From Bacillota bacterium (GTDB lineage: Bacteria > Bacillota > Sulfobacillia > JAJYWN01), in the NCBI GenBank assembly GCA_021791495.1, contig JAJYWN010000008.1, positions 34,307-98,306 on the forward strand: a stretch of 64,000 bases of DNA, in the 5' to 3' direction. Each line of letters opens with the position of its first letter. Within the stretch, counting starts at the first letter, position 1. A program made the translations under genes and the position numbers. Below are positions 1-64,000 of the stretch, piece after piece. Under the pieces are notes generated by a model. It was not told where the DNA came from. It did no database searches and saw only the letters and a list, made by a program, of their open reading frames with translations.

Positions 1-327
1 TGGTATCCTTGGCGGACCGGCAGCCAGGGGCCAATCTTGGCCAGCATGCCTTCTAAAGTGAGGTCCTGGCGGTGGATGATGATCACTTTGACTCCAGCCT
101 CCTCGGCTAGGCCGATCTTCATGAGATCGCGGGCCCGGCGTTTGCGGGCTTCTTCGTCACTGGGGTAGCGGGCCGTGGCGCCATAGTGCTGCGGGTCAAC
201 TGTTCTGGGGGAGTTCCGTAAACTCAGGCCCCAGGAGTAAGCGAAAAGCCCCTTGGACTTCCGCCTGCACCCTCCGGTCACTCCGGCATGTCGTCCTCGT
301 GTACAAATGCAGACCCTTGTGACCACC
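1..327 (-). CDS. C-terminal part of a hypothetical protein running off the window edge; start uncertain
   Basis: Hand translation of the minus strand is open from about 330 to 1 (...GLFAYSWGLSLRNSPRTVDPQHYGATARYPSDEEARKRRARDLMKIGLAEEAGVKVIIIHRQDLTLEGMLAKIGPWLPVRQGY). The D..HYG...(R)RD..K...A...G..VI.I pattern is vaguely nuclease-like, but this is weak. Confidence 0.35.
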
Positions 328-601
328 AAAACGACAGTTTCCAGTTTCAGGGCGCCGGGGCAGACGGCCGACGACAAACTAGCCTTGAGTGACCACGCCT
401 CGCCAATGCCACGGCGAAAGGCCGGACGCCCCAGAGAACCACCTTGCGTCCACTGAATGACCATCCCCGATGCAGCCACTGCCCTCGTTTGTCCAGGGAA
501 CAGTAGGATAGGGCGGGCCGCCGCCGAAACTTACCAAGACCGATCTGGATGGAGGCTCCACCTGCGCCCCACAGTCGAATTGGAAGGAGTCATCGCCGAA
601 A

Positions 602-5667
<5,066 letters not shown>

Positions 5668-5679
5668 AGTGTTGCCGCC

Positions 5680-6015
5680 CTAGAGCTTGCGCCCCCCACG
5701 CAGCAACTCCTGGACGAAGGGGCTCTGCTTGGCTTCCTCTTCCGTGTACACAAAGAGGTCGACGCCCACGGGGAATCTGTCTGGCATATAGTCCGGGGAA
5801 CGGTCCGAAGGACGCCTGGAATCTCGTTCAACCAGAACAAGGATGTCCGCGTCGCTAAAGGGAGTATGTGTTCTCCTAGCGCGGGATCCACAAAGGTACA
5901 CCGCTTTGACCCCGGGCCGCCTTTTCAGACTGGATGCGTATTCAGAAGCTGCCTGCAAGACTAGGGCGTTGTTATCGGAGATGATTCTTGCAGAAGGCAA
6001 TGATCTCACCCGCAA
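5680..6015 (-). CDS. MNT-type minimal nucleotidyltransferase domain protein
   Basis: CGSRARRTHTPFSDADILVLV (GSxAx10DxD) motif; overlaps upstream HEPN gene. Confidence 0.8.
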   Translation of the reverse strand: MRVRSLPSARIISDNNALVLQAASEYASSLKRRPGVKAVYLCGSRARRTHTPFSDADILVLVERDSRRPSDRSPDYMPDRFPVGVDLFVYTEEEAKQSPFVQELLRGGRKL

Positions 6016-6385
6016 TCTTTACGGCGGTTTCCGCTTCGCCCTTCGTATACAAGTCCCCCGGGGCGCCACTGTCGAACCCATTCGGGTAACGTGACAGAGT
6101 GTAGTGTTTATCCAGCACTTTTGCCCCGTCGATCAGTTCTTGCTCAGGGATGACGTCCGCAGGTAGCTTAGTAAGAAGGATGCTGATTGTATGGCCCCAG
6201 GCATCAAGGTTAAAGGATTGGAAAAGTGCCTTGACCGCTTTTTCGGCAGCCTGCTCTGCCGCATAACAGGCCCACTCATAGTGCGCCAGCCGCAACGAAT
6301 CGGTTGCCTGGGACAGGTCAAGGTCGGCTTGACGCATCCAATCCGCGCTTCTTTCCGGCACTTGTCCGAGGCCTCCATCCTCCAT
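5972..6385 (-). CDS. HEPN domain protein, partner of the MNT gene
   Basis: DWMRQADLDLSQATDSLRLAHYEWACYAAEQAAEKAVKALF...RYPNGF...Y resembles HEPN (PF05168 type); reverse-strand TATAAT at 6408-6413 upstream; ATG at 6385 inferred. Confidence 0.8.
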   Translation of the reverse strand: MEDGGLGQVPERSADWMRQADLDLSQATDSLRLAHYEWACYAAEQAAEKAVKALFQSFNLDAWGHTISILLTKLPADVIPEQELIDGAKVLDKHYTLSRYPNGFDSGAPGDLYTKGEAETAVKIAGEIIAFCKNHLR

Positions 6386-6549
6386 CGTTTGTTCTCTGTC
6401 TGCTCTGATTATATCAGGAGACAGGCGGCCGCTTCCACCGGGCCGGAACCGCAGGGCCTCGCACTGTGAGACGCCATGGTCTTCTTGGGGCTCCTCATGT
6501 TCCCGCCGGGAGATGGCATACACGTTGACAAGGCGCCCGCAGGACGGAT

Positions 6550-6747
6550 TCATGGTCTCCCGCTCCAGGCGCCACCCGATTTCCACCGCCATCGGGCGAT
6601 GGCCGCCGCGGTTTCGTCTCTGGTCCGCGTCAAGCCCTGGCCGATCCAGCGCATCACCGTGGGGTCGGCCTTGATCGCCGCCATTGGACCGAGGTCTCCT
6701 TCAGTCCACCGGCGAAGCAACAACCGTTGGGTCTTGATTGGCTCCAT
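6550..6747 (-). pseudogene. Truncated GNAT (RimJ/RimL-like) acetyltransferase, N-terminal fragment only
   Basis: IKTQRLLLRRWTEGDLGPMAAIKADPTVMRWIG...TRDETAAAIARW matches the N-terminal half of GNATs and stops after 65 aa; no C-terminal half seen nearby. Confidence 0.6.
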
Positions 6748-6830
6748 GCTTCTAGGATTCGTCGCCTCGAATAGGCCGCCCTTGCGATTGGTCTAATAGG
6801 GTGAGGAGACAGAAGTGGGGTGCCAGAGCC

Positions 6831-8024
6831 ATGAGTCGCAGGAAATACCTCTTTGTGCCCCTTGTAGCCTTGTTGACCTTGGCCATCCTGGGTTTGGTGG
6901 GGGTGGCCCTCGGCACCCAAGGCAAACGATTGCCCTCCAACGACATCATCGGCAAGCTCTCCGTTGATTTCGATTGGGAGCGGGACGCCCAGGCGGCTCC
7001 CCTCGCCCAGGGGTCTCCAGGAGCCGCCTGGGCCGGTCTCCTAGCCATGGCCGTCCAGGACCGCTGGCAAGACGTCTACGGTTCTCTCCTTCCCGAGGTC
7101 CGCCAACAGGTTTCGGTGGCCTCCCTGAAATCCCAGTTAGAGCCGCTGCTGGCCCAAGTCCAACGGTCCGCCATCCTAAGAGAGGACTATCAGAGTACCG
7201 ATCGGGCTTCGGTCACGCTGGCTCTTGGAACGGCCCAGCCAGGCAAGGCTTTGCTCCTGGTAGCCGACATGCGCCGGGCCGACGGCGCCTGGCATCTTGG
7301 CTACAACATCGCGCCGGCGCCCGAAGGGTGGGACCGGATCCTGGCCAGGCCGGGCGACGCTACGCTGAAGTCGACGCACTTCGTAATCACCCACGCGGGC
7401 AACGAAGCCCTGGCCCGGCAGACCGCCGCGGCACTCGAGGGAGATTACGATGATTACACCAAAGCCTTTGGCGCCAGTCCGACCGTGGTGCACGTCTACC
7501 TGGCACCCGACCGGGCGGCCTTCGACGGGTATTTGTCCGGGCGGCAGCCGGAATGGGTGATCGGTCGCGCGACCCTCGGGCGCATCTTCCTGCTCGACCC
7601 CAGCGCCTGGACCAGGCAGGACCCGGCCACCTTCCCGTTGGTCGCCAAGCACGAATTTGTCCACTTCCTGGTGGCCGAGGTGATCAAGGGCGGCACGATG
7701 CCCAGATGGTTCCATGAGGGCTTAGCATCCTTCCTGGCCGGCCAAGCTCGCCTCACCGAGGAACTGCGCCGGGCTGCTCTAGCAAACCAGCTTCCACGGC
7801 TGGGTGACCTCTTCGCCAACCAGATAGATCTCGACCCCTACGCCTACCCGTTGTCCTGGGTGGCCGTACACTACATCGAAACCAGCTTCGGGCCGAGAAC
7901 GGCCGTGAACATGGTGATCGAGGTCGGAAAGGGTAAGCCTTGGGCAGAAGTGCTTAGGATGGCTACGGGCATTGACGAAGATGCTTTGGAGAATGCCGTG
8001 GCCCAGTATCTTAAAGGACAGTAA
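6831..8024 (+). CDS. Membrane-anchored/secreted peptidase MA-like zinc metallopeptidase
   Basis: N-terminal hydrophobic segment (KYLFVPLVALLTLAILGLVGVAL); KHEFVHFLV (HExxH) and MPRWFHEGLASFLAG. Confidence 0.75.
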   Translation: MSRRKYLFVPLVALLTLAILGLVGVALGTQGKRLPSNDIIGKLSVDFDWERDAQAAPLAQGSPGAAWAGLLAMAVQDRWQDVYGSLLPEVRQQVSVASLKSQLEPLLAQVQRSAILREDYQSTDRASVTLALGTAQPGKALLLVADMRRADGAWHLGYNIAPAPEGWDRILARPGDATLKSTHFVITHAGNEALARQTAAALEGDYDDYTKAFGASPTVVHVYLAPDRAAFDGYLSGRQPEWVIGRATLGRIFLLDPSAWTRQDPATFPLVAKHEFVHFLVAEVIKGGTMPRWFHEGLASFLAGQARLTEELRRAALANQLPRLGDLFANQIDLDPYAYPLSWVAVHYIETSFGPRTAVNMVIEVGKGKPWAEVLRMATGIDEDALENAVAQYLKGQ

Positions 8025-8075
8025 GAGAGTACTGCCAACCGCAGACCTGCCCCAGTCTCCAGGTGAGGGACTCTT

Positions 8076-8789
8076 CTAGGCAGCCAGCCGCCCGTCAACG
8101 ATCTGGACTACCCGCTGTGCCTTCTCCGCTATCGCCGGGTTATGAGTCACCACGACCAGCGTGGTACCCCGGGCGTTGATCGCTTGTAGCAACTCGACGA
8201 TTTCCTGGCCCGTGGCCGTATCCAGGTTCCCCGTCGGCTCGTCCGCCAGAACGATCTCTGGTTCATTCACCAGGGCCCGGGCCACCGCCACGCGCTGCTG
8301 CTCTCCGCCGCTGAGTTCGTTGGGCGAGTGCGCCAGGCGATGGCCGAGGCCGACCCTTCTCAAGGCATCGGTCGCCAAGGCCTTCCTCTTCTTCAGCGGG
8401 ACCTTCGCGTAGTAGAGCGGAAGGGCCACATTCTCCCAACTGGTGAGGTCTCCGATGAGGTTGAAGGCTTGAAAGACAAAACCCACGGTACGGTTGCGGA
8501 AATGGGCCAGCTCCTGGTCGTCCAAGGAATCCAGTCTCTTGCCCGCCACGACGCACCTCCCCGCTGTGGGCTGATCCAGGCCACCCATGAGACTCAACAG
8601 GGTGGATTTGCCCGAACCACTGGGACCCATGATGACCAGGAACTCGCCCTTGGACACCGTCAGGGAAACATCCCTCAAGGCCGAAACCCGGTTCTTCCCC
8701 AGCTCATACGTCTTCTGGACCTTTTCGAATTCGATGGCCGCTTCCGCTACCACCAAGAACACCTCCTTACGGCTATCCTTCAGCCACAA
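8076..8789 (-). CDS. ABC transporter ATP-binding protein (MacB/LolD type)
   Basis: [33 protein letters not shown]; adjacent FtsX-like permease. Confidence 0.93.
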
Positions 8790-8823
8790 GTGCCCTCAAA
8801 CTGCGCATCGGTCCAAGCCGCTC

Positions 8824-11331
8824 TCACCACTGTTGCATCAGTTCCCGGGGTCTGTTCCGGGACGCCTGTAATGCGGGATAGATGCCGCCCGCTAAGCCCA
8901 TCACCGCGGCCAGAACACCCACCGCCGCCAGATGTGTGGCAATGCGACCGAGCCCCAAGGGCGGCCCGGCGATCAGCCATGCCGCAGCCACCTCTGCCGT
9001 TACATACCCCAGGGCCGACCCGATCCCACACAGGGCAAACGCCTGGTTCAGGTTGAGCCGGACAATGTCGGCCCTCGTCGCCCCGCATACTTGGTGGATG
9101 CCAATGTCCCGGGTCCGTTCTACCACCCTCACCATCATGAGGTTGGCGATGCCAACGGCCCCGATCACGCTCGCCAAGAGTCCCAAGAGGAGGAAGACGT
9201 ATCCCAGCCGCTCCTTGGTCGCCAGCAGTTCCTTGAGCTCCCCGAGAGGTCTGGTCACGGCCGGCGGCTGCCTCCCCGGATACGCTTGGGCCAGGATATC
9301 CCGGACCTCCTTGACCGCATCGGCGGTCGCCCCCGACGACATGGCCTCCAGCGTCAGAAGGCCTTTTCGAGAGCCTTTGGCCCATGCTCCAAACAGATGG
9401 GCCTCTGATCCTGACGGGATGAAGACGGTCTTGTCGCGGTCGGCGTCCAGGTCCGTGACACCCGGCGGCCTTGGTTGCAGCACCCCCTTGACCACGAACC
9501 GCTCATCCTCGATGGTAACTTCCTTGCCGATCGCCGCTTCCGGCTTTCCAAACAGCGTCTTGGCAAAGGTGGCGCCCAGCACACAGACCTGCCCTCCACT
9601 GTCGCCAGGGTCAAGGGCACGGCCGGCCTGTAACTGGAGGTGCTTGACCCCGAAAAGATCGCCGAGGACTGCCGTCAAGGCGCCAATGGCGTTCGCGTCA
9701 TCGGGCGACCCGCTGCCGCCCGTGGGCACCCCACTCGTCACGGCTACCTGGCTCGCCTCCCCAGCCCGCAGGGTCACGCCCGAAACCGTCTCAGTCCAGG
9801 CGCCGCCGCGGACACTCTGGGCCTGGAGGGCCAGGGGTAGCATCTCCGCGCTGACCCGCATCGCCGGCGCCCCACCGGGTTGCCCCCCGAATACATCCTG
9901 GTCCCGAACTATGACCGTGCTCTCGCCCGCCGCCCGCATGTACTCGTTGATGGCCATCTGGGTCTTGGCGCTGTTGGCCAGAATCATGGTAATCCCGAAG
10001 CTGCCCAAGGCCACGGCCAAAATGGCCAAGACTGTACGGGCGTCGCCGGCGCCACGCCTCGGTTTCCAGGCCACACTCTGACGCATGAGCGAGGCCGGGT
10101 CCTGCCGGGATGCCAGCCTGGCCGGATAGGCGGCCGCCAGGAGCGTTCCCACCAGCAAGGTGCCGGAAGCTGCCGCTACCCCACCCAAGGAAACGACGAG
10201 GGTCTCCGAGAACAACCGTGCCATGGCCGGCCGCAGTATCATCCCCAGTCCCAGCCCGAGGAGGCTAGCCGGTAAGGCCAGCGTCAGTGACCCCCAGACT
10301 TGTTCGAACGCGATCCGCATCCGGGTGGCCCCCAAAGCCTTGCGAACCCCCAATTCACGCGTGTGGGCCAAGACATTGAAGAGAACCGCGTTCGCCAGGT
10401 TGACCAGACCCACCAAGACCGACAGAAGTACCGCCACAAATAGGCTGCGGGCCACGCTATCGCGGACGCGTACATGGACTACTTGTGAAACGTGATCGGG
10501 CACCACCACTAACTTGATCTGATCTGTTTCATACTTTTGGAGCGCCGTCGTGACTTCTGCGATAGCCTTCTCAAGCTGTCCTGGACGGGCCGAGACCCAT
10601 AGGCGATAACCCTTACGTAGGTTGAGCCTTGGGTCTGTGAGCAGGGTCTGTGGTAATGCGCTTATGGGGACGTACAAACGGATGGAACTGGGCGACCTGA
10701 ATCCAGTCATCGGCGTTGCTACCGATCCGGTCTCGTTAGCCGCTTTCTGCTCGTCGAAGGACGGCAAGACACCGATGACCTCGTATTCCCCCACGCCGGG
10801 CACCCGGATGTGCCCTCCCAAGGAAACGGGGCCAATTCCAGGTGCCCCTTGGAGTGCCTGTGGTGTCACCACGGCGACCTCCCTGCCTTCTTGGAAATCC
10901 AATTCCGAAAAGGCTCGTCCTTCCGTTAGCGGCCAATTGCGCACCCCAAAGTAGCCCGGAGTCACCCCAACAAAGGTAACGGCCTGCTGCACGAGTTTAC
11001 CGTCTAGCGACTGCGATGGGGACGAAACCCCGAATGACTCGGCGCTGGCACCGGCGACGGAAGGGATTTGTCTTACCTCATCCAAAGCGGTCAGCGGGAA
11101 CTGGTCCACCGCTCCCAAGAGACTTACGCCTTGGACCTCCATGGCTGGCCCGGTAAGCCTGGTCTCGAAGTTATCGCCACCTGCGGTTTCAACCGCCCGA
11201 TCGAGCTTACGCCCCAGCCCTCCCTGAATTCCGAACACGTTGATTAGTAGGGCCACAGATAACACGATGCAGATGCTAGTAAGTAGACTGACCACTCGCA
11301 TATGGCCACGGGAGAAGACTTGCCTTAGCAA
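8824..11331 (-). CDS. FtsX/MacB-type ABC transporter permease
   Basis: 835 aa with two FtsX-like segments (VNLANAVLFNVLAHTRELGVRKALGATR; IGAVGIANLMMVRVVERTRDIGIHQVCGATR) and periplasmic domains. Confidence 0.9.
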   Translation of the reverse strand: MLRQVFSRGHMRVVSLLTSICIVLSVALLINVFGIQGGLGRKLDRAVETAGGDNFETRLTGPAMEVQGVSLLGAVDQFPLTALDEVRQIPSVAGASAESFGVSSPSQSLDGKLVQQAVTFVGVTPGYFGVRNWPLTEGRAFSELDFQEGREVAVVTPQALQGAPGIGPVSLGGHIRVPGVGEYEVIGVLPSFDEQKAANETGSVATPMTGFRSPSSIRLYVPISALPQTLLTDPRLNLRKGYRLWVSARPGQLEKAIAEVTTALQKYETDQIKLVVVPDHVSQVVHVRVRDSVARSLFVAVLLSVLVGLVNLANAVLFNVLAHTRELGVRKALGATRMRIAFEQVWGSLTLALPASLLGLGLGMILRPAMARLFSETLVVSLGGVAAASGTLLVGTLLAAAYPARLASRQDPASLMRQSVAWKPRRGAGDARTVLAILAVALGSFGITMILANSAKTQMAINEYMRAAGESTVIVRDQDVFGGQPGGAPAMRVSAEMLPLALQAQSVRGGAWTETVSGVTLRAGEASQVAVTSGVPTGGSGSPDDANAIGALTAVLGDLFGVKHLQLQAGRALDPGDSGGQVCVLGATFAKTLFGKPEAAIGKEVTIEDERFVVKGVLQPRPPGVTDLDADRDKTVFIPSGSEAHLFGAWAKGSRKGLLTLEAMSSGATADAVKEVRDILAQAYPGRQPPAVTRPLGELKELLATKERLGYVFLLLGLLASVIGAVGIANLMMVRVVERTRDIGIHQVCGATRADIVRLNLNQAFALCGIGSALGYVTAEVAAAWLIAGPPLGLGRIATHLAAVGVLAAVMGLAGGIYPALQASRNRPRELMQQW

Positions 11332-12186
11332 CAGACCTCAACCTTTCATCGATCGTGTCAGTGAGGCACAACTGCGATCGCCGGAGCCTATGGATAGTGC
11401 CACCAAAGTCAGGGGGGTCAATGAACCGGGGAATAGCCTATTCCCATTATACTGGAAAACCTATGCCTGGCAAGGGAGTAGCCACCCGGTCGTTCAAACC
11501 GGAATGCTTCTAGTTGCGTCCCCTATTGGGATTCTGTCATGAGTAGTTTCAGCGAGTCGAAGACGTGTGACGGGAACACCTCTCGCGTCTATGGTCTTCG
11601 GAGCCAATGCTGACTGGTTTGGATTCGGTGCGCCGGACGGGATTGCCCGAAGCATTAGTTACCGGGGAGGAGCAGGATGATCACAGCCATCACACATCCC
11701 GCAAGTTCCGTCCGAACCGGCAAAGTACCACACCCAACTGCGATGGTCTTAACTATACCGCATGGTTGTTATTCTGCAAAATTGAGGCTATCTTGGAGGC
11801 TATTGTCGATGAAAACCCGCATCAGCGGATATGGCCAAGCCAAACGGATGGCAAGCCAGCCGGCAAGCGGGGTCGGTATCCTGGATCGGCAGATTGTGGT
11901 TGGGTAGGATGTCTCAATCCTGTTTCGGCCCTGACAACGGTGGGCCCTTCCCGCCAATAACTGTCACCGTTGATGGTGTTGCATCGGCAGCATAGTAGGT
12001 GATTAGGGAGTCCCCTCTTACGGTTCCACCCAGTTCTGCTCGGTTTTGTGGTCATTTCAAGTGCAAAGAGGGCATCCTAGGCCGGGGCGCCACCAAACCA
12101 TTGTCAGTAACCTGCCCTTGCCAGCCCAAAGTGGTGTGGAACGGATCAGGTTGCAGGTACAGGCGCCTGGACGCAGGAGGAATACC

Positions 12187-13050
12187 TTGACCTTTAGTCT
12201 AGGTGACCTATTCTGGCTCTTCTTCATCATCTCGGCCCTCTGGCCCATGTACGCCAAGCGCCGCCTGGACTACGCCCGCCTGTCGAAAATCCGGGAGATC
12301 GAGCGCCTCCGCGGCACGCGCGTCGTCGTCCTCGTGCACCGGCAGGAGTCGCTCTCCTTCCTTGGCATACCCATCGCCCGCTACATCGACATCAACGACA
12401 GCGAAGACCTGCTCCGTGTGATTCGCCTGACGCCGCCCGACCTACCCATCGACATCATCCTGCACACGCCCGGCGGCCTGGTGCTAGCCACCGAGCAGAT
12501 CGCCCGCGCTCTGAAGAACCACGACGCCAAGGTGACCGCCATCGTTCCCCACTACGCGATGTCGGGCGGCACCATGATCGCCTTGGCGGCGAACGAGATC
12601 ATCATGGACGAGAACGCCGTCCTCGGCCCGGTGGACCCGCAGCTAGGGGAGTATCCGGCGGCCTCCATCCTGAAGGTCTTGCGCGACAAGAGCACCGACG
12701 AGATCGACGACCGCACCCTCATCTTGGCCGACGTGGCCCGAAAAGCCATGGCGCAGGTGCGCGCCTTCGTGGCCGACATCCTCTCCGAGAAGTTCACCCC
12801 GGATGAGGCCGACCGCGTCGCGGGCGTCTTCGCCGAGGGCCATTGGACCCACGACTATCCCATCACCCCCGAGCAGCTGCGGAGTTTCGGCCTGACGGTA
12901 TCGAGCGAGGTGCCGCGTGAGGTTTATGAACTGATGGAGCTATACCCGCAAGCGCCGGGCCGCCGCCCATCGGTGCAGTACATCCCTATACCATACCACC
13001 GGGAAGATCGTCCGGCCGGCGGCGGTGGCGGTGGCGGCACGCGGAAGTAA
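12187..13050 (+). CDS. SDH-type (serine dehydrogenase proteinase, ClpP/SppA-fold) membrane protease
   Basis: HTPGG...IARAL, HYAMSGGTMIALAANEIIMDENAVLGPVDPQ; N-terminal TM; TTG start with AGGAGG upstream. Confidence 0.85.
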   Translation: MTFSLGDLFWLFFIISALWPMYAKRRLDYARLSKIREIERLRGTRVVVLVHRQESLSFLGIPIARYIDINDSEDLLRVIRLTPPDLPIDIILHTPGGLVLATEQIARALKNHDAKVTAIVPHYAMSGGTMIALAANEIIMDENAVLGPVDPQLGEYPAASILKVLRDKSTDEIDDRTLILADVARKAMAQVRAFVADILSEKFTPDEADRVAGVFAEGHWTHDYPITPEQLRSFGLTVSSEVPREVYELMELYPQAPGRRPSVQYIPIPYHREDRPAGGGGGGGTRK

Positions 13051-13054
13051 CCCG

Positions 13055-14305
13055 TCAAGCGCGGAGAGCAACCTCACTGTAGCTTACAGCCTGCCCGCCC
13101 CCTTGGGATTTGGCCTGGTAGAGGGCCCTATCAGCCGCCTTGACCGTCTCGTCGAGATCTTCGCCCTTTCCGGTGTAGACTGCGACCCCCACGCTGACCG
13201 ACAATGAGGACCGGCCATGCCCTGGGAGACGCGTATTAGCCGCGGCGTCAACGATCCTCCGCGCCATTCCCAGGGCGCCGGCTTCGTCGGTATGGGGCAG
13301 CAGCACCAGGAACTCATCGCCGCCGCGCCGGATGGCATAGTCCTGAACTCGACAGTTGCTCCTGATCAGGTTGGCCACCAGCCCGAGCGCCTCATCGCCG
13401 GCATGGTGGCCCAGGGTATCGTTGATGACCTTGAAGCCGTCGGCGTCGATCATGACCGCGGCATAGGTACCGCCGTTTTCGCGAAGGAGGGCCATTTCCT
13501 TGCGGCATACCTCCTCCAGGAAACGTACGTTAGCCAGGCCTGTTAGCTTGTCGGAGAAGGCCGCTTCGCGCCAGCGGTGAAACTCGCTCCATGAACTGGT
13601 GACATCCCTGAGAGTAATGGTGACACCTATCAACCTGCCGGCCCGTCCGGTCACGGGAGTTACCCTTCGCGCCAACACGCGGTCCTCACCATTGGGGCGG
13701 GGTGAGTGAACCGTACCGTTGATGGTCTCTCCCGAGAAAGCTTCCGAGGAGGGATCAGACAGATCCAAGTCCAAGACCGCCGGATGCCCCGCGGCTTCTT
13801 CAAGGGTGCGAGGAGAGGCGGGCATGCCGGTCAGGGCGGCCCACGCCCCATTCGAGAAAACCACTCCGGTCCGAAGGGCGACCAGGACACCGAAGTCGAA
13901 CCCCTCGTAGACGTCAGTCAACAGCTTGTCGCGGTCACTGATGCCTTCGAAATAGGCCCCGATGACGGAGGGCACCACGACCATCATTACGCTGGCGCCG
14001 GTCCAGAAGACGTCCACATCAACCACATCGGCGGCCAAGGGAGGCCCAATTCCGTGCCACGCGGCCGTGCCCACTAACGCCAGGACACCCGTCCCAAACC
14101 CGGCCTTCAGCCCTCGTCTGGCTGCCAGGATAGTGGGCGGTATCGCCCAGGCGTAGTGGACGGCCTGGCCCAAGTCGGGAAGCATGAGATCGGCCAGCAG
14201 GGGAATAACCACGGTCAGGCTAATCGCCGTCCAAGTGATCGTCGGAGTGACCAGGGCTTTCCTGAGCCAGTGGGCCGCCCTAGCGCGCACGGCCGTTGCC
14301 ATCAT
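13055..14305 (-). CDS. Membrane diguanylate cyclase (PAS-like + GGDEF)
   Basis: RRGGDEFLVLLP, DKLTGLANVRFLEE, MIDADGFKVINDTLGHHAGDEAL; N-terminal TM helices. Confidence 0.9.
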   Translation of the reverse strand: MMATAVRARAAHWLRKALVTPTITWTAISLTVVIPLLADLMLPDLGQAVHYAWAIPPTILAARRGLKAGFGTGVLALVGTAAWHGIGPPLAADVVDVDVFWTGASVMMVVVPSVIGAYFEGISDRDKLLTDVYEGFDFGVLVALRTGVVFSNGAWAALTGMPASPRTLEEAAGHPAVLDLDLSDPSSEAFSGETINGTVHSPRPNGEDRVLARRVTPVTGRAGRLIGVTITLRDVTSSWSEFHRWREAAFSDKLTGLANVRFLEEVCRKEMALLRENGGTYAAVMIDADGFKVINDTLGHHAGDEALGLVANLIRSNCRVQDYAIRRGGDEFLVLLPHTDEAGALGMARRIVDAAANTRLPGHGRSSLSVSVGVAVYTGKGEDLDETVKAADRALYQAKSQGGGQAVSYSEVALRA

Positions 14306-14434
14306 CGGAACCTCGCACCTCCCTGTGCCTTGCTTACGGGACTGACCAATGTGCCGGGCACACAGCACACAGAATTCTATTCTAGTACCTAAGTATTGAC
14401 AAGGGACATGCGCTGAAATGGTGGCCGGCAACCC

Positions 14435-14462
14435 TTGGTTGGCTGCCCGGACGTGGTATAAT
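14435..14462 (+). promoter_or_regulatory. Putative sigma-70 promoter for gatCAB
   Basis: TTGGTT-N16-TATAAT, 24 nt before gatC ATG; weak -35. Confidence 0.45.
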
Positions 14463-14486
14463 GCCATCCAGAAAGGGGGCCCTTTC

Positions 14487-14780
14487 ATGCCCATCACTCG
14501 GAAAGACATAGACCATGTGGCCAAACTGGCTCTCCTTGACCTCTCCGACGCGGAGAAGGAGAAGATGGTGGAGCAGGTCGGCGAGATCGTGGGCCATTTC
14601 TCGCGCCTCTCCGAGCTGGACACCAAGGACGTTCCCCCGACGTCACACACGCTGCCTTCGGTCCATAACGTCCTGCGCCCGGACATCCCAGGCCGCACTC
14701 TTCCCCAAGATAAAGCGCTGCGTGAGGCACCTGATGCGCTAAAAGGATATTTCAAGGTGCCCCGCGTGGTGGAGGAATAG
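14487..14780 (+). CDS. gatC: Asp-tRNA(Asn)/Glu-tRNA(Gln) amidotransferase subunit C
   Basis: [54 protein letters not shown]; precedes gatA. Confidence 0.93.
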
Positions 14781-14799
14781 ACGCAAGGAGGACGGACAA

Positions 14800-16278
14800 T
14801 TGGAGCTTTGGAGACTACCTGGACATAGATTACGCGAACTCCTGGGGCGCGGTGAAGTCTCCGCCCTGGAGATAGCTCAGAACCACCTGGAACGTCTGGA
14901 AGCGAAGGAGCCTCAGATTTCCGCGTTCCTCCACGTGAACCGGGACGGTGCCCTGATGCAGGCGGGGGTCATCGACGACCGCATCCGCCAGTTGCGCCAG
15001 GCGGGGGAGGACGTCGACGCCGCGCTCCCCCCCTTGGCCGGTGTGCCGGTGGCCATCAAGGATAACATGTGCACCGAGGGCGTTCCCACCACGGCGGCGT
15101 CGAAGATCCTCCGCGATTACGTTCCGCCCTACGATGCCACGGTGGTGCGGCGCCTGCGCGAGGCCGGGGCCGTGATGATGGGCAAGGCCAACTGCGACGA
15201 GTTTGCCATGGGTTCGTCCACCGAGAACTCCGGGTATTTCCCGACGAAAAACCCCTGGGACCCGACGCGGGTGCCGGGCGGCTCCAGTGGTGGCTCGGCC
15301 GCCGCGGTGGCGGCGGGCGAAGCGGCCGCGTCTCTCGGTTCCGACACCGGCGGCTCCATCCGGCTGCCCGCCTCTTTGTGCGGCGTGGTAGGGGTGAAAC
15401 CCACCTACGGTCGGGTCTCGCGGTACGGGCTCATCGCCTTCGGCTCGTCCCTTGACCAGATCGGCCCCTTCACGCGGGACGTGGAGGACGCGGCTCTGAT
15501 GATGAATGCCATCAGCGGTCACGATCCAATGGATTCAACGTCGGCCGACGTGCCGGCGCCGGACTTCACGGAGGCTTTGTCAGCGGGCGTGTCGGGGCTG
15601 CGTATCGGCGTGCCCCGCGAGTACTTCGGCCCCGGCACCGAGCCGGGCGTGGACAAGGCCGTGCGCGACGCCATCGCCCTCCTCGAGCGGCTCGGGGCGC
15701 GGGTGGGCGAGTGCTCCTTGCCGCACACCTCCTACGCCCTGGATGTCTACTACATCATTGCCCCGGCGGAGGCTTCGGCGAACCTGGCCCGCTACGACGG
15801 GGTGCGCTACGGGCCGCGGGCGGCCGGGGCCGTCACGGTAGGCGAAATGTACGCGCGGACGCGGGCGGCCGGTTTCGGCCCGGAGGTGCGGCGGCGCATC
15901 ATCATCGGCACTTATGTGCTATCGGCGGGCTATTACGACGCCTTCTACCTGAAGGCACAGAAGGTACGCACCCTGGTGAAGCGGGACTTTGACAAGGTCT
16001 TCGAGGAGTTCGACCTCCTCGCCACGCCGGTGTCGCCGACCGTGGCGTTCCCTCTTGGCAGCAAGGTGGCCGATCCCCTGTCCATGTACCTTTCGGACGT
16101 CTGCACCATCCCCATCAACCTGGCGGGTGTGCCGGCCGTCTCGGTGCCCTGCGGTATGGTGGACGGCCTGCCGGTGGGCCTGCAGCTCATCGGGCGGAGC
16201 CTGGATGAGGCGACGCTGCTGCGCGCGGCCTACACGTACGAGCAGTATAGCGGCAACGGCGGCCAGGTGGCGGAGTAG
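14800..16278 (+). CDS. gatA: Asp-tRNA(Asn)/Glu-tRNA(Gln) amidotransferase subunit A
   Basis: Amidase signature: [76 protein letters not shown]. Confidence 0.96.
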
Positions 16279-16294
16279 GGAGGGGGCGACGAAG

Positions 16295-18028
16295 ATGACT
16301 GCGGCTATAAACATGACTGGCGAGACCATGAATGGCGGTGTCGGCGTGGCAGGTGGAACTGCCGGCAGGGACGGTAGCACCCAGTACCGGGCCGACATCT
16401 CGTTGGAAGTCCACGTCGAGCTCAAGACCAGGACGAAGATCTTCTGCGACTGCCCGAACTCCTTCGGCGCGCCGCCGAACACGAACGTTTGCCCAGTGTG
16501 CCTGGGGCTGCCGGGCAGTCTGCCGGTGTTAAACCGGGCGGCGCTGGAGTATGCCGTGCGGGCGGCGCTGGCCTTGAACTGCACCATCTCGCCAGAGACC
16601 GTTTTCGCCCGGAAGAACTACTTCTATCCGGATCTGCCGAAGGGGTACCAGATTTCGCAATCGGACAAGCCCGTCGGGACCAACGGCTGGGTGGAGATCG
16701 AGGGCGAGGGCGGGGCGAACGGCAGCGCGAATGGCGGCGCGGGCGCGAAGAAGCGTATCCGCATCCGCCGCGTGCACCTGGAGGAGGACGCGGGCAAGTC
16801 GTTCCACGGGGCGGCCGCAGCCGCCATCGGTACGGCTACCGGCGCCGAAGACACGTCCGGAGACACCGCTAGCGCGTCGGGCTTGCCCGGCTCGTCCGGA
16901 ACTTCCGTCCCAAGCCCAGACGCCGAGGCCGATACTGGCGTTGCGCCGGCGCCCGAAGCCTCGCCGGCGGGGCCGGGCAGCGATTACTCCTTACTGGACT
17001 TCAACCGCTGCGGCGTGCCCTTGATCGAGATCGTATCCGAGATCGATCTGACGTCGGGCGAGGAAGCCCGCGCCTACCTGCAGAAACTCCGCACCATCCT
17101 GTCCTACACCGACGTATCGGACCTGAAGATCGAGGAAGGTTCGCTCCGCTGCGACGCCAATGTCTCGATCCGCCCCGTGAGCTCGGCGGAGCTGGGCGTT
17201 CGCTCCGAGGTGAAGAATATCGGCTCCTTCCGCGGCGTGAAGATGGCCCTGGAATACGAGATCGCACGCCAACGCGAGGTGTTGGAGAGCGGCAAGCGAC
17301 CGACCCTGGACACGCGGCGTTGGGACGAGAAGCGCGCTCGCACCACGCTGTTGCGCTCGAAGGAAGAGGCCAACGACTACCGCTATTTCCCGGAGCCTGA
17401 CCTGGTGCCGACCTATATCGACGAGGCCTTCGTCGCGGAGGTGCGACGCGGCCTGCCGGAGCTTCCCGATGCGAAGCTCGCCCGCCTGGTGGCCGAGGAT
17501 GACCTGGCCCCCTACAATGCCGATGTCATCGCGTCGTCGCCGGCCCTTGCCGCCTTCTACGAAAAGGGCGCCGCCAAGGTCGCCCAGGGCGCCACGCCCG
17601 CTAAGGTCGACGCCAAGCGCACCTTTTCCAACTGGGTCATCGGTGACTTCCTGAGCCGCCTGAACGCCGCCGGGAAGAGCATCGAGGAGAGCCCGGTGAC
17701 ACCCGAGGGGCTGGCGGGGCTCGTCAACCTCATCGGCCAGGGTACCATCTCCGGCAAGATCGCCAAGGACGTCTTCGAGGAGATGTTCGCCACCGGCAAG
17801 GCGGCGGAGGCCATCGTCAAGGAGAAGGGCCTGGCCCAGATCACCGATAGTGGCGCCATTGCCGCCGTGGTGGATCAGGTCATCGCAGCCAACCCCGGGC
17901 CGGTCGCCGACTTCAAGGCCGGTAAGGACCGCGCTATCGGCTTCCTGGTCGGCCAGGTGATGAAGCTGACCAAGGGGCAGGCCAGCCCGGAGCTGGTCAA
18001 TAAGCTGCTACGGGAGAAGTTGGTCTAG
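16295..18028 (+). CDS. gatB: Asp-tRNA(Asn)/Glu-tRNA(Gln) amidotransferase subunit B, with a low-complexity insertion
   Basis: [82 protein letters not shown]-type tail domain. Confidence 0.95.
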
Positions 18029-18118
18029 GCCAGCCGGTCGGCTCGGTCCCGACCTGGCCGGAAGGATGACATCGTACCGAACCTTGGCCTTGCCAGCTTC
18101 CGGTTGGGGAATAGCCGT

Positions 18119-18688
18119 TTACACTGCGAAGCCGTTCCTTTGAAAAGCTCGCAGGCTGGCGGTATTGTGATCCGCGATGTCACACCCGAACACGAGGTCG
18201 GCCCCGACGCGGTCGAAGGCGAAATCCACCAACATGCCTATGACCTTGGTGCCGACTCCGCGCCCCCAATAGGCCTTCTCGCCGATCATTAGGTCGATGC
18301 GCCATAGGGCCTTGCCGGGGTACCTGTCCAGCAGCCTCTGCAAGTTCATCTCTTGTAGCCAGCACTCGCCCACTGCCACTGTCCGGCTAGCCCCGGCTGG
18401 TCTGGTCGTAACGACATTCGAAGACTCAGCGATTGTAGCTGAGTTGATTGTCGCCACCTCAATCACGAAGCAGTACGCAGACTGGGAGACAGTTCGGTAG
18501 ATGGCCTGAACCTCTTCTCTGGTACGGGACTGGACATCATCGCCTTCGACCAGGTAGAGGACTTCGGGGTCGTTGTTCCACGGGAGAAGTAGACTCCAAT
18601 CATCCTCGGTCAAAGGGCGCAGAACGACCGTGTCGGATGCCAGAGTCACTTGGTGAGTCCGCAACCTATCAGCCTTGATGCTCCCCAT
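18119..18688 (-). CDS. GNAT family N-acetyltransferase
   Basis: VVLRPLTEDDWSLLLPWNNDPEVLYLVEGDD...IDLMIGEKAYWGRGVGTKVIGMLVDFAF...NTASLRAFQRNGF. Confidence 0.85.
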   Translation of the reverse strand: MGSIKADRLRTHQVTLASDTVVLRPLTEDDWSLLLPWNNDPEVLYLVEGDDVQSRTREEVQAIYRTVSQSAYCFVIEVATINSATIAESSNVVTTRPAGASRTVAVGECWLQEMNLQRLLDRYPGKALWRIDLMIGEKAYWGRGVGTKVIGMLVDFAFDRVGADLVFGCDIADHNTASLRAFQRNGFAV

Positions 18689-18811
18689 GGTTCCACCACC
18701 AACTGCAGACCACCGACCAACAACCGCCAACCACCGACCGCTAACAACTTGCACTCCCGGTCAAAGGAAAAGCTAAGTTTTGTCACTGTCAGAATTCGGA
18801 GGGGCCATTTC

Positions 18812-18909
18812 CGCCAGAATCTATCGGGTTCGCCGTACGACCCAACAACAATTGGCGGAAACGAGGCTCTTTTCCCGCTGTGATCAGGTCCGACCGATAG
18901 ATTCTGGCG
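18812..18909. repeat. 16-bp perfect inverted repeat flanking ~66 bp
   Basis: CGCCAGAATCTATCGG (18812-18827) and CCGATAGATTCTGGCG (18894-18909). Confidence 0.85.
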
Positions 18910-19098
18910 TTTTCCAGGGGGGTCACCGCAAGCCTTTTTGCATTTCTGTCAGGTTCTCCGCGGTGAGGTTGGGGAAACCCCTGCGGCACTCCACTCGTAT
19001 GGACTGACAGGAAGAAGGGCAAGGAAGTCTCGATGAGCCGGAAACGACGAGGAAGAGCAAACGGACGAGGAGAAGGAAGAGGAAGTGGGCCTTAACCC

Positions 19099-20607
19099 GT
19101 GATCAGGCTGGCCTGGCGTAACGTCTCCCGGGACTGGACCCGCAGCTTCCTCGCCATTGGTGGAATGGCCGCGGCGGCCATCATCCTTGCGTCCGCGCTC
19201 ACCCTGGCGAACACGCATCAGTCGGGCGCCTACGCCCAGTACCGCTACGCGCTGGGTGGTGACATCATCGCCCTCCCCGGCCATTTCCTGGTCGACCGCT
19301 CCCTCTACGCCGGCGAGCCGACGGCCAAGTGGTCCTGGCACTCCTGGGATGCCACGTGGCAGGGAAACCTGTCTCAGTTCATCCCCGGCATCGGCGACAA
19401 GGGGTACCTGGCACCCGCGGAATCGACGGAAGTCTTCAACCTAGATGCCCTCAACGCGGTGCGGCCGACCCTGGAGAGCTCGGGAGTCCAGAAGGTCTAC
19501 CCCTACCTAGAGTTGCCGGCCTTCACACTGGCCGGTGAAGCCGGTGAGGGAGGTCGGGGCGCTCAGGACGGCTACGGCGGCAAGGACGGCAATCCCATCC
19601 AGGGCGGCGATGCCGGCCAGAGGGCTTTTGTTACGCCACTGCGCGCCCGAGACCCCGCCGTCGATGGCGCGTGGCTAAAGGAGATTCCCGCACCGACTTC
19701 CCGCTTTCCAGTTGGGGTGAGCCTGGCGGGCGGCCGTTGGCTGAACGCTTCCGACGACGGTAAGATGGTGGCCGTTGTGAGCGCCTATCGCCCGGCAGAG
19801 GCGGGGCCGGCGCCCTCACCAGGCCAGTCCATCACCGTATCGGTTCCGGAAGTCTCCTATGATTCGCAAGGTCGGCCTTCTTTCGATTTCGGCCACAGGC
19901 ACCAGTTTGAACTTCAGGTCGCCGGAGTGTTCAACATGGTCCTTGACGTCAGGGGCGAACTCAGGAGTCTGGTCGCCCTGCCGTGGGAGACCGGGGAAAT
20001 CATGATACCATCTGCTACCTTCGCCGCCATCCACCAGCAGGTTTCCGGTGGGCGGCCGCCAGTCAGTGCGGGCCAGTTAGGTCTGGTGGTAGACGACATG
20101 ACGCAGATGGGCACTACCTTGGATGCTCTCACCAAGGCTTTCCCCGACTGGACTGTCCTATCGGCGCCCCATCTGGCGTCAATGGCGAACCGGGGTGCCG
20201 GCGGTGCCATCCCGGCGGACCTGACCGGGGCCTTCGTCGTCGTGGCCTTCCTGCTGGCGGGAGCCTTGGCCGCCGGCAACATGTACGTCGTGGTCCACCA
20301 GCGGTCCAAACAGATAGGCATACTGAAGTCCGTCGGTGCCTCGGCAGGCCAGGTCTTCGTCCTCGTTCTGGCCGAAGTCGCCGGGTATGCCCTGGTCGGC
20401 GGAACCGCGGGTCTACTGTTCGTGGAAGCCTTCTACGCCCTGACTGTCCTAAGCAGCGGGGTAACGCCAGCGGTGGCCTTCTCTCGGATAGGCTCCACCA
20501 GCCTCCTCGTCTTGGGCACCGTCACCCTTGCCGCCCTGGTCTTCGGCCTGGCCCCGGCCTGGTTTGCCGCCACACGCCCCACAGCGCAGGTGCTGAGGAA
20601 CGACTAA
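19099..20607 (+). CDS. FtsX-like ABC transporter permease without adjacent ATPase
   Basis: N-terminal TM (IRLAWRNVSRDWTRSFLAIGGMAAAAIILASAL) and C-terminal FtsX block (VVVHQRSKQIGILKSVGASAGQVFVLVLAE). Confidence 0.8.
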   Translation: MIRLAWRNVSRDWTRSFLAIGGMAAAAIILASALTLANTHQSGAYAQYRYALGGDIIALPGHFLVDRSLYAGEPTAKWSWHSWDATWQGNLSQFIPGIGDKGYLAPAESTEVFNLDALNAVRPTLESSGVQKVYPYLELPAFTLAGEAGEGGRGAQDGYGGKDGNPIQGGDAGQRAFVTPLRARDPAVDGAWLKEIPAPTSRFPVGVSLAGGRWLNASDDGKMVAVVSAYRPAEAGPAPSPGQSITVSVPEVSYDSQGRPSFDFGHRHQFELQVAGVFNMVLDVRGELRSLVALPWETGEIMIPSATFAAIHQQVSGGRPPVSAGQLGLVVDDMTQMGTTLDALTKAFPDWTVLSAPHLASMANRGAGGAIPADLTGAFVVVAFLLAGALAAGNMYVVVHQRSKQIGILKSVGASAGQVFVLVLAEVAGYALVGGTAGLLFVEAFYALTVLSSGVTPAVAFSRIGSTSLLVLGTVTLAALVFGLAPAWFAATRPTAQVLRND

Positions 20608-20643
20608 AGAAACACCACAAGAGGGTGTCAGGTTGGGGGAAGG

Positions 20644-21708
20644 GTGGGGGCGGTCACTATGGTACGCCTGGTCGACCTTTTTGGCCCAGAGATACGGTCC
20701 ATGACGGATGCCAGAGAGCAGTTCCTCGCGAGCCCGTGGGCCTTCTACAAGAGGTTCTTCCTCGATCCTTCCAAGGGGCTGCTCCGCGACTACTGGGGCT
20801 TCTGCCAGAGTATGACGGGCGCCAGAAGAGGGCCCTCCGGACCGTCAGAGGCCGGCGACCAAGGGACGCCGGACCATGCCCACGACCAGCTGCGGGAGGC
20901 AGTGGAGGGCTCCCGCGGAAACTCCATCACGACCGCCATCGAACGGTATCGGGCCCTTCCTGAAGGAGCGGTCAGACAGGCGCTGGACGTGGCCACAGAG
21001 GTCGTCGGAGACGTCGATACTGATGTCTACCTCATGCCGGGCCTGGCCACGGCCAACGCCATGACACCGACTTTGGGTGGGCGCACGGTGGTGGTCATCT
21101 GCCTTGACCAGAACAGGGGAATTGAGGACCTTGTCATGGCCATGGCCCATGAGCTGTCCCACTGCGCTCTGGCCCAGGCCACAGAGTCTACCCCAGCACC
21201 GGCCGCAGAGCCGCCGGCCGGGCCGATCTTGGGGCAGATGATGTACTCAGAGGGGCTGGCTGTGGCCGCATCCCTGGCTGCGCTGGACGCCTATCGGCGC
21301 AAAGCCTCGGCCCCCAGCCGAGTGGTTTCGCGGGATCTGCGGTCCGGCGCGGCCTCCGGCACGACTTGCAGCCAAGGCAGCCAACACTCTGAGACCAACC
21401 TAGCCGCCGCGCTGTGGTTCGCTCCGGAGGTGCTGGCTTGGTGTCGTTCCCACGAGTCCTCACTATGGGCCAAAGCCCTACCGGTCTTGAAATCCGGCGA
21501 CCGGCGGGACTTCCTATATTGGTTTGCCAAGTTCACCGCGGACGACTGGCAGGAGGACGGTCTCCCCTGCCGCGCGGGGTACTACCTGGGATACAGTGCC
21601 GTTACTAGCTTGCTGGACAGGCTATCAATCCGCGAGGCCCATCTCCTTCCCCCTAGCGAACGTGAGAACTCTCTTCTAGCCAGAGCGAGAAGGCTGGGTG
21701 CAGGGTAG
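20644..21708 (+). CDS. Putative Zn-dependent metallopeptidase-like protein
   Basis: VMAMAHELSHCALAQ (HExxH) followed by MMYSEGLAVAAS. Confidence 0.55.
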   Translation: MGAVTMVRLVDLFGPEIRSMTDAREQFLASPWAFYKRFFLDPSKGLLRDYWGFCQSMTGARRGPSGPSEAGDQGTPDHAHDQLREAVEGSRGNSITTAIERYRALPEGAVRQALDVATEVVGDVDTDVYLMPGLATANAMTPTLGGRTVVVICLDQNRGIEDLVMAMAHELSHCALAQATESTPAPAAEPPAGPILGQMMYSEGLAVAASLAALDAYRRKASAPSRVVSRDLRSGAASGTTCSQGSQHSETNLAAALWFAPEVLAWCRSHESSLWAKALPVLKSGDRRDFLYWFAKFTADDWQEDGLPCRAGYYLGYSAVTSLLDRLSIREAHLLPPSERENSLLARARRLGAG

Positions 21709-21745
21709 GCGCGGACGTGACCAACAATACCCTCGTAGCCCAGAC

Positions 21746-22474
21746 CTAGCCGCGGACCTCCGGGACGCTTGGCAGGGCCACTGTCACACAAGTTCCGGCA
21801 GGAGAGGATTCCACGGCCATCGTGCCCCGATACCCCCGCAGGACTTCCCGGCAGAAGGCGAGTCCGATGCCGGTCTGCTCCAGGGCTCCAAGCTGATCGG
21901 GGGTGAACCCCTGGCCATTGTCCCGAAACTCGATCACGGCGAAAGTCTCTGGGGCGGCACCGCCTCTGTCTCCTACCGGCGACAGACCGCCCGCCGTCGG
22001 TCGCTCATCAATGGCGATCACCAGTCGCCCGCCCACCGGGGTGGCGGCAAAGGCATTGCGCATCAGGTTTATGAAGACGCGCCCCAGGAAGTAGGGGTTT
22101 GCCTCCACCAGTGGCTCTCTCCTGATGCGGAGATCGGTCCGGACGCCCCACTTGGCGGCTTCCGGCTCGAGCAGGAGTATGGCGTGCCTGACTACATCGG
22201 CCACATCGCAAGTCCCAACAGACTTGCGGGCGTACTTCGTGAAGGTGAGGAAGTTGTTCAGCAGACGATTAATGCTGGCCACTTCCTCGATAACGATGGG
22301 AAACCCGCTGGGATCAGGTACTCTACCGGCAGCACATTGGCCCCGCCATAGCTCCAGGTGTCCCTGGATGGCGGCCAGAGGGTTACGTATCTCATGTATC
22401 AGCTCGGCGGCGATCTCACCGAGTGCGGCGATGTGGTTGTCCGCAGGAGACTCAAGTTCGGCCAGGGGAACCAT
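21746..22474 (-). CDS. Short soluble histidine kinase (HisKA + HATPase_c)
   Basis: LGEIAAELIHEIRNPLAAIQGHLEL H-box; INLMRNAFAATP N-box; FRDNGQGF G1; GIGLAFCREVLRGYRGTMAVESSPAGTCVTVALP. Confidence 0.9.
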   Translation of the reverse strand: MVPLAELESPADNHIAALGEIAAELIHEIRNPLAAIQGHLELWRGQCAAGRVPDPSGFPIVIEEVASINRLLNNFLTFTKYARKSVGTCDVADVVRHAILLLEPEAAKWGVRTDLRIRREPLVEANPYFLGRVFINLMRNAFAATPVGGRLVIAIDERPTAGGLSPVGDRGGAAPETFAVIEFRDNGQGFTPDQLGALEQTGIGLAFCREVLRGYRGTMAVESSPAGTCVTVALPSVPEVRG

Positions 22475-22733
22475 GACAGACCCTCCCTCAGCTCGGAACT
22501 GAGTGTTTCCGTTCGATATCTCATTCCTCTGGAATCGGCCAGGCTTCCACTCCCACTCGCTCGGTTTCTACTCTTTCCCCTTCGGCGGGTCGCCGATTGC
22601 CTAGTCGGTTCGCGCCTGCCAGGTTTCCACTTGGCGGGTGCCGAATACGTTCTTCCGGATGCCGGTCCGAATCCTCCGTTGCCATAGGGCAATTGTCAGG
22701 GTGGGGTCCGCGTGTCGATTTCGGTAGAAACCC

Positions 22734-23795
22734 TTGAAGCCCTGTGGCGGCACGGGTTGGCGGAACTCCAGAGTCGAAAGAGGGCGTTTTTCCACGAACG
22801 AATCCTTCCCAGCGCGACTGAAACCGAAAGCTCTTGGCCCAGGCAGCACCATCGGGGTAGTTGCTCCCGCCGGTCCCGCACCACACCATACTCTGGAAAC
22901 CGGTCGCACGGCGCTGGAGCGCGAAGGTTTCAAGGTGGTCATGGGCGACCACGTGACGGACACCCGAGGCTACCTGGCCGGGGATGCGGCCGACCGGGCC
23001 GGCGACCTGATGGGCATGTTTCTGGACCCATCCGTGGACGGTATCATCTGCGCCCGCGGCGGCTACGGGGCCATGCAGCTGCTTCCGCTCCTCGACTACC
23101 AGCTGATCCGCGCGAACCCTAAGGTCTTCGTGGGCTACAGCGACATCACGGCCCTACACTCGGCACTGGCGCGCCGGGCCAGGCTGGTGACCTTCCACGG
23201 CCAAATGGCGGCCTTCTCCGAACCGCCGTCCCCCTACACCTGGCGCGCCCTGATGCGGACCATCACCGCCACCGAGCCCCTGGGGACGCTGGGCAACCCG
23301 CCTTCGGGAGAGCCTACTGTCACGCTCGCCCCGGGCCGGGCCACCGGCCGTCTCACCGGAGGCAACCTTTCTCTGCTGTCGGCCACCCTCGGCACACCCT
23401 ACGAAGTGGACACGGACGGAGCGTTACTGGTGATCGAGGACGTGGACGAAAAACCTTACCGGATGGACCGCATGTTAACCCACCTGAAGCTGGCGGGGAA
23501 GTTCGACAAGGTGAAAGGCATCATCTTTGGAGAGTCGGTGGGCTGCGAATGGGATGAGCGCTACCGCCGGGACGAGGTGCCCCCACGCTCGCTGGACCTT
23601 TTCCAGATTCTCCGCGACATGTTGGTGCCTCTTGGTGTACCGCTCTTCTACGGTTTTGCCTGCGGCCACGGGCGGGACCGGTTGACGTTGCCGTTCGGCG
23701 TGGAAGCGGAGATGGACGCGGATGCCGGGACTGTGACGGTGACGGAGGCCGCCCTCACTCCACGCCCCGGTCAGGCCGGCGATACGGTGCAATGA
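22734..23795 (+). CDS. S66 family LD-carboxypeptidase / MccF-like peptidase
   Basis: LGPGSTIGVVAPAGPA, DGIICARGGYGAMQLLPLLDY, FVGYSDITALHSAL, GRLTGGNLSLLSATLGTPYE. Confidence 0.88.
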   Translation: MKPCGGTGWRNSRVERGRFSTNESFPARLKPKALGPGSTIGVVAPAGPAPHHTLETGRTALEREGFKVVMGDHVTDTRGYLAGDAADRAGDLMGMFLDPSVDGIICARGGYGAMQLLPLLDYQLIRANPKVFVGYSDITALHSALARRARLVTFHGQMAAFSEPPSPYTWRALMRTITATEPLGTLGNPPSGEPTVTLAPGRATGRLTGGNLSLLSATLGTPYEVDTDGALLVIEDVDEKPYRMDRMLTHLKLAGKFDKVKGIIFGESVGCEWDERYRRDEVPPRSLDLFQILRDMLVPLGVPLFYGFACGHGRDRLTLPFGVEAEMDADAGTVTVTEAALTPRPGQAGDTVQ

Positions 23796-24337
23796 TTCAC
23801 CCGAATCGCCGCTCACGTCCCCATACACGCCCCCGCTCCGGAGCGGTCTTCAGCCCAGACCGCCGATACCGGTATCTCCTCTGGCGGCGCTGGAGCGACG
23901 ACCCCCCGGGAGCACGCGGTGCCGGCCAGGCCCCCTGGGCCCTGTTTGTCCTGCTAAACCCCTCCACTGCCGATGAAACGGTGAACGACCCCACGGTGGA
24001 ACGGTGCCAGCGCCGCGCCATGAAGGCCGGCTACGGCGGCATGGTGGTCCTGAACATCTTCGCCCTCCGGTCCACCGACCCGTCCGCCCTTTACGAGGAA
24101 GGTGACCCAGTAGGCCGCCGGAACGACCGCTACATCCGCTTCGCCGTGCACCGCATCCCCGACGTGGTCTGCGGCTGGGGGACCCACGGTGCACACTTGG
24201 ACCGCGGGCGAAAAGTCCTGGACCTCCTGACCACCATCGGGGTGCGCCCGCAAGCCTTCGGCCTCACGCAGCAGGGGCAGCCCAAGCACCCGCTGTATCT
24301 GCCCTATAGCCTTGCCCCGACCCCGCTGGAAACCTGA
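23792..24337 (+). CDS. DUF1643 domain protein
   Basis: RYRYLLWRRW...ALFVLLNPSTADETVNDPTVERCQRRAMKAGYGGMVVLNIFALRSTDPSAL; 4-nt overlap with the S66 gene. Confidence 0.85.
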   Translation: MIHPNRRSRPHTRPRSGAVFSPDRRYRYLLWRRWSDDPPGARGAGQAPWALFVLLNPSTADETVNDPTVERCQRRAMKAGYGGMVVLNIFALRSTDPSALYEEGDPVGRRNDRYIRFAVHRIPDVVCGWGTHGAHLDRGRKVLDLLTTIGVRPQAFGLTQQGQPKHPLYLPYSLAPTPLET

Positions 24338-24410
24338 GGCTGTCCTGACGCCGGCCACAGCTTGTTGACAAAGGGGTTTGCCGAGCACAAACCACCTCAT
24401 CTGAACGGGT

Positions 24411-24885
24411 CTGCCGAGGCACAGAAGGTGCGTGTGCAGTCCGCATCGGAAGGTGGGGGGTATCCGCCGCCATAAGGTCGTGGGAGTCAATTCGGGATAC
24501 TTTTCCGAGACCAACAAGGTATCTTGGGTTTACCCCAGGCCATTGTGCCGGCTTTCACGAGGGCGTGCCAGGTCTGTCAAGGTGAGGATCGTGCGGCCTT
24601 GCTCTTCTTTCCGCAGCTAGAGAGCACGGGTTGACCTTTGCGTTCCCCAAAGTGAGACAATCCACGGGACGGCGGGTTCCAATAGGGCACCGGCGGGGTC
24701 CCGGCAGTGGGCGGCGGAGGCCAAAAAGGGCCATCGTATACCCCCCAGGGGTATGCTTCCGGGACAGGGGGTAAACCCAAGATACCATGCGTGTCGAAAG
24801 ATCGTGTCCTGAATTGACCCCACCCGTGATTCTTGCCGTACCCCGGCATGAACCGCGGGTGGAATGGTACTCCAGGGATCAGGTG
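24411..24885. repeat. Dispersed ~475-bp palindromic repeat, copy 1
   Basis: Homologous to 32396-32873; nested inverted arms with AAGGTATCTTGGGTTTACCCC on the left and GGGGGTAAACCCAAGATACC on the right. Confidence 0.85.
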
Positions 24886-24953
24886 TCCGTGTCTGCCAAC
24901 AAGCTCAGGCCGGCCTGAGGCCGAATGACGCTACCCGAGGCCGGCTGAGGCCG

Positions 24954-25655
24954 CTAGATCATCGACAGCCAGTAATACACTAGCTTCACATATTCCAGGA
25001 GCATGAGCTTCAGATACTGCAGCCGCCGCAGGCCCCGCGCCTCCGCAAAACCGCTGCGCTGCACCGGAGTGCTGGCTACGGCCAAACCCCGGGCCCGGAA
25101 CATCACCTTGGCGCGGAAACTGTGATAGGGAGAAGTGACCAAGAGGATGCTGTTCAGTCCGCGGTCGCGCAGTTCCTTGGCCGTGAGCACCGCGTTCTCC
25201 CAGGTGCTGGTCGACTGGTCTTCAAGCACGATGGCCTTCCGGTCCACGCCTTCCTCGACCGCCTCATCCGCCATCACCTTGGCGTCGGCGACCTTGAGGA
25301 ATGGCCCGCCACCCGACATCACCAAGACCGGCGCGTAGCCCCGTTTGAACAGCTCGACGCCGTAGCGGACCCGTTCCGCCGTACTGGACGCCAGAGAACC
25401 GTCCTTCTTCAGCCCTCCGCTCAGCACCACAATGGCCTGCGCCTTCGCGACCGGATCGGTCTGAATCAGCGGTTTGGCCACGAAGAAGTATAAAGGCGTA
25501 AAGGCAAGCAAGATGGCCAGCCCGGCGGCCACCGCCGCCACACTGACGGCGAATCCCACCAGCCTGCCAAGCCCGCCCAACCCTCCCAGCGGGCCTGGAC
25601 CGGCCAGCGCTCCCCATCTACTGTAGCGCCGGCGCCCCTTCCTCGGCTTGGACAT
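24954..25655 (-). CDS. DUF218 (YdcF/SanA-like) membrane protein
   Basis: AIVVLSGGLKKDGSL...ERVRYGVELFKRGYAPVLVMSGGG...LEDQSTSTWENAVLTAKEL...ILLVTSPYHSFRAKVMFRARG. Confidence 0.88.
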   Translation of the reverse strand: MSKPRKGRRRYSRWGALAGPGPLGGLGGLGRLVGFAVSVAAVAAGLAILLAFTPLYFFVAKPLIQTDPVAKAQAIVVLSGGLKKDGSLASSTAERVRYGVELFKRGYAPVLVMSGGGPFLKVADAKVMADEAVEEGVDRKAIVLEDQSTSTWENAVLTAKELRDRGLNSILLVTSPYHSFRAKVMFRARGLAVASTPVQRSGFAEARGLRRLQYLKLMLLEYVKLVYYWLSMI

Positions 25656-25816
25656 CAGCCCTGTACCCCTCCTCCCGGTTCCCGCGAGCCGGGGCTCATA
25701 TTCTGCCCGGCCCGCGGCAATCCTTTCCTTGTTACTCGTCTTGCTAAAGAGGATTCGTAACCACCTCGCGGAATTCTAGACGGCACATCTTTTCCAGAAC
25801 AGGGGGATCAGGACTC

Positions 25817-27367
25817 ATGCCCGGAACGAGCCGACCCGGGGGGCCTGGGGCGCACGCCAAGGGCAGGGGACAAGGTGGAAGAGGTCACGGGGCCGGTGGC
25901 GGCCGCTTCGGCGGTGGGCCGGGTGGCGCCGGCGGTCGTGGCGGACCCGGCGGCGGCCCGCAGGACCGTGGTAACGCGCCCTTCAACCGGAACAGCAGGA
26001 TTCCCCTCACCATCACAGGTCTCACCTCGGCCGGCGAAGGCGTCGGCCGCTTCAAGGACTTTACCGTCTTCGTACCCCACACGGTCCCCGAGGACGAAGT
26101 GGACGTCCGTATCTCCGAAATCAAATCGAACTACGCCCACGCCGAGTTGATCTCGGTCAAAAAGCCGTCCCCCGACCGCATCGACTCGCGCTGCGGCCTG
26201 TTCCACTCCTGCGGCGGCTGCGACCTCCAGCACATCGCGTACAAGCGCCAGCTGGCCCTGAAGACTCAGGTGGTCAGGGACGCCGTCGAACGCATCGCGA
26301 AGCTGAAAGACACCGTGGTCCACGAGATGGTGGGGGCCGCGAACCCTTGGAACTATCGGAATAAGATCCAGGTCCCCGTCGGCCGCCGCGAGAAAGACAT
26401 CGTCATCGGCTGCTTCTCTAAGGGCAGCCACCACATCGTCGACACCGACAACTGCCTGATCCAGCACCCGACCAACAACCGCATCGTCCAGGAGCTCCGG
26501 AAGCTCATCGTGAAGTATAACCTGGAACCTTACGATGAGCGCACGGGGCAGGGGTTCATCCGCCATATCCTGGCGCGCGTCAGCTATAAGACGGGTGAGG
26601 CCATGGTTGTCCTCGTCACGAACGGCCTGGACTTCCCGGACGGCTCGCGCCTAGCACAGGAGCTGATGGGCCGCGTCCCGCACGTGGCCAGCGTCATTCA
26701 GAACGTGAACATCGAGCGGACCAACGTCATCCTTGGGCAGGCCACGCGCGTGCTGGCGGGGTCCGAGACCCTTGACGACGCCATCAATATCGGCCCCGGC
26801 TTCGAGCCGTTGCGCTTCAAGGTTTCGGCCAAATCCTTCTTCCAGACTAACCCGGAACAGACCGAGATCCTTTACCAGCAAGTCTTGCGGTACGCCGACT
26901 TGTCGTGGAAGGAGATCGTGGTCGACGTCTACTGCGGCGTCGGGACCATCGCCTTGTTCCTGGCGCAGAAGGCCCAAAAGGTCTACGGCATCGAGGTCGT
27001 GAACGAGGCCATCACCGATGCCCGCTTTAACGCCCGCATCAACCGCATTCCGAACGCGGAGTTCCTGCTGGGGGAAGCGGAAAAGGTCATGCCTCAGCTG
27101 ACTAACTCCGGCGTCAAGGCCGATATCGTGGTCGTCGACCCACCCCGCAAGGGTTGCGACAATAAGGTGCTGGACGCCATCGCCAAGATGGCGCCGGCCA
27201 AGGTGATCTACGTGTCCTGCAACCCGGCGACCATGGCCCGGGATTTGGGCGTACTGGCGGAAAAGGGATACACGAGAGTGGAGATCCAGCCGGTGGACAT
27301 GTTCCCTCAGACGGCGCACATCGAGTGCGTGGCGCGGTTGGAGATAAACCTGCCCGCAGAAGGATGA
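25817..27367 (+). CDS. 23S rRNA (uracil-5-)-methyltransferase RumA/RlmD family
   Basis: TRAM-like N-terminus, CGLFHSCGGCDLQHIAY Fe-S cysteines, FFQTNPEQTEILY, VVDVYCGVGTIALFLA, DPPRKGC, VSCNPATMARDL; Gly-rich N-terminal extension. Confidence 0.92.
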   Translation: MPGTSRPGGPGAHAKGRGQGGRGHGAGGGRFGGGPGGAGGRGGPGGGPQDRGNAPFNRNSRIPLTITGLTSAGEGVGRFKDFTVFVPHTVPEDEVDVRISEIKSNYAHAELISVKKPSPDRIDSRCGLFHSCGGCDLQHIAYKRQLALKTQVVRDAVERIAKLKDTVVHEMVGAANPWNYRNKIQVPVGRREKDIVIGCFSKGSHHIVDTDNCLIQHPTNNRIVQELRKLIVKYNLEPYDERTGQGFIRHILARVSYKTGEAMVVLVTNGLDFPDGSRLAQELMGRVPHVASVIQNVNIERTNVILGQATRVLAGSETLDDAINIGPGFEPLRFKVSAKSFFQTNPEQTEILYQQVLRYADLSWKEIVVDVYCGVGTIALFLAQKAQKVYGIEVVNEAITDARFNARINRIPNAEFLLGEAEKVMPQLTNSGVKADIVVVDPPRKGCDNKVLDAIAKMAPAKVIYVSCNPATMARDLGVLAEKGYTRVEIQPVDMFPQTAHIECVARLEINLPAEG

Positions 27368-27798
27368 TGGCACGGGTTATGCGCGTGAAGTCGGAGGTCG
27401 ACTGGTGGTTCAAGGCGATCGTGTGGTCGACGTGTGTCGTCGTCGCCGGCGTACTCCTTGCCATTCCCCCTTCCGCCAGGGCTATCGGACTCGCCGCCGG
27501 CATCCCGGTGCTGGTCTTTCTGCTCTGGATCTACTTCGGTACCTGGTATGAACTGCGCGATGATCACCTCTACTGCAGGAGCGGGCCGTTTTCTGAGAGG
27601 ATATCCTACGAAGCCATCCGATCGGTCAGGCTTAGCCAAAACGTGCTGTCCTCGCTGGCCCTCTCCTTACGACGCATTGAGATAAAGCAGCATGGAAAAG
27701 GATACCTGATGGGCACCACCTTCATATCTCCCGTGAATCGCCAGGAGTTTCTTCAGGAGCTTGCAAGAAGGTGCAAGAACTTGGACAGAACGATATGA
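27364..27798 (+). CDS. PH-domain-like small membrane protein
   Basis: Two TM segments, then YELRDDHLYCRSGPFSERISYEAIRSVRLSQNVLSSLALSLRRIEIKQHGKGYLMGTTFISPVNRQEFLQEL. Confidence 0.7.
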   Translation: MMARVMRVKSEVDWWFKAIVWSTCVVVAGVLLAIPPSARAIGLAAGIPVLVFLLWIYFGTWYELRDDHLYCRSGPFSERISYEAIRSVRLSQNVLSSLALSLRRIEIKQHGKGYLMGTTFISPVNRQEFLQELARRCKNLDRTI

Positions 27799-27850
27799 GT
27801 CGGTGCCCGCCGCAGAGTGGAGGCCGGGGTTGGAAATAGGAGACGAAGGC

Positions 27851-29455
27851 TTGAGACTGACGGAACTGATAGCCGGCATTCAAGTGCTGCGCACGCGTCT
27901 GGCAGGTGACCCGGAGATCACCGGCGTGACCAACGATTCCCGGAAGGTCGCTCCCGGCTCCGTTTTCGTGTGTGTCAGGGGCTACAAGGACGACGGTCAC
28001 CGCTACGTCGGCGACGCCCTGCGGAATGGCGCGGTGGCGGTGGTGACCGAATACGACCCCCCCTTGACTGGTGCGGACGCGAACGGAGTGGGGGCCCCAG
28101 ACGGACAGGCGGCCTGGTCCGAAATACGTGTGGCCGACAGTCGTGAGGCCTTAGCCTACTTCAGCGCCGCTTTCTACGGATATCCTTCCAGCCACCTGTC
28201 CCTCTATGGCGTGACCGGCACCAACGGCAAGACGACCATCGCCTACATGATCGAAGCGGTGATGGCTGCCGCCGGCAAGTCGACGGGCCTCATCGGGACG
28301 GTGGAGACCAGATTCGAGACCAGGCACGGGCGAGAGACCTTGCCGCCGGGGCGGACCACGCCGGAATCCTCTGAGCTTCAGGCCACCCTCCACCGGATGG
28401 TGGAGGCCCGGGTCACCCACGTGGCCATGGAAGCCAGCAGCCACGCCCTGGAGCTGAAAAGGGTGGTGGCCTGCGAGTTCGATGTGGCCATCTTCACTAA
28501 TATCACCCACGACCATTTTGACTTTCACGACAACTTCGAGAAGTATCTGGAGGCCAAGTCCAAGCTCTTCCGGGAACTCGGGGTCAACCGGACCAAGTCC
28601 CGTCCCTGCTACGCCGTGATCAACGCCGACGACCCGTCGGCCCCGCACATGGTGGCCGAGACGAAACACGCCGGCGTTTTGACCTTCGGCCTTGACCACC
28701 CCGCCGATGTTCGGGCGGTGGACATTCACGACCTGGGCATCGGTTCGGAATTCACAGTTCAGGTGCCCAGCGGGCTGACGCAGCGGGTCCGGCTACAGTT
28801 GCCCGGCCGTTTCAACGTAAGCAACGCCCTCTCTGCTATGGCCGTGGCCTACGGCGACGGCATCGACCTTGGGTTGGCGGCGCGCGCGTTGGGGGCCATG
28901 ACAGGCGTGGCGGGGCGGTACCAACTAGTCAACGCCGACCAGGATTTCACCGTCATGGTGGACTTCGCCCATAACCCCGACGCGTTGGAGCAGATTCTAA
29001 AGTTCGGCCGACGTTTCACGAAGAAGAAGCTGTACGTCGTGTTCGGGTGCGAAGGGGCCAAGGACAAGAAAAAGCGCCCCATCATGGGACGCATCGCCGC
29101 CCACTACGCCGACCACGCCATCATCACTTCAGACAACCTCTACAACGAGGATGCGATGTCCATCTGCCGGACAGTGGCCGACGGTTTCCGGTCGGAGTCC
29201 GACCCCTGCGGCACTTACGACATTATCCCGAACCGTCGCGAGGCTATCGAGCGGGCCTTAGACCTGGCCGAGACGGGGGACATGGTCATCATCGCCGGCA
29301 AGGGTCACGAGACCTATCAGGTCATCGGTGACCTGCATATTCCCTTCGACGACACCGAGGTGGCCCGCGAGATCATTGTACAGAAGCTCGGCCGGAAGCG
29401 CGCCGCGGCGAGGGCCGCGGCGGCCGGGTCGCCTGCCGGACGCCAGGAGCCCTAG
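27851..29455 (+). CDS. murE: MurE-like Mur ligase (UDP-MurNAc-tripeptide synthetase family)
   Basis: GVTGTNGKTT, TTPESSELQ, MEASSHAL, TNITHDHFDFH, MVDFAHNPDALEQIL, VFGCEGAKDKKKRPIMG; canonical DNPR position reads DNLY; TTG start inferred. Confidence 0.88.
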   Translation: MRLTELIAGIQVLRTRLAGDPEITGVTNDSRKVAPGSVFVCVRGYKDDGHRYVGDALRNGAVAVVTEYDPPLTGADANGVGAPDGQAAWSEIRVADSREALAYFSAAFYGYPSSHLSLYGVTGTNGKTTIAYMIEAVMAAAGKSTGLIGTVETRFETRHGRETLPPGRTTPESSELQATLHRMVEARVTHVAMEASSHALELKRVVACEFDVAIFTNITHDHFDFHDNFEKYLEAKSKLFRELGVNRTKSRPCYAVINADDPSAPHMVAETKHAGVLTFGLDHPADVRAVDIHDLGIGSEFTVQVPSGLTQRVRLQLPGRFNVSNALSAMAVAYGDGIDLGLAARALGAMTGVAGRYQLVNADQDFTVMVDFAHNPDALEQILKFGRRFTKKKLYVVFGCEGAKDKKKRPIMGRIAAHYADHAIITSDNLYNEDAMSICRTVADGFRSESDPCGTYDIIPNRREAIERALDLAETGDMVIIAGKGHETYQVIGDLHIPFDDTEVAREIIVQKLGRKRAAARAAAAGSPAGRQEP

Positions 29456-29481
29456 GAGCAGCCCAGGATCTTAGCCTAGTA

Positions 29482-30570
29482 TCACCATCGCCGGCCGGCG
29501 CCGCCGCCGCCGCTGCGGCCGCCACCAAAACCACCAAAGCCGCCGCGTCCGCGTCCGCCTCCGAACCCTCCACGACCGCCGCCCCCTGCCGGTCTTAGGA
29601 TCTCGAGCAGAAACAGCCAGAACCGCCAGGGAAGGACGCCGAGAAACGAGAGCAAGAGAAGGGCGCCAAGGACGATCAAGACGGTTCGTAAGCCGCCACC
29701 CGCGAGCCACTGCCACGCGGACTGCATCTCCCCGATCACGGAACCGTACTTGTCTTCGGCGGGTCCGGCCGCGCTGCCGCCAGAGGAGCGGTCTGTAGTT
29801 CCACCAATAGGGCTAGCGGCTGGCGGCTGCGCCGTGAGACCGGTGTAGTAGTCCACTTGCGCTTTGGAGAGAGAGAGATCCGCGGGGAGTTCCACTCTGT
29901 AGGCGGCCCCAGTGACGCTGCTGAAGACTCGAAAGGCCAGCGATAGCCCTTTTTCGTACTTCTCAGACTTGAAGGCCGGTATCAGTGCCCGGTCCAGGAC
30001 TGCTCCCACCAGCCCATCAGTGATGTAGGGCTCCAATCCATAGCCCACTTCCACCTGAACCTCGCGCTCGGCCATGGCCACCACGATCAGGAGCCCGTTG
30101 TCCTTGCCGCGCTGGCCGATTCCCCAACGCTCGAACAGGCGGACCGCGTAATCCTTGACGGTCAAGGGGCCGGCGTCCGCCACGGTTGCCAGGGCAAACT
30201 GGGCGGTAGTTGCCTTGTCCACCGCTGACAGGAGTTTCTCGAGGGAATCCTTGTCTTCGGAACGCAGGATCCCCGCGCCGTCATACACGTAGCCAGTCGG
30301 CCGGCCCGGGAAGACTGGGGTTGCCGGTGCGGTTGGCGCCGCTGCCGCTACCGCCGGCCCTGCCCCGGAGGAAGCGGCCGGAGCCGCGGTGGCCGCTGCT
30401 TCCGCCACCGGCGATAGGCCAAGGAACAGCGTCGCCAACAAGAGTGCAAGGGTCAACGCCAGCGTCAGAGCCGGCGCCGGAACCGGTGTCCGTACCGCCG
30501 GCCGACCCGCTCGCACCTGTGACAATCTAGTTGTCCGGGTCCGCCTCTCAGGCTTCGCGGAGTCCGTCAT
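29482..30570 (-). CDS. TPM domain (YgcG-like) membrane protein
   Basis: YVYDGAGILRSEDKDSLEKLL...GQRGKDNGLLIVVAMAEREVQVEVGYGLEPYITDGLVGAVLDRALIPAFKSEKYEKGL; C-terminal TM and Gly-rich tail. Confidence 0.9.
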   Translation of the reverse strand: MTDSAKPERRTRTTRLSQVRAGRPAVRTPVPAPALTLALTLALLLATLFLGLSPVAEAAATAAPAASSGAGPAVAAAAPTAPATPVFPGRPTGYVYDGAGILRSEDKDSLEKLLSAVDKATTAQFALATVADAGPLTVKDYAVRLFERWGIGQRGKDNGLLIVVAMAEREVQVEVGYGLEPYITDGLVGAVLDRALIPAFKSEKYEKGLSLAFRVFSSVTGAAYRVELPADLSLSKAQVDYYTGLTAQPPAASPIGGTTDRSSGGSAAGPAEDKYGSVIGEMQSAWQWLAGGGLRTVLIVLGALLLLSFLGVLPWRFWLFLLEILRPAGGGGRGGFGGGRGRGGFGGFGGGRSGGGGAGRRW

Positions 30571-30579
30571 CTTGCCAGC

Positions 30580-31155
30580 CTACTTGCCGGTGGTGAAGTC
30601 GGGCACGGTCAACTTGCCGGCCGCGTCGGAAATGGTGAAGTAGGCGCGCTGAGAGAAACCGAGGATCCGGGCTACGAACACGGTCGGGAAGAGCCGGACC
30701 GATTGGTTGTAGGTCCTGACCAGGTCGTTGAATCGCTGCCGCTCCACCGTGACACGGTTGGCGGTCCCGGTGAACTCATCCATGAACCTGGTGTAGACCT
30801 CGATGGCGCGAAGCTCCGGATAGCGTTCGAAGACGGCCAGCAGGCGCGACAGCGCTCCTTCCATCTGGTTGGCGGCGTCCACCTTGGCGGACATGGTGCC
30901 GGCCCCGGCCAACTTGGCGCGGGCCTCGGCGATCTGGGTGAACACGCCGCTTTCGAACTGTTGATACCCCTTGACCGCTTCCACGAGCCCAGGTATCAAT
31001 TCATAGCGGCGCTGCAGTTGGTTCTCGACTTGAGCCCATTGCCCGTCGATGGCGTTCGCCTGCTTCACCAGGGAGTTGTACGTCCCGGCGAGAGAGGCAC
31101 CTACCACGACGACGAGTAGCACCAGCACGGCCAGTACCAGGACGAACCGCTTCAC
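30580..31155 (-). CDS. lemA: LemA family protein
   Basis: YNSLVKQANAIDGQWAQVENQLQRRYELIPGLVEAVKGY...FNDLVRTYNQSVRLFPTVFVARILGFSQRAYF. Confidence 0.93.
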   Translation of the reverse strand: MKRFVLVLAVLVLLVVVVGASLAGTYNSLVKQANAIDGQWAQVENQLQRRYELIPGLVEAVKGYQQFESGVFTQIAEARAKLAGAGTMSAKVDAANQMEGALSRLLAVFERYPELRAIEVYTRFMDEFTGTANRVTVERQRFNDLVRTYNQSVRLFPTVFVARILGFSQRAYFTISDAAGKLTVPDFTTGK

Positions 31156-31362
31156 TCCAACTTACCTCCCAGGATTCCTCGCTGCCCACGGCCGGTAGGT
31201 CCGGCTCGATGGGTCCGCGTTCCAGTATATAGTTCTGGGGTGAGAGGTCAATACCCGGACAGAACAAAAAGGAGGGCCGGGCGTGAGAGCCCGGCCCCTG
31301 GTCGTTCTGCCGTGATTGTGTTCTACCGTGATCGTAGTTCGTGCTGGAGAGGTGGAAAGGAA

Positions 31363-32154
31363 CTACCCGTTCGTGTTCGCGCCTGCGTTGGTGTTAGTAG
31401 TGGTGTCGTTCTGGTGCTCTTGCATCAGCTGAAGGATGTAAGTGTCGCGATCAAGCTGCGCCTGAACGACGTTCTTCTGCAGCCGGTTGATTTGGGCCTT
31501 TTCATCCAGGTTCTGCTTCTTCTGGGCGTCGGTCTGTGCCGCGGCCTGTTGCTGCAGGTCGGTGTACTGCGTGTCCAGCTTGGTCAGCCGCTGCTTCTCG
31601 GCATCGACGCGCTTCCGCATCGCGGCGATGCGTTGGGCCGGAGTCAGATGGGCGCCGTGGCCGTTTTTGCCCGCGCCGGCGCCCTTGTTACCCTTGCCGC
31701 GGCTATGCAGCCATCCGAGAGCCTGGTTCCTGAGGTTCTTGAGATCGACTTTGTTGTCGGCGGCGATTTGCCGCCAGGTCTTACCACCCTGCTTGGCGGC
31801 AACGATGTCGGCCATAGGCGCCTTGGCTGCCTTGGCGATGACGCCGGCGATCAGGATGTCCTTGACACTCATACCGCTGTTACGCAGCTCTTGGAAGTAG
31901 TCCTTGGTGATGTTCAGCTTGTCCAGGATCTTCTGAATGAAGTTAGCTGCCTTCGGCCCGTTCGGGCCTGCCGCGTCTTGGCCAGCGCCGTTCGGGCCGG
32001 TGAACCAGCTGTCGGGATGGCCCTGAGTGCTGGTGGCGGACGCCGGAGCGGTGCCCTGCGACGGGTCGGCCGACGCGGCGGTGGCCAACACGGTGGTCGT
32101 GACCAGGATGACGGCCAGCAACACGGTAGTCAGGAGTTTCTTGCGGTTCCTCAT
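31363..32154 (-). CDS. Secreted hypothetical protein with coiled-coil C-terminus
   Basis: Signal peptide MRNRKKLLTTVLLAVILVTTTVLATAASA; charged helical C-terminus. Confidence 0.7.
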   Translation of the reverse strand: MRNRKKLLTTVLLAVILVTTTVLATAASADPSQGTAPASATSTQGHPDSWFTGPNGAGQDAAGPNGPKAANFIQKILDKLNITKDYFQELRNSGMSVKDILIAGVIAKAAKAPMADIVAAKQGGKTWRQIAADNKVDLKNLRNQALGWLHSRGKGNKGAGAGKNGHGAHLTPAQRIAAMRKRVDAEKQRLTKLDTQYTDLQQQAAAQTDAQKKQNLDEKAQINRLQKNVVQAQLDRDTYILQLMQEHQNDTTTNTNAGANTNG

Positions 32155-32395
32155 CTGTCCGAAAAACCTCCTCTTTGTGTCTTGCCGTCGGCCCACACTG
32201 AACCGGCAAATGTGATGATTCGCCGGCCAGTGAAACTGGTGCCGCGGCTGCGGTCCTCCTTGGCGTCATTATGGGCCATAAGTTTAGACAGACTTTGAAA
32301 AAGGATTTAACAAAACGTTACGTAGCGGGCCTTTAAGCTGCCACATCCTGGTTTTGCGCGTTTCAAGTGGTTCCCGTGGCGCGGACAAGAACGTG

Positions 32396-32873
32396 TCTGC
32401 GGCTTACGAGAAGGTACGCGTGCATTTCGTATCGGAGGGTGGGGGGGTATCCGCCGCCATGAGGTCGTGGAAGTCAACTCGGGATACCTTTCCGAGACCA
32501 ACAAGGTATCTTGGGTTTACCCCAGGTCATTGCGCCGGGCTTCACGATGGGGCGGCGGGTTCTTCGAGGCAAAGGGCGCGGAGCCCTGTTTCCCTTTCTG
32601 CAGCTAGAGAGCATGGTTCATACTCCTGCTCCCGGGCGGCGCGATAGTCCAGAGGGAAGCAGTTCTCCGACGGGGTAAGCGGCGGTCTGGTAGCTTGCGG
32701 GGGAGATCCAGAAAGCCTCTCGAATACCCCCCCAGGGTATGGCCGCGCAACGCGGGGTAAACCCAGGATACTCTCTTGTCGAGAGAAAAGTATCCTGAGT
32801 TGACCCCGCCCGCGGTTTGCGCCGCGCCACGGCAAGAACAGGGGTGAAATGGCACTCAGAGATCAGTTATCTA
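32396..32873. repeat. Dispersed ~475-bp palindromic repeat, copy 2
   Basis: Near-colinear with 24411-24885 (GGGTATCCGCCGCCAT.AGGTCGTGG.AGTCAA.TCGGGATAC...; GCAGCTAGAGAGCA core). Confidence 0.85.
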
Positions 32874-33004
32874 TGTTTGTCGACAACGTCGAACGGCCCG
32901 CCGGACAGCGGGACGTCCGCAATTCAGGCCGCAAACATAGGCTTGTCTCTCGTCTAGCCCTATCATTGGCTGGCCGGTCCGCCAGACGGCTGGCCGACTT
33001 GAGG

Positions 33005-34438
33005 CTAGCCTTTCTTTACCTTGCTCAGCAAATCGAGGGGCGGCTTGGCGCCCTCCGGCAGCGGCGCCTTGTACGGCTGCCCAGCCGTGACCGCTACGAA
33101 TTCCTCCTTGGCCTCGACCAGCTTGGCCGGGTCCAGCACCAGGTCCAGCGCCGTCACCGCCAGCACTTTCGCCGCAAGGATCATTCCCTTGTGGCCGATG
33201 CTCATGCCGGACGCGGCGCACTCTTGCCAGGAGTGGCCCGGCGTCCCGATAACGGCGCAGGCCGTCGAAAACTGGACCGTGGGCACCACCCAGCTGACAT
33301 CTCCCACATCGGTGCTACCCGCCATGGGCGGCAGGTCGTCTCGCAGCGGCAGAACAGTGCTGTTCAGCCGCTGGTCGGCCAACTCCCGCGGGGTATGGGG
33401 GTTACGCATCATGATCTCGCGGTAGTTCGCGGGAAAGCTCTTCTCCATCTCGATGGCAAAGGCCAGTTCCTCGTCGGTGAACTTGGGCGCCCCGATAGCC
33501 TTCAGGTTCTCGTGAACCAGGCGTCCCATGGCTTTGTTGGGCAAGTAGTTGTAGCAGCCGGCCACGAATTCCATGTCAAAAGTGGTACCGGTCATCAAGG
33601 TCGCTCCGCGTGCCACATCGACCAGCCGCTCGAAGACCTCTTCGACCTCCTGCCGCAGCGGCGCCCGTACGTAATACCACACCTGGGCCTTAGCCGGCAC
33701 CACGTTCGGCTGTCCGCCGCCGTCGGTCGTGGCGTAGTGGATGCGCGTCTTCTCGGTGACGTGTTCCCGCAGGTAGTTCGCGCCGATGTTCATCAGTTCC
33801 ACGCCATCCAGGGCGCTGCGCCCGTTCTGCGGGTCGCCGGCGGCGTGGGCGGTGCGGCCGTGGAAGTTGAACTTCACGGAGTTCATAGCTGAGGAGCTGT
33901 TCGACCAGACGGAGTTGGTGGCCCCCGGGTGCCAGGTCAGGCAGGCGTCAAGGCCGTCCATGACGCCGTCGCGGACCATGAAGACCTTGCCGATGAGGGT
34001 CTCTTCGGCCGGGCAGCCGAAGTACTTGATGGTGGCCGAAACGCCGCCTGCCACCGCCGCTTCTTTCATGGCTACGGCGCCCGCCAGCGCCGCCACGCCT
34101 AGGAGGTTATGGCCGCAGCCGTGTCCGGGTGCGCCCTCCTCGCGCGGCTCCTTGTAGGGCACCGGCTTCTGGGAGATCCCAGGGAGGGCGTCATACTCGC
34201 CAAGGAAACCGATGACCGGTTTCCCCGATCCCGCCACGTAGGTGGCGACGAAGGCCGAGGGCATGCCGGCCACGCCGCTCTCAATGGTGAAACCCTGGCT
34301 GCGCAGGTATTCTTCTTGCAGCCGCGCCGACTCATTCTCCTGGAGCCCGAGCTCAGCCAATTCCCAAATGCGGTCGGACAGAGCGGTGAGCGAAGCCTGG
34401 TTGGTGTCGACCCATTTCTGTGCAATATCGCGTGGCAT
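33005..34438 (-). CDS. M20 family amidohydrolase (AbgB-like)
   Basis: GFLGEYDALPG, GHGCGHNLLGVAALAGA, CPAEE, FHGRTAHAAGDPQNGRSALDGVELMNIG, HPGATNS. Confidence 0.9.
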   Translation of the reverse strand: MPRDIAQKWVDTNQASLTALSDRIWELAELGLQENESARLQEEYLRSQGFTIESGVAGMPSAFVATYVAGSGKPVIGFLGEYDALPGISQKPVPYKEPREEGAPGHGCGHNLLGVAALAGAVAMKEAAVAGGVSATIKYFGCPAEETLIGKVFMVRDGVMDGLDACLTWHPGATNSVWSNSSSAMNSVKFNFHGRTAHAAGDPQNGRSALDGVELMNIGANYLREHVTEKTRIHYATTDGGGQPNVVPAKAQVWYYVRAPLRQEVEEVFERLVDVARGATLMTGTTFDMEFVAGCYNYLPNKAMGRLVHENLKAIGAPKFTDEELAFAIEMEKSFPANYREIMMRNPHTPRELADQRLNSTVLPLRDDLPPMAGSTDVGDVSWVVPTVQFSTACAVIGTPGHSWQECAASGMSIGHKGMILAAKVLAVTALDLVLDPAKLVEAKEEFVAVTAGQPYKAPLPEGAKPPLDLLSKVKKG

Positions 34439-34550
34439 AGCCAATGAAGCGCCTCCTCCGGGTTGGTTGAAGGAGGATTTCTCTCCTATCGACCTCGTCT
34501 CCTGTCCGGCTGAACCTGACTGCATTGCCGTCCCAGTGGACGAACTGCTA

Positions 34551-34580
34551 TTGACGCGGTCCCCCGCGAAATGGTATGAT
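34551..34580 (+). promoter_or_regulatory. Strong sigma-70-like promoter
   Basis: TTGACG (34551-34556), 18-bp spacer, TATGAT (34575-34580). Confidence 0.75.
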
Positions 34581-34626
34581 TGCCCAGGTTTGAGTTATCA
34601 GGTCCAAGACGAAAGGAGGTGTCCCG

Positions 34627-34722
34627 ATGGCCGTTCGCCTGATCCGAGATTCAGTTGGCGGGATTACTGTTGGCTTTTTTGCCAGCAGCAAGCGGGTGGC
34701 CCTGGGACGCCGGTCGTCGTGA
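34627..34722 (+). CDS. 31-aa small ORF, possible leader peptide or small peptide
   Basis: MAVRLIRDSVGGITVGFFASSKRVALGRRSS; AAAGGAGGTGT Shine-Dalgarno ending just upstream of ATG; own promoter and terminator. Confidence 0.6.
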   Translation: MAVRLIRDSVGGITVGFFASSKRVALGRRSS

Positions 34723-34748
34723 ATCTGGCCTGAAGATCAGGCATAAGC

Positions 34749-34784
34749 GGCGCGTCGCGGGTAGACCCCCGCGGCGCGCCTTTT
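34749..34784 (+). terminator. Rho-independent terminator/attenuator
   Basis: GGCGCG-T-CGCGGG / loop TAGACC / CCCGCG-G-CGCGCC followed by TTTT. Confidence 0.8.
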
Positions 34785-34795
34785 GATCTTCCACT

Positions 34796-34830
34796 GAAGA
34801 AAGCCTTTCGCCCGAGCCCGAGCTTTCTTC
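34796..34830 (+). promoter_or_regulatory. Inverted repeat between the attenuator and the ABC gene
   Basis: GAAGAAAGC (34796-34804) and GCTTTCTTC (34822-34830). Confidence 0.6.
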
Positions 34831-34897
34831 GACGTGGAACGGTGTGCCCGGGAGTCCTGCCAGAAAGCCGCGACCGCCCCGAAGGAAGGGGATAGGG

Positions 34898-35947
34898 ATG
34901 TCGGCATTGCTAGAAGACTACGCCATTGTTACCGAAGGACTTACCAGGACGTATCGGGTTCCCAAACCGAAGACCGGAGCAAAGACCAAGGGCAAAGGCA
35001 CCGAGTTTGTCGCCTTGAAAGGCGTGGACCTGACTGTCCGCCGGGGCGAGATATTCGGTCTGCTCGGGCCGAACGGGGCTGGAAAGAGCACCCTCATCAA
35101 GATTCTTTCCACCCTTCTCCTGCCCACCACGGGGCGGGCCTGGGTGGGCGGCTTCGATGTCGAGCGCGAGGCGCGGCGCATCAAGCCCATCATCAACATG
35201 GTCTGCGGCGGCGAGACCTCGGGCTTCGGAATGCTCAGCGTACGCGAGCAGCTCTGGATGTTCTCGCAGTTCTATGGTCTGACGAACGCGCAAGCCTTCG
35301 AGATCATCGACTCCATGCTGGAGACCCTTGGGCTGGCCGAGGCCGCCCACACCCGCGTCAGTAAGCTCTCCACGGGCATGCGCCAGAAGATGAACTTCAT
35401 CCGGGGGTTCCTGAACAGCCCCGACATTCTTTTCCTGGATGAGCCGACCCTGGGGCTGGACGTCTCCGCCGCGCGCGCCATCCGTATCCATGTCAAGGGC
35501 TGGTTGGAACGGCACCCCCAGAAGACGGTGCTACTGACAACCCACTACATGGCCGAGGCCGACGAACTCTGTGACCGCGTGGCCATCATCGACCAGGGTG
35601 GGATCGCCGCCTGCGACACCCCTTCCGCCCTGAAGAACAGGATCGGACAGGACGTGGTCCTGGGGCTGGAACTGACGGGCACGGAGCCGCGCGACGGCGC
35701 CTTCGCCGGCGCGATTTCGGGATTGCCCGGCGTCCGGCGCTCGGCCTTCCACCAGGAGCCGGACCGAGGGACCACCCAGGCGACGGTCATCCTGAAAGAC
35801 GACCGCCCCATTCCGGCCGTCATCGCCTGCCTGGCGGAGGCCGGAGCCCACGTGGTCGGCGTCCACAAGAGCGAAGTGACCTTGGAAGACGTGTTCCTGG
35901 AACTGGTCGGACGGAAACTCCACGACGAAGGAGGGGAGAAGGCATGA
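34898..35947 (+). CDS. ABC-2 type transporter ATP-binding protein
   Basis: GPNGAGKSTLIKIL, LSTGMRQKMNFIRG, LFLDEPTLGLD, TTHYMAEADELCDRVAIID. Confidence 0.92.
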   Translation: MSALLEDYAIVTEGLTRTYRVPKPKTGAKTKGKGTEFVALKGVDLTVRRGEIFGLLGPNGAGKSTLIKILSTLLLPTTGRAWVGGFDVEREARRIKPIINMVCGGETSGFGMLSVREQLWMFSQFYGLTNAQAFEIIDSMLETLGLAEAAHTRVSKLSTGMRQKMNFIRGFLNSPDILFLDEPTLGLDVSAARAIRIHVKGWLERHPQKTVLLTTHYMAEADELCDRVAIIDQGGIAACDTPSALKNRIGQDVVLGLELTGTEPRDGAFAGAISGLPGVRRSAFHQEPDRGTTQATVILKDDRPIPAVIACLAEAGAHVVGVHKSEVTLEDVFLELVGRKLHDEGGEKA

Positions 35948-36822
35948 TAGCGGGCACGGACACGCGAAAAGGCGGGAACGCACCGCACCGGACAGGAAAC
36001 AGCAGGCTCTTAGGTAGCCTGGAGCTGAACCTCCGGGCCATGCGGGCGCGGGCCTATGTGCGGGTCGTGGGCGTGAACCGGGAACTGTCGTGGCTATTCT
36101 TCGACATCTTCCTACCCCTCTTCGGGGTGGCGGCCTACGTCTACGTCTACCGTTCCCTTGACGCGCCGCCGGCCTACGCCGGATTCGTCATCCTGGGCGG
36201 GGCGATGACCGCCTACTGGCTGAACGTCCTCTGGGCCATGGCTTCCCAGTTCTATTGGGACAAGGAGACCGGGAACCTCGAGGTCTTCTACTTGTCGCCT
36301 ATGTCTCCCATGGCGGTCCTCTTCGGCATGTCGGTGGGGGGTCTGATTCAGACCAGCCTGCGGGCCTTCACCACCATGATTCTTGGCAGCTGGCTCTTCG
36401 GCGTCCACTTCCAGGTGGAAAGCCCTGGGGCGCTGGCGGCGGCCTTCTTGTTGACCATGGCGGCGCTGTACGGTCTGGGGATGGCCCTGGCCTCCTTCTA
36501 CCTGATGTACGGACGGGAAGCCTGGCACATCTCGAACCTGCTTCAGGAGCCGGTCTATCTGGTGGCAGGCCTCCAGTTCCCGATCAAGGCTCTCGGGATG
36601 ACGGTGGCCCTAACGGTTTCCTTCTTGCCCTTGACGGTGGGGATGGACGCCGTCCGGCAGCTTCTATACCCGGGCGCCGGCTTCGGGTACCTGCCGGTGG
36701 CCGTGGAAATCGGAATCCTGGTGTTGCTAAGCGGCATCTTCCTGACCCTGGCCCAAGTGGGGCTGAGGTGGATGGAGCGGGCCGCCAAGCGCGAGGGGAG
36801 GTTGACGTTGAGATGGCAGTAG
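35944..36822 (+). CDS. ABC-2 type permease
   Basis: Multiple TM segments; 4-nt overlap with ATPase. Confidence 0.8.
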   Translation: MIAGTDTRKGGNAPHRTGNSRLLGSLELNLRAMRARAYVRVVGVNRELSWLFFDIFLPLFGVAAYVYVYRSLDAPPAYAGFVILGGAMTAYWLNVLWAMASQFYWDKETGNLEVFYLSPMSPMAVLFGMSVGGLIQTSLRAFTTMILGSWLFGVHFQVESPGALAAAFLLTMAALYGLGMALASFYLMYGREAWHISNLLQEPVYLVAGLQFPIKALGMTVALTVSFLPLTVGMDAVRQLLYPGAGFGYLPVAVEIGILVLLSGIFLTLAQVGLRWMERAAKREGRLTLRWQ

Positions 36823-37715
36823 CATCAGCTATGGCTACGATGACAGCCGTCCTGACCGCGGCGATGGCGAAGATCAAGGGGAACTGGCGCGTTCTCCAAC
36901 TGTCCGCCTGGCTGGGCTGGCAGCTGGAGTCGAACTGGACCGACCCTCTCCTCTTTCTGGGCTACATCTTCGTCAAGCCGGTGGCCAGCTCTCTGATCCT
37001 GTTGGTCATGTATTTGGTGGTGACCCGCGGGGACACCACCGCGCCGGCTTTCGCCGGGATGTACGTGGGGAACGCTTTCTTCGCCTTCGTCGGGCAGGTC
37101 ATGTTCGGCGTGTCGTGGGTCATCGCCGAGGACCGTGAGCACTTCGCGACCCTGAAGTACGTGTACATCTCCCGCATCCGGCTCTTCTGGTACCTGCTGG
37201 GGCGGGCGGGAGCCAAATTCGTCATTACGTCCATTTCCACCGCGGTACTACTCCTGTTCGGACGGTACGCCTTGGGGGTACCCCTGCATCTGACCGGTTT
37301 TCGGCCGCTGTACTTCGGGGTCGTCTTCGGGCTCGGGATCGTTGGCTGCGTCGGAGCCAGCCTGTTCATGGCCGGAATCATGCTGGTAGCGGCCCGGAAT
37401 GGGGGAGGTTATGCCGAGGGGTTGGCCGGTCTTTTCTACCTGGCCAGCGGGGCGCTGTTCCCCATCGATATCTTGCCACGGTGGCTTCAGGGTGCTTCGC
37501 TCGCCCTACCGTTCACCTACTGGATCGAGGGTTTGAAACGCGCCTTGTTGGGCACCGCGACCGGCGCACGACTGTCCGCCCTCGGTGACACGGGACTCCT
37601 ATGGCGCCTGGCGCTGGGTACAGCCGCGGCGATAATCGTGGGCGCGGGGGCCTTCCGGCTGGCTGAACATGTGGCCCGTAGGCGCGGACTCCTCGATATG
37701 CAGACCCAATCCTGA
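36813..37715 (+). CDS. ABC-2 type permease (second)
   Basis: Overlaps previous gene by 10 nt; TM segments, YLASGALFPIDILPRWLQGASLALPFTYWIEGLKRALLG typical of ABC-2 permeases; ATG at 36813 inferred within ORF 36255-37715. Confidence 0.8.
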   Translation: MAVASAMATMTAVLTAAMAKIKGNWRVLQLSAWLGWQLESNWTDPLLFLGYIFVKPVASSLILLVMYLVVTRGDTTAPAFAGMYVGNAFFAFVGQVMFGVSWVIAEDREHFATLKYVYISRIRLFWYLLGRAGAKFVITSISTAVLLLFGRYALGVPLHLTGFRPLYFGVVFGLGIVGCVGASLFMAGIMLVAARNGGGYAEGLAGLFYLASGALFPIDILPRWLQGASLALPFTYWIEGLKRALLGTATGARLSALGDTGLLWRLALGTAAAIIVGAGAFRLAEHVARRRGLLDMQTQS

Positions 37716-37743
37716 ATCCGGGCTACGGCTGGTGCCACGGGGG

Positions 37744-40700
37744 TTATGGCTGGTTCCACGAGAAGCGGAGGAGGTCGGGCGAAGCGACCTCCTCACCGCT
37801 ACCCCCGCCCCAGGCGCCGCCGCTACTTCCATCGCCTCCGCCTCCGCCTCCGCCGTCCCCATCGTCTCCATTGAAATCCAGGCGGAGGCGGTGGCGGCCT
37901 GGCGCCAAGGACAGGTCGAAGGTACCGACCGTTTCGGCGGCTGAAGACAGCTCCCCGACGAGTTGTCCGTCCACCCACAGGCGCAGCCGTCCAGCCAACT
38001 TGACGCGGAAAGTCGTGTCGCCACCACGGAAGTCCCAGTCCCCCGTGTACCGGACGCTCTTTAAGGGCCCCGGGAGGGCGGTGTTCATGGTCACGTCTTT
38101 GCGCAGATCGATGACAGTCTCGTCGTTACTGAAGACATAGGACGAAAAGCCGCCGTCGTAGTAGTAATCAGCCCGCCAGAGGCCTTGGGGCACGCGCTCG
38201 GGTGGAGTCTGGGGATGGATGTCGAGGCTGAGGTGGCCCGCTACGCCCACCGCATCGGCCCTACCCATCTGGCGGAAACGCACTTCGATCCTCCGGTAGC
38301 GGTGGTCGCCCACGGAACGGGATGCCACCGTTTCCCCTCCGTGGGGCCAGCTGAACAAGGGCACCTCCCACGAACCCGGCGCCGCGTTGTCCCACTGGTC
38401 CAGCACCAAGTGACCATCCACCCAGATGCGGAGGCCGCCGTCGGATGTGGCGTGGATGACCTTGGGGCCGGGGTCGAAGCGGAAGTCACCGACCCAATAG
38501 GCGCTGATGGACTGCCTGCCGGCCGCCGCCGGTGGGGCGAACGAAAGCTCCTCTTCCTGCCCGCTGCCCAGCAACTCGTCGAGGTTGTCCCCCCGGAAGT
38601 AGCTGGCCAGCCAGGACCCTTTCGGAACAGGGCCATCCCGCCGGAACCCTCCGACCAGGTCCGGGAGTTCGACCAGCTTGATGTAGTAGGCATCCTGGGT
38701 CTGTCCGCGCCAGTAGGCCAGGTTGAGATCGGTGATCTCCTGGAACAGGAAGAACAGCCGGCCTCCATAGCGGATTCCGAAGGCCATCAGCCCGCGGTCG
38801 CTATCGCCGTTGATGCGCTGTCCGGGGGGGAGGAAGGGGTTTTGCGGCAGCGTGACCATCCCGCGTTCGTCGGCCTTGAAATGAAGATCGGGTTGGTTAT
38901 CCATCACCTTCGGGATGAGCTCCCGTGAACTGGCGGCATAGGTAGCGGCCAGCGGCGTCACTTGGTAGACGTCCACCTCGGCACCGGATAGGGGCCGGCC
39001 GTTTTGGTCCACGAACTGGAAGTGGTTGCGTTCGGGCAGATCCTTGTCCAGGAAAACGCCCAGGTCGGGCGGGGGGTTGAAGTTTCCCGGACCGCGCCGG
39101 TGCGCCTTCCGGTTCCAGGCGGCGGCGCTGTACTGGTCCACCACCGGCCGTCCGTAGAAGACGGTGGCCGTGTTCATAGCGTCATTCCAGAAATGGTGGT
39201 AGACGTACTGGTCATCGAGGCCGACGTACGGCATCAGGCTGGTCCCGGCCGCCAGCTTTCCGTCGTCGCCGGTCACCTCTATTTGGCGACGCCCGCGCGG
39301 CAACTCGACTTGGTCCAGGCACAGGCCATACAGGTCTACCAGGTATCTGGCATGGCTCATCTCGTGGACGGCGGTCTGCGGGAAGTCGAATTCAGACCCA
39401 CGCAAGACGACCCATTTGTCCGCGTCAAGGTCGGTGGCCAGGGTCTTGGGCGGCCGCCGGGCGGGCGGCATGACCGGGTCGGCCAGGTAACCCCATTGCA
39501 GGTCGACGGTACGGTCGGCGGGGTCCGGGGCGCTGGTTTCCGTGAACGCCCAGGTGAGGGAGGACGAGTCCCGTGGAAGAGTCCCGTCGGGCACGACCAC
39601 CACCTTGTCCAGTGCCAAACGGTCGTCCACGCCGTGCGGCGTGGCCGCGAAACGGGCCCGCCCCAGGTCGTCGTTCCAACGGCTAAGGGCGCGCTGCCAG
39701 TAATCCTCGAAACCGTTGGTACCGTAGTTCAGCCGGTATTGGTTCTGGTGGAAGTAGTTATAGAGGCTCTCCTCGATCCAAAGCCCTACCAGAAGGGCGT
39801 TGGTCCTGACGGTAACGCTGTTATTCACCAGCGAGGCTTCGGTTTCGGGCGCGGCAGCGGTGGCGGTTGCGGCCCCGGCCGCGGTTCCCGCGGGTACCAC
39901 CCGGAACTCCAAGTCGTGGTCGGAGGCCTCCCATTCCCAATAATACGGGACGGTCACTTCCCGGCCGGGTCCGATGATGAGAGACCCGTTTCCGGCCGGC
40001 TCCCCGTCGAACAGCCATTGAAAGGACACATCCGCCGACTGCTCGCCCCAGTTCTTCACGTGGGCCAGGTAGGTCATGTCCTGACCCGTGCGGGGCCACC
40101 CGCTGGAATTGGACTGGTCCTCGGGGTCGAAGGGGAGGCGGGGGGTACGCTCGATGTAAAGGACATCGATGTCGGAGTGGCGGTTGTCCAACGGGACGCC
40201 GGGAGCGGTCCCCGGCTCCATGACCACGCGGGCAGGCTGCGGCGTCAACTGCGGCGCCGCTTGCGGTCCCGCCTGCGACCCAGCCGGTGGGGTCGACGGG
40301 TCATGCTCCACGGAAAGGACATGCGGGCCTTCCGCCAGTTCGACGGCCCGGAGAAAAGGCAGAGATTCGGGTTGGTCCCAAGAGTCAACAACCAACTGAC
40401 TGTCCAACCAGACCCGGAGCCGCCCCGAGGGTGCCACACGCAGGAGGTATGGACCACCTTCGAGGAAGGCCCGGCGGCTCCAGAACGTCGGGCCGTTCGG
40501 GTCGGGCGAGCCGGTCCCCTCCCAGCACAATGCCGCCGCCGGCTCCCTTAGGCCGTCTGCCCCTCTATGAGCCTCGGGGTCCAGCCAGTCGACGGGCTGG
40601 AAAGAATGCGGGGGAACCGTGGCGTACATGTCCAGCGGCAAGGTGGGACGGTGCCCACCCGGGGCCCACGCGAGAAAAAAGAACAAGGCCAGGGCACCCC

Positions 40701-40758
40701 AAGCCTTGACCCACGCGGGAATGCTCTGCCACTTAGCGACTAACCTGCCGGGGACCAT
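37744..40758 (-). CDS. Large secreted/membrane-anchored multidomain protein: PA14-like modules plus HExxH metallopeptidase-like centre
   Basis: N-terminal TM; PA14-like strands (GRLRVWLDSQLVVDSWDQ; GGLRIWVDGHLVLDQWDN; GRLRLWVDGQLVGELSS); QTAVHEMSHARYLVDLYGL; CARDB-like segment. Confidence 0.75.
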   Translation of the reverse strand: MVPGRLVAKWQSIPAWVKAWGALALFFFLAWAPGGHRPTLPLDMYATVPPHSFQPVDWLDPEAHRGADGLREPAAALCWEGTGSPDPNGPTFWSRRAFLEGGPYLLRVAPSGRLRVWLDSQLVVDSWDQPESLPFLRAVELAEGPHVLSVEHDPSTPPAGSQAGPQAAPQLTPQPARVVMEPGTAPGVPLDNRHSDIDVLYIERTPRLPFDPEDQSNSSGWPRTGQDMTYLAHVKNWGEQSADVSFQWLFDGEPAGNGSLIIGPGREVTVPYYWEWEASDHDLEFRVVPAGTAAGAATATAAAPETEASLVNNSVTVRTNALLVGLWIEESLYNYFHQNQYRLNYGTNGFEDYWQRALSRWNDDLGRARFAATPHGVDDRLALDKVVVVPDGTLPRDSSSLTWAFTETSAPDPADRTVDLQWGYLADPVMPPARRPPKTLATDLDADKWVVLRGSEFDFPQTAVHEMSHARYLVDLYGLCLDQVELPRGRRQIEVTGDDGKLAAGTSLMPYVGLDDQYVYHHFWNDAMNTATVFYGRPVVDQYSAAAWNRKAHRRGPGNFNPPPDLGVFLDKDLPERNHFQFVDQNGRPLSGAEVDVYQVTPLAATYAASSRELIPKVMDNQPDLHFKADERGMVTLPQNPFLPPGQRINGDSDRGLMAFGIRYGGRLFFLFQEITDLNLAYWRGQTQDAYYIKLVELPDLVGGFRRDGPVPKGSWLASYFRGDNLDELLGSGQEEELSFAPPAAAGRQSISAYWVGDFRFDPGPKVIHATSDGGLRIWVDGHLVLDQWDNAAPGSWEVPLFSWPHGGETVASRSVGDHRYRRIEVRFRQMGRADAVGVAGHLSLDIHPQTPPERVPQGLWRADYYYDGGFSSYVFSNDETVIDLRKDVTMNTALPGPLKSVRYTGDWDFRGGDTTFRVKLAGRLRLWVDGQLVGELSSAAETVGTFDLSLAPGRHRLRLDFNGDDGDGGGGGGGDGSSGGAWGGGSGEEVASPDLLRFSWNQP

Positions 40759-40821
40759 TTCTCACCTCGCCTGGCCTTATATACGGGCGTCGCAGTCCAC
40801 AGGTTTGACACCGGGCGGCGC

Positions 40822-41559
40822 GTGCGACAGAATCTAGAGAGAAGGTCGGCCGCGCGTCCACCGGCCGCGGAACACCGGGAGGGGTGTCGCCTGAGAGCCG
40901 CGGAAATCCTGGCGAAGCTGGAGTCCTGGGGCAACGAGGCCAACCGGGCCGGCCAGGCGCGTTTCGGTATTCGGCCGGCCAGGAACTTCGGCGTGTCCGT
41001 AACCCAGATCCGGCGTCTTGCCAGGGACGTGGGCCATGACCATGATCTGGCCCTGGCCCTCTGGGACACGGGCGTGCACGAGGCGCGTATCCTCGCCAGC
41101 ATCTTGGCCGACCCCGCTCGGGTCACTCCGGAGACCGCGGACCAGTGGACCGCCTCCTTCGATAGCTGGGATATTGTCGATCAGTTCTGCCTAAACCTCT
41201 TTTGGCGGCTGCCTTTTGCCTCAGCGATGGTCGAGAAGTACTGTGCGTCCAAGGTAGAGTTCGTGCGTCGCACGGGTCTGTCCCTTGTGGCGGCCATGGC
41301 TTTCAAAAACAAGAGAGCTTCCAACGTTGATCTGGCTGCCTTCATCCCGCTCGTGACTGCGGCAGCCGCCCGAGATGACCGCAATTTCGTCAAGAAAGCC
41401 GCCAGTTGGGCCCTGCGGCAATTGGGCAAGCGCTCCCCCACCCTGAAAGCGCAGGCTGTGGCGGCGGCAGAGGGACTCCGAACGGCCTATCCCAAGGAAA
41501 GGGCAGCGCGATGGGTGGCCGCGGACGTTCTGCGTGAACTGACTGGAGGTAGTGTGTAA
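40822..41559 (+). CDS. AlkD-like DNA alkylation repair (HEAT-repeat) protein
   Basis: RFGIRPARNFGVSVTQIRRLARDVGHDHDLALALWDTGVHEARILASIL...FDSWDIVDQFC...EFVRRTGLSLVAAMAF...DDRNFVKKAASWALRQLGKRSP; start uncertain. Confidence 0.88.
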   Translation: MRQNLERRSAARPPAAEHREGCRLRAAEILAKLESWGNEANRAGQARFGIRPARNFGVSVTQIRRLARDVGHDHDLALALWDTGVHEARILASILADPARVTPETADQWTASFDSWDIVDQFCLNLFWRLPFASAMVEKYCASKVEFVRRTGLSLVAAMAFKNKRASNVDLAAFIPLVTAAAARDDRNFVKKAASWALRQLGKRSPTLKAQAVAAAEGLRTAYPKERAARWVAADVLRELTGGSV

Positions 41560-41561
41560 CC

Positions 41562-42122
41562 GTGGCTGATGGGGCACTGACCATCGGAGTCGTTTCGGAC
41601 ACTCACGTCCCCCGTCGTGCCCGTAGGCTGCCACCGGAGCTTCTCCGAGCCTTACGGGAAGCCCGTGTGGATCATGTCCTGCACGCCGGTGATCTGGTGG
41701 ATATGTCCGTGTTGGAGCAACTGTCCGCCATCGCCCCCGTGTCGGCCGTGGCCGGAAACATGGACGGATGGGACACCGCGCTTCAGCTGCCGCGACGGCG
41801 CATCGTCAGCCTTGGAGGAGTGGCCATCGGGCTGACGCACGGGGACGAAGGGCGGGGTCCGGATACACCCACGCGGGCCTTCTCGGTGTTCGCCGATGAT
41901 GAGGTGGCGGCGGTGGTCTTCGGCCACAGTCACATGCCTTTCTGTCAGTGGCGGGAGGGCAGATTGCTGTTCAACCCCGGCTCGCCGACCGATCCACGCC
42001 GGCAGCCCAGTCCGACCTATGGTCTGCTCCGCATCCATGTAGGTGCCCTCGATGCCGACGCCGTTGCGGAGCGAAGCCAGTCGCCGCGCCTTTCGGGAGA
42101 GCTACTGAGGCTTGCCCCGTGA
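41562..42122 (+). CDS. YfcE/MJ0936-type metallophosphoesterase
   Basis: IGVVSDTHVPRRA, VDHVLHAGDLVD, VAGNMDGWD, GLTHGDEG, FGHSHMPF, FNPGSPTDPR. Confidence 0.92.
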   Translation: MADGALTIGVVSDTHVPRRARRLPPELLRALREARVDHVLHAGDLVDMSVLEQLSAIAPVSAVAGNMDGWDTALQLPRRRIVSLGGVAIGLTHGDEGRGPDTPTRAFSVFADDEVAAVVFGHSHMPFCQWREGRLLFNPGSPTDPRRQPSPTYGLLRIHVGALDADAVAERSQSPRLSGELLRLAP

Positions 42123-42130
42123 CCTCTTGA

Positions 42131-42325
42131 TTATCCTTTGACGTCGGGACGTTTGACCCCGTGGTCCTCGTCGTATTGCCGTTCATCCCGAAAACTCATA
42201 CAACAGGTCTCCTCGGTGTTGTCGGGATGGTCTTCGGTATACGAGACCTTGACCGTCTCCTTCGAGCATTTGCCTTCCTTCTCATAGATGCAGTTGTCAA
42301 CGGCACAGTAGATCTCGGTGGTCAT
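42131..42325 (-). CDS. DUF1540 domain protein
   Basis: 64 aa: IYCAVDNCIYEKEGKCSKETVKVSYTE...ETCCMSF Cys pattern. Confidence 0.85.
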   Translation of the reverse strand: MTTEIYCAVDNCIYEKEGKCSKETVKVSYTEDHPDNTEETCCMSFRDERQYDEDHGVKRPDVKG

Positions 42326-42626
42326 CGAACAGCCCTCCTCGGAAAGTCAAAAGGCTTCGAACTTAGTGCTTGAAGGCCAGCTTCTGGCGTTAGGCTGCGC
42401 CGCTAGACATGGGGCTATGCTTTGCCGGCCCCACATGCCAAAGTCCCGTCCGTTCTCCAGCCCGATTCACTTTCAAGCTCCGAAATCTCGCGCTCAGCCC
42501 GAAATTGTCAACCTATTGTGACATGCGTGGCCGCCGCAGGAAGTCCCCTTTTGGGTGCTGAATTCGCAGGTCAAAGACTCGTCGCGCGTGATGGTCCGCA
42601 CAGAAGCCGTCGAAGGAGAAGAGAGA

Positions 42627-43490
42627 GTGTCTCTCAGGGGAAGGGCAACCACGAGGTTCTGGGGAAAAGTCATCGCCTTGTCGGTCGCCGCCGTTCTGGT
42701 GGCGGTGCTGGGCCTGCCTTCCGGTTGCTCGCGCGCTTCCGTCAGCGCCAACGCCATCACCCTGGCCGGCTCCACCTCAGTCCAACCTTTCGCCGAGGTG
42801 CTGGGCGACGAGTTCATGGCCGACCACAAAGGGCAGGTCATAAACGTGCAGGGCGGCGGGTCCAGCGCCGGTATTCAGGCAGCACGTTCGGAGGCCGCGC
42901 AGATCGGCATGTCGTCCCGGAAGCTGAAGAAGGACGAAGCCGACCTCACCCCGATTACCATCGCTTGGGATGCCATCGCCATCATCGTTAACCCAGTCAA
43001 CCCGATATCCGCCATCACTACCCAGCAAGTGCGGGACATCTTCAGCGGCAAGATCGCCCGGTGGTCCCAATTGGGAGGGAAGAACGTTCCCATTACCGTC
43101 ATCTCTCGCGAGGAAGGTTCGGGTACCCGCGGCTCATTCGACGAGATGGTGTTGAAGGAACTGGACATCACGCCGCGCGCGCTTTTCCAGGATTCCAACG
43201 GGGCCGTCCGGGAGATCGTGGCCAACGACCCCAACGCCATCGGGTATATGTCCCTAGGGCTGGTAGACCAGCGAGTTAAGGCATTGCCACTCGATGGCAT
43301 CCAGCCGTCCACCGCCACCGTGCTGAATTCCACCTACACGCTGGTCCGACCCTTCCTCTTCGTCTTGAAAGCGAAGGCCACCGGCGAGTCCGCCGCGTTC
43401 ATCGATTTCGTGCTGGGCCCGAAGGGCCAGGACACGTTGGCACGCGAGGGCCTGGTCCCGGTGAAACCGGCGACGGGAGGGGGAAAGTAG
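42627..43490 (+). CDS. pstS: Phosphate ABC transporter substrate-binding lipoprotein
   Basis: Lipobox-like LGLPSGCSR; ITLAGSTSVQPFAEVL, GGGSSAGIQAARSEAAQIGMSSR, SREEGSGTRGSFDEMV; GTG start inferred. Confidence 0.92.
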   Translation: MSLRGRATTRFWGKVIALSVAAVLVAVLGLPSGCSRASVSANAITLAGSTSVQPFAEVLGDEFMADHKGQVINVQGGGSSAGIQAARSEAAQIGMSSRKLKKDEADLTPITIAWDAIAIIVNPVNPISAITTQQVRDIFSGKIARWSQLGGKNVPITVISREEGSGTRGSFDEMVLKELDITPRALFQDSNGAVREIVANDPNAIGYMSLGLVDQRVKALPLDGIQPSTATVLNSTYTLVRPFLFVLKAKATGESAAFIDFVLGPKGQDTLAREGLVPVKPATGGGK

Positions 43491-43491
43491 G

Positions 43492-44451
43492 ATGCCCGGG
43501 CGCCGACGCATCCCCCGTGACCCGCGCGAGAAGGCGGACCGCCTCATCGGCAACATCCTCCTGGCCATCGCTTTCTCGGCCGTGTCGATCCTGCTCTTGT
43601 TGACCCTCTTCATCTTCAAGGAGGGCCTACCGATCTTCTCCAAGATAGGACTGAAAGGTTTCCTGCTGGGGCTGAAGTGGGCGCCGGGCAAGGGCGTCTT
43701 CGGCATTCTTCCCATGATCGCCGGTTCGGTCTACGTCACCGGCGGAGCCCTCATCATGGGCGTGCCTTTGGGCCTGGCCTGCGCCCTGTTTCTTTCCGAG
43801 ATCGCACCGCTCAGGCTATCGAGGGTCATGAAACCCGCCATCGAGCTGCTGGCCGCCATCCCGTCAGTGGTTTACGGGTTCATCGGGCTGGTCGTCTTGG
43901 TGCCGCTGATCCGCTCTGTTCTGGGAGGCCCTGGCTTCTCCGTCCTGGCAAGCTCGGTAGTGTTGGCCATCATGATCCTGCCGACCATTATCAGCATCTC
44001 TTACGATGCTATGAAGGCGGTCCCGGTCTCGTTCCGTGAGGGGTCGCTGGCCCTGGGGGCCAGCAAGTGGCAGACCATGATCGGCGTACTCCTGCCCGCC
44101 GCCCGCTCGGGGATCGTGGCCGGCGTCATTTTGGGAATGGGGCGCGCCGTCGGTGAAACCATGGCCGTAATCATGGTCGCGGGGAACGCCACCACCGTAC
44201 CCTTGACCCCACTGGACCCAGTGCGTACCCTCACCAGCAACATCGCCCTGGAAATGGGTTATGCGGCCGGAGATCACCGGACGGCACTGTTCGCTACCGG
44301 GGTCGTCCTGTTCATCATCATCATGATTCTGAACGTACTGGCCACAAGGATTACCCGATCGCGCATCCGCGCTTCGTTCCCCAAGCCCCACCGTGTGTCA
44401 TCCGAAACCGCGTCCGCGACCGGTTCCGCGGAAGGGGGCGAACGGCGTTGA
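43492..44451 (+). CDS. pstC: Phosphate ABC transporter permease PstC
   Basis: IPSVVYGFIGL, REGSLALGASKWQTMIGVLLPAARSGIVAGVILGMGRAVGETMAVIMVAGN. Confidence 0.93.
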   Translation: MPGRRRIPRDPREKADRLIGNILLAIAFSAVSILLLLTLFIFKEGLPIFSKIGLKGFLLGLKWAPGKGVFGILPMIAGSVYVTGGALIMGVPLGLACALFLSEIAPLRLSRVMKPAIELLAAIPSVVYGFIGLVVLVPLIRSVLGGPGFSVLASSVVLAIMILPTIISISYDAMKAVPVSFREGSLALGASKWQTMIGVLLPAARSGIVAGVILGMGRAVGETMAVIMVAGNATTVPLTPLDPVRTLTSNIALEMGYAAGDHRTALFATGVVLFIIIMILNVLATRITRSRIRASFPKPHRVSSETASATGSAEGGERR

Positions 44452-45392
44452 CCAGCGCACCTTGGGAAGACGGAAGCGATGGGCGGGAAGAACGGGGTGG
44501 GCGTGAGCGCGACCGTCAAGGGAGGTCCCACGGCTCCCGGCGCGGCGGTGGTCTGCCGCGCGGCGGGGACAGTCTGGCCGAGAGGAGCGCCATCGGTCTG
44601 CTCTGGGCGGCGGCCATCTCGGCCGTGGCGGTGCTGGGGTTCATCGTCGTCTACGTCCTTTGGCACGGATTGCCCCAGTTGACTCCGGAGTTCCTCCTCC
44701 AATCCCCCTCGGCCATGGGCCGAGAGGGCGGCATTCTCCCGACCATCATCGGTACTGTGGCCGTCACCGCGGTCGGGCTCATCATTGCCATCCCGCTGGG
44801 TGTAGGTACGGCTATATACCTCACCGAATATACGCGGAGCGAAGCCGTCACGGCCATCATCCGTTTCGGCGCTGAATGTCTGGCCGGGATACCTTCCATT
44901 ATCTTCGGCCTTTTCGGCTTCCTTTTCTTCGTGATCTACCTGAAGATGGGCTGGTCGCTGCTGTCGGGCGGGTTGACCCTGGCGGCCATGGTTTTGCCGA
45001 CCATCATCCGCACCACGGAAGAGGCCATCAAAGCGGTGCCTTTGTCCCATCGCGAAGTCAGCCTGTCGCTGGGCGCCACCCGGTGGCAGACCGTAACTAG
45101 GGCGGTGTTACCCACCGCCATGCCGGGCATCATTACGGGGGTTATGTTAAGCATCGGGCGCGCCGTGGGTGAGACCGCCGCGGTTATCTTCACCGCCGGG
45201 TCGTCGCTGCGGCTGCCGACATCCATTTTCTCGCCGGTCCGTACCATGTCGGTGCACTTCTACATCCTGGCCCGAGAGGGCATCTCGATGCCGCGGGCCT
45301 ACGGCACCGCCGCCGTGCTGGTGCTCCTGATTCTTGCCATTAACTTCGCAGCCTACTGGGCCATGAACCGGTTCGTGGCCCGGCGGACTTAG
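44448..45392 (+). CDS. pstA: Phosphate ABC transporter permease PstA
   Basis: AGIPSIIFGLFGFLFF, REVSLSLGATRWQTVTRAVLPTAMPGIITGVMLSIGRAVGETAAVIFTAGS. Confidence 0.93.
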   Translation: MTSAPWEDGSDGREERGGRERDRQGRSHGSRRGGGLPRGGDSLAERSAIGLLWAAAISAVAVLGFIVVYVLWHGLPQLTPEFLLQSPSAMGREGGILPTIIGTVAVTAVGLIIAIPLGVGTAIYLTEYTRSEAVTAIIRFGAECLAGIPSIIFGLFGFLFFVIYLKMGWSLLSGGLTLAAMVLPTIIRTTEEAIKAVPLSHREVSLSLGATRWQTVTRAVLPTAMPGIITGVMLSIGRAVGETAAVIFTAGSSLRLPTSIFSPVRTMSVHFYILAREGISMPRAYGTAAVLVLLILAINFAAYWAMNRFVARRT

Positions 45393-45420
45393 GACTTAGA
45401 ATAGAGGGAGGAGGTGCGCA

Positions 45421-46221
45421 ATGGCAACCGAGGCTTCAGCCTCCGCTTCGGCTGCGCCGGCGGAAGACGATGTGAAGATCCGCATCCGTAACCTGAGCGT
45501 CAACTACCGCGATCTGGCGGCCCTGAAGGACGTGTCTCTGGACATCCGGAGGAACGACCTGCTCACCATCATGGGCCCCACCGCCAGCGGCAAGACCACG
45601 CTCTTGCGCACCATCAACCGGCTGAACGACATCTACCCATACGCCAAGGCCACGGGGAGCCTCACCATCGATGGGCTGGAGGTCTACGACCCGGCGGTTT
45701 CGGCTTCGTGGCTCCGCAAGGTGGTGGGGATGGTCTTCGCTCTGCCGATCCCGTTGCCCATGTCCATCTACGACAATGTAGCCTACGGTCCGCGGCTTTA
45801 CGGGCGCCCCAGCCGCCGACAGCTGGACGAGATCGTCGAGCGGAGCCTGCGCGGCGCCGCCCTCTGGGATGAGGTGAAAGACCGTCTCTCCGACCTGGGG
45901 CATCACCTTTCGGGCGGGCAGCAGCAGCGTCTGTGCCTGGCTCGGACCCTGGCGGTGGAGCCGGAGATCATCCTCCTCGATGAGCCCTGTTCCGGCCTGG
46001 ACCCCATCTCGACCCTGCGCATCGAGGAACTCCTCCACGACCTGGTGGCGAAATACACGGTCGTGCTGGTAACCCATAACCCGCAGCAGGCCGCGCGCGT
46101 CGGCGGCGACGTCGCCGTCTTCTACCTTGGAGAACTGGTAGAGATGGGCCCGGCGGAACGCATCTTCACGAGCCCAAAGGACCGGCGCACTGAGTCTTTC
46201 ATTTCGGGCCGCATCGGCTAG
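45421..46221 (+). CDS. pstB: Phosphate ABC transporter ATPase PstB, copy 1 (Q-loop Gln replaced)
   Basis: [54 protein letters not shown]. Confidence 0.92.
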   Translation: MATEASASASAAPAEDDVKIRIRNLSVNYRDLAALKDVSLDIRRNDLLTIMGPTASGKTTLLRTINRLNDIYPYAKATGSLTIDGLEVYDPAVSASWLRKVVGMVFALPIPLPMSIYDNVAYGPRLYGRPSRRQLDEIVERSLRGAALWDEVKDRLSDLGHHLSGGQQQRLCLARTLAVEPEIILLDEPCSGLDPISTLRIEELLHDLVAKYTVVLVTHNPQQAARVGGDVAVFYLGELVEMGPAERIFTSPKDRRTESFISGRIG

Positions 46222-46277
46222 AAGAGTGATGGTGTAAGTAGCGGTGCGGCAAGAGGCGGACTTCAGATTGTGAAAGG

Positions 46278-47090
46278 GTGGTGAGAAAACTGGTGGCGGA
46301 GTTTGGCATCGTCGAAGAGTACGACCCGTTAGAAATGAAAATGGAAGTCCGCAACGTGGACCTATTCTACGGCCAGCACCAGGCCTTAAAAGGCATCACC
46401 CTTCCTTTCCGTGAACAGCGGATTACCGCCATCATCGGGCCTTCCGGCTGCGGCAAGTCGACGCTGTTGCGCTGCCTGAACCGTATGAACGATACCATCG
46501 AGGGGACCCGAGTCACCGGCCACATCACCTTGGACGGCGACGACATCTACGCTCCGGGCACCGATGTGCGGGCCCTGCGCCGCCGGGTGGGCATGGTCTT
46601 CCAGCGCCCCAACCCTTTCCCGCTATCCATCTTTGATAACATCGCTTACGGCCCGAAAGTTAACGGGCTGAAAGACAAGGAGCGGCTCCGCCACATCGTC
46701 CGGACGAGTCTGGAGGGGGCGGGGCTGTGGGACGACCTGAAAGACCGGCTGGACGGCGCGGCGCTGGATCTCTCGCTGGGGCTGCAACAGCAGCTATGCG
46801 TGGCCCGCTTACTGGCCACCAAGCCGGAGGTCATCCTCCTGGACGAGCCGTGCTCGGCCTTAGACCCCATTTCGACCCTGCACATCGAGGAACTCATGCG
46901 CGAATTGTCCACTCAGTACACGGTGGTCATCGTCACCCACAACATGCAGCAGGCCGCCCGCGCCTCGGACTACACGGCCTTCATGTTGGCCGGCGAACTT
47001 ATCGAGTACGGGACCACCGCCAAGATCTTCACCGACCCCGACAGCGAACGGACCGAGGCTTACGTCACGGGGAAGCTGCACCGCACCTAG
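46278..47090 (+). CDS. pstB: Phosphate ABC transporter ATPase PstB, copy 2 (degenerate signature)
   Basis: [54 protein letters not shown]. Confidence 0.92.
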
Positions 47091-47138
47091 TCGGCCCACC
47101 GCCCCAGCGGCACGGGGAAGACCGCGTCGCCCGGGACT

Positions 47139-48260
47139 TTACCGGCCCATGATCAAGGTGAACACGGCTGCCGCCGCGATGGGGGAGGCCAATTGGCCGG
47201 CGACATTGGCGGCCATGGCATGCATGATGAGGAAGTTGTTCGGGTTCTCCTTGCGGCCCATCATGTGAGAAACGCGGGCCGCCATGGGCATGGCGGAGAT
47301 GCCCGCTGAGCCGATGAGCGGATTGACCTTTCCACCGGTCACACGATACATGACCTTGCCCATCAGGACTCCAGCCGCCGACCCCCCGATAAAGGCAGCC
47401 AGGCCCAGGGCCAGAATCCCCAAGGTCTGTTTGGTGAGGAAGATGTTCGCCTGCATCGTGGCCCCGACCGAAATGCCCAGGAGCGCGCTGACGATGTTGG
47501 CGAACCCTTCCTGGAGCGTACGCGAAAGCCGGTCCACCACTGCCGCCTCACGGATCAGGTTTCCCAACATCAGGGTCCCGGTCAGGGGGACGGCCGAGGG
47601 GACCGCCAGTGCCGTGAGGATGGTTACGATAATGGGGAAGGCGATGCGCTCGGCCTTGGAGACTTCGCGCCACTGGCGCATCACCACCGAGCGCTCCTGT
47701 TTCGTCGTGAGGAACTTCATGATGGGTGGTTGGATGATGGGTACCAGTGACATGTAGGAGTACGCCGCCACGGCGACGGGGCCCAGCAAGTGCGGAGCCA
47801 GCTTCTGCGTCATGAAAATGGCTGTGGGGCCGTCGGCGGCCCCGATGATGCCGATGGAGCCGGCTTCTTTCAGGTTAAACCCCAGTCCCAGGGCGATAAG
47901 GAAGGTCGAAAAGATGCCGATCTGCCCGGCCGCGCCCAAGAGCATGAGGCTGGGGTTGGCCAAAAGTGGGCCGAAGTCGATCATGGCGCCGACGCCCAGG
48001 AAGACCAGGGCGGGGTAGAGATCATATTCCAGGCCGAAGTTCAGGATTTTCAGCAGGCCCGTGCCTTCCAGGAGGCCAGTGTTGGGGAGGTTCGCCAGAA
48101 TGCAGCCAAACCCGATAGGAACCAGAAGGAGCGGCTCGTACTCTTTCGTAATGGCGATAATGATGAGGCCGATGCCGATAGCGAGCATGACGATGTGACC
48201 GGCGGAAAGACTGGCGAAACCGGTGCTCTGGGCGAGAACGAGTAGTTTGTCTAGTAGCAC
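47139..48260 (-). CDS. Na+-transporting carboxylate decarboxylase beta subunit (OadB/GcdB/MmdB family)
   Basis: FGLEYDLYPALVFLGVGAMIDFGPLLANP, GSIGIIGAADGPTAIFMTQKLAP, VAAYSYMSLVPIIQPPIMK, NPLIGSAGISAMPMAARVS, NNFLIMHAMAANVAGQLASPIAAA. Confidence 0.95.
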   Translation of the reverse strand: MLLDKLLVLAQSTGFASLSAGHIVMLAIGIGLIIIAITKEYEPLLLVPIGFGCILANLPNTGLLEGTGLLKILNFGLEYDLYPALVFLGVGAMIDFGPLLANPSLMLLGAAGQIGIFSTFLIALGLGFNLKEAGSIGIIGAADGPTAIFMTQKLAPHLLGPVAVAAYSYMSLVPIIQPPIMKFLTTKQERSVVMRQWREVSKAERIAFPIIVTILTALAVPSAVPLTGTLMLGNLIREAAVVDRLSRTLQEGFANIVSALLGISVGATMQANIFLTKQTLGILALGLAAFIGGSAAGVLMGKVMYRVTGGKVNPLIGSAGISAMPMAARVSHMMGRKENPNNFLIMHAMAANVAGQLASPIAAAAVFTLIMGR

Positions 48261-48435
48261 GGTGGTTTACCGCCTCCATAGGGTTATTGCATATAGCAGC
48301 TTTCCGGTTGTTCTGATTATAGCAAGACACAGTGGGACTAGCCACCAAAAGTCGCAATATTTCACGTGAAATCTACTCTCATCGATGTCTGCGGCGGTCC
48401 GCAGTAACGGTGGCGACCGGGGGGACTAACGCAAG

Positions 48436-49110
48436 ATGGAAACGAGGGCGCGACCTACCAGAATCTACGTGGTTCGGCACGGGGAAACCGCCTGGAACAG
48501 GGATAACCTGTTCCGCGGTCGGGCCGACGTGCCGTTGAACGAAAAGGGTCGGATGCAGGTAGACGCCTTGGGCCGGCGCTTGGGCGCGATTCGGCTGGCA
48601 GCCGTCTACAGCAGCCCCCTGGGGCGGGCCCGCCAAACAGCCGAGGCCATCCGGCGACACCAGTGGGCAGGCGTGGGGGCGCCGCCGCCACTCATCGTGG
48701 AGCAAGCTTTCTCCGACCCCGATGTGGGGGTTTTGGAGGGTCTGGATGTGGAGGAGGCCCGGGAGCGGTATCCCGACTTCTTCCGCATCTGGAGAGACGA
48801 GCCGCAACGCTGCCACTTCCCTGGAGGGGATGGCCTTCCCGACGTCCTGCGGCGCTCGGCCGAGGCTCTGGACGGGGTCGTGCGCGCGCATCCGGGCGAA
48901 GCCGTGGCCATCGCCACGCACCGCGTCATCTGCAAGATGCTGGTGTTAACGGCTCTGGGCTTGGGGCTTGAGTCCTTCTGGCGCCTGGGGCAGCAGACCG
49001 CCTGCCTGAACATCATCGAGGGAGTCCCCGGGGCGCTGGGCACGGTGTTGGTCAACGACACGTGTCATCTTAAGGAGGAGGGGCTGGCTCCCCTGCGGAC
49101 AGATTTCTGA
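48436..49110 (+). CDS. Histidine phosphatase family protein (phosphoglycerate mutase-like)
   Basis: IYVVRHGETAWNRDNLFRGRADVPLNEKG, YSSPLGRARQTAEAI, VAIATHRVICKMLVL. Confidence 0.92.
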   Translation: METRARPTRIYVVRHGETAWNRDNLFRGRADVPLNEKGRMQVDALGRRLGAIRLAAVYSSPLGRARQTAEAIRRHQWAGVGAPPPLIVEQAFSDPDVGVLEGLDVEEARERYPDFFRIWRDEPQRCHFPGGDGLPDVLRRSAEALDGVVRAHPGEAVAIATHRVICKMLVLTALGLGLESFWRLGQQTACLNIIEGVPGALGTVLVNDTCHLKEEGLAPLRTDF

Positions 49111-49119
49111 AGTGAGCGC

Positions 49120-49674
49120 CTAGAGAAGCTTCCGCCAAGGGTCGTTCAGGCTTTCCCGCCGCCGCTCGCTCTGCCATCTCAGGTCCGCCAGAATCAGCGG
49201 GTCGCGGGCGAGCCGGCGGTAGACATCGCGGCACCCCCGCACGAACTCGGGGTCCAACTGGTCCAGGCGGGCCCGGCGCGCTAAGGGGCACATGATGGCG
49301 GCGTCCGTGTCTAGGGCCACGTCGATCTCGTATCCGTCCCCGTTCCCAGACGCGGCAATCTCGGCGGCCAATGGAAACAGCCGGCAGGCCAAGGGGCGGC
49401 GGTCCCGCGGGCAGGTCCCGCGGCAAATGAGGAAGGCGACGGCCGGTATCTTGCCTTCCCAGTCCGGGCAGAACTCCCTTTCGTCGGTTCGGTGCCACTC
49501 CAGGTCATACCAGTCCTCGCCGCCAGGGAAGAAAACCTGCTCTCCGGGGTACAGATACATCCCGGCCTTCTCTTCCAGGCCCCGGCAGCAAATCCTATTA
49601 CACAGGGCACCGCAGTCTCGCTTCAGCGGGGTGACCTGGTTCAGGCGGTCATAGGCCCAACGGTAATCGTCCAT
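49120..49674 (-). CDS. YkgJ-like cysteine-cluster protein
   Basis: CGALCNRICCRG...CPDW...CRGTCPRDRRPLACRLFPL; ATG at 49674 inferred. Confidence 0.65.
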   Translation of the reverse strand: MDDYRWAYDRLNQVTPLKRDCGALCNRICCRGLEEKAGMYLYPGEQVFFPGGEDWYDLEWHRTDEREFCPDWEGKIPAVAFLICRGTCPRDRRPLACRLFPLAAEIAASGNGDGYEIDVALDTDAAIMCPLARRARLDQLDPEFVRGCRDVYRRLARDPLILADLRWQSERRRESLNDPWRKLL

Positions 49675-49779
49675 ACCCACACTATAATAAAAGGAAGGCC
49701 GCGGCGTATCAAGAAGGAGAGACACCCGCGAAGACCTTGGAGCCGGAGGCTCCAAGGCAGGGGAGTGTGACACCAATCG

Positions 49780-50703
49780 ATGGCCGGACTGATCAAGGAA
49801 GAGGTTCTGAACGAACTCCGCTCGCTGTTGGGACCGGACCGCGTCCTGGAGAACGAGCCCATGGCCAGACATACCTCCTTCCACCTGGGCGGTCCGGCCG
49901 ACGCCGTCGTCCTGCCGCACGGCCTGGATGAACTCCGCCAGGTCCTTTCCTTGGCCTCACGCAGGCAGGTTCCCGTCTTCGTCCTGGGTAAGGGCACGAA
50001 CCTGATCGTGCGCGACAAAGGCATCAGGGGTCTGGTCATCAAGATGGCTGGTGGTTTCGATGAGCTGCGTTTCCAAGGGCCTTCGGTCTGGGCGGGAGCC
50101 GGGCTGTCCCTGGCCGAGCTGTCCACCGCCTGTGCCGAGAGGGCCTTGAGCGGACTGGAGTTCGCCCAGGGTATACCAGGCACGGTGGGCGGCGCGGTGG
50201 TGATGAACGCCGGCGCTTATGACGGAGAAATGGCCAAGGTGGTCAGGACGGTCGAGTTCGTGTGGTATGACGGAAGGGTGGAAACCTATGGACGCCAAGC
50301 CATGGAGTTTGGCTACCGCGTTTCCGCGCTTCAGGACCGGCCTGTGATCGTAACGCGCATCGAAATGGGGCTTAGGCAAGGTGACCGGAAGACTATCATC
50401 GCCCTCATGGCCGACCTCGCCGAACGGCGCCGGCAGCGCCAGCCACTGGATATTCCCAGCGCCGGTAGTGTTTTCCGCCGTCCACCCGGGCACTTCGCCG
50501 GCACGCTCATTCAGGACGCCGGTATGCAGGGAGCACGGGTGGGGGGCGCCACCGTATCCTTGAAACACGCAGGTTTCATCGTGAACGAGGGTGGGGCCAC
50601 GGCTTCCGACGTGCTGGCGCTCATCGAACTGGTTCAGGAAAAGGTGAAAGAGCGGTCTGGTGTCGAATTGCAGGCGGAGGTGAAAGTGGTCGGCGAGAAG
50701 TGA
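49780..50703 (+). CDS. murB: UDP-N-acetylenolpyruvoylglucosamine reductase
   Basis: RHTSFHLGGPADAVVLP, VLGKGTNLIVRDKGIRGLVI, GIPGTVGGAVVMNAGAYDGEM, SAGSVFRRPPGHFAGTLIQDAGMQGARVGGATVSLKHAGFIVN. Confidence 0.94.
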   Translation: MAGLIKEEVLNELRSLLGPDRVLENEPMARHTSFHLGGPADAVVLPHGLDELRQVLSLASRRQVPVFVLGKGTNLIVRDKGIRGLVIKMAGGFDELRFQGPSVWAGAGLSLAELSTACAERALSGLEFAQGIPGTVGGAVVMNAGAYDGEMAKVVRTVEFVWYDGRVETYGRQAMEFGYRVSALQDRPVIVTRIEMGLRQGDRKTIIALMADLAERRRQRQPLDIPSAGSVFRRPPGHFAGTLIQDAGMQGARVGGATVSLKHAGFIVNEGGATASDVLALIELVQEKVKERSGVELQAEVKVVGEK

Positions 50704-50726
50704 AGGTGAAGGGGAGGTAGCGTAAC

Positions 50727-51020
50727 ATGGATCCGGGTTTCTGGATCGCCGCTGTTATCGGATGTCTGGCGATATACTACTACCGGCAGACCCGCACTTG
50801 GGGCTACCTTTTCGTCGGCGCCGGACTCCTGGGTCTGACCCTGCAGGACTTCTATCCCGCCAGCTACACATTCATCCTGATGGTCCTCTTCTCCATCACC
50901 ACCGTCTACGGACTCTCGGGTATCGTCATGGACTACATCAATCGCCACAACACGGAAAGCCAGAATCGGGACGAAGCCCAGAAGAAGGCTACCAAGAAGA
51001 GCGGCAAGGGTGGCAATTAG
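50727..51020 (+). CDS. Small hypothetical membrane protein
   Basis: 97 aa, several hydrophobic segments, charged C-terminus. Confidence 0.6.
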   Translation: MDPGFWIAAVIGCLAIYYYRQTRTWGYLFVGAGLLGLTLQDFYPASYTFILMVLFSITTVYGLSGIVMDYINRHNTESQNRDEAQKKATKKSGKGGN

Positions 51021-51021
51021 G

Positions 51022-51798
51022 TCACCGAGTCGAGTCCGGCAAGTCCGCCCACAAGTCGTCGAGGTCGGCCGTGGGTGCACCCGAAGGCCCCTTATGCCAG
51101 TCCTCCGAGAGCAGATACCACTCCTCTTCCGCCAGACGCGCCACCGCTTCCCGGTCGGGAAACCATGGCCAAGGCTCCTGCTGGACCTGCGTTAGATGGC
51201 ACCGCAGGGCCGCTAGGCGACGCGCCCGGTAGTCATCCACGCCGCTTGCCAGCGCGGAAACCCTGATACGGGCCAGAGCGTACCCGGCGGCCGAAGGAAA
51301 CAGGCTGGCTACCAGGGGAGCCAGCTTGTGGGGGAAAGTGACGTAGTAGAAGCGATCGGGATGGTGCCCGGCCCGCGCCAAGGCTTCTTTCGCCAGGTAG
51401 TGCATGGCAACGTGATCGACATGCGGGGAAAGGCTGCCGTCGGGAGCAAAACCGACCACTACCTGGGGCCGCAAGGCGTCGATCAGAGCGGCAGCCGCTT
51501 CCACAGCTTTCGGCCGGGCGGGAGACGTGGCCACGCCTTTGTCGGGCAGGTCCAGGAAGACTAGTCTCTCTACGCCAAGCTCGCGACAAGCCGCCTCCAA
51601 TTCCCGGGCACGGACCTCGCCTAACTCCTCGGGTGTGCAGAAGGGCGGGCTACCCCGGCGGCGCCCGGCCTCACCACGGGTAGCGCAGGCCAGCCAGATA
51701 CGGGCACCTTCCGCGGCGTACCTGGCAATGGTGCCCCCGTGTCCGAAACTCTCATCATCCGGATGGGCGTAGAGAAACAGCATTCGTCGTTCCGTCAT
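51022..51798 (-). CDS. PIG-L/LmbE family deacetylase
   Basis: LFLYAHPDDESFGHGGTIARYAAEGARIWLACATRGEAG...RARELEAACRELGVERLVFLDLPDKG...PHVDHVAMH. Confidence 0.92.
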   Translation of the reverse strand: MTERRMLFLYAHPDDESFGHGGTIARYAAEGARIWLACATRGEAGRRRGSPPFCTPEELGEVRARELEAACRELGVERLVFLDLPDKGVATSPARPKAVEAAAALIDALRPQVVVGFAPDGSLSPHVDHVAMHYLAKEALARAGHHPDRFYYVTFPHKLAPLVASLFPSAAGYALARIRVSALASGVDDYRARRLAALRCHLTQVQQEPWPWFPDREAVARLAEEEWYLLSEDWHKGPSGAPTADLDDLWADLPDSTR

Positions 51799-51908
51799 AT
51801 GGCAACAGCTTCGGCACTCGCGCTGTTTCACCTGTTAGACCGCATATGGCAAAGTGGTGCCGTCACGCTGGGCGGGAGATCATTCTTATGACCTGGTATT
51901 ACCTGTTC

Positions 51909-51974
51909 TTGCTATTCTGGACTACTATTTGGTAGAATAGGCCTTAGCACGATGTACACAGTCTTGTGCACAAG
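51909..51974 (+). promoter_or_regulatory. Candidate promoter with overlapping operator-like palindromes
   Basis: TTGCTA-N18-TAGAAT; CTATTCT (51912-51918)/AGAATAG (51934-51940); CTTGTGCACAAG palindrome (51963-51974). Confidence 0.45.
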
Positions 51975-51988
51975 GGGGCACATCCGAT

Positions 51989-53332
51989 ATGAGTGAAAGC
52001 GCGAAGGCACCCAAGGTCCGCCCGGTAGATGATGAGGAAGAACTGGAGTCCGTCAGCCGCGCGGCTTCATTCAGTGGGGACTCGCGGGAGTATACCTTGG
52101 CCGACTTCTACGAACTGCCGGATAAAGATGTTTTCGCGAAAACCCGGCCCTTCGCCGCCTTTGTTGCCGATGCCCACCACCGCAAGCATTACCTCTACCG
52201 CCGCACCCTGCTGGGTCCCTGCGAAAACCGGACGCTGGTTCTGGACCCTTTCACTGGGCAAGAGCGCAGCATGATCATGATGGCCTCCAACAACTACCTC
52301 GGGTTGACCACTCACCCGAAGGTGGTGGAAGCCGGCCGTCGCGCCAACGACGAGTTCGGGGCGGGTTCCGGCGGCGTCCCCCTGCTGGCCGGCACATATA
52401 AGCTTCACCGGGAGTTGGAGAGGAAGCTGGCCGAACTCAAGGGGTGCGAGGATGCCGTGGTCTTCTCATCGGGCTACTCCTCGAATGTGGGTACCATTTC
52501 GGCGCTTCTCAGGAAAAACGACGCGGCCATCAATGACAAGCTGAACCACGCCAGTCTCATCGACGGATGCCGCTTCACCGGGGCGACACTCCGCGCGTTC
52601 AAACATAACGACATGAAGAGCCTGGAAAGGATTCTCCGGGAATCCGACAAGGAGTACGACGGCAAGCTGGTCATCGTGGACGGGGTCTTCTCCATGGACG
52701 GGGACATCGCCAACCTCCCGGAGATCGTGCCCCTGGCCCGCAGGTACAACGCCCGGGTGATGATCGATGAAGCCCATGCCACCGGCGTTATCGGGGACCA
52801 CGGCCGGGGCACCCCCGAACACCATCACATGGAAGGCCAAATCGACATCGTGGCCGGAACCCTTTCGAAGGCACTGGGTGGCGTGGGCGGCTTCATCGCC
52901 TCCTCGGCCGACGTCTGCAACTACATACGTACATACGCCCGCTCATATATGTTTTCCACCAGCCTGCCCCCGGCCGTTACCGCCAGCCTCATTGCTTCGG
53001 TGGAGGTCATCCAGACCCAGCCGGAGATCCGCCAGAGACTGTGGGAGAACATCAGGTATATGCATACCAGCTTGCGGACGCTCGGGTTCGACATCGGCCC
53101 GACCCAGACGGCCATCGTCCCTATCCTGGTTGGCGACGATTTGAAGCTGCGTGAGATGAGCCGGGAAATTCACGAAGCCGGGATCTTCCTGAACCCCGTC
53201 TACTTCCCGGCCGTGCCGAAACGCCTTAGCCGCCTGCGTCTGAGCCTTATGGCCACCCACACACGGGAGGACCTGGACACCACGCTGAATGTCCTGGAGA
53301 CTGTGGGCCGGAAGTATAACGTCATTCATTGA
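51989..53332 (+). CDS. PLP-dependent alpha-oxoamine synthase family (KBL/BioF/SPT-like)
   Basis: SNNYLGLTTHPKV, FGAGSGGVPLLAGTYKLHRELERKLAELKG, DKLNHASLIDGCR, DEAHATGVIGDHGRG, GTLSKALGGVGGF. Confidence 0.92.
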   Translation: MSESAKAPKVRPVDDEEELESVSRAASFSGDSREYTLADFYELPDKDVFAKTRPFAAFVADAHHRKHYLYRRTLLGPCENRTLVLDPFTGQERSMIMMASNNYLGLTTHPKVVEAGRRANDEFGAGSGGVPLLAGTYKLHRELERKLAELKGCEDAVVFSSGYSSNVGTISALLRKNDAAINDKLNHASLIDGCRFTGATLRAFKHNDMKSLERILRESDKEYDGKLVIVDGVFSMDGDIANLPEIVPLARRYNARVMIDEAHATGVIGDHGRGTPEHHHMEGQIDIVAGTLSKALGGVGGFIASSADVCNYIRTYARSYMFSTSLPPAVTASLIASVEVIQTQPEIRQRLWENIRYMHTSLRTLGFDIGPTQTAIVPILVGDDLKLREMSREIHEAGIFLNPVYFPAVPKRLSRLRLSLMATHTREDLDTTLNVLETVGRKYNVIH

Positions 53333-53344
53333 CCACGGCGGGGT

Positions 53345-53869
53345 CTATCGGAAGAACACGATACCCGCCAAGCCCGAAAGGCCCAGAACGATCAGCGGGT
53401 TTAGGCGCGTTAGCCGGAAGGCGGCCAGGGATGCCACCGCCAGAGCGGCGGCGCGCCAATCGGGGACGGCTGATTTGAAGACCGAGAACGCCGCCACCAC
53501 CAGCAGGGCAACCACCGCCGGACGGATGCCGGTCAGGAGAGACTGGAGAACGGCGACGTTACGGAACTTCAGGAATAGGTAGGCCAGCCCACCAACAATA
53601 AGAACCGACGGGAGAACCACCGCCGTGGTGGCGACGGCCGCCCCTGTAAAGCCATACACATCGCGACCTACATATGTCGCCATATTGATAGCGATGGGGC
53701 CCGGCGTTACCTGGGAGATGGCCACGATATCTACGAACTGGTGTGGCGTGATCCACCCGTGTGCGTCAATGACTTCCCGCTGAATCAGGGGGAGCATGGC
53801 GTATCCCCCGCCGAAGGCGAAGGCCCCGACTTTGAAGAAAGCGATGAAGAGCGCGATGAGGGTGCTCAT
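53345..53869 (-). CDS. Chromate transporter family (ChrA half)
   Basis: FFKVGAFAFGGGYAMLPLIQREVIDAHGWITPHQFVDIVAISQVTPGPIAINMATYVG. Confidence 0.92.
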   Translation of the reverse strand: MSTLIALFIAFFKVGAFAFGGGYAMLPLIQREVIDAHGWITPHQFVDIVAISQVTPGPIAINMATYVGRDVYGFTGAAVATTAVVLPSVLIVGGLAYLFLKFRNVAVLQSLLTGIRPAVVALLVVAAFSVFKSAVPDWRAAALAVASLAAFRLTRLNPLIVLGLSGLAGIVFFR

Positions 53870-54540
53870 GCGCCTTCACCTTGTGACGGCCGCCGGGATG
53901 TGCCGGCGCCGGGTTCGGCGCCGCGACGGGCGTCCCATCCATTGACCGCCAGCCCCGCGAGCCCGGCTACGGCCAGAAGCACGATGGGATGCCAGCGGAG
54001 GAAAACGACAGCGACCAAACCGCCTAAAGCGACGGACAGGTGAAAGGGGCGCTTCAGAGTGCTCTTGGCGATGGTCCATGCGGCTGTGGCGATCAGGGCC
54101 AGGACCGCCGGGCGTAACCCCCGGAAAAGCGCCATTACCAGAGGATTGCTGGCGAAACCGGCCAGCAGATAGGCCACGCCCAGGATTACCAGGAATGAAG
54201 GGATGGCGGAGCCGGCGGCGGCGACCACGGCCCCTGCCGCGCCACGGACCCAGTAGCCGGTGAAGACGGCCACGTTCACAGCGATGGGGCCCGGCGCGCT
54301 CTGGGAGACGGCGATGATGTCCACGAAGTCCTCCTGCCGCAGCCAACGGTTCTTATCTACCACAGCGGCTTGAATGAGAGGGATCATGGCCCACCCTCCG
54401 CCGATGGTGAAGGCACCGATCCAGAAGAAAATGCCGAAAAGCCGCCCCAGGGACCTGGACGCCTGCCCGGGAGGCGGGGATGGCTCAGCAAAAAGGTTTT
54501 CGGCCAGATTGACCGGAGAAGCAGGTGTTGGCGAGGCCAT
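53866..54540 (-). CDS. Chromate transporter family (ChrA half)
   Basis: FWIGAFTIGGGWAMIPLIQAAVVDKNRWLRQEDFVDIIAVSQSAPGPIAVNVAVFTGY; 4-nt overlap with second half. Confidence 0.92.
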   Translation of the reverse strand: MASPTPASPVNLAENLFAEPSPPPGQASRSLGRLFGIFFWIGAFTIGGGWAMIPLIQAAVVDKNRWLRQEDFVDIIAVSQSAPGPIAVNVAVFTGYWVRGAAGAVVAAAGSAIPSFLVILGVAYLLAGFASNPLVMALFRGLRPAVLALIATAAWTIAKSTLKRPFHLSVALGGLVAVVFLRWHPIVLLAVAGLAGLAVNGWDARRGAEPGAGTSRRPSQGEGA

Positions 54541-54596
54541 GCCAACATAATAACACAGCCTCGTTCACATGGCCGGGTCACTGTCGTCTGGTCGCG

Positions 54597-55379
54597 TTAA
54601 GCCGCGAGGTCCAGCACGATGCGCCCTGCCGCAAAGAGAATGATCAGTCCCAAAGTCCGGCGCAAGGTCACCGTGGGTACCAGGTGGCTGAGATTCGCGC
54701 CCAGACGGGCGCCGGGCCAAGCGCCCGCCACCAGGCAGAAGGCCATCAGCAGTTCCACTTGGCCGCTGAACAGCTTCCCGGCGAAGCCGCCCACCGACGA
54801 CAAGACGACAATGAAAAGAGAACTGCCGATCGTGATGCGGGTTGGTACACCCAGAACGTAGATCATTACGGGGACCAGCATGAACGCTCCGCCGACGCCG
54901 ACCATCCCCGCCAGACACCCTACCAGCGCGGCGGAGAATGCGGCTAACCCAGGCGAGAACTCCATGTCCGCCACTTTCACCACGTCCCTTTTCTCAGGCA
55001 CCGGCGCGAACATCAAGATACCGGAAACGGCGGCCACGAAGGCGAAGAGCCCCAGCAGACTGTTGGCGGAGACCGGACCGGATGCCAACCCGCCCACCCA
55101 GGACCCGGCTAGACTGGGCACTCCCATCCACAGCCCCAGCCCCCAATGGACTACCCGGCGGCGCCGGTGAGTCAGGAACCCGGACAGGGAGGCCACCATC
55201 ACCTGGGCGATGGTCAACCCGGCCACTTCTTTCATCGTTAGCGTGGGGACTCCGAGAAGCGGGGGGACATACAGCAGCAAGGGCACCAGGACGATCCCGC
55301 CGCCGATCCCCAGGAGCCCGGCCAACCCGCCTCCGGCCAAACCCAACCCCAGCAGGGTCAAAGCCAAAGTCGCGCTCAT
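54597..55379 (-). CDS. TSUP (TauE/SafE) family transporter
   Basis: GLAGLLGIGGGIVLVPLLLY, AALVGCLAGMVGVGGAFMLVPVMIYVLGVPTRITIGSSLFIV. Confidence 0.92.
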   Translation of the reverse strand: MSATLALTLLGLGLAGGGLAGLLGIGGGIVLVPLLLYVPPLLGVPTLTMKEVAGLTIAQVMVASLSGFLTHRRRRVVHWGLGLWMGVPSLAGSWVGGLASGPVSANSLLGLFAFVAAVSGILMFAPVPEKRDVVKVADMEFSPGLAAFSAALVGCLAGMVGVGGAFMLVPVMIYVLGVPTRITIGSSLFIVVLSSVGGFAGKLFSGQVELLMAFCLVAGAWPGARLGANLSHLVPTVTLRRTLGLIILFAAGRIVLDLAA

Positions 55380-55451
55380 CTTCCGTCGTCACCGGCATAA
55401 CCCTATGCCCGCGCGCTGCAGTTCAGGCCGCGCCACATACAATGGGCCGAG

Positions 55452-56840
55452 GTGACCGCCATGACTCGTCCGTTGGCCCTGGTGCTGTCCGGCGCCGTAT
55501 CCCTGGGGGCTTACGAAGCCGGAATCGTCCACGAGATTTTGTTCGCCGCCCAGACGTCTTCACCCCGTTTGCGCATCGACGTCCTCAGTGGCTCCTCGGC
55601 CGGCGCCCTCAACGCCTGCCTGGCCGCTTTCTGCCTCCACACCGGGACCGATCCTGCAGTGCTCCGGCAAACCTGGGTGGACGATCTGGACATCATGCGG
55701 CTCCTTTCCCGCCCGGCCGGATTGCCGGGCCCCCTCACCTCCGTCTTCAACCCGGTGGAAGTACGCCGGATGCTACTGGACCACCTCCGGCCTGACCCGT
55801 CTCACGCCCCCGTGTCCTACCCCGTTTGGCTGGGCATTACCCGGACGGACCTGACCGGCCGGTCTCTACCATCGCCCCTTCCGGGTGACGACCTGGCCGT
55901 GACTTCTTTCGCCTCCCCGACCGCCTTCATCCTAGAACCGGCGTCGGCGGTGCCATGGGAGGAAATTGCCCGTTCGGCGGCGGCATCGGGCGCCTTTCCG
56001 GTGGCCGTGGAGCCGGAGCCTATCGGCGACAGGCGTTACGCGGACGGTGGAGTGCTGGACAATCGGCCCCTTCGCCAGGCCTTCGAGGGAGCCCGACGGC
56101 TGGACGGACCCGGCACCCAAGAAGCCCAGCTCCGGGTAGCCGCTGCCCCAGACGCGAGATCCATCACCATATACGCCGACGGGCATCATCCGCCATACCT
56201 GCTACCGTCAACCGATCGCGTTTACATCATGGTAGAACCAGGAGCTCCGCAACCAGTGCCAGGCGAACCGCCACGTGACCCCTTGGGGGTGGCGAGCCGC
56301 GTCATGGCCGCCTTGACCAATGACGACCTCTTGCGCGATTTACGGGATGCGGCGAAAGTGAACCGGCGCCTGAACGATCTGGCCGACCTGGCCCGCCAGA
56401 CCGGCATGCCTCCGGCTCTGGTCGAGCAGGTGAGGGCCGTGGCCGACCTGGATGGAAAGCGCAGCGCCAGCCTAGTCCGGGTTGCCCCGGATGACCCCGC
56501 GCGGGAGCTGGCGGGGGCTTTTCTGGGGCACTTCGGAGGGTTTCTGGAACGGCGTCTGCGGGAGCATGACTACCGCCTCGGCCGCGTCCACGGGCGGGCG
56601 TTCTTGGAGAGGATGGACGTGGGCTACACCAAGGCGGCGGCGAGCGAATACGCCTACGACAAGAGCCTGGATGGAGCCGGCTACAAGGACCTCACGGCCG
56701 ACGGGCGCCGGGCTCTGGCCAGGGCCATCGGCAACGCCACCGAGGCGGTGGTCGGTAGCCTGCGGCCCGGCGTGGCGAGGCCGGTCGGATGCGTCGCCTG
56801 GCTGCTAGCGCTCTGGCTCGTCCGAAGCCGAGCCCGATAA
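55452..56840 (+). CDS. Patatin-like phospholipase family protein
   Basis: VLSGAVSLGAYEAGIVHEI, IDVLSGSSAGALNA (GxSxG), YADGGVLDNRPL (DGG). Confidence 0.85.
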   Translation: MTAMTRPLALVLSGAVSLGAYEAGIVHEILFAAQTSSPRLRIDVLSGSSAGALNACLAAFCLHTGTDPAVLRQTWVDDLDIMRLLSRPAGLPGPLTSVFNPVEVRRMLLDHLRPDPSHAPVSYPVWLGITRTDLTGRSLPSPLPGDDLAVTSFASPTAFILEPASAVPWEEIARSAAASGAFPVAVEPEPIGDRRYADGGVLDNRPLRQAFEGARRLDGPGTQEAQLRVAAAPDARSITIYADGHHPPYLLPSTDRVYIMVEPGAPQPVPGEPPRDPLGVASRVMAALTNDDLLRDLRDAAKVNRRLNDLADLARQTGMPPALVEQVRAVADLDGKRSASLVRVAPDDPARELAGAFLGHFGGFLERRLREHDYRLGRVHGRAFLERMDVGYTKAAASEYAYDKSLDGAGYKDLTADGRRALARAIGNATEAVVGSLRPGVARPVGCVAWLLALWLVRSRAR

Positions 56841-57452
56841 GCGCCGGTCCTGGACGCCGTCATCATCGGCCGAGGCCGGCGCGTAGACCGAGTCGGCCCA
56901 CGTATACCGGGATAGCACCGTTATCCCATAACGGTACTGCCGGACCAGCACCAGAGGGCCAATCCGCTCGGGTAGGGCGTCGTCGCGGTGGTGCTGGACA
57001 AAGACGGTGGCTGACGGATTTAGGGGAGCCCGGTCCCCCAATGTCGCCAGGCGGTCCAAGGTGCGCTGGCACAATTCCCGCAAGTGCGGCGGGGCGACGA
57101 TGACCAGATCGAACGGGCCGGTCAGCTTCTGGCTGCCCAATACGCGCAGGACATCGCCCTGGATGATTTGGGCCCGGTCGGCCAGGTTGGTCCGCCGCAG
57201 GTTCTCGCGGATGACGCTGATCTGCCTGGGGTTCAGCTCCACCAGAGTCGCCCGCCGGGCGCCGCGGCTCAAGGCTTCCACCGAGTAGCTGCCGGTACCC
57301 GCGAAAAGATCGAGGAACGAGGCGCCTTCCACCGCTTCTTGAATGATGCTGAACAATGCCGCCTTAACCCGTCCCGTCGGTGGGCGAGTGAGGTCTCCTG
57401 GGAGAGATTTCAGGCGCATACCTTTGACTTGGCCGGCGATAACCCTGAGCAC
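56805..57452 (-). CDS. rsmD: RsmD-like 16S rRNA (guanine-N2)-methyltransferase with atypical motif IV
   Basis: LRVIAGQVKGMRLKSLPGDLTRPPTGRVKAALFSII, ASFLDLFAGTGSYSVEALSRGA, VELN; motif IV reads APPH. Confidence 0.82.
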   Translation of the reverse strand: MLRVIAGQVKGMRLKSLPGDLTRPPTGRVKAALFSIIQEAVEGASFLDLFAGTGSYSVEALSRGARRATLVELNPRQISVIRENLRRTNLADRAQIIQGDVLRVLGSQKLTGPFDLVIVAPPHLRELCQRTLDRLATLGDRAPLNPSATVFVQHHRDDALPERIGPLVLVRQYRYGITVLSRYTWADSVYAPASADDDGVQDRRLSGSASDEPER

Positions 57453-57698
57453 GAATAGGCCCTCCTCTGGCTACTTAGGTTCTGCAATCCCACAGCCTAA
57501 CCTTTCATCCAGCACGGAGGAAATCGCAGGGCCGGCCCGAATTGGAAATCCGGAATCTATTTGTGAAAGCACGCACACCGTTCTGCCCAGCTTGTTAGGC
57601 ATTTTTGACAAAAGTGATTGGGATTCTACTGGAATTGGAAGGATATAGTCCGAACATCTGGGATTGGGGAAACTGATGGATGTCCGAGGTTGCTGTGA

Positions 57699-59057
57699 AT
57701 GGCTGGAAGCTACCAAGCGGAGCAATATGGGAGGATTAGCTTGACACCGAAAAGCCGTGTTAGTGTGGACCCCTTTGCCTTGCTGGACCAGGTCGCCGAC
57801 CGCCCCCAGGGCATGACCATCGGAAAGCGACTGGCCGATCTGAGCCGCCACTATGGAGTGAGCGACAGCACCATCCGGCGCCTCTACTATACCGCGCGCA
57901 AGGCTTTGGAAGACGGTATCGCCCACGACGAGGGACTGATACCGGGCCCGCCGGCCGCGCCCGGCGCGCTGGCGGCAACGCCAGTTACCGCCGCTGGTAC
58001 CTTACCGGCCGCTTCGTCGGCTCTGCCCGAGGCCGTTTCGTCAATGATACCGCCGGTGGTGGCCGGCGGACCCATTTCCACAGCCACGGTCGCCCGCGAA
58101 GAGGTCTGGGACATGGCCACGGCGCCGGCGCTGGTCGAACGGCAACTCTGGGACCAGGAAGCGCGGACCCGGCTGGACGACCTGGCGCGTACCTTGGCGG
58201 CGGCCTCCGTTGCGTTGGCCGAGTTGCCGAGGCTCCGGGCGGATAATCAGCGGTTGGCCACGGAGAACGCCCGATTGCAGGAAAGGGTGGAGTACCTGTC
58301 GGAAGAAGTGCTCCGCGCCCGCGAAGGCCAGCCTTCCACCGAGCCGGGACCCTACGCGCCCACACGGAAAGCCTTGGACACAAATGTCATCATCGACGGC
58401 CGTATTGTGTCGCTGGCAGGCGGCGGTTTCTTAGAAGGGACCATCATCGTCCCCGGTTTCATCCTAAACGAGATGAAGTATCTGGCGGACAGCAGGGACC
58501 CGGCGCGCCGTACGGCGGGCCGGCGCGGCTTGGACAACTTGCGGCTGTTGCAGGAGCAGAGCCGGATCCCCGTGGTGACCTGGGAAGACGAGGAGCAGCC
58601 GGGACGAGACCTGAATGTGGACAACCGCCTGCTCCGCTTCGTACAGCGGCTGGAGGCTACCTTGGTGACGAACGACCATAACCTGTGCCGCGTGGCCGAG
58701 ATCCAGGGCGTGGACTTCATCGACATCAACGCGCTGTACCGGGCCGCCAAACCGGTGGTCTCGCCCTTTGAGGAGATCTCTCTGAACATCGTGGAGGAAG
58801 GGAAGAAGCCGGAGCAGGGCGTGGGTTACCTTGAAGACGGGACCATGATCGTCGTCGACGACGCCCAGAGGCTCATCGGCCAGCGGGCCAGCGTCATCGT
58901 CACCCAGATCCTACCGACAACCTGGGGAACTATCGCCTTCGCCAAACTCAAGCCCACTCCGGGGGCGCCGGTGGCGGCGGGAGCGACGTCCGCACCCGCC
59001 GCTTACCAGGTCCAGCAGCCTCCTTACGAGCGTCAGCAACAAAGTCTGGGAAGGTGA
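57699..59057 (+). CDS. HTH-coiled coil-PIN-TRAM protein (PIN-TRAM like that of YacL)
   Basis: HTH-like IGKRLADLSRHYGVSDSTIRRLYYTARKAL; coiled coil; PIN LDTNVIIDGRI...GFILNEMKYLADS...LVTNDHNLCRVAEIQGVDFIDIN; C-terminal TRAM (EEGKKPEQGVGYLEDGTMIVVDDAQRLIGQRASVIVTQILPT). Confidence 0.82.
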   Translation: MAGSYQAEQYGRISLTPKSRVSVDPFALLDQVADRPQGMTIGKRLADLSRHYGVSDSTIRRLYYTARKALEDGIAHDEGLIPGPPAAPGALAATPVTAAGTLPAASSALPEAVSSMIPPVVAGGPISTATVAREEVWDMATAPALVERQLWDQEARTRLDDLARTLAAASVALAELPRLRADNQRLATENARLQERVEYLSEEVLRAREGQPSTEPGPYAPTRKALDTNVIIDGRIVSLAGGGFLEGTIIVPGFILNEMKYLADSRDPARRTAGRRGLDNLRLLQEQSRIPVVTWEDEEQPGRDLNVDNRLLRFVQRLEATLVTNDHNLCRVAEIQGVDFIDINALYRAAKPVVSPFEEISLNIVEEGKKPEQGVGYLEDGTMIVVDDAQRLIGQRASVIVTQILPTTWGTIAFAKLKPTPGAPVAAGATSAPAAYQVQQPPYERQQQSLGR

Positions 59058-59058
59058 G

Positions 59059-59646
59059 CTAGGAGGACAGTCGCGATGGTGTCCTCCGGGGAGGCAGAGG
59101 ACACTCCATCAAACAGCAATCCCTCATCTGTCCTTCGTACATCTCGTGGGCGGGCAGCAGGTGGGTCTTGCGGAATCCGGCTTTCTCGTAACACCGGATG
59201 GCCCGGGCGTTCCAGGTCTGGGGATCGACGATGGCCAGGGTAGCCTTCTTTTCTTCGGCCAGATATCGTAGCACAGTCCCGACGAGCCGCGCGCCAAGGC
59301 CGTGGCCCCACAGTTCAGGCTCGCCGATGAAAAGGTCCAGCCCATAGGCCGTCCGGTTTTCGCCTTGACCCCGGTCCGTTTCTATCCCTAACTCTTTCTG
59401 GCCGTCCGGACTCAATTGATAAAACTGCAGGTATCCAACGGGGCGCCCCTGCCACTCCACCAAGCACCTTACCTCATCGGTGGAGGCATCGTAGAAGACA
59501 CGGCGCACCATGGCTTCGTCGTGCGGGCGGTCGCGGCCCTCGTAGAATTGGAGGACCCTCGAATCCGAAAGCCAGCGCACAAGGAAACCGGCATCGCTTT
59601 CTCGTAATTCTCGAACCACGAGACCGGAGTCGTCTACGAGTACCAT
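59059..59646 (-). CDS. GNAT acetyltransferase resembling AAC(6')-type enzymes
   Basis: LVRWLSDSRVLQFYEGRDRP...YGLDLFIGEPELWGHGLGARLVGTVLRYL...VDPQTWNARAIRCYEKAGFRKTHLLPAHEMYEGQMRDCCLMEC. Confidence 0.85.
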   Translation of the reverse strand: MVLVDDSGLVVRELRESDAGFLVRWLSDSRVLQFYEGRDRPHDEAMVRRVFYDASTDEVRCLVEWQGRPVGYLQFYQLSPDGQKELGIETDRGQGENRTAYGLDLFIGEPELWGHGLGARLVGTVLRYLAEEKKATLAIVDPQTWNARAIRCYEKAGFRKTHLLPAHEMYEGQMRDCCLMECPLPPRRTPSRLSS

Positions 59647-59729
59647 TTCGTCTCCCGTTCGAGCCTACCAGAAAAGTTTGGCAGGTGTAAGACTAGTGTT
59701 CAAAAAACGTTGCACAGGAGGTCGCCCCT

Positions 59730-60653
59730 TTGTCTACTAATTACGCCTATTTCGAGGGCCGGATCGTGCCGGCATCCGAGGCCAAGGTGAGTATCTCCAC
59801 CCATGCGTTACAGTACGGAACCGGTTGCTTCGAAGGTATCCGCGCCTACTGGAACCCCGGGCGGAACGAGCTGTACGTCTTGAAACTCCGCGAACACATG
59901 CGCCGCATGTCCTACAACATGCGACTACTCCGGATAGCCCTCCCCGAGACGGTGGAGCGCATGTGCGAGATCGTCGTGGAACTCCTCCGCCAGAACGAGG
60001 CCCGCCAGAACACCTACATCCGGCCTTTCGCCTATAAGTCGGCTCCCTACATCGGTTTGAAGCTGACTGGGCTGGAAGACCGTCTGGCCATCTACACGCT
60101 GGGCATGGGCGACTACCTGGACGTCGAGAAAGGCCTTTCAGTCTGCGTGTCCAGTTGGGTACGGCCGGACGATAACTCCATCCCGCCTCGCGGCAAGCTC
60201 ACCGGTTCTTACGTGAATGCCTGCATCGCCTCGGACGAGGCCAAGACCAACGGCTACGACGAAGCCTTGGAGCTCTCCTCGGACGGTCATGTCTCCGAGG
60301 GCAGCTCGTCCAATCTCTTCGTGGTGAGGAACGGCACCCTGATCACCAGCCCGGTTTCCGCCAATATCCTGGAAGGCATTACCCGCGCGGCCATCTTTGA
60401 GCTGGCGTCGGACATGGGGATCCCCTCCGAGACTCGCGCGATCGACCGCACCGAGCTTTACGTAGCCGACGAGATGTTCTTGTGCGGGACCGGCGTACAG
60501 CTGGCCCCCATCACCTCGGTGGACCGCCGGCCCGTGGGCGACGGTAAGCCTGGGCCCATTTCGCTCAAACTGCAGCAGGCCTACTTCGCCGCCGCCAGCG
60601 GCGAGGTGGAGAAGTACCGCCACTGGCTCACTCCGGTCTACGGTTCCAGATAA
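59730..60653 (+). CDS. ilvE: Branched-chain amino acid aminotransferase
   Basis: YFEGRIVPASEAKVSISTHALQYGTGCFEGIRAYW, KLTGSYVNACIASDEAKTNGYDEALELSSDGHVSEGSSSNLFVV; TTG start. Confidence 0.94.
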   Translation: MSTNYAYFEGRIVPASEAKVSISTHALQYGTGCFEGIRAYWNPGRNELYVLKLREHMRRMSYNMRLLRIALPETVERMCEIVVELLRQNEARQNTYIRPFAYKSAPYIGLKLTGLEDRLAIYTLGMGDYLDVEKGLSVCVSSWVRPDDNSIPPRGKLTGSYVNACIASDEAKTNGYDEALELSSDGHVSEGSSSNLFVVRNGTLITSPVSANILEGITRAAIFELASDMGIPSETRAIDRTELYVADEMFLCGTGVQLAPITSVDRRPVGDGKPGPISLKLQQAYFAAASGEVEKYRHWLTPVYGSR

Positions 60654-60707
60654 CGGCGTTAGGGGCGGCGGAGGGAGCGGCCACCACCATGAAGGGAGCA
60701 ACTCGAG

Positions 60708-62351
60708 ATGCAGATAAAAGAAGTCATGTGCCGCCAGGGAGCAGTGTCGTCGGCCCATCCGCTAGCGACCAGCGTGGGTCTGTCGGTGCTCCAGGACGGC
60801 GGGAACGCGGTGGATGCGGCGATCGCCATGGCCGCCGCCACGAGTGTCTTGATGCCACACATGTGCGGGCCCGGGGGCGACGCCTTCATCCTGATCTACG
60901 ACGCGGCCTCGGGCCGGACCACGGCCATCATGGGGAGTGGCCAAGCGCCGCGCGCCGCCACCAGGCAGGCCATCCTTGACCGCGGTTACGGCCCGAAGAT
61001 GCCTCTTTTCGGCGCCTTGTCGGTGGCCGTTCCGGGCGCGGTGGACGCGTGGTTCACAGCCCTGCGTCTCTTCGGAAGCCGGCCCGCCTCCGAGCTTTTC
61101 GCCCCGGCCATCCGCTACGCCCGCGAGGGGGTTCCCTTGTCGCGGGACCCGGCCGGCACCATTGAGACGGCTGCCGCCAGGCTGGCGAAAAACCCTGCCG
61201 CAGCCGCCATCTACCTGAAACCGGACGGAACGGCGCCGGCACCGGGTGACATCCTGGTCGAGAGCGATCTGGGCGCCAGCCTCGAAGAACTGGCCCGCCA
61301 CGGCCCCGACACCTTCTACCGGGGCGACCTGGCGGCGGCCATCGTCCGTTGCATGGAGGAAGAAGGCGGGCTCATTTCCGCGGAGGACTTGGCGGAGCAC
61401 AAGACCGAGGTGGACGAACCGCTTTCCGTGAACTACCATGGGTACCGCGTGGTGACGCCCAGGATACCGTCCCAGGGGCTGATCCTTTTGGAGGAACTGG
61501 CCATCGCCGAAGGGTTCGATCTGGCGGGCATGGGTTTCGGGTCCGTGGACGCTATCCACTACATGGTGGAATCGAAGAAACTGGCCTTTGCCGACCGCCT
61601 GGCCTACGCCGGCGACCCGCGCTTCGTCAACGTGCCCTTGAGTGGGCTCCTTTCACCCAGATACGCGGCGGTACGCGGCTTCCATATCCGCGCGGAAACC
61701 ACGGTGGAGCGCCTGCCGAAAGCGCCGCACGGGAATCCCTGGGCCTTCGAAGGGCCGGCCGAGGGCGACACCACCTCTTTTGTGGTGGTAGACGCGAAAG
61801 GCAACGCGGTGTCCTTCATCCACAGCCTGTCTCTGGTTTTTGGCAGTGGCGTGGTGGTGCCCGGCACCGGCATCCTCCTGAACAACCGGGCCGGCCGCGG
61901 TTTCACGCTCGAGCCTGGGCACCCGAATGTCATCGCTCCGGGGAAGAAGACCATGCACACCTTGCTGTGCTACCTCGTGTTAGACGGTGACGGCCGCCCC
62001 TATCTGGTGGGTGGTACCCCGGGTGGAGACGGGCAGCCCCAGTGGAACTTCCAGACTATCGTCAATATCCTGTCCTTCGGCTTGTCTCCCGCCGACGCCG
62101 TCACCGTGCCGCGCTGGACCAGCTCCCCAGGGACCGACCCCGCCACCTTCGACAGTCCCGTGGAGCTACGGATTGAAGACCGTATCGCGGTCGATACCAT
62201 CACCGGGCTGACGGCGCGGGGTCACACGGTCAAAGCTGTGGGACCGTGGGCGGCCGGCGGTAACGTACAACTCATCCGCATTGACCCGAAAACGGGAGTG
62301 CGCACCGCGGTCAGTGACCCGCGGGGGAGCGGCGCGGCAGCCGGGTATTGA
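60708..62351 (+). CDS. ggt: Gamma-glutamyltransferase family protein
   Basis: HPLATSVGLSVLQDGGNAVDAAIAMAAATSVLMPHMCGPGGDAFIL, GDTTSFVVVDAKGNAVSFIHSLSLVFGSGVVVPGTGILLNNR. Confidence 0.93.
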   Translation: MQIKEVMCRQGAVSSAHPLATSVGLSVLQDGGNAVDAAIAMAAATSVLMPHMCGPGGDAFILIYDAASGRTTAIMGSGQAPRAATRQAILDRGYGPKMPLFGALSVAVPGAVDAWFTALRLFGSRPASELFAPAIRYAREGVPLSRDPAGTIETAAARLAKNPAAAAIYLKPDGTAPAPGDILVESDLGASLEELARHGPDTFYRGDLAAAIVRCMEEEGGLISAEDLAEHKTEVDEPLSVNYHGYRVVTPRIPSQGLILLEELAIAEGFDLAGMGFGSVDAIHYMVESKKLAFADRLAYAGDPRFVNVPLSGLLSPRYAAVRGFHIRAETTVERLPKAPHGNPWAFEGPAEGDTTSFVVVDAKGNAVSFIHSLSLVFGSGVVVPGTGILLNNRAGRGFTLEPGHPNVIAPGKKTMHTLLCYLVLDGDGRPYLVGGTPGGDGQPQWNFQTIVNILSFGLSPADAVTVPRWTSSPGTDPATFDSPVELRIEDRIAVDTITGLTARGHTVKAVGPWAAGGNVQLIRIDPKTGVRTAVSDPRGSGAAAGY

Positions 62352-62416
62352 GGGCACGGACCCCGGCAGGGCTGCGCGCGGGCTTCACAACTCACACCAC
62401 AGAGGTGCTTTGAGCA

Positions 62417-63205
62417 GTGGCTGAAGAACTGGCGGTCTCCGCCGAACTGCGGAAACGGCTGTTAGAAGTGAACACCTTGCTCTTTGATCTGGACGGGACT
62501 CTTCTGGGCTGCGACATCAACGTCTTTCTTCAATACTACCTTCAGACGGTGGCCACCAAGGTCGCCCAGGCAGGTCTGGCCGAACCCAAGGCCTTTATGA
62601 GGCAGCTATTGGCTTCCACACAGGCTATGGTGGATAACCTGGAGCCCACCGTGAACAATGCCTCCGCTTTCGCGGGGCACTTCTACCCAGCGCTGGCCAT
62701 GGAGCGGGCCAAGGCCGAGCCGGTCTTCATGAACTACTACGCCAACGATTTCCCTAAACTGCGAACCCGAACTTACGTGAAACCGGCCGCCCGTGCCCTC
62801 CTGACGCTGGCCGCTTCAAAGGGGTACGACCTCGTACTGGCCACCAACCCCCTCTTCCCCTTGGTCGCGATCGAGGAGCGCATGCGCTGGGCCGAAGTTT
62901 TCGATTTCCCTTGGCGACTGGTGACGGCCTATGAGTCCATGCATTTCTGTAAGCCCCATGTGGAGTACTACCGGGAAATCCTTGACCTTATTGGACGGTC
63001 GCCCGAAGAGTGCCTGATGGTCGGCAACGACGTCGAAGAGGATTTGGTCGCCGGAACGCTGGGCCTGGCCACCTTCCTAGACCCCTCGCAATTGATCCAA
63101 CGGGGAAGCGGGCCCAGCGGGGCGGACCTCACTGGAAGCCTGGACGATCTACTGAAGATCATCCGTGACCTGCCTGGCCGGAATAGGGTCAGGGCTTACG
63201 CTTGA
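62417..63205 (+). CDS. HAD family hydrolase
   Basis: LLFDLDGTLLGCDIN; VLATNPLFP; CKPHVEYYREIL; CLMVGNDVEEDLVAGTLGLATFL; GTG start. Confidence 0.92.
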   Translation: MAEELAVSAELRKRLLEVNTLLFDLDGTLLGCDINVFLQYYLQTVATKVAQAGLAEPKAFMRQLLASTQAMVDNLEPTVNNASAFAGHFYPALAMERAKAEPVFMNYYANDFPKLRTRTYVKPAARALLTLAASKGYDLVLATNPLFPLVAIEERMRWAEVFDFPWRLVTAYESMHFCKPHVEYYREILDLIGRSPEECLMVGNDVEEDLVAGTLGLATFLDPSQLIQRGSGPSGADLTGSLDDLLKIIRDLPGRNRVRAYA

Positions 63206-63315
63206 GCCTGAGCCCTCTCAGCCCCAAAACCGGAACGGCAAATACAGATCGGGGACCGGGGGCGATCCGGAGTGTACGAGTATTCGAGTGGGCCCTTTAG
63301 AGGTACCGGGGGAGC

Positions 63316-63370
63316 CCGAGGGGGCTGTAATCCCCCCGACTTCAGTCAGGGGATACATGGACCCCCTCGG
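63316..63370. repeat. Stem-forming inverted repeat near the left end of the IS200/IS605 element
   Basis: CCGAGGGGG (63316-63324) and CCCCCTCGG (63362-63370) with internal G/C-rich palindromes. Confidence 0.55.
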
Positions 63371-63428
63371 AACCTTTTTGGTGGAATCTACTTCCCCGAA
63401 CACGTGTTCGGTGTTATCATTGATAGTG

Positions 63429-63847
63429 TGAAGCACGAAGCGTGGAAATCCACTGGGAACTGCGTCTACGAGACATCGTATCACATTGTATGGTAAACGA
63501 AGTACCGTCGGAAGGTGCTAACTCCACCCGTTGATGTGGCGGCAAGAGACCTGCTGCAAGAGATCTGCGCTAAGCATGGCTACGAGGTGAAAGGACTGGA
63601 GGTGATGCCCGACCACGTCCACCTGTTCATCAGCGTTCCACCGGCCAGGGCGGTAGCTACCGCCGTGAAGCTCATCAAGGGTGCTTCGGCCCGGGTGCTC
63701 TTCGTGCGCCTTCCGGGGCTCAAGAAGCGGCTATGGGGCGGGCACCTCTGGAACCCCCCGTACTACGTCGGCACGGCGGGGCATGTCAGTAGTGAAACGA
63801 TCCAGCGGTATATCGAGCGCCAAGAAAAGGTGGCGGAGGAACAGTAG
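63429..63847 (+). pseudogene. tnpA: IS200/IS605 TnpA (Y1 HUH transposase) interrupted by in-frame TAA
   Basis: VKHEAWKSTGNCVYETSYHIVW*TKYRRKVLTPPVDVAARDLLQEICAKHGYEVKGLEVMPDHVHLFISVPP...SSETIQRYIERQEK; TAA at 63494-63496, same frame continues. Confidence 0.85.
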
Positions 63848-63869
63848 CGCCTAGGAGGTGATCCGGCAG

Positions 63870-64000
63870 ATGATGCTAACCCTGAAGGCGAAGGTTGTCG
63901 CCAGTCAAGAAGCGACAGCGATTCTGCTGGACGCCATGCTCTGCGCCACCAAAGTCTACAATGGCCTCATCTGGCACCTGCGGGACGAGTTCGAGCGCAC
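63870..64000 (+). CDS. tnpB: TnpB (IS200/IS605 RNA-guided nuclease family), N-terminal fragment cut by window edge
   Basis: MMLTLKAKVVASQEATAILLDAMLCATKVYNGLIWHLRDEFER; immediately downstream of tnpA. Confidence 0.75.
   Translation, partial: MMLTLKAKVVASQEATAILLDAMLCATKVYNGLIWHLRDEFER

Follow-up and report, generated by a model that had tools for sequence, protein, structure and literature searches.

Within the 64,000-nucleotide stretch of DNA analysed here (the window) lies a gene for a protein in which a predicted helix-turn-helix (HTH) domain, an Ala/Pro-rich linker and a coiled coil precede the PIN and TRAM domains of a YacL-type protein. The interpretation that we favour, with slightly more confidence than doubt, is that this gene encodes a lineage-specific, fast-evolving paralogue of YacL, whose membrane anchor has been replaced by the HTH domain, linker and coiled coil and which would act as an HTH-docked nuclease. 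In the material searched this layout appears to be unreported, and it rests on one genome, a MAG-like assembly of a deep-branching Bacillota-like organism.

Coding frame and N-terminal half

An earlier reading made from the sequence alone (the sequence-only reading) had described the listed open reading frame of 452 codons, and all five parts of the protein are encoded by this one continuous coding frame (Table 1). The TTG codon is probably a better start than the annotated ATG, because of the spacing of the GGAGG site in front of it and because codons 1-14 of the listed frame lack the GC3 bias of the gene (GC3 of 0.57; the HTH and coiled-coil parts have 0.77-0.81).

Table 1. Features of the HTH-PIN-TRAM gene and other genes in the window (positions counted from the first nucleotide of the window).
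Feature	Position	Strand	Basis or remark
Listed open reading frame, 452 aa	57699..59057	+	starts at ATG 57699
GGAGG Shine-Dalgarno-like site	57730..57734	+	6 nt 5' of TTG 57741; read from sequence
Probable true coding sequence, TTG start, 438 aa	57741..59057	+	Shine-Dalgarno spacing and GC3
Three-helix HTH domain	57771..57920	+	Pfam HTH matches; AlphaFold2; nearest Foldseek folds mostly HTH, none significant
Ala/Pro-rich linker, predicted disordered	57921..58121	+	pLDDT 34-50; composition
Helical coiled-coil region (residues 142-210), probable oligomerisation segment	58122..58328	+	predicted helices; heptad pattern
PIN nuclease domain	58362..58748	+	Pfam PIN_4; PDB 3ix7; columns invariant with YacLs
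TRAM domain	58788..58916	+	Pfam TRAM
rsmD-like gene	56805..57452	-	
GNAT acetyltransferase gene	59059..59646	-	
IS200/IS605-type transposase gene	63515..63847	+	

The N-terminal domain very likely has an HTH-type fold, as judged from profile matches and structure modelling. Nine Pfam HTH families matched the real fragment, whereas nine shuffles of it matched none; the best match, to HTH_IclR (E=0.0007-0.0009), lay just below its curated cut-off, seven other HTH models fell on the same residues, and no Pfam HTH model passed its curated cut-off on this fragment. AlphaFold2, run on the fragment as a single sequence without an alignment, predicted three helices (residues 11-19, 27-38 and 42-60 in the numbering of the 438-aa form) with pLDDT of about 91-93. 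When this model was submitted to Foldseek there was no match at a significant E-value (best E about 1.3), and the nearest solved folds were mostly sigma region 4, homeodomain, transposase and IclR HTHs, with TM-scores of about 0.4-0.64. A phmmer search of solved structures with the fragment gave weak matches only: one was to a designed helical barrel (E=0.0018), the other to a Mu-type transposase domain, 2ezk (E=0.17). The domain resembles small HTH domains of the IclR, sigma-70 region 4 and transposase types in its predicted three-helix fold and its weak profile matches, but differs from them in reaching the curated cut-off of no family. The sequence-only reading had proposed an HTH at this position, and both the Pfam models and the AlphaFold2 prediction point to such a fold, although the string that had been quoted for it omits the first helix (DPFALLDQVA).

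A three-helix domain could instead be a protein-protein or RNA-binding module, in which case the protein would be an ordinary soluble RNase with an interaction domain. We consider this unlikely but deserving of weight, since no HTH family passes its cut-off, none of the Foldseek E-values is significant, a short fold of three helices can serve many purposes and the net charge of the fragment is only +3; however, the best Pfam matches are all to HTH models, and the nearest folds belong mostly to DNA-binding domains. Conservation of the HTH domain is unusable as evidence of its function because there is no orthologue with which to compare it.

The linker and the coiled coil of the sequence-only reading were both recovered, the former from its composition and pLDDT and the latter as about 69 residues of confident helix between the linker and the PIN domain (residues 128-160 and 162-196 in the numbering of the 438-aa form; most pLDDT values 83-93), with a heptad a/d pattern that is better than that of 98% of shuffles. 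This segment probably makes the protein a dimer or oligomer. Residues 1-222 contain no hydrophobic segment or transmembrane helix, in agreement with the soluble N-terminus that had been claimed: the best 19-residue Kyte-Doolittle mean is 1.15, whereas by the same measure the YacL of the same genome reaches 2.44 and has several helices. Of 131 PIN-TRAM frames retrieved, all but three had at least two hydrophobic segments; the exceptions were one mobile-element copy, listed twice, and one probably truncated frame.

The PIN-TRAM core and the neighbouring genes

The C-terminal domains had been likened to those of YacL, and both pass their curated Pfam cut-offs (PIN_4, residues 226-342, 24.0 bits against 21.9; TRAM, residues 364-406, 23.3 bits against 21.0). 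The PIN part aligns with PDB 3ix7, the structure of Thermus thermophilus TTHA0540 (E=1.7e-28), and has kept both the acidic residues D227, E258, D308 and D326, which lie in columns invariant with the YacLs, and the TND motif. That these have been kept despite fast divergence argues for retained catalysis. In T. thermophilus, deletion of the YacL-type PIN-TRAM protein TTHA0540 left mRNA levels unchanged, and the authors doubted that TTHA0540 degrades endogenous mRNA (PMC4229858); RNase activity is therefore unproven even for the parent family.

The same residues bear on whether the protein might be a transcription regulator that recruited PIN-TRAM as a nucleic-acid-binding module, with no need for cleavage. 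Regulators commonly combine an HTH with a coiled-coil dimeriser, and the divergent neighbouring gene could be the target, but the four acidic residues and the TND motif have survived rapid divergence elsewhere and the region upstream of the gene contains no palindrome or inverted repeat, and we think this reading improbable. A promoter scan found nothing.

The gene has a divergent rsmD-like gene upstream and a convergent GNAT acetyltransferase gene downstream, and therefore stands alone, with no partner indicated. The rsmD-like gene is a second copy, as a canonical gpr/rsmD/coaD locus, in which the motif reads LDPPY, lies on a different contig (L165); in the window copy the (D/N)PPY motif is replaced by VAPPH, and VAPPY or VAPPH is also seen in rsmD-like copies of several further genomes of the class (L176-L179). 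A fixed functional pairing is not supported, because such altered-motif copies occur in class genomes where the HTH-PIN-TRAM protein was not found. The acetyltransferase resembles the AAC(6')-I aminoglycoside acetyltransferases (AAC(6')-Ie/Ian) at 175 bits, well below the 400-bit cut-off. VapC toxins likewise have a PIN domain, but are short, lack TRAM and are paired with an adjacent antitoxin gene; no adjacent antitoxin gene in an operon was found at the HTH-PIN-TRAM locus. Further along the window, the IS200/IS605-type transposase is apparently N-terminally truncated (it matches model positions 27-126).

Relationship to YacL and distribution

The presence of a classical YacL, which the sequence-only reading had proposed as a check, was confirmed elsewhere in the 4.2 Mb source genome: a membrane protein of 363 aa, adjoining ispD-ispF and a CarD-like C-terminus, with 49% identity to the HTH-PIN-TRAM protein over PIN-TRAM. 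Its retention suggests that the HTH-PIN-TRAM protein is an extra, fast-evolving paralogue. The paralogue shares with YacL-type proteins (Bacillus subtilis YacL; TTHA0540) a PIN domain followed by TRAM, the same acidic residues and about 45-50% identity over about 200 residues. It differs from them in having an HTH, linker and coiled coil instead of membrane helices, in lying away from carD/ispD/ispF, a neighbourhood that is absent at its locus, and in its far longer branch. In a tree built from 127 PIN-TRAM domains, its end branch measured 5.6 changes per column where the median was 0.12; a branch of this length could mean relaxed constraint. The protein joined Armatimonadota sequences in this tree, but the placing is unreliable and, because the end branch is so long, likely reflects long-branch attraction; in 201 Armatimonadota genomes no relative with the N-terminus was found among matches at E <= 1e-55.

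Neither the 154 genomes of the class nor the 399 of the phylum that were searched yielded a protein with the same N-terminus. Among the matches listed from these genomes, all begin at query residue 176 or beyond, in or near the PIN domain, and are YacL-like; the exceptions to this likeness that came up in a closer search of the class genomes matched only in TRAM or were short fragments. Where other genomes of the class had a second PIN-TRAM copy, it was a classical YacL, a fragment or a match to TRAM alone, with one mobile copy (L039, described below) as the exception. The best 80 loci in a GTDB-wide pattern scan all matched from residue 190 or beyond and none shared the N-terminus, a direct scan of contigs with the full-length protein yielded no relatives, and phages, plasmids and viral contigs gave YacL-type PIN-TRAM matches or nothing. 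When the HTH fragment was searched against the class, phylum and own genomes it matched itself and gave two weak matches, both rejected as relatives: L043 (E=0.006) is a tandem-repeat protein with an HTH at its end, and the frame of L044 (E=4e-4) is antisense to annotatable genes. The architecture that had been called unfamiliar was thus not found elsewhere in the genomes searched, and the protein therefore looks like a lineage-specific nuclease. The layout is possibly confined to one genome; because the source genome is the sole member of its family among those searched, orthologues may exist in unsampled relatives.

The single genome, the long end branch and the 4.24% contamination of the assembly would fit a fusion that arose by accident or is decaying and has no selected function, or else an artefact of assembly or binning, but this is very improbable given that the frame stays open for 438-452 codons, that GC3 is normal in both the HTH part and the coiled-coil part, that the catalytic residues are intact and that the tetranucleotide profile of the window matches that of the contig bearing the genome's YacL (r=0.97).

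Proposed mode of action and related proteins

If the protein is an HTH-docked YacL paralogue, the membrane-anchoring N-terminus of a YacL copy would have been swapped for an HTH domain, a flexible linker and a coiled coil. The coiled coil would then form a dimer or oligomer, the PIN domain would be a metal-dependent endonuclease, more likely acting on RNA, the TRAM domain would grip the substrate and the HTH would dock the enzyme on DNA, either on the nucleoid or at one specific site, and cleavage would thereby be aimed at nucleic acid near the docking site and not at the membrane. Stated more broadly, the protein is most likely a soluble, probably dimeric, metal-dependent PIN nuclease that would be anchored through its HTH to nucleic acid or protein. 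The domain order, the lost membrane helices, the kept PIN acidic residues and the co-existing classical YacL are read from sequence; that the protein dimerises, acts as a nuclease and binds DNA, and on which substrate it acts, is what we infer. The soluble nuclease or regulator with nucleic-acid recognition at both ends that the sequence-only reading had suggested is thereby supported in part. A bolder version, in which the HTH would bring a dimeric PIN-TRAM to particular DNA sites to cut nascent RNA or DNA, seems to us a long shot; if true, locus recognition and RNA cleavage would be linked in one polypeptide.

Most Bacillota and many other phyla have retained YacL, whose role is unsettled in the literature searched. 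A paralogue with a DNA-binding-like domain in place of the membrane anchor would make the PIN-TRAM core accessible to study as a soluble protein, and would put to the test whether the substrate of this core depends on its placement at the membrane or the nucleoid. Should cleavage be directed by the HTH, a single protein would link DNA recognition to RNA processing.

A short PIN-TRAM protein without membrane helices is encoded by an order relative (L039, 183-848, G038:C30), in a mobile-element-like region with integrase-, replication ATPase-like and HNH-like genes. Like the HTH-PIN-TRAM protein, it is a second copy in a genome with a classical YacL, but it has only about 29 residues before the PIN domain, with no HTH or coiled coil, and is 39% identical. 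PIN/TRAM proteins are also annotated in Clostridioides difficile plasmid records of roughly 100-150 kb.
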